A stretch of 64,000 bases of DNA, from contig JAHLLH010000005.1 in NCBI GenBank assembly GCA_020444265.1, forward strand, positions 124,001 to 188,000, written 5' to 3'. A model generated the notes under the pieces. It ran no database searches. It was not told the DNA's origin and worked only from the letters and a program-made list of their open reading frames with translations. The stretch's first letter is position 1. Each line of letters opens with the position of its first letter. Shown piece after piece: positions 1 through 64,000 of the stretch. The translations under genes and the position numbers were made by a program. Source of the DNA: a bacterium (GTDB lineage Bacteria > Electryoneota > Electryoneia > Electryoneales > Electryoneaceae).

Positions 1-832
1 TCTCCTGCATGGCATAGTTGGCGGTAATCAACGACCCGGAGCGCCGGGATGCTTCCACCACAACCGTCCCCATGCTCATCCCGGCAATAATCCGGTTGCG
101 CATCGGGAAATGTTTCTGTTCGGGCCCTGCCCCGAGGAATAATTCGCTGACCAGGGTGCCGGATTGCAACAACTCATCACGGAGCTTACGGTGTGCCTTC
201 GGGTAGAGGACATCAATCCCGCACCCGAGGATGGCGACCGTATTTCCGCTCTCCTGCAAGCTGCCACGATGGGCGGCACCATCAATCCCCAATGCCATGC
301 CCGAAACCGTACACACCCCCGCCTTGTCAAGCCCAGCGCCGAGTTGATGCGCGATCTCAACACCCGGTTCGGTCGCCGCACGGCTACCGACAATCGCTAC
401 CGCACGATTGTCCGAAGGAAGGACATTCCCCTGCACAAACAGCGAGACCGGTGGATTGTGAATGGTTTTCAACAGGGGAGGATACTCGGGGTCGGTCATC
501 AGCAGGACACGTGCGCCGAGACGTTCCGCCATCTCGAGTTGCTTCTCGCCAAACCCATCCCCCACCGCCTCGCGCAAGGAGCGGATTGCATCCTCTTTCA
601 GCTTGCCGACGGAAGAGAGAGTGCTGTCATTGGCTGTCAGGGCAGCTCGTGCACTCCCGAACGCCTCGATGATCGAACGAACCGTTGATGCACCAATATT
701 GGAGGCTTTCAGCAGGGAGAGGACCGCCGCTCTCTCATCATCGGGCGCCCGTTCGAACTCAGATTGCTCGTCGAGTTCATCCAGGCTTCCCTCACCGATA
801 GGCAGATCGTGCGTACGGTCCGTCGAGGTCAT
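1..832 (-). CDS. dprA: DNA processing protein DprA, partial (C-terminal end beyond the window)
   Basis: DprA/Smf binds incoming single-stranded DNA during natural transformation and loads RecA. I translated the frame from the ATG at 832; it stays open to the window edge (about 277 residues), so the C-terminus is missing. An N-terminal helix-hairpin-helix-like segment (about residues 37-90) precedes the Rossmann-like DprA core, with GSRAATEPG, then VSGMALGIDGAAHRG, then FPMRNRIIAGMS and RSGSLITA, all family hallmarks. The ATG overlaps the obgE stop codon (ATGA), so the two are translationally coupled. Presence of dprA fits competence but does not prove it, because DprA is widespread in non-transformable bacteria. 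Confidence 0.93.
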   Translation of the reverse strand, partial: MTSTDRTHDLPIGEGSLDELDEQSEFERAPDDERAAVLSLLKASNIGASTVRSIIEAFGSARAALTANDSTLSSVGKLKEDAIRSLREAVGDGFGEKQLEMAERLGARVLLMTDPEYPPLLKTIHNPPVSLFVQGNVLPSDNRAVAIVGSRAATEPGVEIAHQLGAGLDKAGVCTVSGMALGIDGAAHRGSLQESGNTVAILGCGIDVLYPKAHRKLRDELLQSGTLVSELFLGAGPEQKHFPMRNRIIAGMSMGTVVVEASRRSGSLITANYAMQE

Positions 833-1881
833 TCATCATCCTCCCATTCCCAGATCACTTCAGGCCCATCGTCCTCACCGTTCTCCGGCTCCTGGTCTTC
901 CGCCAGATCAGAATGAATCTCGGGAATCGGGGCATCTTGAAGCATGTCCCAGAGACGGTAGATAAGGGCATCGAGATTGTCACGAGTCACCGCACTGATC
1001 GCCATGTCCTCAAACTCGAACGGCTCCCCGCCAAGGTCGGTTTTGGTCCGCACGACGATACGTGGACGTTCCAGCAGATCAGGATTGTAGGCTTCGAGCT
1101 CGCCCATGAGCGTGTCGTAGACCTCTTGTGGTTTTTCCTCGAGGGAGTCAATCAGGACTGCGAGGACTCGAGTTCGCTCGATGTGACGCAAGAACTGGTG
1201 GCCCAGGCCCTTGCCATCCGAAGCTCCCTCGATCAATCCGGGGATGTCCGCCATGACAAAATTGGCGGTCGAAGTCGCTTTGACGATACCGAGGTGCGGT
1301 GTCAAGGTGGTAAAGGGATAATTGGCCACTTCAGGACGAGCTGCACTCACCACCGACAGCAGGGTCGATTTCCCCGCATTCGGGAGACCTACCAGCCCCA
1401 CATCGGCAAGCAGCTTGAGCTCGAAGCGGATTCTCCTTGAGATACCGCGTCTACCTTCAGTCGCCTTGCGTGGGGTCCGTTTGGTCGGTGTAGCGAAGTG
1501 GATGTTGCCCTTGCCGCCCTTTCCACCCTGCGCAACCACCATCTCCTCACCGGACTTGGTCAGGTCGCCGAGCAGTTCACCAGCTTCGGCATCAAAAACA
1601 ACCGTCCCCGGCGGGACACGGACAATCTCGTCCTTCCCGCTTCTGCCATACTTCTTCGCACCCATCCCGTGCCCGCCATTGGCCGCTTTCACCTTTTTGC
1701 GGTAGCGCAGGTCCAGCAGAGTGCCAAGTTGGGGGTCCACACGGAGAATGACGGAACCGCCACGGCCACCATCGCCGCCGTCCGGTCCGCCCTTCGGGAT
1801 GAACTTCTCTCGGCGAAAGGATATCGCCCCGTCTCCGCCGTTGCCAGCGGTAACCTCGATTTCTACGCGATCAACAAACAT
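829..1881 (-). CDS. obgE: GTPase Obg/CgtA, ribosome assembly and stress GTPase
   Basis: Obg is a 50S-associated GTPase. The 350-residue protein has the glycine-rich Obg fold (residues 1-158; GGPDGGDGGRGGS and AQGGKGGKGN), then a G domain with G1 GLPNAGKS (165-172), a switch region with NYPFTTLTPHLG, and G3 DIPG (212-215). The G4 position reads TKTD (279-282) instead of the usual NKxD, an unusual substitution in the guanine-specificity loop. A short acidic tail follows in place of a separate third domain. It lies downstream of two sorting-domain genes and overlaps dprA by ATGA. Confidence 0.96.
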   Translation of the reverse strand: MFVDRVEIEVTAGNGGDGAISFRREKFIPKGGPDGGDGGRGGSVILRVDPQLGTLLDLRYRKKVKAANGGHGMGAKKYGRSGKDEIVRVPPGTVVFDAEAGELLGDLTKSGEEMVVAQGGKGGKGNIHFATPTKRTPRKATEGRRGISRRIRFELKLLADVGLVGLPNAGKSTLLSVVSAARPEVANYPFTTLTPHLGIVKATSTANFVMADIPGLIEGASDGKGLGHQFLRHIERTRVLAVLIDSLEEKPQEVYDTLMGELEAYNPDLLERPRIVVRTKTDLGGEPFEFEDMAISAVTRDNLDALIYRLWDMLQDAPIPEIHSDLAEDQEPENGEDDGPEVIWEWEDDE

Positions 1882-1954
1882 GCGCTCAAGGTAGCTCTGT
1901 AGCAGGGATTCGGCAAGTTGTTCGATGGGTTCCCGGTACCGGGGATCGTCACTC

Positions 1955-3682
1955 CTACTTCACCAGTAAGACCTTTCGGGTTTGGTTGATCATCCCTGCC
2001 TCCAATCGAATAAAGTAGATGCCAGATGGATTGCCGGCTGCATTCCATTGAACCTCGTGCATACCGGCTTGCTGTATCGTCTGTACGAGCACGGCAACTT
2101 CCCTGCCGAGCAGATCAACAACCGAGAGGTGAACATCATTAGTCGCGGGCAGTTCATATCGAATAAGGGTTGACGAGTTAAATGGGTTTGGCCAAGCTGA
2201 CTCAAGAGAGACAGCAGCAGGTAGTTCGTATGGATGCTCAGTCACAGATAACGACTGGGTAGAAGCGATCCGGATCAGGTAGGGGTGGGAAAAACTATCC
2301 TCATCCAGCCAGGTAGCCTGTGCGAGGATATCGTGGTTTGTTAGCAGGTCAGCAGAAAGCATATCCCATCCTTTTCGTTCGATGGGGAGTTCGAAGTGAT
2401 CATGATCTGACTCTCCCGTCTCAAAATCGAACGCCCACCACTGTAATAGCGGTAAGGGGAGCAATGCAGGGTAAAGCATGACCATAGTGTTTGAAGGGAT
2501 AACCATTGTCGAAGGGGGACGTAACAAATACTCGGGGGGGAAAGAAAATTCGGCATAGGTTTCTAGCGAATCATTCAAGTAAAAAAACTGTTGAATAAAA
2601 TCACGCCAAGAATGGGGATGCTCTGGAAACACCTCAAAATGAAGGCTAAACGCATAGAATTGTTCATCCTCTATAATTATTTGATAAATATCACCATTCA
2701 CATAATCAAGGGTACCAGCATATGAATTAATCCAGCCTGATTGATCAATGATCTCTCCAGATTGGTTTAATCGGATTACGGATGGAGTGCCTCCAGGAAA
2801 ACCGGTATTTGTTTCGCCGATGAGACAAAGAGTTGTCCCATCAGCAACCTCAACTGCATCAAGAAATTCTCTGCGATAATCATCCTCTTCCGTCAGATAG
2901 TCCCATAATAAAGCACCATCAGTTGAATAATGTCTAAGGATTGCAATCGTACCCGTTTCAGGCTCTCGTTCCGGGTTGCTGATCCCGAAGTAGACCCCAC
3001 CTGCCAGGTCTGGTCGAATGGTCGGCGAGTATTCCGGTTCAGCTTCAATGGAATCCGACCAGGCAACGCTTCCGTCCATCTCGAAACGAGCGACGAACAG
3101 CCCTTCCTCGAGGTCCAATCCGTAGTACCGTCCTGCCCCCACTACCGCACCGTCGCTCGTCCACGCAGTTTCTGTTACCAGATGCGGAAACTCGCCCCCA
3201 TCAACCTGAACCGGTACGACCTCGGGCTCGCCATCTCCATAAATACGTAGCAGCTTCAGCCCTTCGGGCAGACGATTCGAGCCAATGCTTGAGGTGTGTT
3301 GGACGAGAACCGTCAGAGTGTCATCAACTATTGAAGCACCGACAACACTCGCATCCAAACCTGCAACCGTATACTGGAAGGAATTCAGGATCATGCCATT
3401 GCGGGAAAGCTGACGCGCATCCACTACCTCCCGCAACTCATCGCTCCTCCGGCTGCCGATACACCAGGCAGAACCATCATCGAGAACGACGACACGTGAG
3501 GGCGTCCCCAGCGCGCTGCTGAACGCATCATGCTGGATCTGATACTCCCACTCGATCCACATTGAATCGACTTCTGCGACTGATTTGGACGGATCGGGCG
3601 TGTTTGCTTCTGTGGTTCCGAAAACAACAATCAAGCTAAGTATAAACAATGCGTTGCTTAACCACCGGAACGGATGGGTCAT
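1955..3682 (-). CDS. Secreted protein with Por/FlgD-like C-terminal sorting domain
   Basis: The protein has about 575 residues from the ATG at 3682, preferred over an in-frame start 45 bases upstream because GAGGA lies just before it and a signal peptide begins there (LSNALFILSLIVVFG). The central 400 residues contain repeated short beta-strand motifs (W-x-G, DGS, RIYGDGEPE), like a beta-propeller, with no catalytic motif I recognise. The last ~80 residues form a typical T9SS-type sorting domain: AWPNPFNSSTLIRYELP, LLGREVAVL, NPSGIYFIRLEAG, ending KVLLVK. It is probably exported, cleaved and attached by the PorU/PorV system encoded at 20-25 kb. It resembles the upstream gene in layout, so the pair is likely a tandem duplication. 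The middle is visibly AT-richer than its surroundings (about 2560-2900). Confidence 0.8.
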   Translation of the reverse strand: MTHPFRWLSNALFILSLIVVFGTTEANTPDPSKSVAEVDSMWIEWEYQIQHDAFSSALGTPSRVVVLDDGSAWCIGSRRSDELREVVDARQLSRNGMILNSFQYTVAGLDASVVGASIVDDTLTVLVQHTSSIGSNRLPEGLKLLRIYGDGEPEVVPVQVDGGEFPHLVTETAWTSDGAVVGAGRYYGLDLEEGLFVARFEMDGSVAWSDSIEAEPEYSPTIRPDLAGGVYFGISNPEREPETGTIAILRHYSTDGALLWDYLTEEDDYRREFLDAVEVADGTTLCLIGETNTGFPGGTPSVIRLNQSGEIIDQSGWINSYAGTLDYVNGDIYQIIIEDEQFYAFSLHFEVFPEHPHSWRDFIQQFFYLNDSLETYAEFSFPPEYLLRPPSTMVIPSNTMVMLYPALLPLPLLQWWAFDFETGESDHDHFELPIERKGWDMLSADLLTNHDILAQATWLDEDSFSHPYLIRIASTQSLSVTEHPYELPAAVSLESAWPNPFNSSTLIRYELPATNDVHLSVVDLLGREVAVLVQTIQQAGMHEVQWNAAGNPSGIYFIRLEAGMINQTRKVLLVK

Positions 3683-3734
3683 ATCGTCCTCTGCGTTCAG
3701 ATCAAGGGTGCCGATCAGTTTCCGCAATAGAAAT

Positions 3735-5465
3735 CTATTTCAATAGAACGACCTTGCTGGTCATCTGACGCACTTCCCCTTGCAACCGAATAAAATATAT
3801 TCCAGAAGGTACATCCGAAGCGTTCCATTGAATCCTGTGATTCCCAGCGGGTTTCATCCCCTGATCGAGCTGCGTCACCTCTCGACCCATCAGGTCATAC
3901 ACGGAAACTCGGATGTTTTCACCCTGATCAAGCTTGTAGCTGATCGTCGTGCTCGCATTGAAGGGATTGGGCCGCGCCTTGATCAGGGACCAGGCGACGG
4001 GTTTGGGGTCAGCGGCAACATTATTCGTGGTCCCTCTCGCACTTCGGATGGGGGCGAGGCTGGCAACCCAGGCCTGATGATAGCCATTCATTCGCTCCAC
4101 GTACTCGCCCTGTAGAATCCAATAGCCCTCATTTGTCCAGGCTTGCTTCTGTAGAACTGGCTTGATGTTCTCAATACCCTCAAGTGGCAACAAATTCAGT
4201 TCACCTTCCTCCCCAATCGCCTGCACAGTCCGTATCACCAGGTAAGCTGGATTATCTTGGAGTGGTTCAGCCACCCACGCCTGAAGAATGGCCCCACTTG
4301 GATCCATCGTCAGCATCGATGCATGAGTGCCCGGGGTGGCATATCGTCCCGACCAGAGTGGGCTGTACTGATCGTCCATGACGTAAAGATCGAGATGGTG
4401 ATTCCCACGACTTTGATCTTCGCCCAGAATGTCGACCGCTACAACGATTTGTTCCTCCTCCTGCCACCCCTGTGTGAAGATTTTTGCATCAAGGATGGAC
4501 TGGGCATCTTCTGGCTCGAACATGGTTTCATTGACCAGGTTACCCCGACTATCCACTTCGACCAACGTCAGGGACACAGCTTCCGTATTCAGCACCTGTG
4601 ACTGGTAAAGCAGGAGTGTGTTATCTCCCCAACGTTTCACGTCAAAAAGCTGCTGTACTGGGGATGCTTCGCCAATCTGTACAGACCAGCCGATGGACCC
4701 CTCGGCCTTTATGCGGAAAAGATCAATCTGTGAGCCAGGCGAAGCCTGGTGATCGGGCCCCAAGATGAGGAGGACCTCATTGTCCTCAGTAGGAAACAGG
4801 TATCGCTTTCTATGTTGCCCCCCATTTATTTCCATGTAATAGGTGTGCTGGTACCAGAGCTCCCAATCCATTTTTTTGCAAATGACATACGTACCACCGT
4901 TTCCATCTCTAGTGAACCAACCTGTACTTACGATACTTGTGTCAGGAGTGACGATGGATGCTTCAGCGAAAACCTGATGTCCTTCATCCGGGCTGAAGAA
5001 ACTCCCGCTCCCATACCAGGGATGTTCAAGACCAAAGAGACAGAGTCGTTGCCGATAAAAAACAGTCCCGCTCTCATTGTACATGACCTTCTGCCGGATA
5101 TAGTACATGTCACCCATCATCCGGACCGGCGCTCTCGGTTCGGTGTAGCCGGGGCGTTCAACGGACCAAAGCTGCTCCAGGAACTCTCCCGCACCATCAA
5201 TGAGAAGGATCCCGGTTTTCCAGGTATAATTACTGTCCCGTTGCTGACCAATGACCCAAAGCAGCTCCACCCCCTCGTCGAAAACCAGGGGTTGAACCTG
5301 ATTGGTCAAATCGAGTGGTGTCGGCAGCGCCCAGCGTAACACAACAGAATCGACGTCCGCGGTTTGACGCTGGACTATGCCAGCATCTGCTGCATGGAGC
5401 AACGTTGCTGAAAGCAGGATAAGCAGAATAGCGGAAAGGAGAGCACGTCCAGTTCCTAAATTCAT
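3735..5465 (-). CDS. Secreted protein with Por/FlgD-like C-terminal sorting domain (paralogue of the next gene)
   Basis: A 576-residue protein with an N-terminal signal peptide (ALLSAILLILLSATLLHA), a long beta-rich body of unknown function and a sorting domain at the end (ARPNPFNASTTISYKL, DLMGREVTQL, VPSGIYFIRLQGE, SKVVLLK). Early motifs such as ADVDSVVLRW and LLWVIGQQRD parallel AEVDSMWIEW and AWCIGSRRSD in the downstream protein, supporting a tandem paralogous pair. The two genes are 52 bases apart on the same strand and probably co-transcribed. A TATAAT box lies about 30 bases upstream of the start. Confidence 0.8.
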   Translation of the reverse strand: MNLGTGRALLSAILLILLSATLLHAADAGIVQRQTADVDSVVLRWALPTPLDLTNQVQPLVFDEGVELLWVIGQQRDSNYTWKTGILLIDGAGEFLEQLWSVERPGYTEPRAPVRMMGDMYYIRQKVMYNESGTVFYRQRLCLFGLEHPWYGSGSFFSPDEGHQVFAEASIVTPDTSIVSTGWFTRDGNGGTYVICKKMDWELWYQHTYYMEINGGQHRKRYLFPTEDNEVLLILGPDHQASPGSQIDLFRIKAEGSIGWSVQIGEASPVQQLFDVKRWGDNTLLLYQSQVLNTEAVSLTLVEVDSRGNLVNETMFEPEDAQSILDAKIFTQGWQEEEQIVVAVDILGEDQSRGNHHLDLYVMDDQYSPLWSGRYATPGTHASMLTMDPSGAILQAWVAEPLQDNPAYLVIRTVQAIGEEGELNLLPLEGIENIKPVLQKQAWTNEGYWILQGEYVERMNGYHQAWVASLAPIRSARGTTNNVAADPKPVAWSLIKARPNPFNASTTISYKLDQGENIRVSVYDLMGREVTQLDQGMKPAGNHRIQWNASDVPSGIYFIRLQGEVRQMTSKVVLLK

Positions 5466-5494
5466 ACAACCCCCAATGCTTAGGATCAGGTGTA

Positions 5495-5500
5495 ATTATA
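5495..5500 (-). promoter_or_regulatory. Candidate -10 box upstream of the sorting-domain gene pair
   Basis: On the minus strand a perfect TATAAT lies about 30 bases before the ATG at 5465, inside an AT-rich gap (5466-5578). No good -35 TTGACA stands 16-18 bases upstream, so only the -10 element is supported. Confidence 0.4.
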
Positions 5501-5578
5501 CAGTTGGAATCTACAAATATCTTCAGTCTATTTCTTGCTATCCTGATTTTTTTCTACAGATTACCGATAGAGCGAAAC

Positions 5579-6772
5579 TCACTCCGAGAGGATAGATTCC
5601 GGAGTGCGGCTCTCCAGTAAGCCCTGGTACAACCGTTCCAACCTCTGGATCATTACATGAAGCGAGAAATGCTTGATCGCCCGTTCTCGACCGGCATCAG
5701 CGAATGCATGATGCACATTCCGGTTTCCCAGCAACTCAACCACCGCCGTTGCTGTTGCTTCCACATCCCCGGCAGCGGTCAGCACCCCCGTTTTCCCATC
5801 CATCACTACTTCGCTGACTCCACCTGTCGCCATCGCCACTACAGGTAGCCGGGTTGCCATCGCCTCGACCAGCACACGTCCCTGGCCCTCATTCCGGCTG
5901 GTCAGCAGGAAAAGATCCATTGCTTTCAGCAGGTGCGGCACATCCTTGCGCCAGCCTGTCCAATGGATAATGTCGTCGAGGCCCAACTTCTTCGCCTGGG
6001 ATTCGAGCGCTGATCGCATTTCCCCATCCCCAACAAAGAGGAAGTGGAGTGCTGAGATCTCTTCCCGCGCCTTCGCAATCACCTCGAGGGCCTGATCGGG
6101 CCCTTTCACCTCGGCGAATCGTCCAATGAAACCTACAACAGGCGCATCGTCAGGTATGTTCAATTCAGTACGGATGGTCGCCCGACTGTCATCGTCCGCC
6201 AGGTATGGATCCAACTCTACCCCGGAGGGAATCACACAAAACTGCTCCTTGCTCCCCGCTCCATGCTGGAGAAATTCACGCACTTCATCCTGGGTCAACC
6301 CGACAATTGCATCGGCAAATGAAGCGAGTCGTTTCTCGATCCAACCGAACAGTCTGCTGGCCGACTGGCCCCCGTACCCGGAAAAAAGGTGACCGTGCGG
6401 CGTATAAATCACTTTCGCCTTGCTTCTTGCCAGCTTGGCGGCAACTCGGCCCAGAACGCCCGCTTTGGCTGAATGGAGATGGAGGATGTCGGGTTTGCTT
6501 TTGCGAAGGCGACGAACCAGCACCAGCAACGCCCTTAAATCCAGGAAAGGTTCAATGGGGCGTACGAGGTGATGGATAACTTTCAGATGTAGACCGAGAC
6601 GGTCCGAATACTCAAGCGGCGGCCCCTCTCCACTAATCCCGGGACCGGTCCAAACAGTGGACTTGAAACGGTCCGGATCAACTCGTTCGGCTGAGAGTAC
6701 CGTATTCTCCGCTGATCCACCTGGATCGAGACGGGTGATGATATGTACTACCCGGATACGTCGTCGGCTCAT
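5579..6772 (-). CDS. GT4-family glycosyltransferase
   Basis: A GT-B fold retaining glycosyltransferase, 397 residues, transferring a sugar from a nucleotide donor to a lipid-linked or surface glycan; the specific sugar cannot be read from sequence. The N-terminus VVHIITRLDPGGSAENTV matches GT4 enzymes that begin with a glycine-rich acceptor loop. The C-terminal domain has GRFAEVKGPDQAL and the EX7E motif in RNEGQGRVLVEAMATRLPVV, followed by GGVSEVV. It is upstream of, and co-directional with, the sorting-domain pair, 113 bases away. It is probably cytoplasmic or peripheral to the inner membrane. Confidence 0.9.
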   Translation of the reverse strand: MSRRRIRVVHIITRLDPGGSAENTVLSAERVDPDRFKSTVWTGPGISGEGPPLEYSDRLGLHLKVIHHLVRPIEPFLDLRALLVLVRRLRKSKPDILHLHSAKAGVLGRVAAKLARSKAKVIYTPHGHLFSGYGGQSASRLFGWIEKRLASFADAIVGLTQDEVREFLQHGAGSKEQFCVIPSGVELDPYLADDDSRATIRTELNIPDDAPVVGFIGRFAEVKGPDQALEVIAKAREEISALHFLFVGDGEMRSALESQAKKLGLDDIIHWTGWRKDVPHLLKAMDLFLLTSRNEGQGRVLVEAMATRLPVVAMATGGVSEVVMDGKTGVLTAAGDVEATATAVVELLGNRNVHHAFADAGRERAIKHFSLHVMIQRLERLYQGLLESRTPESILSE

Positions 6773-6894
6773 GGTTCACCTTGTGGGTTGCTTAAACCTA
6801 CTGCCTCAGAGCCCTCTGCTTCAAGCTCAGTATCTGCTTAATACAGTGGGAATGCGGTCTCCCTCCGCTGGTGCAAGTCATCACCTCCGATGGT

Positions 6895-6924
6895 TTGACA
6901 CTCCCTATCCTGTGAGTCTACTCT
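6895..6924 (+). promoter_or_regulatory. Candidate sigma-70-type promoter for the metallophosphoesterase gene
   Basis: In the 209-base gap between divergent genes, TTGACA (6895-6900) is followed after 18 bases by TACTCT (6919-6924). The -35 is perfect and the -10 weak; the gene starts about 58 bases further on. Confidence 0.35.
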
Positions 6925-6981
6925 TTAATCAGGTCCACCTTGGTTGGATGATGCTCTTTTTCGCCAGATACCGGGATTCCC

Positions 6982-7908
6982 GTGAATATTCTCTACTTCA
7001 GCGACCTGCACCTCCCCCTCGGCCCTCGTGAGCCGATCCGTCCCGAGATGAGACGGGTCTGGTGCAGGTTTGGGATCTGTGGCGAGAAACTGATGGACAA
7101 ATTCGAGGACAAGCTGCGTGGCGAGGCGAGGAACGTCCAGCAGCTCACCAACCTCTGGATGGAACGTCATGCCGAGGGGTATGACCTCTTGATCAATGGC
7201 GGCGATAATGCGATGCCCCTCTCCAAGCACGAGGATCGTATCGCAGCAGCACGTACTGTATGGAGCAGCCATCTCGAGATGTTTGGTGAGGATCGTTACA
7301 TTGCTTTAACCGGAAACCATGAACTGGGGCACGGTTACGACTCTGAGCCCGCCTGCTATCCTGAACTGATGGAACTGCGTCGCGAACTTTTCAGTAATGA
7401 TATCAATCGCAAGGGCTACGGCATCCTGAAGCAGGGCAACTCCACCCTTCTATTCCTCGACAGCGAAGCCATTTCCATGGCCCAGATCGCGCCGCATGAC
7501 CCACTCATCCGCACAAGTATGGACGATATGCATCAGCTCACCGAAGAGGCAGCTCAGGCTGATGGCCCCATTTCGATCATCACTCACAACACCGCACGGG
7601 CACGTAAATGGGTCCGCCGCGCAGGTTACTGGGCTGACCTGGTTCGTCTCGGTCGCCAGGTCTACTTCATCGGTGGACACTTCCACGTACCACGAGTCTC
7701 CCATCGTGACGGGGCTGAGGTCCACTGGTCAGGAGGGGGAAGTTACCCGGAACCCTGGCTGCGCTACCTGATCCGTGTCCCCTTCACGGGTATCCAACGT
7801 GGTGGACCAGGAGCTATTGAAATTATCCTCGCTGGAAAGCGGATGCGTGTTCGCCACCGTCACTTTGGCGTCCACCTCGGCCTTCTACGGAAACGAGTCG
7901 CGGCCTGA
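6982..7908 (+). CDS. Calcineurin-like metallophosphoesterase
   Basis: A 308-residue binuclear metal phosphoesterase; the substrate is unknown. All motif blocks are present: SDLHLP (Asp8, His10), NGGDNA, TGNHELGHG, ITHN and GGHFHVPR, supplying the metal-binding and catalytic residues. No signal peptide or membrane segment is seen, so it is likely cytoplasmic. The chosen start is GTG at 6982, because the DLH motif begins seven residues later and there is no earlier ATG. It opens a rightward run containing WbqC-like, PIG-L and WecA-like genes, so a role in glycan or nucleotide-sugar metabolism is possible but not shown. Confidence 0.85.
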   Translation: MNILYFSDLHLPLGPREPIRPEMRRVWCRFGICGEKLMDKFEDKLRGEARNVQQLTNLWMERHAEGYDLLINGGDNAMPLSKHEDRIAAARTVWSSHLEMFGEDRYIALTGNHELGHGYDSEPACYPELMELRRELFSNDINRKGYGILKQGNSTLLFLDSEAISMAQIAPHDPLIRTSMDDMHQLTEEAAQADGPISIITHNTARARKWVRRAGYWADLVRLGRQVYFIGGHFHVPRVSHRDGAEVHWSGGGSYPEPWLRYLIRVPFTGIQRGGPGAIEIILAGKRMRVRHRHFGVHLGLLRKRVAA

Positions 7909-8106
7909 ATCGAGCTCGTCTCCAAAAACCTGAAATCCGAAGTATCCGAAAAGCTCTTGCCCACAAGCCCCCGGCGGCAATAGCTTTCCCCCAATTGCAG
8001 AGCCAGGTCGACAGTTCCACTCCGTTGTGACACGGATCACCGGAATACCAGGTTGCTTGTACCACGTTTCCCTCGATTTACAGCAACTTGAACCAGACTG
8101 AGACCC

Positions 8107-8805
8107 ATGATCTATTCCGTTCATCAACCGCATTACATCCCCTATCCAGGCTACCTCGCGAAGGTGGCCAGGTCGGAGCAGTTTGTTTTTCTCGAGGGAG
8201 TTCAGTTTGTCAAGCGGGAATGGCAGAACCGGAATCGTGTCAAAGGTCCGGACGGGCTTGCCTGGTTAACAGTCCCGGTAAAGGGCGAGTATCGCAGTCG
8301 GATCGACGAGATGCTGGTGGACAATAGCGCAAATTGGCGTCACAAACATCTCGAAACCTTGAAACGGTTCTACAGCAAAGCACCTTTCGTCGAGGAACTG
8401 GAAGGCTTTGCTCAAGCCATTGAACAGCCTTGCAATACGTTAGCAGAGCTGGCAATGCGTACCACCGGCCATATGCTGGATCGTTTCGCCATTTCGACCC
8501 CTCGCCGCACCATGGCCTCGTTTGGTGATCTTCCAGACGATCCGAATGAACGAATCATCGAGATCGGCAAAACCCTTGGAGCGGACGTTTATCTTGCGGG
8601 TGAGGGTGGACGGAACTACATGGATCTCGACAAATTCAGCCAGGCGGGCATCGAGGTTGAGTTTTATTGTCCGCCAGCGGTCGAGTACCCCCAATTGCAT
8701 GGTGAGTTTGTTCCGAACCTCGGTTCATTAGATATGTTACTCATGACGGGTCCGGATGGGTTTTCCAACCTCTTCGGACCGAAGCTTCGACAGGTGGAAG
8801 GATAA
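8107..8805 (+). CDS. WbqC-like family protein
   Basis: A 232-residue protein of the WbqC family, found in O-antigen and other surface-glycan clusters; its precise reaction is not established. The signature N-terminus is clear: VHQPHYIPYPGYLAKVARSE, then FLEGVQFVKREWQNRNRVK. Further family features are WLTVPVKG and, near the end, the GEGGRNYMD and YPQLHGEFVPNLGSLDML segments. It ends three bases before a PIG-L deacetylase gene, an arrangement consistent with sequential modification of an amino sugar (inference). Confidence 0.88.
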   Translation: MIYSVHQPHYIPYPGYLAKVARSEQFVFLEGVQFVKREWQNRNRVKGPDGLAWLTVPVKGEYRSRIDEMLVDNSANWRHKHLETLKRFYSKAPFVEELEGFAQAIEQPCNTLAELAMRTTGHMLDRFAISTPRRTMASFGDLPDDPNERIIEIGKTLGADVYLAGEGGRNYMDLDKFSQAGIEVEFYCPPAVEYPQLHGEFVPNLGSLDMLLMTGPDGFSNLFGPKLRQVEG

Positions 8806-8808
8806 CGG

Positions 8809-9438
8809 ATGAGCGACAGACCGAAGCGCATTCTCGCGATCGGCGCCCACCCCGACGATATCGAAATCGGCTGCTCCGGCACGCTGATCGATTATGCGGA
8901 CCGTGGTCATGAAGTTTACCTCTACATCGCAACGAAGGGCGAACGGGGCGGAGAGCCGGAGGTTCGAGTCCGTGAAGCGGAACGAGCCGCAGAGAAGATG
9001 GGGGCCAAAGAGGTTTTCTGGGGTGGATTTATCGACTGTGAAATACCCCATGGCCTCCCGCTGATCCAGGGATTGGAGGAGATTGTCCGCAAGGTCAAGC
9101 CCGACACCCTCTTCGTGCACGGTCCGGAAGACACGCACCAGGACCATCGTGGTCTCGCGTTCGCCGCGCAATCCGCTGCTCGCCGCATCCCGAACTTCCT
9201 CTTCTACGAGTCACCGACAACCTTGCACTTCATGCCGAGTGTTTATTGTGACATCGGCAGTACCATTACACGCAAAATCGAGCTCCTCGAAACTCATTTT
9301 TCCCAAGTGGCACGTACCAACATCGAGGGGTTGCCGATCACAGACATCGCTCGTGCAGCCGCGATCCGTCGTGGCATTGAGGTCTATTGCCGCTATGCGG
9401 AAGCATTTTTACCCACTCGGGTGATGCTTGGAGAATGA
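8809..9438 (+). CDS. PIG-L family N-acetylglucosaminyl (LmbE-like) deacetylase
   Basis: A 209-residue zinc-dependent deacetylase of the PIG-L/LmbE fold; members remove acetyl groups from GlcNAc-linked compounds (GlcNAc-PI, GlcNAc-malate in bacillithiol, mycothiol precursors, glycans). The metal motif AHPDDIEIGCSG lies at residues 13-24, and HGPEDTHQDHRGLAF supplies the later histidine/aspartate set. It is three bases downstream of the WbqC-like gene and 60 bases before a WecA-like transferase, so action on a lipid-linked amino sugar is the reading I favour. A thiol-biosynthesis role (BshB-like) is the main alternative. Confidence 0.88.
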   Translation: MSDRPKRILAIGAHPDDIEIGCSGTLIDYADRGHEVYLYIATKGERGGEPEVRVREAERAAEKMGAKEVFWGGFIDCEIPHGLPLIQGLEEIVRKVKPDTLFVHGPEDTHQDHRGLAFAAQSAARRIPNFLFYESPTTLHFMPSVYCDIGSTITRKIELLETHFSQVARTNIEGLPITDIARAAAIRRGIEVYCRYAEAFLPTRVMLGE

Positions 9439-9498
9439 GGGACCGGGGAGGAGTTTTGCCCGGAGGCAACGAACTTCAGCTATGCTAGGAAGAGGGAG

Positions 9499-10752
9499 GT
9501 GATGGTGTCGGGAGGGGCCTCAGCCAAGGGAATGTCGCCGAAATCCATCCTGGTGACCGCATTCGCGCTGCTCGTACTGGTCCTGTTGATGCTGCCGCCG
9601 ATTCGCGAAGCACTCGCGCACGGCAATCATCTCTGGATTCGCATCTTCTTCTTCTCCTGGGCCCTTTCTGCCCTCTTGACCCCCCTCGCAGTCCGTCTCA
9701 GCTTCTCCCTCGGATGGCTGGACATTCCAAAAGGTCGAAAAGACCATGGCAACGCGACCCCTCTGCTCGGAGGGTTTGCGATTATCGCAACGTTTGGGAT
9801 CGCACTGCTGGTTAACTACCACTACTCATTGCAGATGAAGGCAGTCGGTATCGCAAGTGCCCTGATCTGGCTGGTGGGGGTGATCGACGACCGCCGTGAG
9901 CTGTCCTCCATTTACAAGCTGTTAGCGCAACTAGTTGCGGTGGGCATCCTGCTGAAGTTCGGGGTACATGTTACGTTTATGCCCAATACCTGGTGGGGAG
10001 ACTACCTCGAGTTTATCATTACCGCCCTTTGGGTGATCGGCGTTACCAACGCGGTCAACTTTCTGGATGGTATGGATGGCCTCGCCGCTGGTATGTCAGC
10101 GATCATCGCCTTTTTCCTCGCAATTGTCGCGGTACAGACCGGTCAGCAATACTTTTCGTTTGTCGCCCTGGCCCTTTTCGGTGCCTGCCTCGGGTTCCTG
10201 CCGCACAATTTTCGTTGGGGCAGCAACGCTCGCATCTTCCTCGGCGACAACGGGTCCACCTTCCTCGGTTTCGTGCTCGCCTCTGCGGTCATCATGGGCA
10301 ATTGGGCGGAAGACAATATCGGCGACATCGCCATCCCCTTCCTGCTGATGGCCGTCCCCATTTTTGATATGACGTTGACGACGGTGATGCGTATCGCGAC
10401 CGGAAAAGTGAAAACGTTTCGTGAGTGGCTCGATTATGCAGGGCGTGACCACTTCCACCACCGTCTCGCCTCGCTGGGAATTGGGCGATCTGCCGCAGTA
10501 CTGGTCATCTGGTTCATCACCTTCTTCATGGGAATGTCGGCGGTGGTGATGAAGGATGTGCACGGGATCTACGTGGTGCTGCTGTTGATCCAGGGTGCCT
10601 TGCTTTTCGGCCTGATCACCTTCTTCATGATCTACGTCCGCAACCACCAGATCCGGCTCTTCGTCGAAGCCTCCCAGGACTCCACCAATGGCGGCCCGGA
10701 CCCCGACGCACTCGACAAAGCATTGAATTCGTCGGACAAACCTCTGAAGTAG
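9499..10752 (+). CDS. WecA/TagO-type polyprenyl-phosphate HexNAc-1-phosphate transferase
   Basis: An integral membrane enzyme of 417 residues that transfers a sugar-1-phosphate from a UDP-sugar to undecaprenyl phosphate, the first step of O-antigen, teichoic-acid or similar glycans. It has about 10-11 hydrophobic helices, the DDR aspartate pair (VGVIDDRRELSS), NAVNFLDGMDGLAAG, GDNGSTFLGF and the HFHHRLASLGIG motif of the MraY/WecA superfamily. A second family member, the true mraY, is at 52957. The start is uncertain: GTG 9499, ATG 9502, GTG 9505 and ATG 9532 are all possible after a strong GGGAGG. Confidence 0.9.
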   Translation: MMVSGGASAKGMSPKSILVTAFALLVLVLLMLPPIREALAHGNHLWIRIFFFSWALSALLTPLAVRLSFSLGWLDIPKGRKDHGNATPLLGGFAIIATFGIALLVNYHYSLQMKAVGIASALIWLVGVIDDRRELSSIYKLLAQLVAVGILLKFGVHVTFMPNTWWGDYLEFIITALWVIGVTNAVNFLDGMDGLAAGMSAIIAFFLAIVAVQTGQQYFSFVALALFGACLGFLPHNFRWGSNARIFLGDNGSTFLGFVLASAVIMGNWAEDNIGDIAIPFLLMAVPIFDMTLTTVMRIATGKVKTFREWLDYAGRDHFHHRLASLGIGRSAAVLVIWFITFFMGMSAVVMKDVHGIYVVLLLIQGALLFGLITFFMIYVRNHQIRLFVEASQDSTNGGPDPDALDKALNSSDKPLK

Positions 10753-10817
10753 TGACTCCAGGCGTGTCTTCCATTTGCTGTCGTCCCGAGCTTGACCCGG
10801 GATCCAGCAGAGTCACT
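10751..10817. terminator. Inverted repeat between convergent genes (possible bidirectional terminator)
   Basis: AGTGACTC (10751-10758) pairs with GAGTCACT (10810-10817), enclosing a second palindromic stretch CCCGAGCTTGACCCGGG. It sits exactly between the convergent ends of the WecA-like gene and the methyltransferase gene. There is no clear T-run, so termination is inferred from position. Confidence 0.4.
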
Positions 10818-10848
10818 CGTAGCGATGCGACACAGGCTGGCCCTCAGA

Positions 10849-11703
10849 TCAAGTGCGAAGTGACGGACGCCTCCCCCACACCACCATCGAGGGGCTGATC
10901 ACCAGTTTCTTTGAGGATAGAGCGTACATCAGCGATGAGGTTCTGTCAGCGGCTTTTTTCATGCGGCCAACGATGGTTGGATTGTCGGCGACAGCGTAGG
11001 GATCGCCTGCGGTGAGCAGACTTGGGGCGACCTCAAACTCGAAGCCGGACCGCTGTGCGAGCAGATGGAGGGTGCGGGGCTCGTAGTTGAAGGGATGGTA
11101 GACAGCCGGGTTGGTTTTCAGCAGGAATCGCCCGCCCCATCGCCAGGCACTGTCCATCAAGCGGACGATTTTGTGCTGACGTAGACGCATGAAGAGCTGA
11201 GCGTCCTCCGAAAGCAGGCTACGTGCACGCTTCATCTCAGCGAGAGGATCCTCAACCAACAGGATGACATCCCAGTAGGTGATCAGATCGAAGGTCTCCT
11301 CCCCGAAGTCCACGTCAGAAAGCACCCCTTCGCGGATGTCAAGGCCCTGGTCACGTCCCCACTGCACCAATTCCGGTACCGGCTCCAGTCCGGTCACTTC
11401 CCAGCCACGCTCTTTCGCGGCTAGAAGAAAATCACCTCGGCTGCAGCCGACATCCAGCAGGCGGCCCGGTTGGCCAAGTCGTTTCTCCGCCTCGTCCAAC
11501 ATCCAACTGTACAAAGACTGCTTCGCCGTGCTGATCGCTTCGGTCGGATTGTTGCCACGGTAAAAGAGAGTCGTGTCATCCAGCGAGGCTCCGCCCTCCC
11601 GCCACAACAAATGGCAGTTTCGGCAGTGGAGGTAGTGCTGCTCGCCTCGTTCACGTCTGGTTGGACCGTACGCATCGCAGATTGGACAGCTGTCGGTGGG
11701 CAT
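10849..11703 (-). CDS. Class I SAM-dependent methyltransferase with N-terminal zinc-ribbon-like motif
   Basis: A 284-residue enzyme that should transfer a methyl group from SAM; the acceptor is unknown. The N-terminus has a CPIC ... CRNCHLLW four-cysteine motif (residues 6-34) typical of a methyltransferase subfamily associated with sugar modification. SAM motif I is LLDVGCSRGDFLLAA, and motif-II-like EPVPELVQWG follows. The gene begins six bases after the stop of a polytopic membrane protein, so both are probably one transcript with the HMG-CoA module upstream. Methylation of a lipid-linked sugar or isoprenoid-related substrate would fit the context but is inference. Confidence 0.82.
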   Translation of the reverse strand: MPTDSCPICDAYGPTRRERGEQHYLHCRNCHLLWREGGASLDDTTLFYRGNNPTEAISTAKQSLYSWMLDEAEKRLGQPGRLLDVGCSRGDFLLAAKERGWEVTGLEPVPELVQWGRDQGLDIREGVLSDVDFGEETFDLITYWDVILLVEDPLAEMKRARSLLSEDAQLFMRLRQHKIVRLMDSAWRWGGRFLLKTNPAVYHPFNYEPRTLHLLAQRSGFEFEVAPSLLTAGDPYAVADNPTIVGRMKKAADRTSSLMYALSSKKLVISPSMVVWGRRPSLRT

Positions 11704-11709
11704 GATACC

Positions 11710-13236
11710 TCACTCGTCAATGGGGGGTGCGCTGGTGGAGTCAGGAATGCCTTCCACTCCATCGTCCCTTCGATAGAGACGGAACGCCCACCCCGCACGC
11801 ATCCGTCGGCTGGGCAGCAGGATGGTTGACCCGGGTAGAGTCTGGGGTACCTTGCCCGCAAGACCATCCTCAACAAGCTTGTATCCACCTCTCGCCGTCA
11901 GCTCTGCGAAAGATGGCACCCTCAGTGCGATGGATTCCAGCCATGGGTCGACCGGGGTGACAATCAACGGGGGCCAATGGTCGTCGGAGGCGAAGTCGAT
12001 CGCCACGTACCGATCCGGTTGTTCCACCGCCAACCAGAACGAGGACCGCCCCCCGATTTCTTCCCGTGCACTCAACTCGCGAACCTGGTCAAACGAAGTT
12101 CGCCAATCTACCCTGTCGCCTCCATACAGCATTGGCGAGATCGCATAGGAAATCTCATCCGCCAGACTCGCGATTCCACCAAAGGTAAAGAGCACGATCA
12201 ATATCCACCCGGTAATACGATGTTTCCCAACCCGTCTGATCAAGTCCGCCAGAAGCGGTAACGAGAGAAGAATGGCAAGGAAGAGGGTGAAACGGAGATC
12301 ATAGTCACGACGGCTGAAGATCAGCATCAGGTAGAGGGTTGAAATGGGGAGAAGGATGAACCCACTCTTTACGAGGTGCAAGTTGCCCCACTTAAAGATG
12401 GCAGCCAATCTGTTCCATTGCATGAAGCCATACGCCATAGTAAAACTCAGCAGCGGGAAGAAGGAAAGCGAAAAGCTTCCACGGAAAGCATATTGCCTGT
12501 ACGACCAGCTGCTGGATACACCTACCGCTGCAAAAAACTGATCCCATCCAGCCACTCCTTGAACGAGGATAGCACCTCCCCAGATGGCCACCAGCGCGAG
12601 CTCCGACAAAACCAGAACGACCAAAATTCGGAAAGTTTCGGTTCGAGCCCGGATCCATTCACTCACTCCCCACAGCAGGAGAAAGAGGTGGCCGGAGATG
12701 GGAGAGGTAGTGAGCGTGATGGCGAACAGCAGCACCGCAAGTACGCTTCTCACGAGGTCACGACGATTCACCATCAGGGCTAGAAAACCGGTGAGAAGGG
12801 CGAATTCATCGGGTCGACCCACGGGATCCAGGACCATCGTCTGCAGGAAGAGAAACAAAGCCACTAGCAGGAACGAACGCGTATTGCGAAACACCCACCA
12901 ACTCCCCAGGGCGCTCAAAACCAGGTGTGGCAGCATTGAATAAAGCAGCATCAACGTGGGTGAGGGTGATCCGAAAAGGAAGGGCGGTACAAACCAGGCG
13001 AATGCGGTCACGGGATAGGCTACGACAAACTGATCGATATACGGAATCCAACCGGCCAGGTTAGGGTTTGCCAGTGAGCCGCTGTTCAACCAGCAAAGTG
13101 CGGTCTGCTGAAAAAAATAGGGGTCTCGTTGCATGGGCGGGAAACCGTGCCAGGCCAGCCAGACGAGAAAGAGGAGCTTGCCCAAAACCAACAGGACAAG
13201 CCCCCTGATAGCTCCACTTGAAATCCCATCCTTCAA
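11710..13236 (-). CDS. Polytopic membrane protein, GT-C glycosyltransferase-like
   Basis: A 508-residue protein with about nine to eleven hydrophobic helices and a C-terminal soluble domain of roughly 140 residues. The first external loop carries QRDPYFFQQTALCWLNSG, resembling the loop with a conserved acidic residue in GT39/ArnT-type transferases that use polyprenyl-linked sugar donors. The start is a TTG at 13236 preceded by AAGGAGT at good spacing. The assignment rests on topology and this loop only, so 'membrane protein of unknown function' remains an acceptable label. Confidence 0.6.
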   Translation of the reverse strand: MKDGISSGAIRGLVLLVLGKLLFLVWLAWHGFPPMQRDPYFFQQTALCWLNSGSLANPNLAGWIPYIDQFVVAYPVTAFAWFVPPFLFGSPSPTLMLLYSMLPHLVLSALGSWWVFRNTRSFLLVALFLFLQTMVLDPVGRPDEFALLTGFLALMVNRRDLVRSVLAVLLFAITLTTSPISGHLFLLLWGVSEWIRARTETFRILVVLVLSELALVAIWGGAILVQGVAGWDQFFAAVGVSSSWSYRQYAFRGSFSLSFFPLLSFTMAYGFMQWNRLAAIFKWGNLHLVKSGFILLPISTLYLMLIFSRRDYDLRFTLFLAILLSLPLLADLIRRVGKHRITGWILIVLFTFGGIASLADEISYAISPMLYGGDRVDWRTSFDQVRELSAREEIGGRSSFWLAVEQPDRYVAIDFASDDHWPPLIVTPVDPWLESIALRVPSFAELTARGGYKLVEDGLAGKVPQTLPGSTILLPSRRMRAGWAFRLYRRDDGVEGIPDSTSAPPIDE

Positions 13237-13258
13237 GGACGATCACTCCTTGCTTCCG

Positions 13259-13657
13259 TTACGCCGGCACCGCCTTGTAGCCATAATAGATGACCGAGGC
13301 TTCGTTGTCCTCGAAGAGGCGACGGAATTCGAAGTCAACACTCATCCCAATCTTTACCTGCTCGATGGGGAGGTCGGAGACCTGTGCGGTCAAACGGACC
13401 CCCTCTTCTGTTTCGATCACCGCCAGGGCATAGGGTGCAAGGTCAGCGTACGGAGTCGGTGCGACTCGGATGATGGTAAAGGTGACTACCTTCCCCTTGC
13501 CCGACAGCTGCACTTCCTCAAATTCGGCGTTCAAATTCCCCGGTGCAACGATACGTGGTGGAAAAAAGACCTTTCCGGTCCGTGTGCACCGATTGGCGAT
13601 CATCCGGTAGCGCTGTGGCTGCTCTCTCCAGACTCGTGCGGTCAATGTTTGTGCCAT
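13259..13657 (-). CDS. DUF35-family OB-fold protein (thiolase/HMG-CoA synthase partner)
   Basis: A 132-residue DUF35 protein. In archaea this family bridges acetoacetyl-CoA thiolase and HMG-CoA synthase and channels the intermediate. The OB-fold portion is clear: GKGKVVTFTIIRVAPTPYA, APYALAVIETEEG, VKIGMSVDFEF. The N-terminal zinc-ribbon region is degenerate: only one cysteine remains (NRCTRTGKVFFPPR), where the family usually has two CxxC-type pairs. It lies five bases below the thiolase stop, with its ribosome site inside the thiolase 3' end, and the matching HMG-CoA synthase is four genes upstream. Confidence 0.82.
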   Translation of the reverse strand: MAQTLTARVWREQPQRYRMIANRCTRTGKVFFPPRIVAPGNLNAEFEEVQLSGKGKVVTFTIIRVAPTPYADLAPYALAVIETEEGVRLTAQVSDLPIEQVKIGMSVDFEFRRLFEDNEASVIYYGYKAVPA

Positions 13658-13659
13658 GA

Positions 13660-14814
13660 TCAGGCCTCCAGAATGGTTACGACAGAGCTGCCACCGGACC
13701 CGCCCATGTTCTGCGCGAGACCACGTTTCGCATTCGCCAACTGGCGTCCGTTCTCGGCCGTGCCGCGTAGCTGCTTGACCAGTTCGATCACCTGCGCGAT
13801 ACCCGTTGCACCGACCGGATGACCCTTGGATTTCAAGCCACCGGAGGGATTAATCGGGAACTTGCCATCCCGTTTCGTCTCGCCTGCTAGACTCGCCGGA
13901 CCCGCCTTGCCAGGAGCGTAAACCCCCATTGCCTCGAGGACACATAGTTCAGCGATGGTGAAGCAGTCGTGCACCTCAGCGAAGTCAATGTCGTTGATCG
14001 ACAGGTTCGCCATCTCGAGCGCTTTTTTCGTTGCTACTTCCACCGCACCGAGATGAGTGATCTCTTTGCGTCCGTGCAGCGCAATGGTGTCAGTCGCCAT
14101 GCCGATGCCACGGACCACAATCGCCGGAACACCGAGCTTTTCTGCCACCTCAACCGGCGCGAGAATCGCTGCGGCAGCGCCATCTGTCACCGGGCTGCAA
14201 TCGAGAATGTGCAGGGGATCGGCAACCATTGTTGAGGATAGCACGCCATCAATGGTGATCTTTCCCGGGAATTGGGCATAGGGATTCAGCGACCCGTTCT
14301 CGTGGTTCTTCACAGCCACAGAAGCCATCATTTCCGAGGTGGTGCCATACTTCGCCATGTGCGCAGTGGCAATCATGGCGTAGAGACCGGGGAAGGTCGC
14401 GCCGTGGAAACCCTCGTACTCAGCATCCGCAGCGGTCGCGAGGGCATAGGTCGCCATGCCGCCGTCCACATCGGTCATCTTCTCCACACCACCAGCCAGC
14501 ACGATATCGCTCATGCCGCTGGCCACCTCGAGGAAGGCGCTGCGGATCGCGGTGCCACCCGATGCACAGGCCGATTCGACCCGTGTCGCCGGGATCGGTG
14601 CGACCCCGAGGTAGTCCGCCATCAGGCTGCCTGTATGCTCCTGCCCGACAAACAGCCCGCCGGACATGCAGCCGATGTACATCGAGTCGAGACGGTCCAC
14701 TCCCGCGTCGAGCATGGCAGCACGTGCCGCTTCGACGAAGAGGTTCCGGTAGCTCGCCTCCCACAGTTCTCCGAATTTGGTCATCCCGATGCCGATGACG
14801 GCTACATCACGCAT
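13660..14814 (-). CDS. Thiolase (archaeal-type acetyl-CoA C-acetyltransferase)
   Basis: A 384-residue thiolase of the SCP2/archaeal type, expected to condense two acetyl-CoA into acetoacetyl-CoA. The nucleophilic cysteine is Cys83 in ESACASGG, the VHDCFTIAE motif carries His282 and Cys284, and the C-terminal [14 protein letters not shown] carries His332. Sequence ends [16 protein letters not shown] as expected. Co-location with DUF35 and an archaeal-type HMG-CoA synthase points to the thiolase/HMG-CoA synthase complex rather than beta-oxidation. GGGAGA precedes the ATG at good spacing. Confidence 0.9.
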
Positions 14815-14889
14815 GGTTGTCTCCCACGTTCATCGGTGGTCCTGTGTGAAGGGATTCCCCCCACCAGCTTTTTTAGCAATCTGGCCCCG

Positions 14890-15051
14890 TCAGCTTGGTG
14901 ACGGGGTTATTGTTTTCTCAATACTTGCACGTGGCCTGAAAGTCCCTCGCCCGGGTTCGTTTAGGAAGTGAACGAACCACTTTCGCCACCACAACCACTC
15001 CAGCCAGATCGTGATCAATACGATCAGTGCGATCACCAGCAGAGTGTGCAT
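14890..15051 (-). CDS. Small single-span membrane protein (53 residues), unknown
   Basis: A short reading frame from the ATG at 15051: MHTLLVIALIVLITIWLEWLW, one transmembrane helix, then a basic/aromatic WRKWFVHFL segment and a polar tail. It starts seven bases after the stop of the 99-residue membrane protein, suggesting translational coupling. A longer in-frame version starting upstream would overlap that gene and lacks a signal. Its function is not recognisable. Its place between HMG-CoA synthase and thiolase suggests co-expression with the mevalonate module. Confidence 0.5.
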   Translation of the reverse strand: MHTLLVIALIVLITIWLEWLWWRKWFVHFLNEPGRGTFRPRASIEKTITPSPS

Positions 15052-15058
15052 GACTTCG

Positions 15059-15358
15059 CTACCCCTTGTCCGCTCTCTGCCACGGTGCCATACGCATGAA
15101 CCCGATCGCCAACAGCAGTCCACCAAGAATGAAGAGTACGATGGAGGGAATGATCGACAGCGCTGGCTCGTTCAAGTTTTCACGGCTTGTGATGGCCACA
15201 AAACGATTGCCAGCGATCAGCACGATGATCGCCATCACGAACCACCAGATCCATTTCAACTGGTGAAACACGCGCCGGAACAAGAGACCATCCAGCACGA
15301 TGTAGGTCAAGCCGATCACAGCGACCAGGGTCAGTAGCAGCACAGTGGTAATACTCAT
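15059..15358 (-). CDS. Small membrane protein (99 residues), unknown
   Basis: Three predicted transmembrane helices (TTVLLLTLVAVIGLTYIVL, WIWWFVMAIIVLIAG and IVLFILGGLLLAIGF). GGGGAG lies eight bases upstream of the ATG. I do not recognise the family. It is encoded between the HMG-CoA synthase and thiolase genes with the same orientation and short gaps, so it is likely in the same transcript. Confidence 0.6.
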   Translation of the reverse strand: MSITTVLLLTLVAVIGLTYIVLDGLLFRRVFHQLKWIWWFVMAIIVLIAGNRFVAITSRENLNEPALSIIPSIVLFILGGLLLAIGFMRMAPWQRADKG

Positions 15359-15439
15359 TGCGCATCTCCCCTCCCCCGGTCCTGCCCAATCCGGAGGACG
15401 TTTGGTTCGTCCTTCCCCCCATCGCCTGTCAAATCTATC

Positions 15440-16495
15440 CTAGCTGTTCCGTAAGATCTTCCGCCTGAACTTCGTGTACTCGCCGTAACTCAGGTATCGT
15501 TTGTTCTCGTCCAGCTGAGGACGTGTAAACGGTGCCTTGTTGCGGATGGCGTCGATCTCGTCGGTGACCGTGAAAATGAAACCATCACTGCCCGCACCGG
15601 AGCCATAGCTGACCATGAAGATTTTGTCGCCCGGCTTGGCGACATCGAGCACGGCACTCAGACCAATCGGCGAGGCACCGGAATAGGTGTTGCCCAACCA
15701 TGGGGTCAGCCAACCCACTTTGAACTGATCGGCGTTGATGTCAAAGCCCATCATCTTCGCGACACGTTGCGGAAACTTGCCGTTCGGCTGATGGAAGACA
15801 CAGTAGTCGAAATCGGATGCCTGCATGCCCGACTTCTCAAGCAACGCATTTGCGCAGCCGAGAGTCGTACGGAAGTAGGCGGGTTCGCCCGTGAAACGGC
15901 CCGCATGTTGGGGATAATGTTCATGCTCGCGACGCCAGAAGTCCGGCGTGTCGCTCATCCAGGAGTGGGTGAAGTCGATGGTCGCGACCACCTTTTCTGT
16001 ACCCATGATGAAGGCCGCAGCGCCTGCGCTGGCAGAATACTCGAGGGCATCGCCCGGCGCGCCCTGGCTGGTGTCGGCACCAATGCCCAAGGCGTAGGGC
16101 ATCTCGCCTGCTTTCACATGGCTATGCGCCACATACATCGACTCGCTGCCCGCCTTGCAGGCAAATTCGAAGTCGGCGCAATGGACATCATGCGAACATC
16201 CGATCGCTTCAGAGACAGTGGTGCCGGAAGGTTTAACCGCATACGGATGGGATTCGCTCCCGATATAAACTGCCCCGATTTTTCTCGGGTCAATCCCGGA
16301 ACGTTTCAAGGCATTCCGTGCCGCACCCACCGCGAGGGTGATAACATCCTCATCCGGTGAGGGCACAGATTTTTCATACAGCAACAGGCCCTTTTTGTAG
16401 CTGGGAGCATCCGCTCCCCACACTGCGGCGATTTCCTCGAGCTTGATCCGGTTGCGGGGCAATTTACAGCCCCACCCCACGATGCCGACGGCCAT
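15440..16495 (-). CDS. Archaeal-type hydroxymethylglutaryl-CoA synthase
   Basis: A 351-residue HMG-CoA synthase of the archaeal/short bacterial type, which adds acetyl-CoA to acetoacetyl-CoA to give HMG-CoA for isoprenoid synthesis. Catalytic residues are visible: Glu81 (GSESHPYAVKPS), Cys113 (ADFEFACKAGSESM) and His235 (FHQPNGKFPQRVAK). Subfamily signatures include GADTSQGAPGDALEY, DTPDFWRREHEHYP, RFTGEPAYF and GNTYSGASP. The start at 16495 is chosen over one 48 bases upstream because GGGGAGG sits six bases before it and the protein then begins at the conserved GIVGWG. Thiolase and DUF35 follow downstream. Confidence 0.93.
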   Translation of the reverse strand: MAVGIVGWGCKLPRNRIKLEEIAAVWGADAPSYKKGLLLYEKSVPSPDEDVITLAVGAARNALKRSGIDPRKIGAVYIGSESHPYAVKPSGTTVSEAIGCSHDVHCADFEFACKAGSESMYVAHSHVKAGEMPYALGIGADTSQGAPGDALEYSASAGAAAFIMGTEKVVATIDFTHSWMSDTPDFWRREHEHYPQHAGRFTGEPAYFRTTLGCANALLEKSGMQASDFDYCVFHQPNGKFPQRVAKMMGFDINADQFKVGWLTPWLGNTYSGASPIGLSAVLDVAKPGDKIFMVSYGSGAGSDGFIFTVTDEIDAIRNKAPFTRPQLDENKRYLSYGEYTKFRRKILRNS

Positions 16496-16717
16496 TGACG
16501 CCTCCCCATGCGGCTGATGCTGGTCGATAGTTTCGGATGACAAAGAAGCAAAACGGCGAGCGGAGTAATGATGCTAAACTTCCCTACGCATCGCCGTGAC
16601 AAGATGAGAAGAAAATAGGATGGGGGTTTTCAACCTTCAACGGAAAGGATCGCCTAACTCAATATTTTTACGACGTTGGGCCGAAAAAGGAGAGCGCTCC
16701 CCCCTCCAGTCCAGGGG
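16496..16717. other. Gene-free stretch upstream of HMG-CoA synthase
   Basis: This is the start of a 689-base region without a convincing gene (16496-17184) between divergent genes. It should hold the HMG-CoA synthase promoter, but I see no clear -35/-10 pair. The remainder of the gap is occupied by the diverged REP-like sequence and the structured repeat listed separately. Beyond them, 17010-17184 is the leader of the response regulator gene. Confidence 0.5.
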
Positions 16718-16743
16718 TGGCCCGGCACTTCAGTCCCGGGTTT
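16718..16743. repeat. Diverged REP-like palindrome
   Basis: TGGCCCGGCACTTCAGTCCC followed by GGG matches the RAYT-flanking REP core at most positions (GGCCCG-CACTTCAGT--CGGG) but has lost part of the stem. It is the fourth copy seen in the window, 1.9 kb from the transposase gene. Confidence 0.55.
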
Positions 16744-16795
16744 CATGCTGTGCCAGAGCACGGCGGGAGATGCCTCTATGAAACGAAATGCTTTA

Positions 16796-17009
16796 GTCAT
16801 CCCCAGTGTGCAATCCAGCGTAAGCTGGATCGTGACCGAAGGGAACCTGCACACGTCGGGGATCCCCTGCCTATTCGCACACCTTTTCCAGTTTTTCTTT
16901 AGCAACCTGCTGGATCAACAGATTCGAACATCTGGATGGAGATCCCCGACGCGCGATGGTGCGCGTTGCGCACGAGGCCACGAACGTGACCTTTCGCGCT
17001 GGGGATGAC
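16796..17009. repeat. Structured repeat element, copy 1 (terminal inverted repeats GTCATCCCCAG/CTGGGGATGAC)
   Basis: A 214-base element bounded by perfect 11-base inverted repeats. Inside are a hairpin (ATCCAGC-GTAA-GCTGGAT), the block TCGTGACCGAAGGGAACC, then CGTCGGGGATCCCC, the mirrored GATCCCCGACGCGC, and a second hairpin (GTGCGC-GTT-GCGCAC). The same modules in the same order occur, inverted, at 55907-56069, with different stem sequences. It has no coding potential of its own. It could be a MITE-like element or a structured RNA/DNA repeat. Confidence 0.7.
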
Positions 17010-17184
17010 AGGTGGGGCGAGATGGGCTGACAAAGAGATCGGTGACAGTCACAGATATCCTCCAGCCCTCCGGGTAAACGCCTCACTTTCCCTCCTTGTG
17101 GAGTTGACCCTTCCCTGCTGGTTCGCCATTTTCCCGCATCAGGTTATATTGAGTGTACGCTACCATCTGATCCGGGAATAGACC

Positions 17185-18564
17185 ATGGCCGAACAGCCTG
17201 TCACGGTTGCTGTTATTGATGACGAGAAAAACATCCGTCGCACTCTGCGTATGATCCTCGAGGCCGAGGGCTACAATGTCTGGGTAGCGGAGACGGGTGG
17301 CGAGGCGCTGAAAAAGGCGGGCAATGAGCCGGCCGATGCGGCACTACTCGACCTCAAACTACCGGATATTGATGGTCTCCAGGTGCTCGCGCAACTGCGT
17401 GAGGCGCTGCCCGGCCTGCCGGTCATCATGATTTCCGGGCATGGGACAATGGATCATGCGGTGGATGCGGTTAAGCGTGGTGCCTTCGACTTCCTCGAGA
17501 AGCCCCTCGAAAAAGACCGTGTCCTGGTCACCCTGAAGAATGCCATCGAAGTATCCGGCCTGCGACGGGAAGTCGCCAACCTGCAGGGTGGTGGTGAGAT
17601 CATCGGCACCTCCCCGAAGATGGAAGAGGTCAAGGCGTGGATCAACCGTGTCGCGCCAACCGATGGACGGACCCTGATCCTCGGAGAATCCGGCACCGGC
17701 AAGGAGCTGGTGGCACGTGCCATCCACGAGGGTTCGAAACGCGCCAACCGCCCCTTCATCAAGGTCAACTGCGCCGCCATCCCGAAGGAGTTGGTCGAAT
17801 CGGTGTTGTTCGGCCATGTGAAGGGTGCCTTTACCGGCGCAATCAAGGATAAAGAGGGCTCGTTCAAACAGGCTGATGGCGGCACCCTCTTCCTCGATGA
17901 AATCGCCGACATGGGCCTCGAAGCGCAGGCGAAGGTGCTGCGTGTTCTACAGGAGGGGGAATTCGAACCGGTCGGCGCGAGCAAGACAGAAAAGGTGGAT
18001 GTCCGTGTCATCGCAGCGACCCACAACGACCTGAAGGCGCAGGTCGACAAGGGCCAATTCCGTGAGGACTTGTATTACCGTCTGGCGGTGCTGGTCCTCG
18101 AACTACCGGCATTACGTGAACGTCGCGGGGATGTGGCCTTGCTGGCCCGTCACTTCCTGCGTGAGTTCCACGAGGAGCAGGGTCTCCCGGAACGCACCCT
18201 TTCTCCTGAAGCGCTATCCATCATCCAGAAGTACGCCTGGCCCGGCAATGTCCGTCAGTTACGCAACGTAATGGAGCGTATCGCCATCCTCGCCAGCGGC
18301 CCGGAAGTGAAGCTGGAAGACCTGCCGCACGAGATCCACGATCGTCCCGCCACAGCCTTAGGTGGAGCCGCCCCGGATGCTGCCCTGCCGCCTATCGGCA
18401 CCGCGCTGTCGGATGTCCGTACCGAAGCGGAACGCCGTTACCTCGAGGCGGTCCTCGAGCATGCAGATGGGAATGTATCCGAAGCAGCCCGAATCGTCGG
18501 TCTCGAGCGCACCCATCTGCATAAGAAATTGGTCGCGCTGGGGGTGAAGAAGGGGAAGGACTAG
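17185..18564 (+). CDS. Sigma-54-dependent response regulator (NtrC/NtrX family)
   Basis: A 459-residue transcription activator acting at sigma-54 promoters. Receiver domain at residues 8-120 with phospho-acceptor Asp56 ([11 protein letters not shown]), acidic pocket DDE and Lys in EKPLEKD. The AAA+ domain follows with Walker A GESGTGKE (167-174), the sigma-54 contact loop GAFTGA (214-219), Walker [13 protein letters not shown] and the arginine-rich REDLYYRL region. A Fis-type helix-turn-helix closes the protein ([20 protein letters not shown]). No histidine kinase gene is adjacent, so its partner and signal are unknown. The proportions resemble NtrX. Confidence 0.93.
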
Positions 18565-18577
18565 GGATAGGCATTTC

Positions 18578-18615
18578 CCTGGCCCGACACTTCAGTGTCG
18601 GGTCTCTTCGGAGGT
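18578..18615 (+). repeat. REP sequence, left of the RAYT gene
   Basis: A 38-base imperfect palindrome with core CCCGACACTTCAGTGTCGGG plus flank TCTCTTCGGAGGT. It is the reverse complement of the copy at 19262-19299 with one mismatch, so the transposase gene lies between inverted REPs. It lies just after the regulator stop codon and may also act as its terminator. Confidence 0.85.
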
Positions 18616-18665
18616 CATGGACGCAATCAGTCGCCATTCCTGATCAGACATAAACCGGATTGTCT

Positions 18666-19238
18666 ATGGTCGAACCAGTAAACCCTGACACCAATGCCCA
18701 TCTCCTGACCTTCGGCTGCTACCATCACTTCAGGCTGTTCTCCGAACCCGGGATTCCTGATCTATTCTGTTCTCATCTCCAGCAGCAGCGCAAGATTTCC
18801 GGTCTCAAATTGTGGGCTTTTGTCATTATGCCAAACCACGTACACCTGTTGATCTTGCCTCCGGCTGATCAAGCTCTAAAACCAGTTATCAATCGAATCA
18901 AACAACAGGTAGCATTCAAAGCGATTCAGGAGTTTCGGCTACATCGCCCTGGCATGATCGAACGCCTTACTGAAGCTAAGAGTGGAGGTAATCGAACTCG
19001 ATTCTGGCAGGTGGGGGGAGGCCATGACCGAATTCTGAAAGGACCCGAAGCGCTTTACAATATGATCACATATATTCATCACAATCCTGTCCGTGCCAAT
19101 CTTGTTATGGAAGCAACGGACTTTCGATGGTCCAGTGCACTGTTTTGGGAGCTAGGTAAACCAGATCCACTCAGGATGGATATTCCAGAGTGGTGGGCAG
19201 AGCGAAAGAGTGATGACTCTGGGGTGAGCGCTCGTTAA
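18666..19238 (+). CDS. REP-associated tyrosine transposase (RAYT, Y1/HUH family)
   Basis: A 190-residue single-stranded DNA nuclease of the IS200-like Y1 family, domesticated to mobilise REP palindromes. The HUH motif is HVH (His58, His60) in IMPNHVHLLILPP. The likely catalytic tyrosine is Tyr136 in YIHHNPVRANLVMEA, followed by DFRWSSAL, a RAYT hallmark. It is intact, with no frameshift. Inverted REP copies lie 51 bases before the start and 24 bases after the stop, exactly the reported RAYT arrangement. Start ATG 18666 is preferred over TTG 18660. Confidence 0.92.
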   Translation: MVEPVNPDTNAHLLTFGCYHHFRLFSEPGIPDLFCSHLQQQRKISGLKLWAFVIMPNHVHLLILPPADQALKPVINRIKQQVAFKAIQEFRLHRPGMIERLTEAKSGGNRTRFWQVGGGHDRILKGPEALYNMITYIHHNPVRANLVMEATDFRWSSALFWELGKPDPLRMDIPEWWAERKSDDSGVSAR

Positions 19239-19254
19239 CGGGCCAACATTATCT

Positions 19255-19301
19255 GTAAGGAACCTCCGAAGAGACCCAACACTGAAGTGTCGGGCCAGGA
19301 T
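19255..19301 (-). repeat. REP sequence, right of the RAYT gene
   Basis: The inverted copy of the left REP (core at 19262-19299, one mismatch that weakens the stem by a single pair). An extended match including GTAAGGAA upstream is shared with the copy in the lptD reading frame (61073-61119). Its last bases CCAGGA lie at ribosome-binding distance from the ATG of the thioesterase gene. Confidence 0.85.
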
Positions 19302-19307
19302 AGAAAC

Positions 19308-19748
19308 ATGACCGATTATACCATCCAAAAACCCTGGGTCATCACGACCACCCGCATCCCATACGGCCACACCGACCAGATGGCGCACGTCTATTATGGG
19401 ACCTACTATCTCTACTTCGAGATGGGGCGAAATGAATGGATGCGTGCCGCCGGGTTGACCTACAAATCCTTCGAGGAGATGGGCTTCATCGTCCCGGTCG
19501 CGGAGTCGCATGCGAAGTACATGGGGCGTGTCTTTTACGATGACCTGATCGAGATTCGGACGGCGGTCAAGCTGGTCGGACGGACCCGGATCAAGTTTGT
19601 CTATGAAATCCGTCGTCAGGGTGAGGATGACCTGCTGACCACTGGCTGGTCGTTGCACGCGGTCACCAACCCGCATGGTCGTCCAGTGAGGATTCCGCAG
19701 GTGCTGCATGACATCACCGCTGAAATCGGTGAATTCGAGGGCGATTGA
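19308..19748 (+). CDS. YbgC/FadM-type acyl-CoA thioesterase (4HBT hotdog fold)
   Basis: A 146-residue hotdog thioesterase that hydrolyses acyl-CoA. The family signature HTDQMAHVYYGTYYLYFEMG contains the catalytic aspartate, and SHAKYMGRVFYDDLIEIRT and GWSLHAVTN are typical further blocks. The ATG at 19308 is chosen: an upstream GTG in frame lies inside the REP sequence. The only ribosome-binding match, AGGA, is supplied by the end of that REP. Insertion of the REP-RAYT unit probably separated this gene from the regulator and replaced its leader. Confidence 0.88.
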   Translation: MTDYTIQKPWVITTTRIPYGHTDQMAHVYYGTYYLYFEMGRNEWMRAAGLTYKSFEEMGFIVPVAESHAKYMGRVFYDDLIEIRTAVKLVGRTRIKFVYEIRRQGEDDLLTTGWSLHAVTNPHGRPVRIPQVLHDITAEIGEFEGD

Positions 19749-20050
19749 CTCCGAGGCGGAGGAACCCTCCATCCCAATTCGCAGTGTACTTGACGCATTC
19801 CCCTATCCCCGTTCTTCTATGCCTGTTGACGAGGGCGACTTGACACGCTGTCCGGGGGGAGCGTAGTTTGAACCTAGTTCGCAGCAAACATCACCAATCG
19901 GAGTTCGCCAAAGATTCATTCGTTAAGGGTCTGTTCCATCCCCGCACAGGAATGATCCGTCCGGTTTGACCGGACACCCGGCGAGACTCCATCGACTTGG
20001 TCGCGTGGTCCCTCTCCGGGGCGACGCGAATTTCATTTTATGGGTGACTC
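19749..20050 (+). promoter_or_regulatory. Intergenic leader of porU with candidate promoter
   Basis: A 302-base gap without a gene. TTGACA (19840-19845) and TAGTTT (19864-19869) are 18 bases apart and could form a promoter. Downstream in the untranslated leader is a 7-bp hairpin, GTCCGGT-TTG-ACCGGAC (19959-19975). No known riboswitch motif was recognised. Confidence 0.4.
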
Positions 20051-23000
20051 ATGCGAACGATTCGAATCCTGCATGTGCTGTTCAGCCTACTGCTGACCGC
20101 TCTGTTTGCTTCCGTTGTCCAAGCGGAAGTCCAAGTCGTTGCGGACACCCCCTCCAATCTCATCCTTGAAGTCAATTTTCAGGACTGGACCTCGGTCACG
20201 TTCGACGATGGCGTATTGCATATGCCGACCAATGCCGGGGTGGATGATCGTACGGGTGGGGAACTCACTCCCTTTGTGGCACGTCTAATCGGCCTGCCCT
20301 CGAACCAGCGCCCACGAGTCACCATCGAGTCTGTCCAGTGGGGAGAACGTCTCGTTGGACGTGCTCCGCAGGGTACCGAACCGACGGACCACCTTGAAGT
20401 AGACCATCTCTCTGGCCAGGGACCAGTTGTGGTCGGTGAGCCCTTCGAATGGCGCCGCCACTGGGTCAGCTACCTCTATCTCGTACCTGTCCAGCAGGAT
20501 GGGAACGGTGTCCGTCCCTTGAAAAGCATGCGTCTGCGTGTCGACTACGGTTCTCCAACTGAGACCGTCCTCAGCAGCAGCGACCCCCTAGTCCACGCCG
20601 CCTTGGCCAACCCTAGTGCTGCGGGACGGTGGCAGCGAAGCCTCCGTACGATCAAGCAAAACTCGAAGGTTGCCTCAACCGACGAGTGGCCCAGCGGGAC
20701 CATGATCCGTATCGAGCTGGACCGTGAAGGGATGTACGAGTTGACCCCGGAAGATCTCGACCTCTGGGGCATCGACCTGTCGGGGCTGGATCCACGGAAC
20801 TTCCGCATCTTCAACAATGGCGGCCAGCCGTTGCCTGAGGATTTTGACGATCCTCGGGACACCGAACTGCGTGAAAACGCAATCATTGTGACGGGTGAGG
20901 AGGATGGTTCTTTCGATGACGAAGACCGGATCATCTTTTTCGGTCGCGCAGTGAATACCTGGATCCCCGGCTCACCCCCGGGCGAGTACCGTCACCGTAT
21001 CAACGCCTTCACACGGGTTAACGTTTACTGGCTCAACATTGCGGATGATGGCTCGCAGGGGCTGCGAATGGCAGATCTTAATGTGGACGAGAGTCCGACC
21101 TACAACACAGACCGTGCCCGCACACGCATGTTCATCGACAACGAATCCGTCATTTTTAACAACTCCTCGCACATTGAATCGGGGAAGGATTGGTACGCTC
21201 GGGAACTCTTCAGCGGGGAGATCTATGCGGAAAGTTTCAACCTCTCTTCGCCCCTTGCGGATGAGTCCGCCACTCTATGGGTCTCTCTGAAAACCCTCGG
21301 TGGGGCGAACAACGCGACCATCCTGGTGAATGGCACCCCGGTCGATGTGTTCAACTCCTCGGTGACCACCTGGTCCATCGAGCTGGAGCCCGGTGTGCTG
21401 CGTGATGGCAACAACACGTTCACCTTCCAGATGAACAATGGCCATCTCTACTTCAACTGGTTCGAAATCCACTACGAGCGCAGGCTGAATGCGTCCAACG
21501 GCAGAATCGACTTCGACACTCTGCCCGAAGATGGAATTGCCCAGGTTACCCTTACAGGATTGGAAGAGCCGTGGGTCTTCGATATCGAAGATTTCGACGA
21601 GGTGAGCTATACCCGCGAGATCCCCTTCAAGGTCGAGACTCAGGTAAACTCACCACGCCGACATATCGCGGTGAGCACCGACAACTTCCTCACCCCGATT
21701 CGTATGCGCGTCGATGGCATCGGCCAACCGGACTATCCCAACGGACTCCGTGACACCAGCCTGGAAGCTGATTACATCATCCTTACACACGAAGATTTCT
21801 ACGACAACACGGCGCGTCTGGAAACGTTTATTGAACAGCGTGACACGATTGAAGTGCTGCGTGTGGATGTGGCAGATGTTTACCGTGAGTTCGCATGGGG
21901 CATGTTCGATCCGACAGCGATCCGTGACTTCCTCGCCTTCACCCATGACAATTGGGCGGTTATGCCGCAGAGTGTATTGCTGGTCGGGGATGGGGATTAC
22001 GACTACCGCAACATTATTTCCAATTCGGATGACAACTGGATTCCACCCTACGAAGAGAACACCGATTGCCGTGACGATTGGTACACCACCTTCGATAATG
22101 GTGTTGCCCAGATGGCGCTGGGAAGGTTGACGATTCAGACCAACCGCGCCCTCGATACCTACATTGACAAGCTGATCGCTTATGAGGCCGATACCGATCC
22201 AGGTCCATGGCGCTCAAGAATGGTGCTGTTGGCTGATGATGAGTATGTGGATGTCGGCCCGACGAGCTGGGATACGGCTCACATGGAGCAGGCGGAAGAT
22301 TTTTCGCGCAATTATGCTCCCGACTACCTCAACATCAACAAAATTTATATCGGCACTTACCCTACCAGCTACGACCCTGTGTCCGGTGGACGGCGCAAAC
22401 CTGCGGCAAATCGTGACCTGATCGAACAGATCAACGCGGGCGCCTTGCTGGTCAGCTTCATCGGGCATGGCAATGCCCACACGTGGACGCACGAATCGGT
22501 ATTGACCGATTCGCGTGACGGTTCCCTGATTAACAGCGGTACACGCAACCCGATCTACATCGCGGCGACCTGTTCATGGGGCCATTTTGACCGTCCTGAC
22601 AACCAGTCGCATCCCGAATTGCTGCTCGAACAGTCAGGTGGTGCGATCGGAGTGATCGCGGCAACGCGCAAGACAAACGGCTTCAACAACTTTGACTTCG
22701 CGCTCGCCTTTTACAGCCGTCTGTTTGACCGGGTCAACAATTTCCCGCTTGGTACTAGTCTTTATCTGGCCAAAATGGATGCACCGCTCGGTTCGAATCG
22801 TTACTACCACTGCCTGGGCGAACCTCACCTGACCCCGGCACTGCCGAGGTTGGACATGAATGTCGAGGAGGTCAATCCGGATAGCCTTCAGGCATTGGCG
22901 CATGCCTCGGTCCGTGGCACGGTCCAGATTCCAAGCCTCGCCGCTGCGAACAAACAGCAAGGCGACAATTTCCGCACTGAGCGAGGCATCAGCGCCACAA

Positions 23001-23971
23001 CAGCTGCAGATTTTGATGGCGAGACCCTGGTTACGGTCTACGACAGCGATGATACCCTGAGCTACACCTTTACCAACCGCAACGGCACGACAGGCAGCAC
23101 CCTTGACTATTATGTTAAGGGCGGCACCCTCTTCCGTGGCAATGTGACAACAACAGGCGGTGAGTTTACAGCCAATTTCATGGTCCCACGTGACGTCAAA
23201 TTCGGGTCTAATGCCGGGTCCATCCAGATGTACTGCTACAACGACGAGCAGGATGGTGTCGGCACGATGCGTGACCTGGCTATATCCGTCAACAGTGCTG
23301 ACTTGAATGATGCCACTCCGCCGGAGCTACGGATTCGCTTTGATCATGAAAACTGGATGAGCGGCGATTTGACCAGTTCACAGCCAACCCTCTACCTCGA
23401 TGTCTTCGATACCAATGGGGTCAATCTGACTGGTGAAATCGGTCATGATATCCGTGCTATCATTGATGGCACGCGTGAGCTGGTCCTCACCGAAGGATTC
23501 ATCTACAACCGTGACAGCTTTACACGTGGGACGGCGGAACAGCCCATCTATGACCTCGAACCGGGCCGTCACCGTATCGAAGCATGGGCGTGGGACAATG
23601 CCAACAACTTCACCCGAACCGAAGCCAGCTTTGTCGTGGTTGATCCCAACGATGAGGTTCAGCTCGAGAACGTGCTGAACTTCCCGAATCCCTTTAACGA
23701 CAGAACATCCTTCACCTTCGAGCTCTCGACGGAGGCGGAGGTGAGCATACGCATCTTCACCGCGAGTGGACGACTGATCCAGGAGATCGGTCCTGTCGCG
23801 GCGAGCGCCGGGTTCAATTACCCGGGTGGCACCAACAGCCATCTCGAATGGGATGGGCGGGATCGTTTCGGAGATCCCATCGCAAACGGTGTTTATCTGT
23901 ACAAAATCAAGGCTAAAGGAGCCTCCGGACAGACGGACGAGGTTCTTGGCAAGCTGTTACGTATTCGCTAA
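20051..23971 (+). CDS. porU: Type IX secretion sortase PorU (C25 gingipain-family cysteine peptidase)
   Basis: A 1306-residue outer-surface sortase that removes the C-terminal sorting domain of T9SS cargo and attaches the cargo to the surface. A signal peptide (LHVLFSLLLTALFASVVQA) is followed by a long beta-rich region. The C25 catalytic domain has His806 in SFIGHGNAHTWTHES and Cys841 in AATCSWGHFDRPDNQSHPE, both in the order and context of PorU and gingipains. The C-terminus is itself an Ig-like FlgD-type domain (FPNPFNDRTSFTFELS ... GDPIANGVYLYKIKAKG). porV follows 147 bases later. Confidence 0.9.
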   Translation: MRTIRILHVLFSLLLTALFASVVQAEVQVVADTPSNLILEVNFQDWTSVTFDDGVLHMPTNAGVDDRTGGELTPFVARLIGLPSNQRPRVTIESVQWGERLVGRAPQGTEPTDHLEVDHLSGQGPVVVGEPFEWRRHWVSYLYLVPVQQDGNGVRPLKSMRLRVDYGSPTETVLSSSDPLVHAALANPSAAGRWQRSLRTIKQNSKVASTDEWPSGTMIRIELDREGMYELTPEDLDLWGIDLSGLDPRNFRIFNNGGQPLPEDFDDPRDTELRENAIIVTGEEDGSFDDEDRIIFFGRAVNTWIPGSPPGEYRHRINAFTRVNVYWLNIADDGSQGLRMADLNVDESPTYNTDRARTRMFIDNESVIFNNSSHIESGKDWYARELFSGEIYAESFNLSSPLADESATLWVSLKTLGGANNATILVNGTPVDVFNSSVTTWSIELEPGVLRDGNNTFTFQMNNGHLYFNWFEIHYERRLNASNGRIDFDTLPEDGIAQVTLTGLEEPWVFDIEDFDEVSYTREIPFKVETQVNSPRRHIAVSTDNFLTPIRMRVDGIGQPDYPNGLRDTSLEADYIILTHEDFYDNTARLETFIEQRDTIEVLRVDVADVYREFAWGMFDPTAIRDFLAFTHDNWAVMPQSVLLVGDGDYDYRNIISNSDDNWIPPYEENTDCRDDWYTTFDNGVAQMALGRLTIQTNRALDTYIDKLIAYEADTDPGPWRSRMVLLADDEYVDVGPTSWDTAHMEQAEDFSRNYAPDYLNINKIYIGTYPTSYDPVSGGRRKPAANRDLIEQINAGALLVSFIGHGNAHTWTHESVLTDSRDGSLINSGTRNPIYIAATCSWGHFDRPDNQSHPELLLEQSGGAIGVIAATRKTNGFNNFDFALAFYSRLFDRVNNFPLGTSLYLAKMDAPLGSNRYYHCLGEPHLTPALPRLDMNVEEVNPDSLQALAHASVRGTVQIPSLAAANKQQGDNFRTERGISATTAADFDGETLVTVYDSDDTLSYTFTNRNGTTGSTLDYYVKGGTLFRGNVTTTGGEFTANFMVPRDVKFGSNAGSIQMYCYNDEQDGVGTMRDLAISVNSADLNDATPPELRIRFDHENWMSGDLTSSQPTLYLDVFDTNGVNLTGEIGHDIRAIIDGTRELVLTEGFIYNRDSFTRGTAEQPIYDLEPGRHRIEAWAWDNANNFTRTEASFVVVDPNDEVQLENVLNFPNPFNDRTSFTFELSTEAEVSIRIFTASGRLIQEIGPVAASAGFNYPGGTNSHLEWDGRDRFGDPIANGVYLYKIKAKGASGQTDEVLGKLLRIR

Positions 23972-24118
23972 GTTGACCGTTTCGCAGTCTCATGAGCAGT
24001 TGCGGGATGAGAAATGGTCCTCGAACCGGGCGGGTGAACATTGATCTGCCTGGCACAAACAGGACGACAAATGGGCGATACAATCGTCCAGCAGGTGATT
24101 ACATCAGGTAGGAAAGCG

Positions 24119-25189
24119 ATGATCGGCACTCTTCACCACCGACTGACACGGACAGCAATCCTTGCGGGTATCGCACTGTTGCTGATCCTCGGCATGGGTA
24201 CTCCGGCAAAGGCGGTAAGCGTCTCCCAGTCCGGCGTACTGTTTCTTAAGATCAGCCCCGGCGCACGACCCGGTGGTATGGGCGAAGCATTTGTCGCACT
24301 CGCCGATGATGCGTCCTCCACCTGGTGGAACCCGGCAGGGCTGGCATATGTCAAGAATGATGAGTTGACTCTGATGCACGCCAACTGGCTGCCTCAGTTC
24401 AAGTTCAACGACCTCTATTATGACTACCTGAGCTACGTGCACAAGGTGGATGACTGGGGAACGTTCGGCGGAAACATCATCTTCCTGAACCTGGGTGAAA
24501 GCCAGCGTACCGATGAAACAGGTACCGCTCTCGGCACCTTCTCTTCTTATGAGATGGCTGCCACTGGTTCCTACGGTTCCCAGATGACCCCGAACACCGC
24601 CCTCGGTGTCAACATGCGGTTCATCTTCAGCCACCTCTCTGATCGTGGCGCTGGTCAGGAACGTGGTTCCGGTGAAGCGACCAGTGTTGGTGTGGACATC
24701 GGCTGGCTGTGGGACACTCCAATTCGCAAGCTGCGTCTAGGCGCGAACCTGTCGAACATGGGCCCGAAGGTTGCCTACATCGACCAGGCTCAGGCTGATC
24801 CGCTGCCGACCAACTTGAAGTTCGGTTTCGCCTATCATCTCGTTGACAGCCCTTACAACACCCTGACTCTCGTGGGTGATGTGGACAAGGAGCTGGTTCG
24901 TGTCTACGAGGATGGCAAATCCGATCCCTTCTACCTCGCCTTGCTTACCGCATGGGGAGATGGATCCTTCAACACCCTGATTTATCACACAGGTATGGAA
25001 TACTGGTACAGCGACCTCGTCGCTCTTCGTTTCGGCTACTGGAACGATGATCTTGGCAAGGTGAAGCCGATCACCTTCGGCGCCAGCCTGAAATACTCCC
25101 TGTATCGCTTTGACTTTTCCTATGTCGCCGCCGGTGAAGGGCACCCGTTGCAGGATACGATGCGCTTCAGCTTGTCCATCGGCTTCTAA
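24119..25189 (+). CDS. porV: Type IX secretion outer membrane protein PorV (LptO family)
   Basis: A 356-residue outer membrane beta-barrel that, in known systems, receives cargo from the translocon and delivers it to PorU. After a signal peptide (AILAGIALLLILGMGTPAKA) comes the family signature FLKISPGARPGGMGEAFVAL and ADDASSTWWNPAGLAYV. Beta-strand repeats fill the rest and the protein ends in the aromatic motif FSLSIGF. The ATG at 24119 is preferred over upstream in-frame starts because AGGAAAG lies before it and the signal peptide then starts normally. It directly follows porU. Confidence 0.9.
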   Translation: MIGTLHHRLTRTAILAGIALLLILGMGTPAKAVSVSQSGVLFLKISPGARPGGMGEAFVALADDASSTWWNPAGLAYVKNDELTLMHANWLPQFKFNDLYYDYLSYVHKVDDWGTFGGNIIFLNLGESQRTDETGTALGTFSSYEMAATGSYGSQMTPNTALGVNMRFIFSHLSDRGAGQERGSGEATSVGVDIGWLWDTPIRKLRLGANLSNMGPKVAYIDQAQADPLPTNLKFGFAYHLVDSPYNTLTLVGDVDKELVRVYEDGKSDPFYLALLTAWGDGSFNTLIYHTGMEYWYSDLVALRFGYWNDDLGKVKPITFGASLKYSLYRFDFSYVAAGEGHPLQDTMRFSLSIGF

Positions 25190-25215
25190 TAGTACCACCA
25201 GTGGGTTTATGGGTC

Positions 25216-25243
25216 GGCAGCCCCACCCCCGCAGGGGGCTGCC
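25216..25243 (+). terminator. Hairpin downstream of porV
   Basis: GGCAGCCCC pairs with GGGGCTGCC around a short C-rich loop. There is no T-run after it, so it may attenuate or stabilise the message rather than terminate it fully; the next gene starts 62 bases later in the same direction. Confidence 0.5.
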
Positions 25244-25305
25244 TTACCCGATAGCCAGATCCCGGGCGATGTTTCCCCGGGGACGCGAACGATGACAGAA
25301 GGCTC

Positions 25306-28300
25306 ATGAGACAACGAATCCCGACGTACTTCCTGCCGGTTCTGCTGGTAGCGATTCTATTTGGTATCTCCATCTTGCCTGCTCTGGCCGACGCTCGTGC
25401 ACTACGCACGACGCCCTTCGCCACTCGCAGCATGATGGAGACCCGTCCGCTACTCTCGCAGAACGATATTTTCCAGGCACCCGCTCTGCCGGATACCATG
25501 CGTGTCCTGGCCATCCGTGTCGAGTTCGCTGAAGACACCCTGATGACAACCACAGGGGACGGCAGCTTCTTCTACGAGTTACCGGAAGATATCGAAGCCG
25601 AGGATTGGCTGGTCGATCCACCCCCGCATGATTCGAGCTATTTCGCCGATCAGCTGCTCGCCATGCGGAATTATTACAGCACATTCAGCCGCGGCCAGCT
25701 TACCCTGACCGGGCATTACAATGATGGCCCGACATCTGGCGGGGATATCTACCCACGTGGCGAACAGGCCGCCTACCGCATCGATTACCCCATCTGGCAT
25801 GTCAACTATGGCGATGGGGACAATGACCGTCTCAACGAAACCTTGACCCAGCTCTTTGTCGATGCCTGGAGTGCGGCCAACGCGGATACGGCGATTAACA
25901 TCGCCCATTACGATCTCTTCCTCATCTTCCACGCGGGCGCAGGCAACGAGTTTGATACCGGGTACGATACCACGCCCCACGATATCCCATCGGTTGTCAT
26001 CGGTCCGACTGACCTCGCTGATTTTGTCGGCCTGCCGGGCGGGGTTCCGATGCGGAATGGCAACATCATGCGTGGTGCTATCCTGCCGGAAACCCAGCGT
26101 CAGGAGGGTGTGGATGTCGGGATGCTCGGTACAGTTTGTGCTCAGGTCGGTTTCCTGCTCGGCATGCCACACATGTACAACACGGAAAATGGCGACCCGG
26201 GCATCGGGCTGCTCGGCCTGATGGACCGTGGTTTCGGTGGCTACTTCGGCCTTGCTCCAACTCCGCCCAGCGCCTGGATGCGTGCCTACATGGGCTGGGA
26301 CCCGGTCACAACGATCACCGAAGGCGAAATTCGGGTCGGTGCCCTGCATCTGCCCGACCAGGCCTTTGTTGATGATCCAGAGTTGCACCGTCTTGTGCGT
26401 GTCCCGATCAACGAGAACGAATACTACCTGGTCGAGTCACGCCGACGAGACCCGGATGACGATTCGCTCACCGTCGCGATTGACCGTGATGGCGACCGTT
26501 TGTTGCTCCACGATGACTACACCATCGAACTCGACCCGGCGAACACGGGCGAGATGACAGCACCGGTGATCATCGAAGACCATGACTTCGACCTGCCCGC
26601 GAGCGGCATGCTGATCTGGCACATCGACGAGTCCATGATCCGTGACAACATCGCCAATGATCAGATTCAAAACGATCGCAACCGACGTGGTGTGGACCTC
26701 GAAGAAGCGGACGGTACCGAAGACATCGGGGAGGAATACGAGTTCCTGCAAGCGGGCGACGGTGCCGAATATGGTGTCCGTGAGGACGCCTGGTACCGCA
26801 ATAACGAGCTCTGGAGCGAATCGAACAACGTCACCAATGTCCGCTTCGGTTCCGACACTTATCCGAACACAGCTGCCAACAGCGGTGGAGCAACCCACAT
26901 CGAGTTCACCAACTTCAGCGATATCGCTGATACGATGACCGCCGAAGTGATGAACACATGGAAAATCCCGGGTTTCCCGGTGGATTTGCCCTGGGTGGGT
27001 GATTCGCGAGTGTCGTTGCTGACCGGTCAAGTGGATGGGGATGGTGTAGAAGACATCCTGATTTACGGGCAGGACGGAAAGGTGGTCGCGTTCGCTGCCG
27101 ATGGAACCCCCATTGGGAACCCGAATGACATGCTGAACCTTGCGGATACGCCTTTCCACATGAATGTCGTGTATCGTCACGCCTGGGATATCGATGGTGA
27201 TGATTCCAAGTTTTACGTGCAGGTTGAAAACGGGTTGCTCGAATTGACCTACCTTGAAGGGGTTGGGGTTTTAGGCACACGCCGGATCGAAACCGATGCC
27301 ATCCATCCGATCGACTTGGTCGTACTGGATGCCTCCCTCTCCCCGAACAACCCGGTGGACAGCAGTTTCCCGCACATCGCCGCCCTCTACCATGAGAACG
27401 GCCCGGGCTTGAAGTTCGTCCTGTTCACCGATCTGGATGCCAACCTCACCCCGGCCATCGACCTCGAGCAGTACGATGAACGCTTCGGGTATGCCCAGGA
27501 AGGCTGGATTGTACCGCAAATCGATCCGCTGCTTGGAGTCTATGCTTTTATCGTTTCCGATAATGGTGCTGCAGTCGGGATCGGGTATGACGGTACAAAT
27601 CCGATCTTACTTGATGTCGGATCGGTGGATGGACTGGAACGGCACGAATTACTCGAGACACCCGTCTCGTTCGGAGAACCTCGAGTGGTCGCCAGCCTGA
27701 CCACAAACCGACGGATCGTCCGTTGGTCTCTCGGATCAGGCGCATCGACATCAGACAGCCATCCGAGTGTCTCGGATGGACCTGAAATCGAAGACCTCGA
27801 AGAGCACATCTACAATCTTTTCCCGCTTGATGTGGATGGCAATGGCATCGCAGATGTCAGCGGCATCTACCAGAGCAAGATCATGGGCTTTTACCGTGGC
27901 GGGGTCCTGGCGGAGGGAACACCGATTCAATTCCCGCCCCATTTCGGATACACCTTCGGTGAACCCGTGGTCATCAGCGCACCAGGTGGTCGTCAGTCGA
28001 GGATGCTGATTCCATCGTGGACGGATGATGCTAACGAGTTCACGGTTTCGGGTATTTCGATTCCCTCTGGCAGAGCATTGCTTGGTTTCCCGCTCGACTT
28101 CGGCTATGAGCCCGGTACGTTACCGGAGCTATACCTCGCCGGAGATGGGACTTTATTGATCCTTTCCCGTTCAACTAGTGACACTCCCGCTCGCCTTATT
28201 GCGTACACCATCCCGATGCAGGACGATGAACGTGTCGCGTGGGGTGGCCCAAACGGCGATAACGGGCACGGACGTTTCTGGCGTCAGTGGTCCACGGCTG

Positions 28301-28590
28301 TATCCAACACGACAACGCTGGACCTCTCCAATGCCTATGCCTGGCCGAACCCGGCTTACGACAAGGTGGTCCATCTGCGCTTCGAGGCAACTCGTGATGG
28401 AAGGGCAAACCTCAAGGTTTACGATCTCGTCGGTCGTCTGATCGATGAAAATGATCACACGTTCAGTGGGACCGCCGAGGGGGCGCAGGAAATCGCTGTC
28501 GATGTTTCGAACTATCCGTCCGGGGTGTATGTCGCTCGTCTCGAGGCGGGTGGTCAGAAGAAGATGATTCGCTTTGCGGTGGTGCAGTAG
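25306..28590 (+). CDS. M6-like secreted protein with destroyed zinc motif and C-terminal sorting domain
   Basis: A 1094-residue secreted protein: signal peptide (FLPVLLVAILFGISILPALA), an M6 (immune-inhibitor-A-like) metalloprotease-type domain in the first ~450 residues, a large beta-rich region and a sorting domain (AWPNPAYDKVVHLRF ... YPSGVYVARLEAG). The M6 landmarks GIGLLGLMDRG and PSAWMRAYMGW remain. At the zinc site, AQVGF (residues 279-283) stands where HEFGH is expected, so both histidines and the glutamate are lost. It should be catalytically dead. Coming straight after porU and porV, it may be a major cargo or a structural surface protein. Confidence 0.82.
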   Translation: MRQRIPTYFLPVLLVAILFGISILPALADARALRTTPFATRSMMETRPLLSQNDIFQAPALPDTMRVLAIRVEFAEDTLMTTTGDGSFFYELPEDIEAEDWLVDPPPHDSSYFADQLLAMRNYYSTFSRGQLTLTGHYNDGPTSGGDIYPRGEQAAYRIDYPIWHVNYGDGDNDRLNETLTQLFVDAWSAANADTAINIAHYDLFLIFHAGAGNEFDTGYDTTPHDIPSVVIGPTDLADFVGLPGGVPMRNGNIMRGAILPETQRQEGVDVGMLGTVCAQVGFLLGMPHMYNTENGDPGIGLLGLMDRGFGGYFGLAPTPPSAWMRAYMGWDPVTTITEGEIRVGALHLPDQAFVDDPELHRLVRVPINENEYYLVESRRRDPDDDSLTVAIDRDGDRLLLHDDYTIELDPANTGEMTAPVIIEDHDFDLPASGMLIWHIDESMIRDNIANDQIQNDRNRRGVDLEEADGTEDIGEEYEFLQAGDGAEYGVREDAWYRNNELWSESNNVTNVRFGSDTYPNTAANSGGATHIEFTNFSDIADTMTAEVMNTWKIPGFPVDLPWVGDSRVSLLTGQVDGDGVEDILIYGQDGKVVAFAADGTPIGNPNDMLNLADTPFHMNVVYRHAWDIDGDDSKFYVQVENGLLELTYLEGVGVLGTRRIETDAIHPIDLVVLDASLSPNNPVDSSFPHIAALYHENGPGLKFVLFTDLDANLTPAIDLEQYDERFGYAQEGWIVPQIDPLLGVYAFIVSDNGAAVGIGYDGTNPILLDVGSVDGLERHELLETPVSFGEPRVVASLTTNRRIVRWSLGSGASTSDSHPSVSDGPEIEDLEEHIYNLFPLDVDGNGIADVSGIYQSKIMGFYRGGVLAEGTPIQFPPHFGYTFGEPVVISAPGGRQSRMLIPSWTDDANEFTVSGISIPSGRALLGFPLDFGYEPGTLPELYLAGDGTLLILSRSTSDTPARLIAYTIPMQDDERVAWGGPNGDNGHGRFWRQWSTAVSNTTTLDLSNAYAWPNPAYDKVVHLRFEATRDGRANLKVYDLVGRLIDENDHTFSGTAEGAQEIAVDVSNYPSGVYVARLEAGGQKKMIRFAVVQ

Positions 28591-31500
28591 ATGATGAATG
28601 CGATACGACACATGGACCCGAACCTGCGCCGAACGCTGGTTGGATTTGCCGCGGTGATCGCCTGTATCCTGGTCTTCGCCTGGGTGGCCTTCAGCCAACC
28701 CCTCGATGCGAACCACCCTGAATTGGCGTGGATGACGATGGAGACCGATCACTTCATCATCCATTACACCGATGCTTCGCAACGTACCGCGCTGGTCATC
28801 GCCAAAATTGCCGAGGAAATCCATCCTTCGGTGACCAAAACCTACGGCTATGAACCTGACACCAAGTTCCATTTCATCGTCAAGGATACGGACGATTACG
28901 CCAACGGCGCGGCGTACTACTACAACAACAAGATGTTGATCTGGTCCACGGCACTGGATTACGATCTGCGCGGCACGAAAAACTGGCTGCGGATGGTGAT
29001 TACGCATGAGTACACGCATATCATCCAGCTCGGTGCCGCACGTAAGCTACCCCGTCAGGTACCCGCGATATATTTGCAGGTGCTCGGTTACGAGGATGAG
29101 AAACGGCCCGACGTGCTTTATGGCTACCCGAACGTGCTCGCCTCCTATCCCTTCGCGATGACGGTTATACCGATGTGGTTTGCCGAGGGTGTTGCACAGG
29201 CGAATGCGTACAGCGTCGCCGACAGCTTCAAGTACGACTTTTGGGACAGCCACCGTGACATGCAGCTCCGTATGCGTGCACTAAATGATGGCTTGCTTCC
29301 ACTCAATGAGATGGAAGTGTTCGGCAAGAACAGCCTCGGCAGTGAGGGTGTTTACAACCATGGCTACAGCCTGGTGCAGTTCATCGCACGTCGCTGGGGG
29401 TCACAGGCTCTGTCGGATCTGACACATGAAATGCAAAGCCTGAAGGTTTTAAACTTCAACCAGGCGACTGAGAATGTTCTGGGAGTCACCGGTGACAGCC
29501 TCTGGACAATGTGGGCCGATTCACTGAAGACCCAGTACCTGACGGACACCGAAGGGATTCGAGGACACGAGGTCAAGGGGGATACCTTCGCGGCGGGTGG
29601 TTATGCAAACTTTCATGCCGAGTACACACCGGATGGAAAAGATGTCTACTTCCTTTCCAACGTTGGATTCGACTACCTCAGCCTGCAGAATCTTTACAGG
29701 CAACCTGCGGACACCACCGAGGATCCGGAAAAGATTCTCGATCTCATCGAAGGCCCCTTCGACATCAGTCCGGACGGCACGTGGCTGATCTACAGTAAAA
29801 TTGTCCGTCAAAAGAACGAGAGCTACTACGCCGACCTCTACCTGCGAAACCTTGAGAAGGAAAAAGAGGTTCGTCTGACCAGGTCGGCACGTGCAATGGA
29901 GCCCGCCTTCAGCCCGGACATGAGCCACCTGCTCTTTGTTGTCAATCATGACGGCACAAAAGACATCGCGACCATGGAATTGCCTCCGGAAGAAGAGTGG
30001 CTCGACTTGAAACCGCTTTCCGTGGACAAAATCGAACGGCTGACCGACTATGGGGATGGCACCCGTGCCTTCCGTCCTCAGTTCACCCCCGATGGCAGTG
30101 CCATCCTTTACGCCATCAGCCGCCGGTTCGGTCGTGACATCGAAATGATGGACCCGGACGGCAGCAACAGCCGTGTTATCGTCGGTGGCGCGGCAGATCA
30201 ACGTGACCCGGTGATGAGCCCGGATGGCGAGTGGATCTACTACTCGGATGACATCACCGGCATCTTCAACATCTATCGTTACAAGGTTTCGGACGGTAGC
30301 ACGGAACAAGTGACCAACGTTTTGGGCGGAGCTTTCCAGCCTGCCATCTCGCCCGATGCGTCCGAGATGATTTACAGCGAGTGGACGCTGGACGGATATC
30401 AGCTCAGCAAGATGATGCTTGAAAACAAAGCACCGCAGAATCTGCTCGCCTACCAGCGCGACTACCTCTCGGTCATTCCGGATGCCAGCTACGATGATAC
30501 CGAGCTGGACACCATCGCTTCCCGTCCCTACCGGCCCATCTTTGAACAGCTCTTTTTCGTGCCGAGGATCGCTTGGGATTATGGCACCTTTAAACCGGGT
30601 GTCTACGTTTATTCCAGCGACTTTCTCGAGAAGCTGATGTTGTTCAGCGGATTCGACTACAACACACGCGGCGAGTTTGATGCTGTCGCTATGCTGGACT
30701 TTAAAGCCTTGCGCCCCACTATCTTCGCCCAGGGGTATTACCTCAAACGGATCGACGATGAACGGTTCGAGGACAACTTCAGGATCATCGGGGAACGTGA
30801 GGTCGAGGATCCTGATGGCGGCACCCACCTGGAACCGATTTACGGCGACTACGGTGTCGATTACCGTTTCCACCTGATGCTCTTCGACCTGGGCGCCCGG
30901 TTCCGTCTAGCAACCCCACTCGAAGTGGAGCTTCGGACCAGCTTGAGCAGGTACGATGCCTTCCTGCATTATGACGACAACACCGACTTCCAGTACACCT
31001 ATTTTACAGGCCGTTTTTACCAGGCCGAATTCCATTACGATGGCATGCCCCTGCAGTTGAAGGGCAATGTGCATCCTCGTATGGGGACAGAAGCGAACCT
31101 GACGGTTGCTTTCGAGGACAACGAGTTCATCGAAGGTTTCGAGGTCAATGCGGATGCCCTGACCTTGCAGGAAGTCTATACGCCCTACAAATATTGGCGT
31201 CTCGAAGGGGATGTCGCCCATTGGATGAACCCGGTTGGGGACCTTGTACTCCAACCACGTCTGCGTGGCGGCTACCTCGACAAGCAGGTCGATCCCTTTA
31301 TGCACCTCTATGCGGGCGGCTTGCACGGCATGCGCGGTTACAGCTTCTACAGTATGGGTGGAACACGGAAACTGATCGGATCGCTCGCTTTGCGTCACCC
31401 AATCTGGACCCCGGATCGCCCCCGTTTCGGCTGGATGCACTTTGATGGTCTCTACGGTGCTATCTTTGGAGATGTTGGCGATGCATGGCGAGAACGTGAG

Positions 31501-31737
31501 CTGATCGGCGACCAACTGAAGAAGGATGTTGGCTTCGAGCTGCGCGCCAAGTTTTATTCCTGGTATGGCTACCCGACTGCGGTGACCTTCTCTGCCGCAC
31601 GTGGCCTCGACCGGATCTCGGTCACTGAAAACGATATTACCACGGTCTATGACCCCACCTGGCGGTATTACCTGACCGTACTGTTTGACTTTGAAACGAT
31701 CTTTCCCGCACGCGGGATGAACCGGAGGATTCCATGA
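28591..31737 (+). CDS. Gluzincin-type HExxH protease domain fused to a PD40/TolB-like propeller and a C-terminal barrel-like domain
   Basis: A 1048-residue envelope protein starting immediately after the previous stop. An N-terminal hydrophobic segment (FAAVIACILVFAWVAF) is followed by a peptidase-MA-type domain with HEYTH (His139-His143) and a downstream glutamate in MWFAEG (Glu199), the gluzincin pattern. Residues ~330-620 contain PD40/WD40-like repeats (FDISPDGTWLIYSK, MEPAFSPDMSHLLFV, AFRPQFTPDGSAILYA, DPVMSPDGEWIYYS, FQPAISPDASEMIYS), as in TolB. The rest is aromatic, strand-rich and resembles an outer membrane barrel of the surface-antigen type, with GLHGMRGYSFYSMGG. Start could also be ATG 28594 or 28612. 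Confidence 0.82.
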   Translation: MMNAIRHMDPNLRRTLVGFAAVIACILVFAWVAFSQPLDANHPELAWMTMETDHFIIHYTDASQRTALVIAKIAEEIHPSVTKTYGYEPDTKFHFIVKDTDDYANGAAYYYNNKMLIWSTALDYDLRGTKNWLRMVITHEYTHIIQLGAARKLPRQVPAIYLQVLGYEDEKRPDVLYGYPNVLASYPFAMTVIPMWFAEGVAQANAYSVADSFKYDFWDSHRDMQLRMRALNDGLLPLNEMEVFGKNSLGSEGVYNHGYSLVQFIARRWGSQALSDLTHEMQSLKVLNFNQATENVLGVTGDSLWTMWADSLKTQYLTDTEGIRGHEVKGDTFAAGGYANFHAEYTPDGKDVYFLSNVGFDYLSLQNLYRQPADTTEDPEKILDLIEGPFDISPDGTWLIYSKIVRQKNESYYADLYLRNLEKEKEVRLTRSARAMEPAFSPDMSHLLFVVNHDGTKDIATMELPPEEEWLDLKPLSVDKIERLTDYGDGTRAFRPQFTPDGSAILYAISRRFGRDIEMMDPDGSNSRVIVGGAADQRDPVMSPDGEWIYYSDDITGIFNIYRYKVSDGSTEQVTNVLGGAFQPAISPDASEMIYSEWTLDGYQLSKMMLENKAPQNLLAYQRDYLSVIPDASYDDTELDTIASRPYRPIFEQLFFVPRIAWDYGTFKPGVYVYSSDFLEKLMLFSGFDYNTRGEFDAVAMLDFKALRPTIFAQGYYLKRIDDERFEDNFRIIGEREVEDPDGGTHLEPIYGDYGVDYRFHLMLFDLGARFRLATPLEVELRTSLSRYDAFLHYDDNTDFQYTYFTGRFYQAEFHYDGMPLQLKGNVHPRMGTEANLTVAFEDNEFIEGFEVNADALTLQEVYTPYKYWRLEGDVAHWMNPVGDLVLQPRLRGGYLDKQVDPFMHLYAGGLHGMRGYSFYSMGGTRKLIGSLALRHPIWTPDRPRFGWMHFDGLYGAIFGDVGDAWRERELIGDQLKKDVGFELRAKFYSWYGYPTAVTFSAARGLDRISVTENDITTVYDPTWRYYLTVLFDFETIFPARGMNRRIP

Positions 31738-32726
31738 AGCGTATAACAGCCATTAGCCTGGCGTTCATCCTGACCCTCGCAGGCGCCGTGCCCATGCTTG
31801 CCATGGGTGAAACCACTGGTGATTCAGGCATCTCTCCCCTCTTTGTCAAGTCGGATGAGTCGAGCCTGAAATTGAACAGCGATGAACTCGACAGCTGGAA
31901 CAGCAGCACCGCCCTGCCTACCTCACGCAATGCGTTCGAGATTGGCCAGAAGATGAACTTCGCCCTGCAGGCGGAGGATGATGGATCGGTGACTGCCCAG
32001 TCCGGAACGTCCGGCGAGCGTAAGAATCCAGGCCGTGCCCTGCTGCTCTCCGCCATTTTCCCCGGTGCAGGTGAGCTCTATGCGGGATCGACCCTGAAGG
32101 CCGCTCTCTTCTTTGCAATTGAGGTCGGTTGCTGGTATGGTGCTATATCCTATGCCCAGCGTGGCAACGACCAGACGGACAAATTCGAGAAGTTTGCGGA
32201 TGCCAGCTGGACCGAGTCTGAGTACCGTGACATCGAGTTCCAATTCGCGAATGACCCCAATGCTTCGAACTCTTTCAGTGCTGACTATGGTCCTGATGCG
32301 ACCCGCGACACTTGGAATTCCTTGAGTTGGAACGAGAAGATTCGTTACCTGCCCGGCAACTTCACCCATGAGCTTCCCGACGATCGCAACCAGCAGTTCT
32401 ACGAGAATGTCGGCAAATACTTGACCCAATTCGGGTTTGGTTGGAACGACGGTGTGGGTGATGATCCGGAGACCGTGTACAAGTGGGATGGCCAGAGCCG
32501 TGATGCAGCGCGTTATGTCATCATGCGTGAAGACGCCAACAACCTGCTTGGCTTCAGCTCGACCTTCTTCTCGGTCATCATGGTCAACCACGTCGTCTCA
32601 GCACTGGATGCAGGCTTCACCGTCCGCAACCAGAACCGAAAGCTGATGACGGTTGAGCCGGATGTTTCAGCGATCTGGCACAATTCGGAACCAGTGACTG
32701 TAGCTGGTCTGCGGGTGAGGTTCTAA
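31734..32726 (+). CDS. Envelope protein, DUF5683-like (first of a paralogous pair)
   Basis: A 330-residue protein with a signal peptide (ISLAFILTLAGAVPMLA). The central segment KNPGRALLLSAIFPGAGELYAGSTLKAALFF followed by a hydrophobic helix is the DUF5683-type membrane hairpin (quoted in part: FPGAGELYAG). A second hydrophobic stretch lies near the C-terminus (FFSVIMVNHVVSALDAG), and the protein ends LRVRF. It overlaps the protease-propeller gene by ATGA. The function is unknown. The next gene has the same layout, so they may form a hetero-oligomer. Confidence 0.7.
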   Translation: MKRITAISLAFILTLAGAVPMLAMGETTGDSGISPLFVKSDESSLKLNSDELDSWNSSTALPTSRNAFEIGQKMNFALQAEDDGSVTAQSGTSGERKNPGRALLLSAIFPGAGELYAGSTLKAALFFAIEVGCWYGAISYAQRGNDQTDKFEKFADASWTESEYRDIEFQFANDPNASNSFSADYGPDATRDTWNSLSWNEKIRYLPGNFTHELPDDRNQQFYENVGKYLTQFGFGWNDGVGDDPETVYKWDGQSRDAARYVIMREDANNLLGFSSTFFSVIMVNHVVSALDAGFTVRNQNRKLMTVEPDVSAIWHNSEPVTVAGLRVRF

Positions 32727-32727
32727 G

Positions 32728-33486
32728 GTGACATTCCCTCGTCAACGGCAGTCGTGGATCGCCTTCCTCTTTCTGGCCAGCCTGCTGCTTCTCCCTTCAC
32801 TTGCGAAGGCAGAGAAGCAGGCAGAGTTGCCGAAACCCTGGTGGGCGGTTGATGCTTCCTCCGGTAGCGCGGAAGCTCCTTCCTTCGGCATGAAAGCCGA
32901 GACGAAGGAGTACCTGGCGAAAACTCCGCCACAGGCCTTTCTGCGCAGCTTTGTCCTGCCTGGTTGGGGACAGCGGTATGCCGACCGCCCAGGGCGTGCC
33001 GCACTTTTCACTGGTGTCGAAATCAGCATCTGGACCGGCCTGATCTGGTCCAGCCAGGCTGCCCGGCAAGGCGAATCCGATTATCTTGCCTATGCACGTC
33101 AGCATGCGGGGGTGTCGGGAAGCTACGCGCATGAATACTATGTCAACATCGGTAACTTCCTGAATCAGGATGAGTACAACACAGCGAAAAGGTTGCAACG
33201 TTCCTACGATGAGCAATACCATGGTTCTGGTACCTGGTGGGAATGGGACAGTGATGACAACCGCAGAACGTTCAAGGATTTGCGAATCTCAGCGGATCGT
33301 CATGGTAACCGTGTCTACTATATGCTCGGTGGTCTGCTGCTGAACCGCGTCCTTTCCGCGATCGATGCTGGCCAGGGGTTGGCCAAACGTCAGAAGGAAT
33401 TACGCAAAAAGGGCGGTTTCGCGATTGGTTACGATCCTCGTGTGGATGGCCCATCCCTGACATGGAGTGGTAACCTGGGGTTCTGA
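32728..33486 (+). CDS. Envelope protein, DUF5683-like (second of a paralogous pair)
   Basis: A 252-residue protein starting with GTG one base after the previous stop. Signal peptide FLFLASLLLLPSLAKA, then RSFVLPGWGQRYADRPGRAAL and a hydrophobic helix, matching FPGAGELYAG of its neighbour. The C-terminal part has NRVLSAIDAGQG, equivalent to VVSALDAGF upstream, and ends SGNLGF. The conserved order suggests duplication followed by divergence. It ends in a TGATG overlap with the reductase gene. Confidence 0.7.
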   Translation: MTFPRQRQSWIAFLFLASLLLLPSLAKAEKQAELPKPWWAVDASSGSAEAPSFGMKAETKEYLAKTPPQAFLRSFVLPGWGQRYADRPGRAALFTGVEISIWTGLIWSSQAARQGESDYLAYARQHAGVSGSYAHEYYVNIGNFLNQDEYNTAKRLQRSYDEQYHGSGTWWEWDSDDNRRTFKDLRISADRHGNRVYYMLGGLLLNRVLSAIDAGQGLAKRQKELRKKGGFAIGYDPRVDGPSLTWSGNLGF

Positions 33487-34382
33487 TGAGCGGTATCCTC
33501 GTCACGGGGATCAGTGGATTCATCGGCGGGTACGTCTGGAGCATCCTCTCGAAGCGGGAGGATGTTTGGGGTGTGCACGGTGCCACAGGAAGCTTGCCGC
33601 TCAACCCCGACCGTCAGCTCGGCCTCGACCTCAGTAAACCCGCTGCCCTCGCAGGTCTGGTCGAGGACATCGCCCCTGATGTTATCCTCCATCTTGCTGC
33701 CCTTGCTCGCCCTGAAATCGTCCGCCGACACAGCCTGCTCGCCTGGAAAGTGAACAATGCGGCTACACGTGAACTGGCGGATGTTGCCGAAAAGCTCGGC
33801 AGCCGCTTGATCTTTACATCGACCGACCAGGTCTTCGACGGCTCCCATGGCAACTACCACGAGGGCGATCCACCCAGCCCGGTCAATGTGTACGGCGAAA
33901 CCAAGAAGGCGGCAGAACGGGCTGTCCTCAGTAAAGTCGAAAATGGTGTCGTGGTACGACTGAACAACACCTATGGCCCCCCACGGTTCCATGGCAGTTC
34001 CTTCTCCGAATGGATCTTGAACCGTGAGGGGAACAGCGAAACCATCACCCTCTTCCTCGACCAGTACCGAAGCCCACTCGATGTGGTAACGGCTGCCAAT
34101 GCCCTTGTCGAACTAATCGACCACAGCTTCACCGGCATCCTCCACCTGGGTGGAGCCAATCGTATCAACCGTGTGAATTTCGGCAAGATGTTGCTGCAGC
34201 ATGTGGGACGCGACCAGAACAGCATCCTCGAACTTCATTCGGCTAAGGTCGATCCCGAGGGGAAAATGCCCCTCGACACCAGTTTCGACATCACCCTAGC
34301 CAAGCAGATGCTGCGTACTCCCATTCCCAACCTGTTACAGGGGCTCGAGCAGGTCTATGGACCTGCACGTGCGAAGTACTGA
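33486..34382 (+). CDS. RmlD-like NAD(P)-dependent sugar reductase/epimerase (extended SDR)
   Basis: A 298-residue short-chain dehydrogenase of the dTDP-4-dehydrorhamnose reductase type. The nucleotide-binding TGISGFIGGY lies at the N-terminus, followed by LHLAALARPEIV, FTSTDQVFDGSHGNYHE and the catalytic YGETK. This supports rhamnose-type nucleotide-sugar synthesis, but no rmlA, rmlB or rmlC is nearby. Other substrates are possible. It overlaps the preceding envelope gene by TGATG and so probably belongs to the same transcript. Confidence 0.85.
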   Translation: MSGILVTGISGFIGGYVWSILSKREDVWGVHGATGSLPLNPDRQLGLDLSKPAALAGLVEDIAPDVILHLAALARPEIVRRHSLLAWKVNNAATRELADVAEKLGSRLIFTSTDQVFDGSHGNYHEGDPPSPVNVYGETKKAAERAVLSKVENGVVVRLNNTYGPPRFHGSSFSEWILNREGNSETITLFLDQYRSPLDVVTAANALVELIDHSFTGILHLGGANRINRVNFGKMLLQHVGRDQNSILELHSAKVDPEGKMPLDTSFDITLAKQMLRTPIPNLLQGLEQVYGPARAKY

Positions 34383-34470
34383 AACCTGTAAACTCCCGGT
34401 GCGGCACTTTTGTGGGCTATTCTGAGTCCCCATCCCCTATCTTAGGGCTGGTTCGACAAGGGCAGGACGG

Positions 34471-35163
34471 ATGATTCTTTCAACACTTCGCTCGCTTTTC
34501 TACCGGTATGGGGAGAAAGTATTCTCGCACCGTACCCTGAAAAACCTCCACATCGACCTTTGGCGGATGCGTGCCCGCATCATTCACCGCCGTCGCGGCC
34601 TCACTCCACCTTCACCGAAACTTCATCTTGGCTGCGGCGGACGGAAGGTGACCGGCTGGCTGAATGTGGATGTCATCGGGTCGGATTACGACATTGACCT
34701 GGGTCAGGGGTGGCTGCCCTGGCGCAACAACAGTCTCGAAGCGGTGGTTTCCCAGCATGTGGTCGAACACCTCGACCTGACCCGGGAGCTGGTCCCCCTC
34801 TTCCGTGAGCTGAAACGTGCCTGTAAACCCGGCGCTGAACTCTACATCTCCTGTCCGGATATGGAAAAGGCGTGCAAGTTCTATTTTGATGACAAGGGCG
34901 AGGAGATGCTCTTCAATCGAAAGTCGCGTTTCCCCAGTTTCGATCTCGGAGGTGTCCCAACCGTCCAGATGATCAATGATCTCTTTCATCGTGAGGGGGA
35001 GCACAAAAACCTCTTCGATCTTGAGCTGATGAAATGGCTGCTTGAGACGAGTGGCTTCAGCCAGGTTGAACGGATCGAGGAAGCCGACCTGCTGGATCGA
35101 TTCCCGGAATTCCCGGCACGGAACGATGATTATGTGAGCTTGTACGTGAAGGCGGTTGCGTAG
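34471..35163 (+). CDS. SAM-dependent methyltransferase
   Basis: A 230-residue class I methyltransferase. SAM-binding motif I LHLGCGGRKVTGWLNVD, then WRNNSLEAVVSQHVVEHLD with the VEHL motif typical of Methyltransf_11 enzymes linked to surface glycans. The hydrophobic/basic N-terminus (RTLKNLHIDLWRMRARII) may associate with the membrane. It follows the RmlD-like gene by 88 bases, so methylation of a deoxysugar is plausible but not shown. Confidence 0.8.
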   Translation: MILSTLRSLFYRYGEKVFSHRTLKNLHIDLWRMRARIIHRRRGLTPPSPKLHLGCGGRKVTGWLNVDVIGSDYDIDLGQGWLPWRNNSLEAVVSQHVVEHLDLTRELVPLFRELKRACKPGAELYISCPDMEKACKFYFDDKGEEMLFNRKSRFPSFDLGGVPTVQMINDLFHREGEHKNLFDLELMKWLLETSGFSQVERIEEADLLDRFPEFPARNDDYVSLYVKAVA

Positions 35164-35177
35164 TAGTATGACGAATT

Positions 35178-35285
35178 AGTCTTTGCGAAGAAGGTTTTAA
35201 GCCTGACCAAGCAATCCCCTCTGTGAATGGCAAGATGTGCCATACTCAGAGGGGATTGCTTCGTCTCATCGTTCCTTGCAATGTC
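35178..35285. repeat. Palindromic intergenic repeat (diverged copy of the 54.1 kb element)
   Basis: Inner arms AAGCAATCCCCTCTG (35209-35223) and CAGAGGGGATTGCTT (35247-35261) pair perfectly around a second hairpin ATGGCA/TGCCAT. Outer arms (TTTGCGAAGAAGG and CCTTGCAATG) are eroded. The inner arm corresponds to the GACGAAGCAACCCCCTT arm of 54086-54210. It lies between convergent genes and could work as a bidirectional terminator. Confidence 0.75.
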
Positions 35286-35290
35286 TTCTT

Positions 35291-36286
35291 TTACCGTCCG
35301 GGCCGAATCCCGGTACGGATCAGGTCGTGCAAGCGGATCATGCCGACACAATTGTTGGCATCATCAACGACAGGCAGGACTGTGATCTGGCTGGGACGGT
35401 TTTCCATCAGCAACAGAGCATCAATCGCCTTGTCGCTCGCCTTTACGACGGTCGGGTTACCGGTCATTACATCCTTCGCGGGCGCCTGCAGGAAATCGCC
35501 GCCGAGCTTTTGAATGCCGCGGCGAACATCACCGTCTGTCACGATTCCCAACAGCTTGCTGTTGTCATCCACCACATTCACACCACCAAGCGCCCTGCGT
35601 GTCAGCAGTACAAGCACATCGGACATCGGGGCGTCCGGAAGGCAAACCGGGTTGTTTTCGCCGCCATGCATCATGTCGCTGACCGCGAGCAGCAACCGTT
35701 TCCCGAGTGACCCCCCCGGATGGTTTTTCGCGAAGTCTTCCGTGCTGAATCCGCGCAATTGCATCAGCACCGCTGCGAGCGCATCTCCCATCAGCATGGT
35801 CACTGTGGTGCTGCTGGTCGGTGCCAGGCCGATGGGGCACGCTTCACGTTCCACACCCACATCCAGCCAGATGTCCGCAGATCGGGCGATCCTGCTCGAC
35901 TCCTCGCCGACCATGGCGACAAGCAGAGTCTCTTTCCGTCTCAGGGCAGGGATCAGGTCACGCAGCTCTTCGGTCTCGCCCGATTTGCTGATGAGGATGA
36001 CCACATCGCCATCGGTCACCATACCGAGGTCGCCATGTGCCGCGTCGCCAGGATGGAGAAAGAGGGCGACAATCCCGGTCGACCGCAGGGTCGCTGCCAC
36101 TTTCTGGGCAATCACCCCACTCTTGCCCGCACCGATCAGGATCACCTTGCCAGTGGTATTCAGGATAGCGTGGACTGTATCGACAAAGGTGCCATTGAGC
36201 CTGTCACGAACCGCGCTGGCAGCCTCGATTTCGAGGTTGAAGATCTCCCGGGCGCGCCCGAGAATGTTCTGGGTATCGTCGTTCAT
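35291..36286 (-). CDS. kdsD: Arabinose-5-phosphate isomerase (KdsD/KpsF family)
   Basis: A 331-residue enzyme converting ribulose-5-phosphate to arabinose-5-phosphate, the first step to KDO for lipopolysaccharide. SIS domain with GKVILIGAGKSG, LFLHPGDAAHGDLGMV and ISKSGETEEL, the signature LAPTSSTTVTMLMGDALA, HPGGSLGKRLL, and two C-terminal CBS repeats. The start at 36286 is preferred to one 159 bases upstream: GGAG lies before it and the conserved region begins there. It supports an LPS-containing outer membrane together with lptD at 60.7 kb. Confidence 0.93.
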   Translation of the reverse strand: MNDDTQNILGRAREIFNLEIEAASAVRDRLNGTFVDTVHAILNTTGKVILIGAGKSGVIAQKVAATLRSTGIVALFLHPGDAAHGDLGMVTDGDVVILISKSGETEELRDLIPALRRKETLLVAMVGEESSRIARSADIWLDVGVEREACPIGLAPTSSTTVTMLMGDALAAVLMQLRGFSTEDFAKNHPGGSLGKRLLLAVSDMMHGGENNPVCLPDAPMSDVLVLLTRRALGGVNVVDDNSKLLGIVTDGDVRRGIQKLGGDFLQAPAKDVMTGNPTVVKASDKAIDALLLMENRPSQITVLPVVDDANNCVGMIRLHDLIRTGIRPGR

Positions 36287-36416
36287 GCCTGCATCTCCAA
36301 CAACCGCCGGTTTGCGCAACCCCTTCCTGTCGCGCCGGGGGCTAATGTAATACCTGAAAAGGGAGAATGCCTGTCCTGTCCCAGCCCTCGCCGTTTCCTC
36401 GGACGACACTCCATGC

Positions 36417-36446
36417 TTGCTCAGTAGTGGGTTCCTGTTGTACAAT
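36417..36446 (+). promoter_or_regulatory. Candidate promoter for the HPr-enzyme I genes
   Basis: TTGCTC (36417-36422) and TACAAT (36441-36446) are 18 bases apart, about 87 bases before the HPr start, in the 246-base gap between divergent genes. Confidence 0.4.
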
Positions 36447-36532
36447 GGGTTTTCGCAGTCCTCGCGGACCGTTGAATGGATGGTCCGTTTTTCTCTTTCA
36501 GCAGCAGCATCAGCGAGGGTTTGACCGTACCG

Positions 36533-36802
36533 ATGAAACAGGCGAAAGTCGTCCTAGTCAACAAGCTCGGTTTGCATGCACGCCCGGCGTCCCATTTTGT
36601 CAAGATTTCGGCAAAATTCAAGGATACGTCGGTCGAAATCGCACGTGGTGGCGAGATTGTAAACGGCAAAAGCATCCTCGGTGTGATGATGCTCGCTGCC
36701 GGACCGGGTACGGAGCTGGAGCTGCGTGTTGACGGCCCCTCCGAAGATGATTGCCTTGCGGAACTGGTCGAGCTGATTCAGAACAAATTCTACGAGGACT
36801 GA
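36533..36802 (+). CDS. ptsH: Phosphocarrier protein HPr
   Basis: An 89-residue HPr: NKLGLHARPASHFVK with the phosphorylatable His15, and NGKSILGVMMLAAGPG with the regulatory serine at position 47. Enzyme I follows 81 bases downstream. No sugar-specific EII genes are visible in the window, so the pair may serve regulatory phosphotransfer (for example through an HPr kinase) rather than sugar import. The ATG at 36533 is chosen over an upstream in-frame start because it matches the normal HPr length; the upstream GAGGG is rather far away. Confidence 0.95.
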   Translation: MKQAKVVLVNKLGLHARPASHFVKISAKFKDTSVEIARGGEIVNGKSILGVMMLAAGPGTELELRVDGPSEDDCLAELVELIQNKFYED

Positions 36803-36883
36803 CACTCCCCCCTCCCCCCGAGTATTCAACGTTCGGATTCCCTATATTCCCTTCCACCCCGAAGGGAAAGGTGTGATTTCTTC

Positions 36884-38650
36884 ATGGTTCGGCAAGTCAA
36901 CCTGACAGGACAACCTGTTGCTCCCGGCATCGCTCTCGGCCCGGCATTCCTGCTGAGACGTGAGCGCAAAAACGTTCCCCATTCGACCATTACGGAGGCC
37001 TCCGTGGCGGGCGAACTGGAACGGCTTGATGATGCCATGGAGCGGACACGCATCGACCTGCGGTATAACCGTCGCAAGGCGACTCGTACGCTGGGCGAAA
37101 TTGTCGCCCGCATCTTTGATGCCCATCTGATGATCATGGATGACGAGCCTACCTTCGACAGCATCCGTGATGTCATCCGTACGGAGCTGGTCTCCGCCGA
37201 GTATGCCCTCTATCGGAGCCTCGAGTCGGTCGCCCGTCAGTTTGACGCTCAAAAGGAAGATCTTTTTCGGGATCGAGCGCAGGATGTACGGGACGTAGGC
37301 CGCAGGATACTCGCGCATCTAACCGGTGCACCGACTGATACCATCGGCGACCTGCATGAACCGGCCATCTTGATCGCCTCCGAGCTGAATCCTTCCGATG
37401 TCCTGCAAATGGACCCGGAAAAGATCCTTGGTGTCGCGACCGATGCCGGCGGGGCAACCAGCCACACCGCCATCCTGACACGCACCCTCGGAGTACCGAG
37501 TGTCGTCGGCCTGAAAGAGATCACCACGAGTTGCGAACCGGGCAACCTGGTGGCGATTAACGGTAACTCGGGCAAGGTGCTCATCCGTCCGACGGCCAAG
37601 CAGGAAGAGAAGTACCGGGAGAAGGAAAGGCACTATCACCAGTTCCGAGACTCCCTGCTGGATATCCGTGACAAACAGGCGATCACAAAAGATGGCCACC
37701 AGATCGAGCTTGCTGCCAACATCGAACTGCCGGACGAAGCAAAACGTGTTGTACGAGCGGGAGGGGATGGAGTCGGACTCTACCGAACTGAATATCTCGT
37801 TCTTGCACACGGCGGCATTCCCAGCGAAGAGGTCCAGGAGAAGGAATACCGACGGGTGGCGCAGATGCTCCAGGGGCGTCCCCTTGTCATCCGTACCTTC
37901 GACCTCGGTGGCGACAAAGCCTTCCCGGGCGCGGGGATCAAACCGGAAGCCAATCCCTTCCTCGGATGGCGCGCCATCCGTGTTGCACTAGATCGTCCTG
38001 AGATGCTCTTGCCCCAGCTTCGCGCCATTTTACGTGCAAGCCCGGAAGGCAATTTTCGCATCATGTTCCCGATGATCGGGAACCTGGAAGAGCTGATCGC
38101 CGTCAAGGCAATGCTGGCGCAGGCCCGTGCCGAATTGGACAGTGAAGGGGTTCCGTACGACAAAGAGATCGAAGTAGGGATCATGGTGGAGGTCCCTTCC
38201 GCCGCCCTGCTGGCGCATCGTTTCGCCCCACATGTCGACTTCTTCTCGATTGGCACCAACGATCTCGTGCAGTTCACGCTTGCGGTGGACCGTAGCAACG
38301 AGCAAGTAGCTGATCTGCACCAGCCATTTCATCCAGCTGTCTTACAGTTGATTGATCGCACTGTGAGGGCGGGGAAGGAAGCGGGAATCTGGACAGGGCT
38401 CTGCGGCGAACTCGCCGGCAATCCGCTCGCCACTCTGCTACTGGTTGGGCTCGGATTGGACGAACTTTCCACCAGCCCTTCTGTCATCCCTGAAATCAAG
38501 AAATTGATCCTCTCGTCCACCCTCGAAGAGAGTCGTGCCCTGGCGGCCGAAGCCCTCGAGCTTGGCACCGTCCAGGAGGTTCGCGACCTGCTGCTGACGA
38601 CGATGAAGAAACGGTTCAGAGACATGCCTATCTGGTTTGGAGACCTGTAA
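36884..38650 (+). CDS. ptsI: Phosphoenolpyruvate-protein phosphotransferase (enzyme I)
   Basis: A 588-residue enzyme I that autophosphorylates from PEP and passes the phosphate to HPr. The active-site histidine is His194 in DAGGATSHTAILTRTLGVPS. The PEP-binding TIM-barrel region shows GLYRTEYL, RTFDLGGDK, NPFLGWRAIR, GIMVEVPSAAL, FSIGTNDLVQFTLAVDR and the C-terminal LCGELAGNP. Length is normal. It ends one base before the isomerase gene, so PTS proteins and sugar-phosphate metabolism are co-expressed. Confidence 0.96.
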   Translation: MVRQVNLTGQPVAPGIALGPAFLLRRERKNVPHSTITEASVAGELERLDDAMERTRIDLRYNRRKATRTLGEIVARIFDAHLMIMDDEPTFDSIRDVIRTELVSAEYALYRSLESVARQFDAQKEDLFRDRAQDVRDVGRRILAHLTGAPTDTIGDLHEPAILIASELNPSDVLQMDPEKILGVATDAGGATSHTAILTRTLGVPSVVGLKEITTSCEPGNLVAINGNSGKVLIRPTAKQEEKYREKERHYHQFRDSLLDIRDKQAITKDGHQIELAANIELPDEAKRVVRAGGDGVGLYRTEYLVLAHGGIPSEEVQEKEYRRVAQMLQGRPLVIRTFDLGGDKAFPGAGIKPEANPFLGWRAIRVALDRPEMLLPQLRAILRASPEGNFRIMFPMIGNLEELIAVKAMLAQARAELDSEGVPYDKEIEVGIMVEVPSAALLAHRFAPHVDFFSIGTNDLVQFTLAVDRSNEQVADLHQPFHPAVLQLIDRTVRAGKEAGIWTGLCGELAGNPLATLLLVGLGLDELSTSPSVIPEIKKLILSSTLEESRALAAEALELGTVQEVRDLLLTTMKKRFRDMPIWFGDL

Positions 38651-38651
38651 A

Positions 38652-39695
38652 ATGCCCCACTTTGACCGCAATCTGGACAAGTCCGACATGTACGGAAAGA
38701 TCGCCGATTGGCCCGAGCAGGTTGCACGCTCGCTGCCGAACGGGATCGAAGCTGGAAAGACGCATGTGGCCTCTGCGCCTCGTTGCCTTGTCTGGGCCGG
38801 AATGGGCGGAAGCGCCATCGGAGGCGACTTCGCAGCAGCCATCGCCCAAAGTCGTGCATCTTTCCCGATTCTGGTCCACCGTGGCGGTCATCTACCAGCA
38901 TGGGTAGGCAAAGAGGATCGAGGTCTATTGGTCAGCTTCTCAGGCAACACTGCAGAAACGGTGGATGCAGCTGAAGCGGCGGCGAATCGTGGTATTGGTC
39001 TCGACCTTCTGACCAGCGGTGGAAAACTTGGCCCTTGGGGCGAGCAGCAGCAAATCCCCGTTGTTAAAGTTCCCGGTGGACGTCCCCCACGGTCGGCCCT
39101 GGGCGATCTCTTCTCAAGCTCGCTCGGCCTGCTCGCGGGACGTGGCTGGATCGACCTGCCACAGCATGAGATGGACGAGACCCTTACCGCCATCCGGGAA
39201 GCGACCAACGCCAACCGTGATGAACCTTCATCAAGCAACCACCCCTGCGCCCCGCTTGTTGAGCTACTGGATGACCGTCTGCCAATGATCTACGGCACCG
39301 GTTCCATGTTGCCCGTGGCGCGTCGCTGGGCCAATCAGATCAACGAGAACTCGAAGCGGCCTGCGCATTGGGGTGAGCTGCCTGAGATGAACCATAATGA
39401 AGTGGTCGCTTACCTCGAGGGAACTCCCTGGGGGGAACGGTCGGCGCTTCTTTTCCTGGTTGACCCGGACAGCCCGGCGGATGTGCGGAAACGGGTGGAT
39501 GTGACCCTTTCCCTCGCCGAGCGCGCGGGGTGGAAAGGTCAAATCATTCATGCAACAGGTGGAACACCCTTGGCACGTCTGCTTACCATGACAATCTTTG
39601 GTGATTGGCTGAGTTACTGGATAGCATTGGCGGAAGGTGTTGATCCGACACCAATCCCGACCATTGACGCATTGAAGGCCGCGCTGGAATCCTGA
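38652..39695 (+). CDS. Bifunctional phosphoglucose/phosphomannose isomerase
   Basis: A 347-residue SIS-domain isomerase interconverting glucose-6-P, fructose-6-P and mannose-6-P, feeding glycolysis and mannose-type sugar nucleotides. Hallmarks: VWAGMGGSAIGGDF, LLVSFSGNTAETVDA, PPRSALGDLF, YGTGSMLPVARRWANQINEN and LPEMNHNEVVAY. The bifunctional archaeal/bacterial type is indicated by the short length and the MNHNE motif. The ATG at 38652, one base after the ptsI stop, is chosen over an upstream frame that would overlap ptsI. Confidence 0.9.
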   Translation: MPHFDRNLDKSDMYGKIADWPEQVARSLPNGIEAGKTHVASAPRCLVWAGMGGSAIGGDFAAAIAQSRASFPILVHRGGHLPAWVGKEDRGLLVSFSGNTAETVDAAEAAANRGIGLDLLTSGGKLGPWGEQQQIPVVKVPGGRPPRSALGDLFSSSLGLLAGRGWIDLPQHEMDETLTAIREATNANRDEPSSSNHPCAPLVELLDDRLPMIYGTGSMLPVARRWANQINENSKRPAHWGELPEMNHNEVVAYLEGTPWGERSALLFLVDPDSPADVRKRVDVTLSLAERAGWKGQIIHATGGTPLARLLTMTIFGDWLSYWIALAEGVDPTPIPTIDALKAALES

Positions 39696-39856
39696 CCTCC
39701 GAATTCTGGATTGGTGTGATGGATACCACGGATTCCAAGCGGTGAAAGTCCTATATTCGATGGCTTTTTGCGACCTGCCCTGCCAGTGAAAGGAACACAG
39801 CCGGGCGGACATTTGACAACAAACAACCCTTTTCATACAGTTGGAGACGTTGAACG

Positions 39857-40999
39857 ATGAGACCATTCCTCTTTACGAGTGAATCGGTGACGGAGGGGCA
39901 CCCGGATAAAGTCGCAGATCAGATCAGTGATGCCGTCCTCGATGCCATTCTGTCAGAAGATCCATTTGGACGTGTTGCTTGTGAAACCTTCGTTACCACT
40001 GGTCTTGTTCTGGTCGGTGGTGAGATAACCACAACGACCTATGCTGACATTCCAAACATTGCCCGTGATGTCATCCGTGACATCGGATACGTAAACAGTG
40101 ACGTTGGATTTGATGCCAACACCTGCAGCGTCCTCACCTCGATTGACCAGCAGGCAACAGACATCGCCATGGGTGTTGACCGTGCCGGTGCTGGCGACCA
40201 GGGCATGATGTTCGGCTTCGCATGCAACGAAACCGATGTCCTGATGCCTCTTCCAATCACCCTGTCCCACCAGTTGACACGCCGTCTCGCTGAATTAAGA
40301 AAAGATGGCACCCTCCCCTGGTTGCGTCCGGACGGCAAAGCCCAGGTCTCCGTGCAGTATGTGGATGGCAAACCGGATAAGATTAGGACGGTTGTCGTCT
40401 CCACTCAGCATGCACCTGACGTGAAGACAGATACCCTTCGCGAAGAGATCCTCAAGCGGGTGATCATGCCCCTGCTCCCGAAGGAAATGGTGGACGAGAA
40501 GGAACTGGTGGTTCACATCAACCCGACCGGCCGTTTTGTACAGGGTGGCCCAAAGGCCGATGCCGGCCTCACAGGTCGAAAGATCATTGTGGACACGTAT
40601 GGCGGCTATGCCCCCCATGGCGGTGGTGCATTCAGCGGCAAGGACTCGACCAAGGTCGACCGTAGCGGCGCCTACATGGCTCGTTATGCTGCCAAAAATG
40701 TTGTTGCAGCCGGCCTCGCAGATCGCTGCCAGATTCAGGTGGCCTATGCCATTGGCGTGGCAGATCCGGTCAGCCTGCTGGTGGATACGAACGGCACCTC
40801 AAAGATCGAAGAGGCACGGATCGAAGAACTACTGCGCAGTGAATTGAACTGGACTCCTGCCGGCATCATCGACACCTTGAACCTTCGTCTTCCGATCTTC
40901 CGCCGCACAGCGGCCTACGGCCACTTTGGTCGCGAGGAAGATGGCTTCACTTGGGAAAAGAGTGACGAATTGGCCAAGCGACTCGCTGACAAGGCCTGA
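39857..40999 (+). CDS. metK: S-adenosylmethionine synthetase
   Basis: A 380-residue MetK that forms SAM from ATP and methionine. Motifs: [68 protein letters not shown], and the C-terminal AYGHFGRE. Length and motif order are standard. GGAG lies about 10 bases before the ATG. ahcY follows, so the two enzymes of the SAM cycle are side by side, separated by a strong hairpin. Confidence 0.97.
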
Positions 41000-41015
41000 G
41001 AAACATACCCGATCA

Positions 41016-41048
41016 CCATGCTTCCGGGTCGCCGGAAGCATGGCTTTT
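41016..41048 (+). terminator. Intrinsic terminator between metK and ahcY
   Basis: A 12-bp perfect stem (CCATGCTTCCGG with CCGGAAGCATGG, loop GTCG) followed by CTTTTC. Since ahcY starts only 26 bases later in the same direction, it may be a partial terminator that sets the metK:ahcY ratio. Confidence 0.75.
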
Positions 41049-41073
41049 CATTCGAAACCTGAAGGAAATACTG

Positions 41074-42342
41074 GTGAGACCTACAGACTGCGATGTAAAA
41101 GATTTGAATATGGCGGACGAAGGACTTCGTCGTATCCGCTGGGCCGATAACGACATGCCCGTGTTGCAGCAGATCCGTGAGCGATTCCGCAAGGATCAGC
41201 CTCTGGCCGGAATGCGCTTGAGCGCCTGCCTGCATGTAACCGCCGAGACCGCCAATCTCGTTCGCACCCTGCAAGCTGGTGGGGCGGATGTTGTGCTGTG
41301 CGCCTCCAACCCCCTCTCCACACAGGATGATGTCGCTGCGAGCCTGGTACGCGATTTTGACATTCGTGTCTACGCGATCCGTGCGATCAACAACGAGGGC
41401 TACTACAAGCACCTCACCGCCGCAGCAGAGCACAAGCCGCACATCACGATGGATGACGGCTGTGACCTGGTCACCCTGATCCACGAGAAATACCCTGAAC
41501 AGCTTGACGACATGGTTGGCTCGATGGAAGAGACCACGACTGGAGTCATCCGTCTCCGTGCGATGGAGAAGGGCGGAGCTTTAAAGCTTCCTGTGATCGC
41601 CGTCAACGACGCGAAGACAAAAAATATGTTTGATAACCGGTACGGTACCGGTCAGTCGACGGTTGATGGTATCATTCGTGCGACCGATGTCCTGATTGCC
41701 GGCAAAACGGTTGTCACTGCTGGTTATGGCTGGTGTGGCCGTGGCTTTGCCAACCGGTGCCGTGGCATGGGTGCCAATGTTGTCGTCACCGAAATTGATC
41801 CGATCAAGGCGCTGGAAGCAGCGATGGACGGGTTCCGTGTGATGAAGATGGAAGATGCAGCCTCTGTTGGCGACATCTTCTGCACCCTGACCGGAAACAA
41901 GCATGTCCTTCGTGATGAGCATTTCGCGAAGATGAAGGACGGGGCCATGGTCGCCAACAGCGGTCACTTCGATATCGAGATCGATATCCCCGCCCTGGAG
42001 AACCTTGCCAAGCAGGTCAATCGAGGTGTACGAAACAACGTTGACGAGTATACCTTGGAAAATAATCACCGTATCTTCTTGCTTGCAGAAGGTCGGTTGA
42101 TTAATCTTGCCGCTGCCGAGGGGCATCCCGCATCCGTTATGGATATGAGCTTCGCAACCCAGGCCCTCGCAACGTCCTATATGGCGGAACACGGCGAGGA
42201 GCTGAAGGATGCTGTCTACGATCCGCCCGCTGAGATCGAGGATGAAGTCAGCCGCTTGAAGCTGGCCGCGATGAAGCTCGAAATCGACGAGTTGACAGAA
42301 GAGCAAATAGCCTACCTGTCCGACTGGCACGAGGGCACCTGA
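41074..42342 (+). CDS. ahcY: S-adenosylhomocysteine hydrolase
   Basis: A 422-residue NAD-dependent enzyme that splits S-adenosylhomocysteine to adenosine and homocysteine, relieving product inhibition of methyltransferases. Substrate motifs [28 protein letters not shown] and MDDGCDLV, then [13 protein letters not shown] and [13 protein letters not shown], and the NAD-binding [12 protein letters not shown]. The GTG start at 41074 has AAGGA upstream; ATG 41110 is a possible alternative. Several methyltransferases in this window are natural producers of its substrate. Confidence 0.96.
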
Positions 42343-42358
42343 TTTACGCCTTCTCAAT

Positions 42359-42395
42359 ACCGCCAGGCGAGGCAGCTTGGCGGTTTTTTCATTTT
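42359..42395 (+). terminator. Intrinsic terminator after ahcY
   Basis: ACCGCCAGG pairs with CTTGGCGGT (one G-T wobble, loop of eight) and runs directly into TTTTTTCATTTTT. A textbook rho-independent terminator. Confidence 0.85.
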
Positions 42396-42424
42396 TGACA
42401 ACGAATCCCAAGAGGGAGGAGCTT

Positions 42425-44605
42425 ATGCAGCCTTGGAATGGAGGCGGTCCAGGCCAGAAATGGTTGGTCGGACTTGTCGCCGCTCTCGCACTGGTCACTG
42501 TGCGATGTGCCATCCCAACAAATCCCGGCCTGCCAACCTGGGACATTCCCATGGCGATGCCGTTCAGCGAACAGGTCTATGACCTCGTCGGACTGGTATC
42601 ACAAGAGGGCGAGATTGATTCGACTGGCAGCGGTATTGAAACGTTCGAGGGTGGACAGATGCGATTTGTCTACCAGGATAGTATTCCTTACCAGCAGGTC
42701 AGCGAAAACGACCTGAGGTTTAACCCGGAACTCGAACATACCTTCATCACTTCAACCGATACGATCACCATCGACCCCCAAGAGGAACGACAGGCGGGTA
42801 TCGGGATGCGTGAAATCGTAAGCGGCATCCCGTGGAACGATGGGGATACGATCAACCTGCCGGACGGTGATATTCCGACGGACGCGCAGGAAGTCAACCT
42901 GGACGAGTTGGAAACGATGGCTGTGGTGCATGTGGTGGCGCCCAATGGCGGCGGCATGGACATGACCCTGTTCAACAACACCAACGTTGTCTGGGATGAG
43001 ATCAATGTGACCATTGCCCTCAACGAGCCCGGCCGTCCTGTTCTGGACGAGATGACCTGGACCAACCTGCAGCCGAATGCTGAGGAAGTTCGCTTCGCCG
43101 ATCTTTCCGGTGACAGTCTGAAAGCAAACCTGTTGCTCATCGTCAACGGCAGCTTCTCCCAGCAGAACAATGTTCAGCTATTCGAGTCGCACGGTCTCGA
43201 ATTTACCATGAACATTCTGGAACTGAAGGTTGATTGGGCCGAAGCCATCGTGGAGAAGCAGGAACCCCAGACCTCGGCATCGCGAAACGACCTGAACCAG
43301 GAAGACTGGATTGAACGCGCGGTAATTCGTTCCGGCGCACTGGTCTTTGAAGTCGAAAACCAGACGGATGTACGTGACTCGATTTACGTCACCTTCCCGA
43401 ACTTCTTTGTTGCTGGAACAGATGATACGCTTCGAAGTGCATTTGAAGTAGATCGTTCCGAAAATGGCGAGGGTGCGGTACATACCGAGGTGATCGATCT
43501 GGAAGGTTACGCACTTCGCATGCCCCTGCCAGATTCGGATTCAGATACACAAGGTTTTGAAGCGCGAACGACTGTAGTAGTTCTCGGATCAGAAGATGAT
43601 CAGGGAAACCCGAGGTTCGCACGGGTCGCGGCAGAAGATTCGGTTATCACCAGATTCTATACCGAAGAAATGTACTTCGAGCGCTTCGATGGCCTCGCCA
43701 AGGATATTTCGATCGACGTCGACCGGCAGGAACAGGCACTGGATGTCTTCGACGCCCAGCCTGACTTGCAGACCGACCTGTTGAACAACTTCATGATCGA
43801 CCGCGCCCGTTTCTTCTTCGACATGGACAACGGTTTCGATTTCCCGATGCGTCTCATTCTCAACTTTATCGCTGAGAACGAAGAAGCAGGCGAGACCTTC
43901 GACACGACCTACACAATCGACCTGGAAGCTAGTCAGGATACCTTCTCTGTGGATGATGTTCAGAACCTGATCAACATTCTGCCCAACCGGATCACCTTTA
44001 CTACGGCGGTTCGAATGGGACGAGACCACTTCACGCAAACACCACCCTTCGAGTCACGTTCGCTTTCGTTGGGTGACAGTTTGCAGGGTCAGTTCTCGGT
44101 CTATTCACCCTTCCGGTTAGTGATCAACGATACCACGGCTGTGCGTCCCGCACCGACACTGATGGGTCAGAATTTCGACCAGCCGATCCAGAACATTCGG
44201 TTGATCACCAAGGTCAGTAATACTGTCCCCATAGGCGGTACGGTCTATCTGCTTGCCGGATCGTTCTCCTCCCTTGAGCTCGCCCGTCAAGAGCTGACTC
44301 GCGCCAATATTGCAGACTACCAGATCATGACACCACTGCCAATCCATGCCGCACCGATTGATCCAGCTACTGGCCGTGTGATTTACGCAGCACTCGACAG
44401 CACGACGACGGAAATTCCGGCTGAGGCAATTGATGTATTCGTCGAAGACGATGTTTACGTCCGGCAGGTCTTGGTGCTTGATCCGACAAACGATGAGAAT
44501 GGTGATCCGCAAACCATCGCGATGTACGAAGATGATGCGATTTCTGTGACCATTCTTGGTGAAGTCACATACAGGGTGAACGAACAAGATGAAGGAGGTC
44601 AGTAA
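42425..44605 (+). CDS. Putative outer-membrane lipoprotein or secreted beta-rich protein, unknown
   Basis: A 726-residue protein. The start at 42425 is chosen because GGGAGGAG lies just upstream and a hydrophobic segment follows (WLVGLVAALALVTVRCAIPT). Cys28 may be lipidated, but the preceding arginine departs from a classical lipobox. The mature start TNPGLPTWDIPMAMPFSE resembles FCB-group lipoproteins that open with a Trp-Asp-x-Pro beta-strand. The rest is acidic and strand-rich with no catalytic motif. It ends one base before the barrel gene, so the two probably form a unit. Confidence 0.65.
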   Translation: MQPWNGGGPGQKWLVGLVAALALVTVRCAIPTNPGLPTWDIPMAMPFSEQVYDLVGLVSQEGEIDSTGSGIETFEGGQMRFVYQDSIPYQQVSENDLRFNPELEHTFITSTDTITIDPQEERQAGIGMREIVSGIPWNDGDTINLPDGDIPTDAQEVNLDELETMAVVHVVAPNGGGMDMTLFNNTNVVWDEINVTIALNEPGRPVLDEMTWTNLQPNAEEVRFADLSGDSLKANLLLIVNGSFSQQNNVQLFESHGLEFTMNILELKVDWAEAIVEKQEPQTSASRNDLNQEDWIERAVIRSGALVFEVENQTDVRDSIYVTFPNFFVAGTDDTLRSAFEVDRSENGEGAVHTEVIDLEGYALRMPLPDSDSDTQGFEARTTVVVLGSEDDQGNPRFARVAAEDSVITRFYTEEMYFERFDGLAKDISIDVDRQEQALDVFDAQPDLQTDLLNNFMIDRARFFFDMDNGFDFPMRLILNFIAENEEAGETFDTTYTIDLEASQDTFSVDDVQNLINILPNRITFTTAVRMGRDHFTQTPPFESRSLSLGDSLQGQFSVYSPFRLVINDTTAVRPAPTLMGQNFDQPIQNIRLITKVSNTVPIGGTVYLLAGSFSSLELARQELTRANIADYQIMTPLPIHAAPIDPATGRVIYAALDSTTTEIPAEAIDVFVEDDVYVRQVLVLDPTNDENGDPQTIAMYEDDAISVTILGEVTYRVNEQDEGGQ

Positions 44606-44606
44606 G

Positions 44607-46013
44607 ATGAAAAAGTATCTCCTGATTCTACTTGTGGCGCTTCTGATCCCCGCTGGTTCAGCATTGGCCTTTAACCAGGTCAACGCTCGAGCACTCGCGA
44701 TGGGTGGAGCACATGCGACCCTTGCACGTGGTGTACAGACGATCGGGTGGAACCCAGCCTTCATGGCGTTTGATGACAATCCGGCTGTCTCGGTTTATAC
44801 ACCGCTATTCAACCTTGGTATGCGTCTTTCCAACGACTTCCTCTCACTGAATACGGTGAACGACTACTTCGAGGATGGACTCTATTGGGACGAGACCATC
44901 AAGAACGATATTCTTTCGGAAATCGAGGGCGATGCCTGGGACTTCTATACCGACTTCTACCTCCCGATTCTCGCGGTCAGTTTCCCGACTGAATACATCA
45001 ACATGGCGATCTCCTACGATGTCGGTATGTCAGCCGACTGGCAGTTTTCCAAGGAGTTTGTCTCGATCGCGATTGACGGGAACGGTGTTGAACATCTCGG
45101 TGAGCGCCGTGACTTCAGCGACACTGGCAGCCGCATGCAGGCAACATCCCGCATCGGCCTGACCTTTGCCAAAGAGTTCCATGAACTGCCCGATGTCGAC
45201 TGGCTGAGCCAGCTCACCGCCGGCTTCACCTTCACCTATTACATCGGCCATGCGTTTGCTGATGTGATCAATGCGGAAGGTTCGATGCTTGTGGATGTCG
45301 GTGTCTTCGAAGGAACTGGCAGGTTTGAAACGGTCAATGCAGGTGTCACTGGTGGTAGCCGTGATCCGATCACTGGCAAAGCCGGTGATACGGAAATCGA
45401 TCCCATGGCTGGCAATGGTGTCGGTCTTGACCTAGGTGTTGGTGCGAAGTTGCTGGACGATCAGCTTACCGTCGGCATCAGCGTCGTCAACCTCATCAAC
45501 TCGATCACCTGGACCGGCGCACAACACCGGATCAACAGCTATGCCCTGGTTGAGCCGCCGAGTTTCAATGGTTTGACGACACCTGAAACGTGGTTCGAAG
45601 AGAACATGACCCTCGTCGACTCGCTGGTGGAAGATGGTGTGGACTATACCACAGAGATGCCTTCCGTGGTACACCTGAACGCCGGGTACGAGCTGAGTGA
45701 CGACCTCCATGTTGCGACGAACGCCCGCTTTGGTCTGAACGACACGGCTGGTGGTACGAAGAAGGCACGACTGGGTGTCGGCCTTGAATGGCACACGCTG
45801 AAATCCTTCCCGCTCCGTGTGGGCGCGAGCTTCGGTGGACGTGGTGGTCTCAGCTATGGTATGGGCTTCGGTCTGCACCAGGGCTTCTGGCACACCGACA
45901 TCGGCTGGGCCTGGGAACGTGGCTTCCTGAATGCTGCCAACGGTCTGCACATGGCAATTCGTACCGTCTTCTTCTTTGGCGGTGGCGACAAGCCGGGAGT
46001 GGACATTCGGTAA
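44607..46013 (+). CDS. Outer membrane beta-barrel protein, PorV/DUF5723-like
   Basis: A 468-residue protein with a signal peptide (KYLLILLVALLIPAGSALA) followed by ARALAMGGAHATLARGVQTIGWNPA, the same opening pattern as PorV and FadL-like barrels (MGG ... WNPA; quoted as short pieces). Alternating aromatic strands continue to the end, with glycine-rich turns. GGAGG lies eight bases before ATG 44607, chosen over an upstream ATG in frame. It is coupled to the lipoprotein-like gene and closed by a strong terminator. Confidence 0.75.
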   Translation: MKKYLLILLVALLIPAGSALAFNQVNARALAMGGAHATLARGVQTIGWNPAFMAFDDNPAVSVYTPLFNLGMRLSNDFLSLNTVNDYFEDGLYWDETIKNDILSEIEGDAWDFYTDFYLPILAVSFPTEYINMAISYDVGMSADWQFSKEFVSIAIDGNGVEHLGERRDFSDTGSRMQATSRIGLTFAKEFHELPDVDWLSQLTAGFTFTYYIGHAFADVINAEGSMLVDVGVFEGTGRFETVNAGVTGGSRDPITGKAGDTEIDPMAGNGVGLDLGVGAKLLDDQLTVGISVVNLINSITWTGAQHRINSYALVEPPSFNGLTTPETWFEENMTLVDSLVEDGVDYTTEMPSVVHLNAGYELSDDLHVATNARFGLNDTAGGTKKARLGVGLEWHTLKSFPLRVGASFGGRGGLSYGMGFGLHQGFWHTDIGWAWERGFLNAANGLHMAIRTVFFFGGGDKPGVDIR

Positions 46014-46033
46014 CATTTATGCTGAATAGAGCA

Positions 46034-46066
46034 AGGGCGCATGGCAATTGCCATGCGCCCTTTTTA
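46034..46066 (+). terminator. Intrinsic terminator after the beta-barrel gene
   Basis: A perfect 28-base palindrome with half-site AGGGCGCATGGCAA, followed by TTTTTATTT. Strong rho-independent terminator. Confidence 0.9.
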
Positions 46067-46176
46067 TTTCGACCAAAATCTGCCTGCAGCTCTTGGGCTC
46101 TTGGGGGTTTACCCGAGTTTCATGCTCTCAAATCACGTGCTGACTTGTACGATTTATGATGGTGATCCCAAGCCAC

Positions 46177-47814
46177 TTACACGTAAAAGCCACTTTCGGT
46201 GATCTGTCCAATTGCTCCCGATTCAATGCGCAGTGTAAGATTCGGACAGACACGGTACCGATTTTCACCCAGGAAAGCGTGGAGCCCGATCAACACCCCC
46301 TCGATCGAGTCAAGACCGACCAGGTCCGCGATAGACAAAGCACTGCTTTCCATCCCAAGCAGTCGTTTTACCAGACGATCCGCTTCCGCGTCCGAGCTGA
46401 GAATGCCGTCCCGCACGAGGTAGGCCGTCGAGTTGATCAGCTGAGCGAGGAGACGTCCCCCCACTCCACCTGGCTCATCGGCGACCTCATAGGGTTCCAA
46501 CCCGATCATGGTTGCCAATCCAGCGGCACGCAACAGGTCGGAACCATCCGAGTTGCGTGGGCGCGAGAGTTCAATCAGCGGTTTGTCGCCCAGGCTAGGC
46601 AGGCCAGTGAATCCAACAGCACAAAGATCGACCGGGATCACCGATACTACTAACGTTGCGGGCAGATTGAGTGTCTGGACCCACACCTGCCCCTGCTCGC
46701 GTACATGCTGCGACAGCAGAGTGAGAAGCTGCTGACGGTCATCCGAGGGTCCAATCAGCACCTCGATTACCAAATCGTAGGGCCCTCTCTGTGAGATCGT
46801 CTTGATCTCCGACTCCTGCACCGCCGCCAAGTCCCAGATACGCCAGGCATCCGCTTCAAGACGTCCATTCGAAGCTTGGTAAATTCGATCCCGCCAAAGG
46901 TCCACCAGGTGAGGCGTCCCGACAATCAGGATATTTTCCGGCATCGCTTCCGGTTCTGGACCCGCCAATGGTTCGGCAGTATTCTCCAGCGATTCCCAGA
47001 CCCCGTAACCGGCTCCACGCGGAATCCAATCGACCGAGGGCGTAAAACGTTCGTTCCACATGGTCGCACGACCAAGCGCGGAACCCTCTATCGCTAACAG
47101 ATCCCTGTTTTCGCCGCTCATCAGTTCAAACAGACCCTCTTTCAAACCAAGCATCTGCTTGCTGAGATAGTCCACGGTGGAAGGTGCAACTCCGGTTTCC
47201 CTCACCAGACGCCATGCTTCATTGAAGAGAGGAAAAAGGACTCGCGCCGCACCACCACCAGGAGCATCAAAATTCAACCTGGTCACAGAGAGGCCGGTGG
47301 TGGAGAGTAGACGATCTGTCTGCTGCAAGTTCTCGTTGGTCGAATCAGGCAAGGGTACCGTCTCCAACCCGATCAGGGTCCCCGATTGCATCGTCGATCG
47401 TATCCCAACCACCCGATCTGCGTAGACGGAATCATCATCGAAATCATCGGTCACCGGGTGGGGAGAATCAATCAGGTAGAGCCATGTCTTGACCCCATCG
47501 AGGATCTCGTCCTTCTCCTCCCCCTCTTCCATGTCGAGGTAGACCATATCGTCCACCAATGCAAGGTCGAACTCGGGCTGCGGATCAATGTCACCAAGCG
47601 ACTTCACCACCTCACTGAGGAAACGGAGTTCATCCTCCCCTGCCTGCCAGCTGGATGTCAAACGGGAGTCGAATGTGGAAAGCTGCTCCTCGATAGCTCC
47701 TTTTTCCCGAGTCACAAAGGTCCAACCTTCGGAACGGGCCAATCGTTCAATCAGGGGGAACCAGTGGCTATTGATCGGAACGGGCAGGTATACCAGGGTG
47801 GTTTTATCGCTCAT
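46177..47814 (-). CDS. Tandem 3-hydroxyacyl-CoA-dehydrogenase-like protein lacking the NAD motif
   Basis: A 545-residue protein that I read as two degenerate copies of the 3-hydroxyacyl-CoA dehydrogenase (HCDH) architecture. Copy 1 (1-250) has FDLALVDDM, YADRVVGIRS, LETVPLPDSTNENLQQTDRL and LFPLFNEAWRLVRETGVA. Copy 2 (290-545) has ENILIVGTPHLVDLW where a GxGxxG loop is expected, then PYDLVIEVLIG, KPLIELSRP, VGGRLLAQLINSTAYLVRDG and SIADLVGLDSIEGVL. The NAD glycines and the catalytic histidine context are absent, so it is probably not a dehydrogenase. Start 47814 follows GAGG; an earlier frame would run into the upstream terminator. Confidence 0.55.
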   Translation of the reverse strand: MSDKTTLVYLPVPINSHWFPLIERLARSEGWTFVTREKGAIEEQLSTFDSRLTSSWQAGEDELRFLSEVVKSLGDIDPQPEFDLALVDDMVYLDMEEGEEKDEILDGVKTWLYLIDSPHPVTDDFDDDSVYADRVVGIRSTMQSGTLIGLETVPLPDSTNENLQQTDRLLSTTGLSVTRLNFDAPGGGAARVLFPLFNEAWRLVRETGVAPSTVDYLSKQMLGLKEGLFELMSGENRDLLAIEGSALGRATMWNERFTPSVDWIPRGAGYGVWESLENTAEPLAGPEPEAMPENILIVGTPHLVDLWRDRIYQASNGRLEADAWRIWDLAAVQESEIKTISQRGPYDLVIEVLIGPSDDRQQLLTLLSQHVREQGQVWVQTLNLPATLVVSVIPVDLCAVGFTGLPSLGDKPLIELSRPRNSDGSDLLRAAGLATMIGLEPYEVADEPGGVGGRLLAQLINSTAYLVRDGILSSDAEADRLVKRLLGMESSALSIADLVGLDSIEGVLIGLHAFLGENRYRVCPNLTLRIESGAIGQITESGFYV

Positions 47815-47828
47815 CGTCCATCCTCGGC

Positions 47829-47861
47829 AAAAAAACACGGCGCAGGGATTGTCCTGCGCCG
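47829..47861 (-). terminator. Intrinsic terminator after the double SRPBCC gene
   Basis: On the minus strand CGGCGCAGG pairs with CCTGCGCCG (loop of six), followed by GTGTTTTTTT. It separates the SRPBCC gene from the HCDH-like gene downstream. Confidence 0.85.
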
Positions 47862-47926
47862 CGATCACTTCTATCTCTCGACCGTCCTGATCTTCGACGG
47901 CTTCTGTCGTTCAAGCCTCGGCACTC

Positions 47927-48838
47927 TTACTTGCCTTCCGCGTAGGGCTCGATCAGGATCGAAAGGAAGATCGGGTGACGGTTAGTCTCGAGGTAGCGCT
48001 TGAGATCGTTCATCACCGCAGCCCAGCCATCATAGTCCGGACGGCTGCTGAGGACAACCGGCTCCGTGAAGGAACCTTCAGTCAAGCTGACCCGCGTACC
48101 ATTGCCCTCGTCCTTGAGCTCCCAACGGACGACCAGGTTAGGATCTTCATCCGCGACTTCGCGCCAACCGTGGGCGAACTTGACATTCTCTTCGATCTCG
48201 ATGACGGGAAGTTGATCCCAACCGAGGTCAAGGATACCGCCCTCTTCCAATTCGATCTTCTTGATCTGCGGGGCGAAGAAGCCACGAATACCGTCGACGG
48301 TAGTCAAGGTTTCATAGACTACTTCACGCTTGGTCGCGGTCCAGAAATCAAGGCGGAAGTCCTTCGCCTTCTTCTGCGTAAATTCGGGACGGACCCACGC
48401 CGCGGCACCTTCCATGTGGAAGACATAGCCGTTGAGCATCAGGGTCCAGAGGTTACGAAGGTCATCATCGGTCAGGTCTTCCTGTCCAACGATGTGGTCC
48501 ACATCGAGACGGCAATATTCATCCATCTGGGTCAGACGATAGCGCACCTCGGTCTCGACGATGTCTCCATCACGACGGCGAACGGGCCAGGAGTAACGCA
48601 GGATGCCATCTTCCTCGTTGATCTCGAGGATCGTCTGATCGGGACGATCATCGTAACGAAGGAAAGGCACGTTCTTGCCGCCGAAGGAATACTCTTTCTT
48701 CTCGACATCGACATTTGCCTGCTGTGCGAACCAGATCTGCAATTCACGGGTGTCCAGCAGTGCACGCCAGGCAATCTCACGGGGGACACGCACGTCAACA
48801 CTGACCGACGCACGCTTCTGTTCGGGTTTGGTGGCCAT
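47927..48838 (-). CDS. Double SRPBCC/AHSA1-domain protein
   Basis: A 303-residue cytoplasmic protein of two START-like (SRPBCC) domains. Domain 1 (about 10-150) begins VSVDVRVPREIAWRALLDTR and domain 2 (about 165-295) begins FWTATKREVVYETLTTVDG, each with the helix-grip pattern (a W-x-x-L segment, LRYSWPV or VVRWELKDEG strands). The family binds hydrophobic ligands or partners such as Hsp90 (Aha1); no specific ligand can be read. AAGGA lies before the ATG, and a terminator closes the gene. Confidence 0.78.
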   Translation of the reverse strand: MATKPEQKRASVSVDVRVPREIAWRALLDTRELQIWFAQQANVDVEKKEYSFGGKNVPFLRYDDRPDQTILEINEEDGILRYSWPVRRRDGDIVETEVRYRLTQMDEYCRLDVDHIVGQEDLTDDDLRNLWTLMLNGYVFHMEGAAAWVRPEFTQKKAKDFRLDFWTATKREVVYETLTTVDGIRGFFAPQIKKIELEEGGILDLGWDQLPVIEIEENVKFAHGWREVADEDPNLVVRWELKDEGNGTRVSLTEGSFTEPVVLSSRPDYDGWAAVMNDLKRYLETNRHPIFLSILIEPYAEGK

Positions 48839-49038
48839 CGTTTTTCCTTACTTCCTTAAGCACGGGTTGCCTCGAAGCAGCAAGCATCCCGGGGTTTTGG
48901 TTGTCGTTTCATGATTTGGGCGGAGAGGATTTTCAGGCATGCCAATCCCACCCCCCACCGAAACCACAAACTTAGCTCTTTTCTCCCCGGTTCACAAGGG
49001 AGCTTTTGGCAGGTTTCTCGGGGTGACCACCCCCGGTA
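48839..49038. other. Gene-free stretch of 200 bases
   Basis: Between two minus-strand genes. It includes a short palindrome at its left end (CGGGGTGACCACCCCCG, about 49019-49035), which could end the O-antigen-ligase-like transcript, and the leader of the SRPBCC gene. Nothing else is recognised. Confidence 0.4.
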
Positions 49039-50718
49039 TCAGAGGGTTTCGTCCTCTTTTGGCCCATACGCAGCCGCCCAGACGAGACCGGCAAGAATGG
49101 ACGTCAAGACCACTGCGCTCAGCCCAGTATGGACGTAGGAAACGATTCCATGAATCGCCAGGGTCAGCAGGGTTCCGGAGAGGGTTATTGTTTCGAGGGT
49201 ATTCCGCGCCAGTAAGCCCATGTTGAGGGCAGCGAGTATGACGAATAACATACCGAGACCGATCCAACCATACCCGACCGCTGTCTCGATGAACAAACTT
49301 CGAGAATCATAGCCCAGCAGCGCTTTGGTTGCACCGCTGCCAAGACCTACCAGAGGCCGTGCCTGCATCAGGGAGAAGGCATCCTGCAGGACTTCCTCAC
49401 GGCTTCGGTCTGCTTTGTCGGATTGACCTCGCTGCAGCGTTTCGTGGACCGTCCTGACAATATTCGGCTGATCGACCGGGTAGAGTGTCCCGGAATCCTG
49501 TTGTCCATAACGGCTATCAAGACGGTAGAGGAAGACATATTTAAGCCCGTTTTCCGTGGAGAGATAGCCATCCCCGTTTCGCAGGTCAGGGCTGATAAAT
49601 CCACTCCGAACCTGTCCGATGAAGGGCAACACAAGCTCAACAGACTCACCAACTCCGACTTTACTTTGCAGCTCACGGCTGACCCAGCCACCGCGCATCA
49701 GTCGGTCTGTCGGCCCCTCATTGTCCATCGCCGGGTAGATGATGTGATACCCGACATCAAACCCACGGGGCCAGGCCATAGGACCGGAGTTGACCAGGGT
49801 GAAATAGAGAGAGTCGCGTGCCACCGCCTCGTCAATCCAGGTCGCCGAACGGACCACCATGTTGACCGGTTGCGGATTTCGCCCCCATCTCGCCCGGAGC
49901 ACGGGGTTCGACAAAGCGAGAAGGGTCCCAAGCAGCAGCGCTACTGCAATCCCGGGGTAGGATCGCTTCAGACCGAAGCGAGAGGCGACCACCATCAAGA
50001 CTCCGATCAGCGCGGCAAGCGGTGCGATCAGAGAATAGGTCGAGAGCATTGCCCACCACAAAATGGCAATAATAAGCGCACCAACATCGCGTCGCTTCCC
50101 CTCCACCGCAAGTACACCGGCGCTGACAACCGGCAGCAGGACGGCAATCGTCCAGGCGAGTAGTTCACCATTTTCCATTGGTCCATTGGCCTTGGGCATC
50201 AGCGACCAGCGATCCGGTGCACCGCCGAGCATACGAATCAGAGCTTCGCTACCGGGGATGGCCAACGATTGGCCAACTGCGAGCAGACTGGCGACAAAAG
50301 TTGAGACGACAAATGCGGTCAGTACTCCCCATCGCTCAACTGTCTGTCCCGAGTAAAGAACCGCCACAGCACCGACCAGAATGAGTGCACTCCATATCTC
50401 AGCGATGGTTAGGAGTGCATCTCCGCCGCGTGAAATGGCACCAAATCCGGAAACTCCTGTCAAGACAAAGAGTAGAACGAAGAGGATCCAACCGCGTGGA
50501 AGCTTGAGGTCGCCGCGGATCAGTTTGGCGGTCGCGGCAAGTGCGGTCAGCAGTGCGAGGATGGAGACGACAGGCAAGGGAATGGTATTCGTCAGTTCAA
50601 GCCGTTCGAGCTGGGTGTGGAAAGGCAGAGTGAGGGCCAGCAACATCGTCATGCCGCGTCCAACAGCGCCGATCGGGTCTCGAGTGGGACGATTCTGTTC
50701 CCGTATGTCAACTGGCAT
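49039..50718 (-). CDS. O-antigen ligase/polymerase-like membrane protein (Wzy_C type)
   Basis: A 559-residue inner-membrane protein with about 10-12 hydrophobic helices. The family signature lies near the end: ARPLVGLGSGATKALLGYDS, SRSLFIETAVGYGWIGLG. Such proteins polymerise or ligate polyprenyl-linked glycans at the periplasmic face. Between helices, residues ~285-440 form an unusually long soluble loop rich in beta-strands (YFTLVNSGPMAWPRGFDVGY ... GYLSTENGLKYVFLYRLD), which is expected to be periplasmic. It is divergent from the murG-like gene. Confidence 0.8.
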   Translation of the reverse strand: MPVDIREQNRPTRDPIGAVGRGMTMLLALTLPFHTQLERLELTNTIPLPVVSILALLTALAATAKLIRGDLKLPRGWILFVLLFVLTGVSGFGAISRGGDALLTIAEIWSALILVGAVAVLYSGQTVERWGVLTAFVVSTFVASLLAVGQSLAIPGSEALIRMLGGAPDRWSLMPKANGPMENGELLAWTIAVLLPVVSAGVLAVEGKRRDVGALIIAILWWAMLSTYSLIAPLAALIGVLMVVASRFGLKRSYPGIAVALLLGTLLALSNPVLRARWGRNPQPVNMVVRSATWIDEAVARDSLYFTLVNSGPMAWPRGFDVGYHIIYPAMDNEGPTDRLMRGGWVSRELQSKVGVGESVELVLPFIGQVRSGFISPDLRNGDGYLSTENGLKYVFLYRLDSRYGQQDSGTLYPVDQPNIVRTVHETLQRGQSDKADRSREEVLQDAFSLMQARPLVGLGSGATKALLGYDSRSLFIETAVGYGWIGLGMLFVILAALNMGLLARNTLETITLSGTLLTLAIHGIVSYVHTGLSAVVLTSILAGLVWAAAYGPKEDETL

Positions 50719-50820
50719 TGCGCCTCACCTGTCGTAAAATCAATTCAATTCATCCACCCCTCGGGGAAGTCCCCCTGGGGCACGTGCAAGGTACCGGAAG
50801 AAATCCTTTTACGGCAACTC

Positions 50821-50839
50821 TTGCGCGATACTCGCGCAA
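50821..50839. promoter_or_regulatory. Small palindrome in the divergent promoter region
   Basis: TTGCGCG-ATACT-CGCGCAA, a perfect 7-bp inverted repeat 43 bases upstream of the murG-like start. It could be an operator or an RNA hairpin in the leader. Confidence 0.35.
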
Positions 50840-50881
50840 CACCGTACGTTGCCGCCGATTCAGGGGCGGAAACGGACTACC

Positions 50882-52960
50882 ATGGCAAAAACGTTTCGAT
50901 CAATCCGCGTCCTGCTCACGGGTGGAGGCAGTGGTGGGCATGTAACCCCGCTTCTCGCAATCGCCGATGCGATTCGCACCCTTGAGCCGGAAGCCAAATT
51001 TCACTTCGTCGGTGTCCGCCAGGGCCTCGAAGCTACCATCGTACCCCGAGCCGGAATCCCTGTCCACTTCGCCCCATCCACAGGCATGCCTACTGGCAAA
51101 TTGTCCTTCGGTATGCTGCGTTTCCTTGTAACACTCGGCTTTGGCATGCTCAAGGCAATGGGCCTGCTTCTGATCTTGCGCCCGGACTGTATTGTCGCAT
51201 CCGGCGGTTTCGCCTCTGCCCCAACCGTGTTCGCTGCCACCGCCTGGAACTTCCTCACTTTCAGCCTCTGGCAGATCCCGATCTACATGCACGAACAGAA
51301 TGCCGTACCGGGACGTATGAACCGTTTTGCAGGCCGTTTCGCGACACGGATCGGCATCAGCCATCCATCAGCCTCGACCGGTTTTGCTCATCGTCCCACT
51401 GAAGTTGTCGGCTACCCGGTCCGTTCCAGCTTCCAAGCGGTCAACCGTGAAGAAGCACGGAAACAACTTGGTCTGGATGAGAAAACCTGCTACCTGGTGG
51501 TCACCGGTGGTAGCCAGGGCGCCCGGACGATTAACCGTGCAGTCATAGACGCTATGCCCTACCTCAGCGACAGGACGAACCTGCGAATTGTACACGCTTG
51601 CGGCACGATGAAACGCAGCGGTTATAACGCGATGGAAGATACCCGCGCTCGCCTTGCCGCCCTACCGGAGACACCGGAAGGCTACGAGCTCGCCGAATAC
51701 CTCCACGACATGCCAATCCATCTTGCAGCTGCGGACCTTGCACTGATACGTGCCGGTGCGGGTTCCCTGGTGGAAGTCTGCAGCAGTGGCATCCCGGCCA
51801 TTGTCATTCCGAAAGCAAACTTGCCCGGCGACAGCCAGGTGGCGAATGCACGCGAACTCGCCAGCCAGGATGCGATTGAACTGGTTTATGAGGAACCGAC
51901 CCTGCTGGATGGCAAGCTGGTCGAATATGTCCCTGGAAAGATGTTGGCGGAAAAACTGATCGCCCTGCTGGACAACCCGGCTCGTCGCGCTGAGCTTAGC
52001 CGGAAAGCCCGTGAAGCGGTCGACCGCGATGCTGCTGACCGTATCGCCGACCGTGTCCTCCGTCTCGCCCGGGGCCTGACCTCGCTGGATGTGCCCGGCA
52101 ATGGACGAGAAGCGGTCGAGGTTCCGCCGCTGATCAAATCTTCGTTCCCCAGCTCTCCAATCATTTTACGTCGCCAGGTTGAAAAACAGGTGGGTATCCA
52201 GTTCGAACGAGCAATGGATGTAGGCCGTCTGAGTGACGAGCGAATTTCTGCGATTGATGATATCGATTATGTCCGCTATCGGGGTGCAGCACTGCTGGTG
52301 CACGGCGCTTGGTCCCTACGCAACGAGGGTGTCAAGTTGATCGGCCTGACACGCCACGAATCGCAACGGATCTTGCTTGCGCACCTCTTGCGTGACCGGA
52401 CCCCCGCTTCGAAAATGCACCGGCTGCTGGGCGGCGATTTTCAGCAGGTTGGATTTGTTCGGCGTAATACCCTGTCTGCCCTCGCGATGATTGGAGTGTA
52501 TGACGACCCGGTGCGCTCTGCGGTCCATGATGCGCTTGAAGACCCCTACTTCGAGGTTCGTTCCAATGCGCTGCGTCTCGTGCGCCGCATGGCTCGTCAA
52601 GGGGAACGAATTGATGTGGGGATGGCCGCTATGGTCGCAGACCTGACGCGCGACCCAATCGTTGAAGTCCGCTGGGAGGCACTGCACACCTTCGGGCATG
52701 TCGGCCTGCCAGATGATATTATTGCCCTCTGCCGTCCCTACGCCTTCGCAGCACAACCACCGGTGCGGGAAGCAGTGCTGAAAGCCTTCCATGCCCTTGT
52801 CGACCGTTTCCCGAATGATCATGGAGAACCCTGGGCCGAACGTCTCGAAGCCGAGTTGGACCGTTTCGCCATCACCACTGTCGCCTTCCACCCCCATTTC
52901 CCCTTGAAGGAACGGTTCGCCACGTTGAGAAAACGTCTGCACGAAGGGGACAAGGCATGA
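50882..52960 (+). CDS. murG: MurG glycosyltransferase fused to a C-terminal HEAT-repeat domain
   Basis: A 692-residue protein. Residues 1-395 are a MurG domain that adds GlcNAc to lipid I to make lipid II: GGGSGGHVTP (14-23), MHEQNAVPGRMNRFAG, VTGGSQGARTINRA and the donor region RAGAGSLVEVCSSGIPAIVI. Canonical MurG ends near residue 360. Here about 300 extra residues follow. Residues 465-650 show helical HEAT-like repeats (VRRNTLSALAMIGVYDDP, FEVRSNALRLVRRMA, VEVRWEALHTFGHVGLPDD, PVREAVLKAFHALVDRF). The start ATG 50882 has weak ribosome-site context. The 3' end overlaps mraY by ATGA. Confidence 0.88.
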   Translation: MAKTFRSIRVLLTGGGSGGHVTPLLAIADAIRTLEPEAKFHFVGVRQGLEATIVPRAGIPVHFAPSTGMPTGKLSFGMLRFLVTLGFGMLKAMGLLLILRPDCIVASGGFASAPTVFAATAWNFLTFSLWQIPIYMHEQNAVPGRMNRFAGRFATRIGISHPSASTGFAHRPTEVVGYPVRSSFQAVNREEARKQLGLDEKTCYLVVTGGSQGARTINRAVIDAMPYLSDRTNLRIVHACGTMKRSGYNAMEDTRARLAALPETPEGYELAEYLHDMPIHLAAADLALIRAGAGSLVEVCSSGIPAIVIPKANLPGDSQVANARELASQDAIELVYEEPTLLDGKLVEYVPGKMLAEKLIALLDNPARRAELSRKAREAVDRDAADRIADRVLRLARGLTSLDVPGNGREAVEVPPLIKSSFPSSPIILRRQVEKQVGIQFERAMDVGRLSDERISAIDDIDYVRYRGAALLVHGAWSLRNEGVKLIGLTRHESQRILLAHLLRDRTPASKMHRLLGGDFQQVGFVRRNTLSALAMIGVYDDPVRSAVHDALEDPYFEVRSNALRLVRRMARQGERIDVGMAAMVADLTRDPIVEVRWEALHTFGHVGLPDDIIALCRPYAFAAQPPVREAVLKAFHALVDRFPNDHGEPWAERLEAELDRFAITTVAFHPHFPLKERFATLRKRLHEGDKA

Positions 52961-54081
52961 TCTACTGGCTTGCCAACTACCTGGTCGAACTCGACACCCA
53001 TTTCGGGTTCATGCGCATTCTGACCTACGTCTCCTCACGTGCCATCGCCACGGCAATCACCACTCTGCTGCTGATGGTTCTGCTGATGCCGCGCACGATT
53101 CGTGCGCTCTACCTCGGTGGGCAGCGGGATAAGAACCGCGAGTTCGATGCTCACCTCGCGAAGTCGAAACGTGGTACTCCGACCATGGGCGGCGTACTGA
53201 TTGTCGCTTCGATCCTGCTCAGTCTGCTGCTCTGGGGGGACTGGACCAACCGTTTCCTCTGGGCCGTCGTCAGCTCGATGGTCGTCTTCGCCCTGCTGGG
53301 GATGGTGGATGATCTCGCGAAAGTGCGCGGCGGGCATGCAGACGCGGGATTGTCGAGACGTGCCAAGCTGATTGTGCAGACCACCTACGGCTTGATCCTT
53401 GGTGTTTTTCTCTACCACCCAGCCACCACACCCTTCCCACTCGAATTGGCGGATACGGTGGGTGTTCTCTTTGTTAAACCAGCCAGCTTTGGCGGCTTCG
53501 ATTTGCATTTGGCTTGGCTTTATGTGCCATTCGTTGCCTTTGTGATTGTCGCAGTATCCAACGCAGTCAACCTGATCGATGGCCTCGATGGCCTTGCCGC
53601 TGGTACTGCGCTGCTACCGATCGGGGTGTACGGCATCTTCGCCTACATCCTCGGCAACACCAATATGACCAATTACCTGCTCTACCCCTTCTTCCCGGGT
53701 GTGCACGAGTTGGGTGTTTTTGTCGCGGCGGTGGGGGGAGCGTTGATCGGATTCCTCTGGTACAACGGCTACCCAGCCGAAGTGTTTATGGGGGATACTG
53801 GCAGCTTGTCATTAGGCGGAACACTGGCAGCTCTGATCCTCTTGACCAAGCAGGAAACCCTCTTCATCATCGCAGGTGGGCTTTTTATCTATGTCAACCT
53901 GACCCATTTGATCGGCGACCGGATCGGCATCCATATGCTGGGCCGCCGCATCTTCTACCGCACTCCGATCCACCACGCCTACGAGCACCTCGGCATCGCT
54001 GAGACGAAAGTGGTACTGCGTTTCTGGATCGTCTCCCTGATTCTCGCCCTGCTTGCATTGGGGACGATGAAAATTCGGTAG
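52957..54081 (+). CDS. mraY: Phospho-N-acetylmuramoyl-pentapeptide transferase
   Basis: A 374-residue MraY with ten predicted helices, forming lipid I from UDP-MurNAc-pentapeptide and undecaprenyl phosphate. Motifs: KRGTPTMGGVLIV, MVDDLAKV, NAVNLIDGLDGLAAG, FLWYNGYPAEVFMGDTGSLS and RTPIHHAYEHLG. The gene follows the murG fusion, overlapping by ATGA. Consecutive lipid I and lipid II enzymes are thus co-translated, outside a normal division-cell-wall cluster: no other mur or fts genes are present. Confidence 0.96.
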   Translation: MIYWLANYLVELDTHFGFMRILTYVSSRAIATAITTLLLMVLLMPRTIRALYLGGQRDKNREFDAHLAKSKRGTPTMGGVLIVASILLSLLLWGDWTNRFLWAVVSSMVVFALLGMVDDLAKVRGGHADAGLSRRAKLIVQTTYGLILGVFLYHPATTPFPLELADTVGVLFVKPASFGGFDLHLAWLYVPFVAFVIVAVSNAVNLIDGLDGLAAGTALLPIGVYGIFAYILGNTNMTNYLLYPFFPGVHELGVFVAAVGGALIGFLWYNGYPAEVFMGDTGSLSLGGTLAALILLTKQETLFIIAGGLFIYVNLTHLIGDRIGIHMLGRRIFYRTPIHHAYEHLGIAETKVVLRFWIVSLILALLALGTMKIR

Positions 54082-54085
54082 CCAG

Positions 54086-54210
54086 CAAGTCATTGCGAGG
54101 AAGCCGATCTTATCGGCAGACGAAGCAACCCCCTTAGTCTGAGGCAGCGAACCTCATGCAAAGGGGGTTGCTTCGTCTACGCACGTTATACGCTTCCTCG
54201 CAATGACTTG
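54086..54210. repeat. Long palindromic intergenic repeat
   Basis: Outer arms of 19 bases (CAAGTCATTGCGAGGAAGC and its complement) enclose inner arms GACGAAGCAACCCCCTT/AAGGGGGTTGCTTCGTC, with further small hairpins (CCGAT-CTT-ATCGG and TGAGG/CCTCA). The CATTGCGAGGAAGC sequence is a common interspersed intergenic repeat in diverse bacteria. It sits between convergent mraY and pyk, so it may double as a bidirectional terminator. A diverged copy is at 35178-35285. Confidence 0.85.
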
Positions 54211-54215
54211 TTGTT

Positions 54216-55679
54216 CTAAATTTCTCCACCCACCACCAGCGCACGGACAAAGTTGGTGTTGCCGTGCTGCTCGAGCGGGAAACCGCCGGAGCTTAGCACG
54301 ACATCACCCTTTTCGACCCAACCATATCGTTCCGCAACGGCGAGCACATGTTTGGTATTCTGGAAAAGGCTGTTGTCGCTTGGAACCAGCACCGGAAAGA
54401 CACCTGAGAAGGCCAGCAGTTTCCGTGCGAGGGTCTCGTTGGGAACACCGACAATGATCGGCACACCCATCCGTTGACGGCTCAATCGCTGGGCTGTCGA
54501 GCCACGACTCAACGGCACCAGAATCGCGCGTGCCTCGAGCTCATCGACCAGCGATTTCACCGCACTGGACATGGCGCCATCGATGGTATGGTCTATCTTT
54601 TCGATACGAGGCAGGCTGACTTCCGGTTCGGTTTCGGTCAGGATGCGTGACATGATCTGGACCACAGCGAGGGGGTGTGCGCCAACGGCCGTTTCGCCAG
54701 ACAGCATGACCCCATCGGTACCATCGTAGACCGCGTTCGCCACATCCGTCGCTTCCGCACGGGTCGGACGAGGCGAAGTTGTCATCGACTCGAGCATCTG
54801 GGTTGCGGTGATAACAAACTTCCCCGCTTCTCGTGCCAGACGAATCAGCCGCTTCTGCACGACTGGAATTCGTTCAATCGGCAGGGTAATACCCAGATCG
54901 CCACGGGCGACCATGATACCATCAGCCCGTTCGAGGATCGCCTCGATCCGGTTGACCGCATGCGGCAGCTCGATCTTGGCAATCAGTTTCGGAGCATCTT
55001 GGCGAACCTGGATGTAGCGCTTCACTGCAATCAGATCATCCGGCCCCTGGACAAAGGAGAGGGCGATAAAATCAACCCCCAGCTCAAGGCCGAACTCGAT
55101 ATCCTTCCAGTCCTTTTCGGTGACGGCACCGAGATCGAGGTTGGTGTCCGGGAAGTTCATCCCCTGGCGAGAACGTACAATCCCGCCTGCCAAAACTTCG
55201 CAATCAAGGCCGTTAGCATCCGCCTTTTTTACCTTGAGCTGCACATCGCCATCGCCGAACAGGACACGGTGGCCCTTCTTGACCGATTCCAGCCACCCAT
55301 CATCCTGAAAGCCGACCTGGCTCTTGTCGCCCTGCTTGACCCGTATATCGAGACGGAACGTCTGCCCTTCCTCGAGTTCGACCTCGTCGTTTTCGAAGGT
55401 GTGAATCCGCAGTTTCGGTCCTGGAACATCCTGTAAAATGGCTACTGAAGAATTTTTCTCCTTGGCGATTTTACGAATGCTCGCATAGACCTCAGCGTGC
55501 TGCTCACGGGTGCCGTGGCTGAAGTTGAGACGAAAAATGTCCACCCCTGCTTTGATCAGGGAGGTGAGCATTTCGGGAGAGTTGCTGGCGGGGCCGACGG
55601 TCGCGACAATCCTTGTCAGGTGACGCGGCATGTCCAGATTTTCGGCTTGTTTTCCGCTTTTGTTCAGTCGTACTGGCAT
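54216..55679 (-). CDS. pyk: Pyruvate kinase
   Basis: A 487-residue glycolytic enzyme producing pyruvate and ATP. Motifs: RIVATVGPASNSPEML, DIFRLNFSHGTREQH, DVPGPKLRIHTF, the active-site lysine block LIAKIELPHAVNRIEAI, MVARGDLGITLP, and MLESMTTSPRPTRAEATDVANAVYDGTDG (quoted in part: TDVANAVYDGTDGVMLSGE). The C-terminal allosteric domain is present. Three in-frame ATGs exist; 55679 has AGGAGG at the best spacing, whereas 55688 touches it and 55631 has none. Confidence 0.96.
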   Translation of the reverse strand: MPVRLNKSGKQAENLDMPRHLTRIVATVGPASNSPEMLTSLIKAGVDIFRLNFSHGTREQHAEVYASIRKIAKEKNSSVAILQDVPGPKLRIHTFENDEVELEEGQTFRLDIRVKQGDKSQVGFQDDGWLESVKKGHRVLFGDGDVQLKVKKADANGLDCEVLAGGIVRSRQGMNFPDTNLDLGAVTEKDWKDIEFGLELGVDFIALSFVQGPDDLIAVKRYIQVRQDAPKLIAKIELPHAVNRIEAILERADGIMVARGDLGITLPIERIPVVQKRLIRLAREAGKFVITATQMLESMTTSPRPTRAEATDVANAVYDGTDGVMLSGETAVGAHPLAVVQIMSRILTETEPEVSLPRIEKIDHTIDGAMSSAVKSLVDELEARAILVPLSRGSTAQRLSRQRMGVPIIVGVPNETLARKLLAFSGVFPVLVPSDNSLFQNTKHVLAVAERYGWVEKGDVVLSSGGFPLEQHGNTNFVRALVVGGEI

Positions 55680-55906
55680 GGCAAACATCCTCCTGCCCGA
55701 GGACAGACTCCTTTGGAGGGGGTGATCCAGTGTGCCGGATCATACAGCAGGTTATTGGGGGGCTGCCCGCATGAACCGCGCAAAGATGGCGTATCGAACA
55801 GGGATCGAACAAGCGGGATCAGCGTTTTGTGCGGGGTAATGGAGACGCTGGATAGCAGAAATATCATTATTTCGGTCCAACGGTAGGTGGTTTGTGGGGG
55901 ATGATT
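55680..55906. other. Leader region of pyk (gene-free)
   Basis: The first part of a 558-base gap without genes (55680-56237). It must contain the pyk promoter, but I find no convincing -35/-10 pair. The rest of the gap is filled by the structured repeat (55907-56069) and a run of three hairpins (56096-56186). Confidence 0.45.
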
Positions 55907-56069
55907 GTCATTCCCAGCGCGATACGATGCGTAAGCATCGTTGTGACCGCAGGTCACCACCAGCGCGTCGGGGATCCCCGAGGCATTGCGAATGGAAGGG
56001 GATCCCCGACGCGTCCTGGTTCCCTTCGGTCACGACACCACTGCCGTGGTGTTGGCCGCTGGGGATGAC
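55907..56069. repeat. Structured repeat element, copy 2
   Basis: A 163-base element ending in GTCATTCCCAGCG and CGCTGGGGATGAC. Read on the minus strand it shares, in order with copy 1 (16796-17009), the terminal repeat, TCGTGACCGAAGGGAACC, CGTCGGGGATCCCC, GGGGATCCCCGACGCGC and the other terminus. Its hairpins (CACCAC-GGCA-GTGGTG and ACGATGC/GCATCGT) occupy the same positions as those of copy 1 but with unrelated stem sequences. Confidence 0.72.
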
Positions 56070-56095
56070 AGTTGGTTGTCCTCCCTCAGGGTTCG

Positions 56096-56186
56096 TTGCG
56101 TCAGGCCCCCGAGCCTGACGCAAAAATCCGTCAGACGTGTCCGTCTGACGGAACAGAGACATGATTCGCGCGCAATGCACGCGAAT
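56096..56186. repeat. Three consecutive hairpins
   Basis: TTGCGTCAGGC/GCCTGACGCAA (56096-56122), CCGTCAGACG/CGTCTGACGG (56128-56151) and ATTCGCG/CGCGAAT (56164-56186). The first is followed by a run of A on the plus strand. They lie downstream of DUF3467 and upstream of pyk on the minus strand, so one or more may terminate the DUF3467 transcript. Confidence 0.55.
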
Positions 56187-56237
56187 ATCAGTCAGGTTTC
56201 CGCTTCGCTAAGGAGCTGCCTGAACCAGGAGCTATTC

Positions 56238-56549
56238 TTACCCCTGGAAACCGAAGGATTTATCCTCGCCTTTGCCCTGCACTTTGATCTCGCCGTGCTG
56301 CTCCTCGTACTTCTTGATGTTCTGTTCGAGGGCTTTCAGCAGGCTTTTTGCGTGCACCGGGGCAAGCAGGACACGAGTCTGCACACGGGTCTTCGGGGTG
56401 CCAGGCACCAATCGTGCAAAATCGAGCACAAATTCTGCCGGGGAGTGGTTGATCAGGACAAGGTTTGCATAGTGGCCGTCCGCCACCGCTTCATCGAGTT
56501 GAATCTGGACACGTTGCTGCTGGGGATTCTGAGGATTTTGCTGCGCCAT
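56238..56549 (-). CDS. DUF3467 family protein
   Basis: A 103-residue protein of a conserved family without known function. The family pattern is clear: YANLVLINHSPAEFVLDFAR, PGTPKTRVQTRVLLAPVHAK, LLKALEQNIKKYEEQHGEI. The N-terminus is glutamine/proline rich. No signal peptide is present. It lies 98 bases after the beta-helix gene on the same strand. Confidence 0.88.
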   Translation of the reverse strand: MAQQNPQNPQQQRVQIQLDEAVADGHYANLVLINHSPAEFVLDFARLVPGTPKTRVQTRVLLAPVHAKSLLKALEQNIKKYEEQHGEIKVQGKGEDKSFGFQG

Positions 56550-56647
56550 GGTTGTCTCGCACGTTCGTTGGTTCGGGCACGCGCCCGTTGCTTTTCAACG
56601 GGAAAGTAGGGCTGAGGGGTGGGTGTTGCAAATCGGATAATCTGTCT

Positions 56648-58606
56648 CTATTTGACGAGGACGAGGGTTTGGCTTCGGACGTCCCTACCCGTGGATGCCC
56701 GGAGGAGATAGGTTCCGGATGGAAGATCGGCGGCATTCAAGGCGAAGGTGTGGACACCGGGCAGATACAATTCATCCACCAGTTGCATCACTTCCCGGCC
56801 GAGAATATTGAACAGGCTCAGTTTGAGATGGGACGGCACTGGAACTGCAACTGTTACCCTCGTCTGAGCATTGAAGGGATTCGGGTGTGACGGTTCAAGC
56901 TGGAATTCATTCGGCAAGTCTGAATGCTCGTCGTCTGCTACGCCAGAACTTGTCGCAATTCCCTCGAATTGGAGTGTTTCAAGATCACCCTCGGGATCAT
57001 TGCTCTCGAATCGTGCAGTCGCTTCGTGAGGACCTTCGCCGGTTGGCGTAAAACGGGATTGAACCGTTGCAGTCTCTCCAAAATCGAGTCCCAGAGTGTC
57101 GTCACGAAGGAAGAGCGAAAAAGCAGGATCATCACATAGAAGACCCCAAATCTTCAGGTGCTGAACTCCGTTGTTGGTCACCTGAATCGTGCGGCTGACC
57201 GTTTCCCCAACCATTGCATTGCCAAATGCCACCTCGTTCGTATCCAGTTCAATATTCGGGGCGAAGAAATGCTCCGTCGCAAAGGGCAGGAAGCTGGTAT
57301 CTGCAACCGTACTGTCGAGTACATCTCCTTCACCAGCAGTGTTGAAAAGCGGATGATAAGGACCGGAAGCATCCCCCCAGTAATTATTTGTCAGGCTGAG
57401 ATATTCATTCTCATGTCCTCTGAAGACAGGTCCCTCATTATCGAAGAAATCGCATTCGTGAAAATGTGCGGTGGTATTTGGGTAAAATGCGAGGATACCA
57501 TAATAGTGGATAGGAACTGGGGATTCTCCTTCCTGAAAATTCCCACTAAACAGGTTTCGTTCGAAGATTTGTGGGTTTGGGGCTCCGTCATATCCAAGAA
57601 ACATAACAGAACAAACACTACCGCTATTTTCGATAAACTGATTATACCGATAGGTTGCATTCGTTAGTGAATAGATTGTGCCCCTGTCTGCCCAATTGTT
57701 TCGGAAAACATTTCGTTCGAGAATAGGGGTGCCACCTCCCACAATGTAAACCGCACCTGCAAAACTACCTAGTGAAACCTCATTTTCTACGGCTCGATTC
57801 GAATCAAAAAGGCAGTCATAGATGAGCAAGGAATCGCAGCCGAAGGCAGCTATTGCTCCACCTTGTTCGGCCTGGTTGTTGATAAATTCAGATTGTTCGA
57901 TTCGCCATGTATTTCCAGTGATATTCAAAGCACCGCTGTCATAAGTGCAGACATTTCCTTCAAAACGACTTTGTATGATATGACCACTAGATCCAAACCA
58001 CCCAAGAATCCCACTTCCAATATTATTTATATACTCTGTATTTCTACTCTCGATATGACCTTGTTCAATCCCAATCGCAAATTTTCTAGGATTTGCCTGG
58101 TTTGATAATATCTTGCTATCCTTTATCACTAAATTCGCATTTTTAAAATTTCCAACACTATAGTATTCTCCTGTATTATTTATAAACACGCATTTTTCTA
58201 TTGTGACAGTAGTGCTATCAGCCCGAATTGAACCCCCATCGCCAACCTCTTCTGTAGAGTAACCATTAGTAAAGGTCAGCCCAATAAAACGGGTAGTGTC
58301 ATTAAACGGCCCGGTTATTTGGAAGTGACGGTCTATACCATCGCCATCGAGGCGTGTGTTAGAAACATGCGTTGTATCGCCGTCTAATAACAAATTACTA
58401 GCTATCACCAATGACTTAAACCTTATATTAATATTATTTATAACATATACTCCATCTTCTATAACTAAAGTATCATATGATGATGCTTCGAATACAGCTG
58501 AATCAATTGTTTCGTAATTCTCAGGTACAAGCAATACATCGGCGTGTATTGGAACCAAATAGAATAACAAAAGAAATGCGACGTATAGATATTTTTTACT
58601 AATCAT
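56648..58606 (-). CDS. Secreted right-handed beta-helix protein with Por/FlgD-like sorting domain
   Basis: About 652 residues from ATG 58606, which has GGAG at good spacing. Signal peptide KYLYVAFLLLFYLVPIHA. Residues ~30-430 form parallel beta-helix coils with asparagine-rich rungs (FINNTGEYYSVGNFKNANL, SRFEGNVCTYDSGALNITG, NNQAEQGGAIAAF). An ASH/immunoglobulin-like domain follows (NEVAFGNAMVGETVSRTIQV), then the sorting domain (PSHPNPFNAQTRVTVAV, ILGREVMQLV, LPSGTYLLRAS). It should be T9SS cargo; such proteins are often polysaccharide-binding. The 5' two thirds are strikingly AT-rich compared with the rest of the window, suggesting later acquisition. Confidence 0.82.
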   Translation of the reverse strand: MISKKYLYVAFLLLFYLVPIHADVLLVPENYETIDSAVFEASSYDTLVIEDGVYVINNINIRFKSLVIASNLLLDGDTTHVSNTRLDGDGIDRHFQITGPFNDTTRFIGLTFTNGYSTEEVGDGGSIRADSTTVTIEKCVFINNTGEYYSVGNFKNANLVIKDSKILSNQANPRKFAIGIEQGHIESRNTEYINNIGSGILGWFGSSGHIIQSRFEGNVCTYDSGALNITGNTWRIEQSEFINNQAEQGGAIAAFGCDSLLIYDCLFDSNRAVENEVSLGSFAGAVYIVGGGTPILERNVFRNNWADRGTIYSLTNATYRYNQFIENSGSVCSVMFLGYDGAPNPQIFERNLFSGNFQEGESPVPIHYYGILAFYPNTTAHFHECDFFDNEGPVFRGHENEYLSLTNNYWGDASGPYHPLFNTAGEGDVLDSTVADTSFLPFATEHFFAPNIELDTNEVAFGNAMVGETVSRTIQVTNNGVQHLKIWGLLCDDPAFSLFLRDDTLGLDFGETATVQSRFTPTGEGPHEATARFESNDPEGDLETLQFEGIATSSGVADDEHSDLPNEFQLEPSHPNPFNAQTRVTVAVPVPSHLKLSLFNILGREVMQLVDELYLPGVHTFALNAADLPSGTYLLRASTGRDVRSQTLVLVK

Positions 58607-58663
58607 CCGTCGGTCTCCAAAAAGATGCCGCCCGAATCTCTCGGGCGGCATCTACCAACAACC

Positions 58664-59074
58664 TCACCAATATGAACGAACCAGAGAATAGCCACTGCAT
58701 TGCCCGCTGGTATCGGTCCATCGAAAACGAACAAACCATCCATCGTACGTACCGGGGCTAGGATTTGGCAAAGCTTGGTATTTATACCCAGCAGCCTCAG
58801 CAAAAATGTGATCTCCGAATGCGAAGCCGGTACCTAAAAACAATTCTGTCCTATTATCCACTCTATCCCCATCACCACCAAAGGTTGCATTCGTAACGTC
58901 AATGATTTGATAAAGAGTCTGAGGAAGTGCTTTTACTAAATGTGAATCGGAATCTTCAAACAAGTCACCGGGTCCCATCTGTTTGAAGTACGTATCATGA
59001 TCTAGCGCGAACGCAGGTGCTACCAATGCGACCGCCATCATCAATAGGCCTATTGAAGCCACTCTCTTCAACAT
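58664..59074 (-). CDS. Small secreted protein, unknown
   Basis: A 136-residue protein with a signal peptide (LKRVASIGLLMMAVALVAPAFA). The mature part is polar and aromatic and ends CSGYSLVRSYW. GGAGG precedes ATG 59074, which is preferred to an in-frame start 30 bases upstream. No family is recognised. The beta-helix gene starts 57 bases downstream on the same strand, suggesting co-expression. Confidence 0.6.
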   Translation of the reverse strand: MLKRVASIGLLMMAVALVAPAFALDHDTYFKQMGPGDLFEDSDSHLVKALPQTLYQIIDVTNATFGGDGDRVDNRTELFLGTGFAFGDHIFAEAAGYKYQALPNPSPGTYDGWFVRFRWTDTSGQCSGYSLVRSYW

Positions 59075-59104
59075 ACATCCTCCATTGCGTGATATGACCT
59101 TCAA

Positions 59105-59140
59105 GAGTGTAATTCAAGTTTTTTTTTGCAAGTCAAGGAG
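59105..59140 (-). promoter_or_regulatory. Candidate promoter for the small secreted protein
   Basis: On the minus strand TTGACT is followed by an A-rich spacer and then ATTACACT about 17-19 bases on, roughly 35 bases before the start codon. A run of nine A residues in the spacer is notable. Confidence 0.35.
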
Positions 59141-59278
59141 TGACGGAACGTTTTGGCAGATAATTGACCGATCAGTTTGCTGGGACAAACAGGTGTATTC
59201 CCGCAGTGGATATCGTCCCCTCCTGACCTCCTGAATGCGCTTGCCCGCAATTGGCCCTAGCGGCTACCTTCTTGGGCT

Positions 59279-60688
59279 ATGATAAACCATTGGCCCCCAT
59301 CCCCCTTCTTTGCTCCGGCGGACCGTGACGGCTCCCTCTTTGAGGAACCTGACCGCAGTTCGGAGGACCCGTCCCAGCAGCCCCTCGCCGAGCGGATGCG
59401 TCCGCGCACCCTCGAGGAGTTCAGCGGACAGCAGCACCTTGTCGGCGACAAGGGAGCCCTGCGTCCCCTGCTCCAGGCTGGACGGATGCACTCGATGATC
59501 TTCTGGGGCGAGCCAGGGGTCGGCAAGACAACCCTGGCACGTCTGGTTGCAAAACGTGTCGAAGCGACCTTCGAGCAGCTATCGGCGGTCGCGAGTGGTG
59601 TTGGCGATGTGAGGAAGGTGATTGATGCAGCTCGTTTGCGTCGCCGAGCCGGCGCACAAACCATGCTCTTCATCGACGAGATCCATCGTTTCAACAAGGC
59701 CCAGCAGGATGCGCTGCTGCATGCGGTGGAAGAGGGAGTCATCACCCTGATCGGGGCGACGACGGAAAACCCCTCCTTCGAGGTCATCAGCCCGCTGCTC
59801 AGCCGTTGCCGGGTCTACCGTTTCAAACCCCTCGACAATGTGGACCTCTCCCGTCTGCTGGACCGTGCCTTCGCCGAAGATGTGATCCTGAAGGAGACTC
59901 CCCTCGAGATCGAGAAGGAAGCACAGGATGCTTTATTGGGTCTGGCGCAGGGCGATGCACGTGAACTGATGAATCTCCTTGAGCGTTCCGTGGAGCGTGC
60001 GGTCTATGAAGAGAGTGACAAACTCACCCTGAAACTTGTCGAACAGGTAGCGCAGCAAGCCTTGTCACGGTACGACAAGGCGGGCGAGAAGCATTACGAT
60101 ACGATCAGCGCGTTCATCAAAACCGTCCGCAATAGCGATCCCGATGCCGCGATCTACTGGCTGGCACGGATGCTCGATGCGGGCGAAGATCCGCTGTTTA
60201 TTGCGAGACGTCTCATTATCCTCGCTTCCGAAGATGTTGGCAATGCCAACCCGAATGCTCTCCTGCTCGCGCAAGCAGCGTTTGATGCGGTTCACCAGAT
60301 CGGGATGCCGGAAGGGCGTATTGTGCTGGCACAGGCGACCACCTACCTTGCCGCGTCGCCCAAGTCCAATGCCAGCTACATGGCGATTGGTGCGGCGATG
60401 GACCTGGTGGGAAAAGGTGTCCAACCTGCGGTGCCGTTGCATCTGCGCAACGCGGTAACCGGCCTGATGAAGGCGGAAGGGTATGGTGAGGATTACCACT
60501 ACTCCCATTCGGAAGCGGGTGGAGTCGCCCTGACAATGCCTGGCCTGCCAGACGAAATCGAAGGGACACGCTTTTACGAGCCGAAAGAGGTGGGCAGCGA
60601 AGCGCCCATCGCCCGTCGGATGGACGAATTGATCCGTCTCCGTGGCGAAGCACGATCCAATATGGACGACAAGGACAGCGAATCGTGA
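59279..60688 (+). CDS. rarA: Replication-associated recombination protein RarA/MgsA (AAA+ ATPase)
   Basis: A 469-residue clamp-loader-like ATPase acting at stalled replication forks. Walker A is FWGEPGVGKTTLA, Walker B LFIDEIHRFNKAQQDAL, sensor 1 GATTENPSFEVISPLLSRC. The C-terminal tetramerisation region includes SDPDAAIYWLARMLDAGEDP, RLIILASEDVGNANP and YLAASPKSNASY. All hallmarks are intact. It overlaps the lptD start by four bases (GTGA). Confidence 0.95.
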   Translation: MINHWPPSPFFAPADRDGSLFEEPDRSSEDPSQQPLAERMRPRTLEEFSGQQHLVGDKGALRPLLQAGRMHSMIFWGEPGVGKTTLARLVAKRVEATFEQLSAVASGVGDVRKVIDAARLRRRAGAQTMLFIDEIHRFNKAQQDALLHAVEEGVITLIGATTENPSFEVISPLLSRCRVYRFKPLDNVDLSRLLDRAFAEDVILKETPLEIEKEAQDALLGLAQGDARELMNLLERSVERAVYEESDKLTLKLVEQVAQQALSRYDKAGEKHYDTISAFIKTVRNSDPDAAIYWLARMLDAGEDPLFIARRLIILASEDVGNANPNALLLAQAAFDAVHQIGMPEGRIVLAQATTYLAASPKSNASYMAIGAAMDLVGKGVQPAVPLHLRNAVTGLMKAEGYGEDYHYSHSEAGGVALTMPGLPDEIEGTRFYEPKEVGSEAPIARRMDELIRLRGEARSNMDDKDSES

Positions 60689-63600
60689 ATCTGAAGGGCC
60701 GTCGCATGCTCAGCACCCAACCCTCCCCGCGCATGATGGGGATGGTAGCGTTGCTGATGGCCCTGCTGCTGGCGGGATGCACCGCAAGTAGCCAAATGGA
60801 CACCACGACTGAGAAGGCTGACTCATCCACCCCCGTCGTCGAACAACCTCCCGCATCTGCGGACGCCCCCATAAAAGTTACGAAGGAGGAAGCGTTCCAG
60901 GCGGCGGTCGATTCGGTGCGGGCATCGGACTCGACCTTGGCGGCCGACCCCTATTTCAGGACCGCGCAACCTTCCGAAACCGGCACACTCGACCCGAAAC
61001 TCAAGGCAGCGATGGATTCTCTGCGCAGTGCCGATTCGACCGTTGCAGGGGGTCCTTATTTTGGGGGTGGTCGTAAGGAAGCTCCGAAGAGACCCGACAC
61101 TGAAGTGTCGGGCCAGGATTCGACTCGGCCGACTCTCGCTTCGCCCTTCGGCTCCCTGGAGGATCAGCAGACGCTTCTTCTTTCAGATTCCACATCAAGC
61201 AGCACCGATTCCACCGGGGCCATCGCCGACAGTCTCAAAGCTGTGCCCGAAGAAGAGGAGAGCGACCTCGACACGAGTATCGTTTACTCCGGTGACGATA
61301 TCCGATTCGACGTCGTCAACCACTCCAGCATCATCCGTGGCAACGCCAAGCTGATCTACAAGGACATGACCCTAACCGCCAACGAGATCGTCATCGACTG
61401 GAACAACAACCTGATGACAGCGCGGCCAGCCTGGGACACCCTCTACACCGACAGCACCAACACTGAAATCGACACGATCAAAGCGATCGGGATGCCCAGT
61501 TTCAAACAGGGCGGGCAGAACATGTTCGGCACCATGATGCGTGTCAACATGAAGACCAAAGAGGGCTACGTCGAGGGGGGGCGGACCGAGTACGGGGATG
61601 GCTATTACCTCGGGGACCAAATCCAGAAGGTCTCGGACGAGGTACTCTATGTGCATGATGGTGCCTTCACCTCCTGCGACCTGGAAGAACACCAGCACTA
61701 CAAGTTCACTGGCTCCCAGATGAAGATGATCTACAAGGAGCGTGTAGTCGGCAAGCCAATCGTCCTCCGTTTCGGGGATGTGCCAGTCTTCGCGCTACCC
61801 TTTGGTGTCTTCTCGATCAAACCAGGCCGTCACTCGGGTGTCCTGATCCCGACCTACGGCGATGATGCACGGAGAGGCCGTCATCTGCGCAACCTTGGCT
61901 ACTACTACGCTGAATCGGACAATTGGGATGTACAGAGTACGCTCGACTTTTACGAGAAAGCCGGTATCCTGCTGAAGAGCAGCCTCGTCTACAAAAAGCG
62001 CTATGCCTACAGTGGTGGTGTCTCCGGTTCGTACAGCGATCAAACGACCTCTGGCAACCGGTCCACCAGCTGGGATACGAAAATCCGTCACAATCAGGAC
62101 ATCGACCAGTACACACGGCTGCGTGTGAACGCGACCTTTATCAGCGGCAAGAACCACACAGATGAGTATTATGACGATCCGACTCGTCGCCTGAAACAGG
62201 ACATCCGCAGTAATGCGACCCTGACCAAAAGCTTCCCGAGCAATGGCGGGTCGATGTCGTTAAACCTCTCGCACACACAAAACCTGGTCACCAAGGTCAA
62301 CTCCCAGACCCTGCCCAGCTTCAGCTATCGCATGGGTTCGAAAAACCTCTTCCCGAGCGAGCAGAAGAAAAAGTCAACCGACAAATCGCTGCTGTACGAA
62401 CCGCCGACACCGCGTGAAAAACCGAGCAGCGGCAGCACCGAACGGGACCGCGACACAGACAAGTGGTACAACTCAATTACGTACAACTACTCGAACAGGT
62501 TCGAGAATAAGCGTGACGAGACCCGGCCCGGCAACTCCAGCGACCTGACGATCCCGCTGGAAGAAACTTACCAGAGTGGGCTGACGCACAGCGTTTCGGT
62601 AAACGCACCACAGAAGCTGTTTAAATACTTCAACTTGACTCCGAGCATCAGCTACCGCGAGGACTGGTTTAACGAACGGCGTGACTACTATTTCGCGACG
62701 GATAGCACACTGAGCAGCGTGCAAGAACGTGGATTTTTCCAACGTCGCACCTTCTCCTCCAGTTTGACGGCAAACACAAAGCTATACGGCTTCTTCGGGA
62801 TCAATCGAGGCACGGTTCAGGCGGTCCGTCATGTTATGACACCCTCGCTCAGTTTCCGCTTTGCACCAGACTTTTCCGACCCGGCATGGGGATACTACGA
62901 GAAGTTGAGCAACTCAGTCACCGACACAGCCGGGGTCACACGGACCTATTCTGAAGAAGGAGACCGTTACAGAGGAAGCATCTTTGGTAGCACCTCCGCA
63001 CGCAAGCAACTCACCCTCGGGATGAACCTCAACAACCTCTTCCAGATGAAACGAGTCAAGCTTGGTGAGGATGGCGAGGAAGAGGAGCTTAAGAACGATC
63101 TCTTCACTTACAACCTCTCGACCAACTACAATTTTGCTGCCGACAGCATGCGTTTCGGACGACTCAGCGGTTCCTTCCGTGCCGATCCCATCACCGGGAA
63201 AAATTCGATAGGCCCCCTGGACCGGGTCAACATCCAAGTCTCAACCACCCACTCCTTCTACCAGTACCTGCAGGAGAAGGATGAGAATGGACGCAAGATC
63301 GGTGAAGTAGATCGTTTCTACTGGGATCAAACTGGGCATGGGCTCAATGTTGTCCGGCTAACCAGCTTTGAGACTTCCTCCAGCTTTTCGCTCTCCGGCA
63401 AGAGCCCCTTTGTCCGGGAACGGAAAGAAGCTCCGCCACCCGACCTCGAAGAGGACGATGCAGACAGCCTGTTGAGCGATGAGGACCGTGAGCTGAACGA
63501 GATTCGTAACGATCTGGACGACCGTTTCAAAGATCCGATCGACCGTGTAGCCCGGACTTCCAGTGGCAAGCCATGGCGTATCGGGGGCTCGATCCGCTAC

Positions 63601-63900
63601 AACCTCTCGATGAACGATCCGATCGAGCCGCAGGAAACCATTCGCTTGCAGGGGAACTTTACTGTCCAGTTGACCCCGAACTGGCAGTTCCAGTACTCCA
63701 CCTCACTCGATTTGCAGAACCGCGAAGTGGTCGGTTCCAACCTGATAATCAAACGTGACCTCCATTGCTGGGAAGGCAGTTTGCGTTGGAGCCCGCAAGG
63801 CATCGGCCAAGGCTTCTTCCTGCGCATCGGTATCAAGTCCCCGACCCTGCGCGACGTCAAGATCGAGCAACAGCGCGGCCGTGGTTCTCTCGGCTTCTAA
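60685..63900 (+). CDS. lptD: LptD-like LPS assembly outer membrane protein, with N-terminal lipobox
   Basis: A 1071-residue protein delivering lipopolysaccharide to the outer leaflet. The signal region ends LLMALLLAGC, a lipobox unusual for LptD. A low-complexity linker follows with duplicated DSVRASDSTLAADPYF and DSLRSADSTVAGGPYF. The OstA-type beta-jellyroll appears from ~residue 205 (DIRFDVVNHSSIIRGNAKL, LTANEIVIDWNNN), then the LptD barrel (FALPFGVFSIKPGRHSGVLI ... ends RGRGSLGF). Residues ~130-146 are encoded by a REP sequence. Start may be GTG 60685 or ATG 60706. Together with kdsD it indicates LPS. Confidence 0.88.
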   Translation: MNLKGRRMLSTQPSPRMMGMVALLMALLLAGCTASSQMDTTTEKADSSTPVVEQPPASADAPIKVTKEEAFQAAVDSVRASDSTLAADPYFRTAQPSETGTLDPKLKAAMDSLRSADSTVAGGPYFGGGRKEAPKRPDTEVSGQDSTRPTLASPFGSLEDQQTLLLSDSTSSSTDSTGAIADSLKAVPEEEESDLDTSIVYSGDDIRFDVVNHSSIIRGNAKLIYKDMTLTANEIVIDWNNNLMTARPAWDTLYTDSTNTEIDTIKAIGMPSFKQGGQNMFGTMMRVNMKTKEGYVEGGRTEYGDGYYLGDQIQKVSDEVLYVHDGAFTSCDLEEHQHYKFTGSQMKMIYKERVVGKPIVLRFGDVPVFALPFGVFSIKPGRHSGVLIPTYGDDARRGRHLRNLGYYYAESDNWDVQSTLDFYEKAGILLKSSLVYKKRYAYSGGVSGSYSDQTTSGNRSTSWDTKIRHNQDIDQYTRLRVNATFISGKNHTDEYYDDPTRRLKQDIRSNATLTKSFPSNGGSMSLNLSHTQNLVTKVNSQTLPSFSYRMGSKNLFPSEQKKKSTDKSLLYEPPTPREKPSSGSTERDRDTDKWYNSITYNYSNRFENKRDETRPGNSSDLTIPLEETYQSGLTHSVSVNAPQKLFKYFNLTPSISYREDWFNERRDYYFATDSTLSSVQERGFFQRRTFSSSLTANTKLYGFFGINRGTVQAVRHVMTPSLSFRFAPDFSDPAWGYYEKLSNSVTDTAGVTRTYSEEGDRYRGSIFGSTSARKQLTLGMNLNNLFQMKRVKLGEDGEEEELKNDLFTYNLSTNYNFAADSMRFGRLSGSFRADPITGKNSIGPLDRVNIQVSTTHSFYQYLQEKDENGRKIGEVDRFYWDQTGHGLNVVRLTSFETSSSFSLSGKSPFVRERKEAPPPDLEEDDADSLLSDEDRELNEIRNDLDDRFKDPIDRVARTSSGKPWRIGGSIRYNLSMNDPIEPQETIRLQGNFTVQLTPNWQFQYSTSLDLQNREVVGSNLIIKRDLHCWEGSLRWSPQGIGQGFFLRIGIKSPTLRDVKIEQQRGRGSLGF
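61073..61119 (-). repeat. REP sequence embedded in the lptD reading frame
   Basis: A 47-base match to the right REP of the RAYT locus (19255-19301), including GTAAGGAA and the full palindromic core GACCCGACACTGAAGTGTCG. It is translated in frame as KEAPKRPDTEVSGQD in the disordered linker of LptD. Confidence 0.85.
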
Positions 63901-63923
63901 TACCCCCACCTGAGGAGCTTCAG

Positions 63924-64000
63924 ATGAGTTTCGGACGTATCCCTTACATGGAGTGGGCGAAAACTCACCTCGATGGTGCCCCGGACGACTTCCTCGATCT
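63924..64000 (+). CDS. Start of an unidentified gene, partial
   Basis: An ATG at 63924 with GAGGAG upstream opens a frame that remains open to the window edge (MSFGRIPYMEWAKTHLDGAP). It is 23 bases after lptD and probably co-transcribed. The PYMEWAKT opening is reminiscent of some PLP-dependent aminotransferases, but 25 residues are too few for an assignment. Confidence 0.5.
   Translation, partial: MSFGRIPYMEWAKTHLDGAPDDFLD

Follow-up and report, generated by a model that had tools for sequence, protein, structure and literature searches.

The window, a 64,000-nucleotide stretch of DNA from a bacterium of the phylum Electryoneota, carries the genes for the T9SS sortase PorU and for a PorV-family outer-membrane barrel ahead of those for M6i, an M6-like protein that is catalytically dead and bears a T9SS sorting domain, for FUS, in which a HExxH metalloprotease, a TolB-like propeller and an Omp85 barrel are fused, and for two proteins of the DUF5683 type. 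This arrangement raises the question of whether M6i and FUS belong to the secretion system beside which they are encoded and, if so, what a dead protease and a live, barrel-tied one would do there. A sequence-only reading of the locus had proposed a dedicated display or maturation module, with the dead protease as its coat or scaffold and the fusion protein as an outer-membrane maturase.

Gene content and boundaries of the locus

Six co-directional open reading frames occupy positions 20051-33486, as that reading had described, and a seventh gene that it had missed adjoins them:

20051-23971, plus strand: PorU, T9SS sortase of the C25 family (NF033707, PF01364)
24041-25189, plus strand: PorV-family outer-membrane barrel (NF033709, PF19572)
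25306-28590, plus strand: M6i (NF052323, TIGR04183, AlphaFold2 model)
28591-31737, plus strand: FUS (AlphaFold2 model, TolB and BamA structure matches, conserved catalytic residues)
31734-32726, plus strand: DUFa, DUF5683-type protein with a signal peptide (PF18935)
32728-33486, plus strand: DUFb, DUF5683-type paralogue of DUFa (PF18935 below cut-off, hhalign)
33486-34382, plus strand: RmlD-like NAD-dependent sugar reductase (PF04321, E 8.1e-46)

PorU scores 694.8 bits against NF033707 (cut-off 420; PF01364, E 2.4e-70), and its aligned catalytic residues, His806 (codon 22466-22468) and Cys841 (codon 22571-22573), are kept in 62/62 sequences. The barrel protein passes the PorV/PorQ family model NF033709 (281.5 bits, cut-off 90; PF19572, E 7e-26) and falls below the cut-off of the PorV equivalog NF033710 (208.4 bits against 250). 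Its listed TTG start appears too early, the true start probably being the ATG at 24119, just ahead of the signal peptide. The two DUF5683-type proteins are indeed paralogues: DUFa scores 27.4 bits against PF18935, above the cut-off of 26.7, and DUFb on its own stays below it (21.6 bits), yet hhalign shows the two to be homologous (99.7%, E 1.6e-25).

The close packing claimed for the last four of the six genes is also confirmed. FUS begins at 28591, directly after the M6i stop (28590), the FUS stop (31737) and the DUFa start (31734) overlap by four bases, and a single base separates the DUFa stop (32726) from the DUFb start (32728). The RmlD-like gene begins on the last base of DUFb, and because of this one-base overlap the operon probably comprises at least seven genes. 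The reductase may be linked to a surface glycan anchor.

The translocon lies outside the window, as had been supposed, with SprA/Sov encoded at C13:48241-54735 of the same genome (TIGR04189, above cut-off). Besides SprA and PorU, this genome holds at least 150 matches to the cargo sorting-domain model TIGR04183 (150 of 211 candidates scored), yet it is among 41 genomes, namely itself and 40 relatives, with no match to the GldM model TIGR03517. Two adjoining minus-strand genes of the window (1955-3727 and 3735-5465) have T9SS sorting-domain matches at their ends (C2:125967-126194 and 127747-127971 in the window's genome) and are probable cargo. Weaker FUS-like matches at C16:370179-371408 and C16:358826-359164 of this genome, in open frames of 1256 and 985 residues, are probably other propeller proteins.

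Predicted architecture of M6i and FUS

The domains of the two proteins, all encoded on the plus strand, are placed as follows:

about 25483-26961: M6-like pseudoprotease of M6i, preceded by a signal peptide; dead site at 26140-26154
about 26959-28230: propeller of M6i
about 28318-28581: seven-strand T9SS C-terminal sorting domain of M6i
about 28717-29565 (residues about 43-325): gluzincin metalloprotease of FUS, preceded by a signal peptide; HEYTH (H139, E140, H143) in codons 29005-29019 and E199 in codon 29185-29187
about 29566-30435 (residues about 330-614): TolB-like propeller of FUS
about 30547-31686 (residues about 653-1032): 16-strand Omp85 barrel of FUS

That M6i is a dead M6-like protein is borne out by its active site, which reads AQVGF in the window. 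The HExxH motif is intact in 0/101 homologues, the position of the catalytic Glu is never occupied by Glu in these 101 sequences, and the score against the active M6 metallopeptidase model TIGR03296 is 51.5 bits, below its cut-off of 110.8. The sorting domain is matched by TIGR04183 (31.7 bits), with a Por_Secre_tail domain at the C-terminus. In the AlphaFold2 model (pLDDT 79), most of the pseudoprotease exceeds 90 and resembles the immune inhibitor A fold (Z 21.6 over 389 residues, rmsd 4.7), the propeller is of low confidence, and the C-terminal domain has seven strands, its profile matching the C-terminus of PorZ (PDB 5m11). The family is already known as NCBIfam NF052323, the T9SS-dependent M6-like inactivated metalloproteases, which M6i resembles in architecture and in its lost active site. 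Many orthologues pass the cut-off of that model, those of Ignavibacteria among them (817.7 bits against 600), whereas M6i of the window remains under it (437.7 bits).

FUS, by contrast, retains the residues of a live protease. The gluzincin (MA clan) signature, HExxH with a third-ligand Glu, is invariant in 130/130 sequences from Electryoneota, other FCB groups and Bacteroidota, some Electryoneota genomes being counted twice, and the proposed succession of protease, propeller and barrel is upheld by the AlphaFold2 model (29 sequences, pLDDT 84.3). In this model the propeller matches TolB (Z 26.1, 243 residues) and the barrel matches Deinococcus BamA (Z 21.5, 312 residues, rmsd 4.2). The N-terminal protease domain gave no reported match in PDB searches with the model, and PF13485 reaches 32.4 bits in an Ignavibacteria relative, equal to its cut-off of 32.4. 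By manual strand count on the model, the L6 motif (V/I/M)RG(F/Y), MRGY in the window, follows strand 11 of 16, and the R/K915-G916-Y917 pattern is conserved among FUS sequences with some G to S changes. PF01103 gives only 18 bits, below its cut-off of 24. A Pfam scan found no POTRA domain, and the model passes from protease to propeller.

In the standard Omp85 topology, N-terminal domains lie on the periplasmic side. Because the predicted barrel has the 16-strand Omp85 arrangement, with L6 after strand 11, the FUS protease and propeller should face the periplasm unless they are actively moved out, which speaks for a putative periplasmic protease more than for the maturase of the sequence-only reading.

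That reading had also called the four genes after PorV non-standard components. This stands for the canonical T9SS, of which M6i, FUS and the DUF5683 proteins are no listed parts, but M6i belongs to a named family and Omp85 proteins with propellers were published in 2014 (Heinz and Lithgow, 2014, PMC4104836). Matched by description, FUS resembles the WD40-Omp85 subfamily of that paper, in which a propeller replaces POTRA and which was likened to a BamA-BamB fusion, in having a TolB-like propeller followed by an Omp85 barrel; it differs in the gluzincin ahead of the propeller, and neither a gluzincin nor the T9SS is mentioned in the portions of the paper drawn upon here. The "Metallo" Omp85 class described in the same source uses PF00149, another domain than the FUS gluzincin. 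PlpD and other type Vd patatin-Omp85 proteins, which consist of an N-terminal lipase, POTRA and an Omp85 barrel (PMC4104836), are like FUS in joining an N-terminal enzyme to such a barrel and unlike it in the nature of that enzyme and in carrying POTRA where FUS has a propeller. The barrel fold is also shared with BamA, without the N-terminal POTRA domains of the latter. In the open-access papers searched, no publication was found on the FUS protease domain, its link to the T9SS or the M6i-FUS pairing, and searches of these papers on PorU2, DUF5683, Electryoneota and the T9SS outside Bacteroidia returned nothing on this unit.

Gene order, joint inheritance and the distribution of GldM

The sequence-only reading had made the unity of the locus depend on its order in relatives, and this order proves to be widely kept. 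Linkage was counted in 80 named loci, taken as the best FUS matches, and in 20 Bacteroidota loci hand-picked from FUS carriers, so that all counts are rates among FUS carriers. In the Electryoneota loci with enough flank, M6i (30/30), PorV (28/28) and PorU (27/27) lie upstream of FUS without exception, and a DUF5683 gene (30/31), a second one (28/29) and, within 4 kb, RmlD (12/26) lie downstream. The other named FCB loci have M6i in 46/48, PorV in 38/40 and PorU in 22/39 upstream of FUS, and DUF5683 in 48/53, a second DUF5683 in 15/42 and RmlD in 8/39 downstream. For the 20 Bacteroidota loci, the corresponding counts are 14/20, 15/18 and 13/16, then 18/20, 0/19 and 0/17.

Most of the gene order is found again in KSB1/Calditrichota, Ignavibacteria, Kryptonia and many GTDB-Bacteroidota. 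KSB1/Calditrichota keep the order PorV-M6i-FUS-DUF5683; in L089, the one of their loci that was inspected closely, biotin carboxylase and gcvPA genes take the expected place of PorU. In Ignavibacteria, lptG, lptF and SprA come after the cluster; at L126:14075-23114 and similar loci, lptG and lptF are on the opposite strand, with SprA next. Between M6i and FUS, many Ignavibacteria loci also have a gene of ~220 residues with FlgD_ig and lipoprotein-like matches. In another FUS carrier (G129), a 305-residue TolB-like propeller gene directly follows SprA on the opposite strand (L264:16747-17664).

Random loss of the two genes, which would have spoken for coincidence, is not what a sample of 247 Bacteroidota genomes (the GTDB phylum of genome G103) displays. 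FUS and M6i are present in an identical set of 95 genomes, 152 have neither, and none has one alone. The cut-offs for presence (best E <1e-100 for FUS, E up to 1e-80 for M6i) were set after the matches had been viewed, and for FUS a wide gap separates the weakest accepted match (5e-154) from the strongest rejected one (1e-47). SprA is found in 190 of the 247 genomes, and all 95 FUS carriers are among these (Fisher p 6e-15, kinship ignored), which leaves FUS in 0/57 SprA-negative against 95/190 SprA-positive genomes at the match strength used; in the named FUS carriers tested, SprA is above cut-off in 44/44. Joint presence extends to unlinked genes: in at least G109, 862 kb separate M6i and FUS on the same contig, and in nine further genomes the two are on separate contigs, where an assembly effect is possible. 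On a SprA tree (MAFFT and FastTree; 67 tips, of which 60 were hand-picked and seven belong to the window's phylum and the neighbouring one, the tree being rooted by assumption on these seven), the presence or absence of the pair requires 10 changes; with the labels shuffled, about 23 are needed. The figure of 10 is approximate, several nodes being weakly supported, and since the states of M6i and FUS never differ, each change counts for both.

It is thus firm that the gene set is conserved and restricted to the T9SS, and that M6i and FUS are co-inherited within it. Because the pair is missing from 95 of the 190 SprA-bearing genomes, it is dispensable for the T9SS in general. A mirror-tree comparison gave no special M6i-FUS signal: the partial distance correlation, given the other proteins, is 0.23 between M6i and FUS and 0.54 and 0.50, respectively, between these and PorU, so that these values give direct M6i-FUS contact no preference over a contact with PorU. 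The locus shares PorU and PorV family members with the canonical T9SS attachment complex (PorU, PorV, PorQ, PorZ), and the M6i sorting-domain profile matches the PorZ C-terminus; a replacement of PorZ by M6i was considered and is ruled out, PorZ being present in 87/95 FUS genomes. With the catalytic pair of PorU also intact, neither protein has been replaced.

GldM, as detected by TIGR03517 above cut-off, occurs in 58/247 genomes, none of them FUS carriers (0/95). The 17 GldM-positive tips of the SprA tree form one clade, and the pattern therefore represents one evolutionary split rather than independent evidence of exclusion. Weak GldM matches in three FUS carriers (G125, G214 and G225) led to a divergent cluster in G214 (L259:5787-10636) that encodes a GldL-like protein of 242 residues, a GldM-like protein of 380, a protein of 311 residues that had no match and a GldK-like protein of 661. 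A three-row profile of this GldM relative matches G214 alone among 60 genomes and, like TIGR03517, detects no GldM in the window's genome. Given this cluster, a missing TIGR03517 match is no proof of a missing motor, and we do not claim that FUS genomes wholly lack a motor of the GldM type. One further genome, G106, has GldM above cut-off and no SprA match at E 1e-60, possibly because its assembly is incomplete. That M6i and FUS are an ancestral part of the T9SS core which was lost in the one clade with canonical GldM, where the T9SS has been studied, and that the systems which kept it rely on a motor and ring that are different or have escaped recognition, is a tentative and rather doubtful suggestion.

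Proposed role of the M6i-FUS pair

M6i and FUS likely work together at the outer membrane, and we give a probability of about 0.5 to the reading that they are a functional pair dedicated to the T9SS, with the FUS protease facing the periplasm. The locus would then be the sortase/attachment operon of the type of T9SS found outside the GldM-bearing clade, with M6i and FUS as an obligate pair of accessory components besides PorU and PorV. M6i would cross the outer membrane by means of its C-terminal sorting domain and serve, without catalysis, as a partner or docking protein rather than as a protease, possibly within a physical complex. FUS would be held in the outer membrane by its POTRA-less Omp85 barrel, with the live metalloprotease and the propeller taking the place of POTRA and hanging in the periplasm. 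The pair would most likely assemble, inspect or clear outer-membrane components of secretion, candidates being SprA, PorV or M6i in transit, although we are far less sure of the exact substrate. This proposal is made by analogy with E. coli, where BepA and BamB perform such a service for ordinary barrels. BepA is a periplasmic M48 protease that acts on LptD, and FUS would share with it the idea of a HExxH protease at outer-membrane barrels, although BepA has neither barrel nor propeller and FUS has both. Of the module first proposed, the dedicated T9SS-linked unit is supported, and the coat or scaffold role of the dead protease is not.

The predicted periplasmic position of the protease favours assembly or quality control over maturation at the surface. 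In the latter case, FUS would resemble type Vd proteins, its protease and propeller being moved to the surface to trim cargo or sorting domains beside PorU, with M6i as a scaffold. The invariant active site, the neighbouring sortase and shuttle genes and the precedent of PlpD, whose N-terminal enzyme reaches the surface by way of its Omp85 barrel (PMC4104836), are consistent with this, but the intact His and Cys of PorU make a second sortase unnecessary, the modelled topology puts the N-terminus of FUS in the periplasm, and PlpD-type proteins carry the POTRA that is not seen in FUS; we regard surface maturation as doubtful. It is unlikely that FUS is instead a dedicated anchor or translocator, its barrel holding or passing M6i in a two-partner or PorP-type manner and its protease trimming M6i. 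Such a role would account for the perfect joint presence and absence of the two, unlinked cases included, but M6i has a route already in its type A seven-strand sorting domain, PorV and SprA, and the linkage to PorU, PorV and DUF5683 would be left unexplained.

Two further explanations deny any dedicated function in the T9SS. The BamA-like barrel and TolB-like propeller, together with the lptF and lptG genes close to the cluster in Ignavibacteria, could mark FUS as a general factor of outer-membrane biogenesis that merely adjoins T9SS genes, but the lack of any FUS match, at the strength used, in the 57 SprA-negative Bacteroidota genomes of the sample makes this very improbable. That the gene order is coincidental can practically be dismissed: no supporting point was found, and the order is not due to chance since different families of the phylum share it and it reaches into several others.

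Most of what has been learned about the T9SS comes from Flavobacterium and Porphyromonas. Should these fall in the GldM-bearing clade, a pair that is kept, always together, in half of the sampled SprA-bearing Bacteroidota genomes and in several phyla besides would be missing from the systems studied best. With a live protease joined to an outer-membrane barrel and a conserved dead protease as its partner, the pair would offer a clear, testable handle on how the outer-membrane parts of the T9SS are built or policed.
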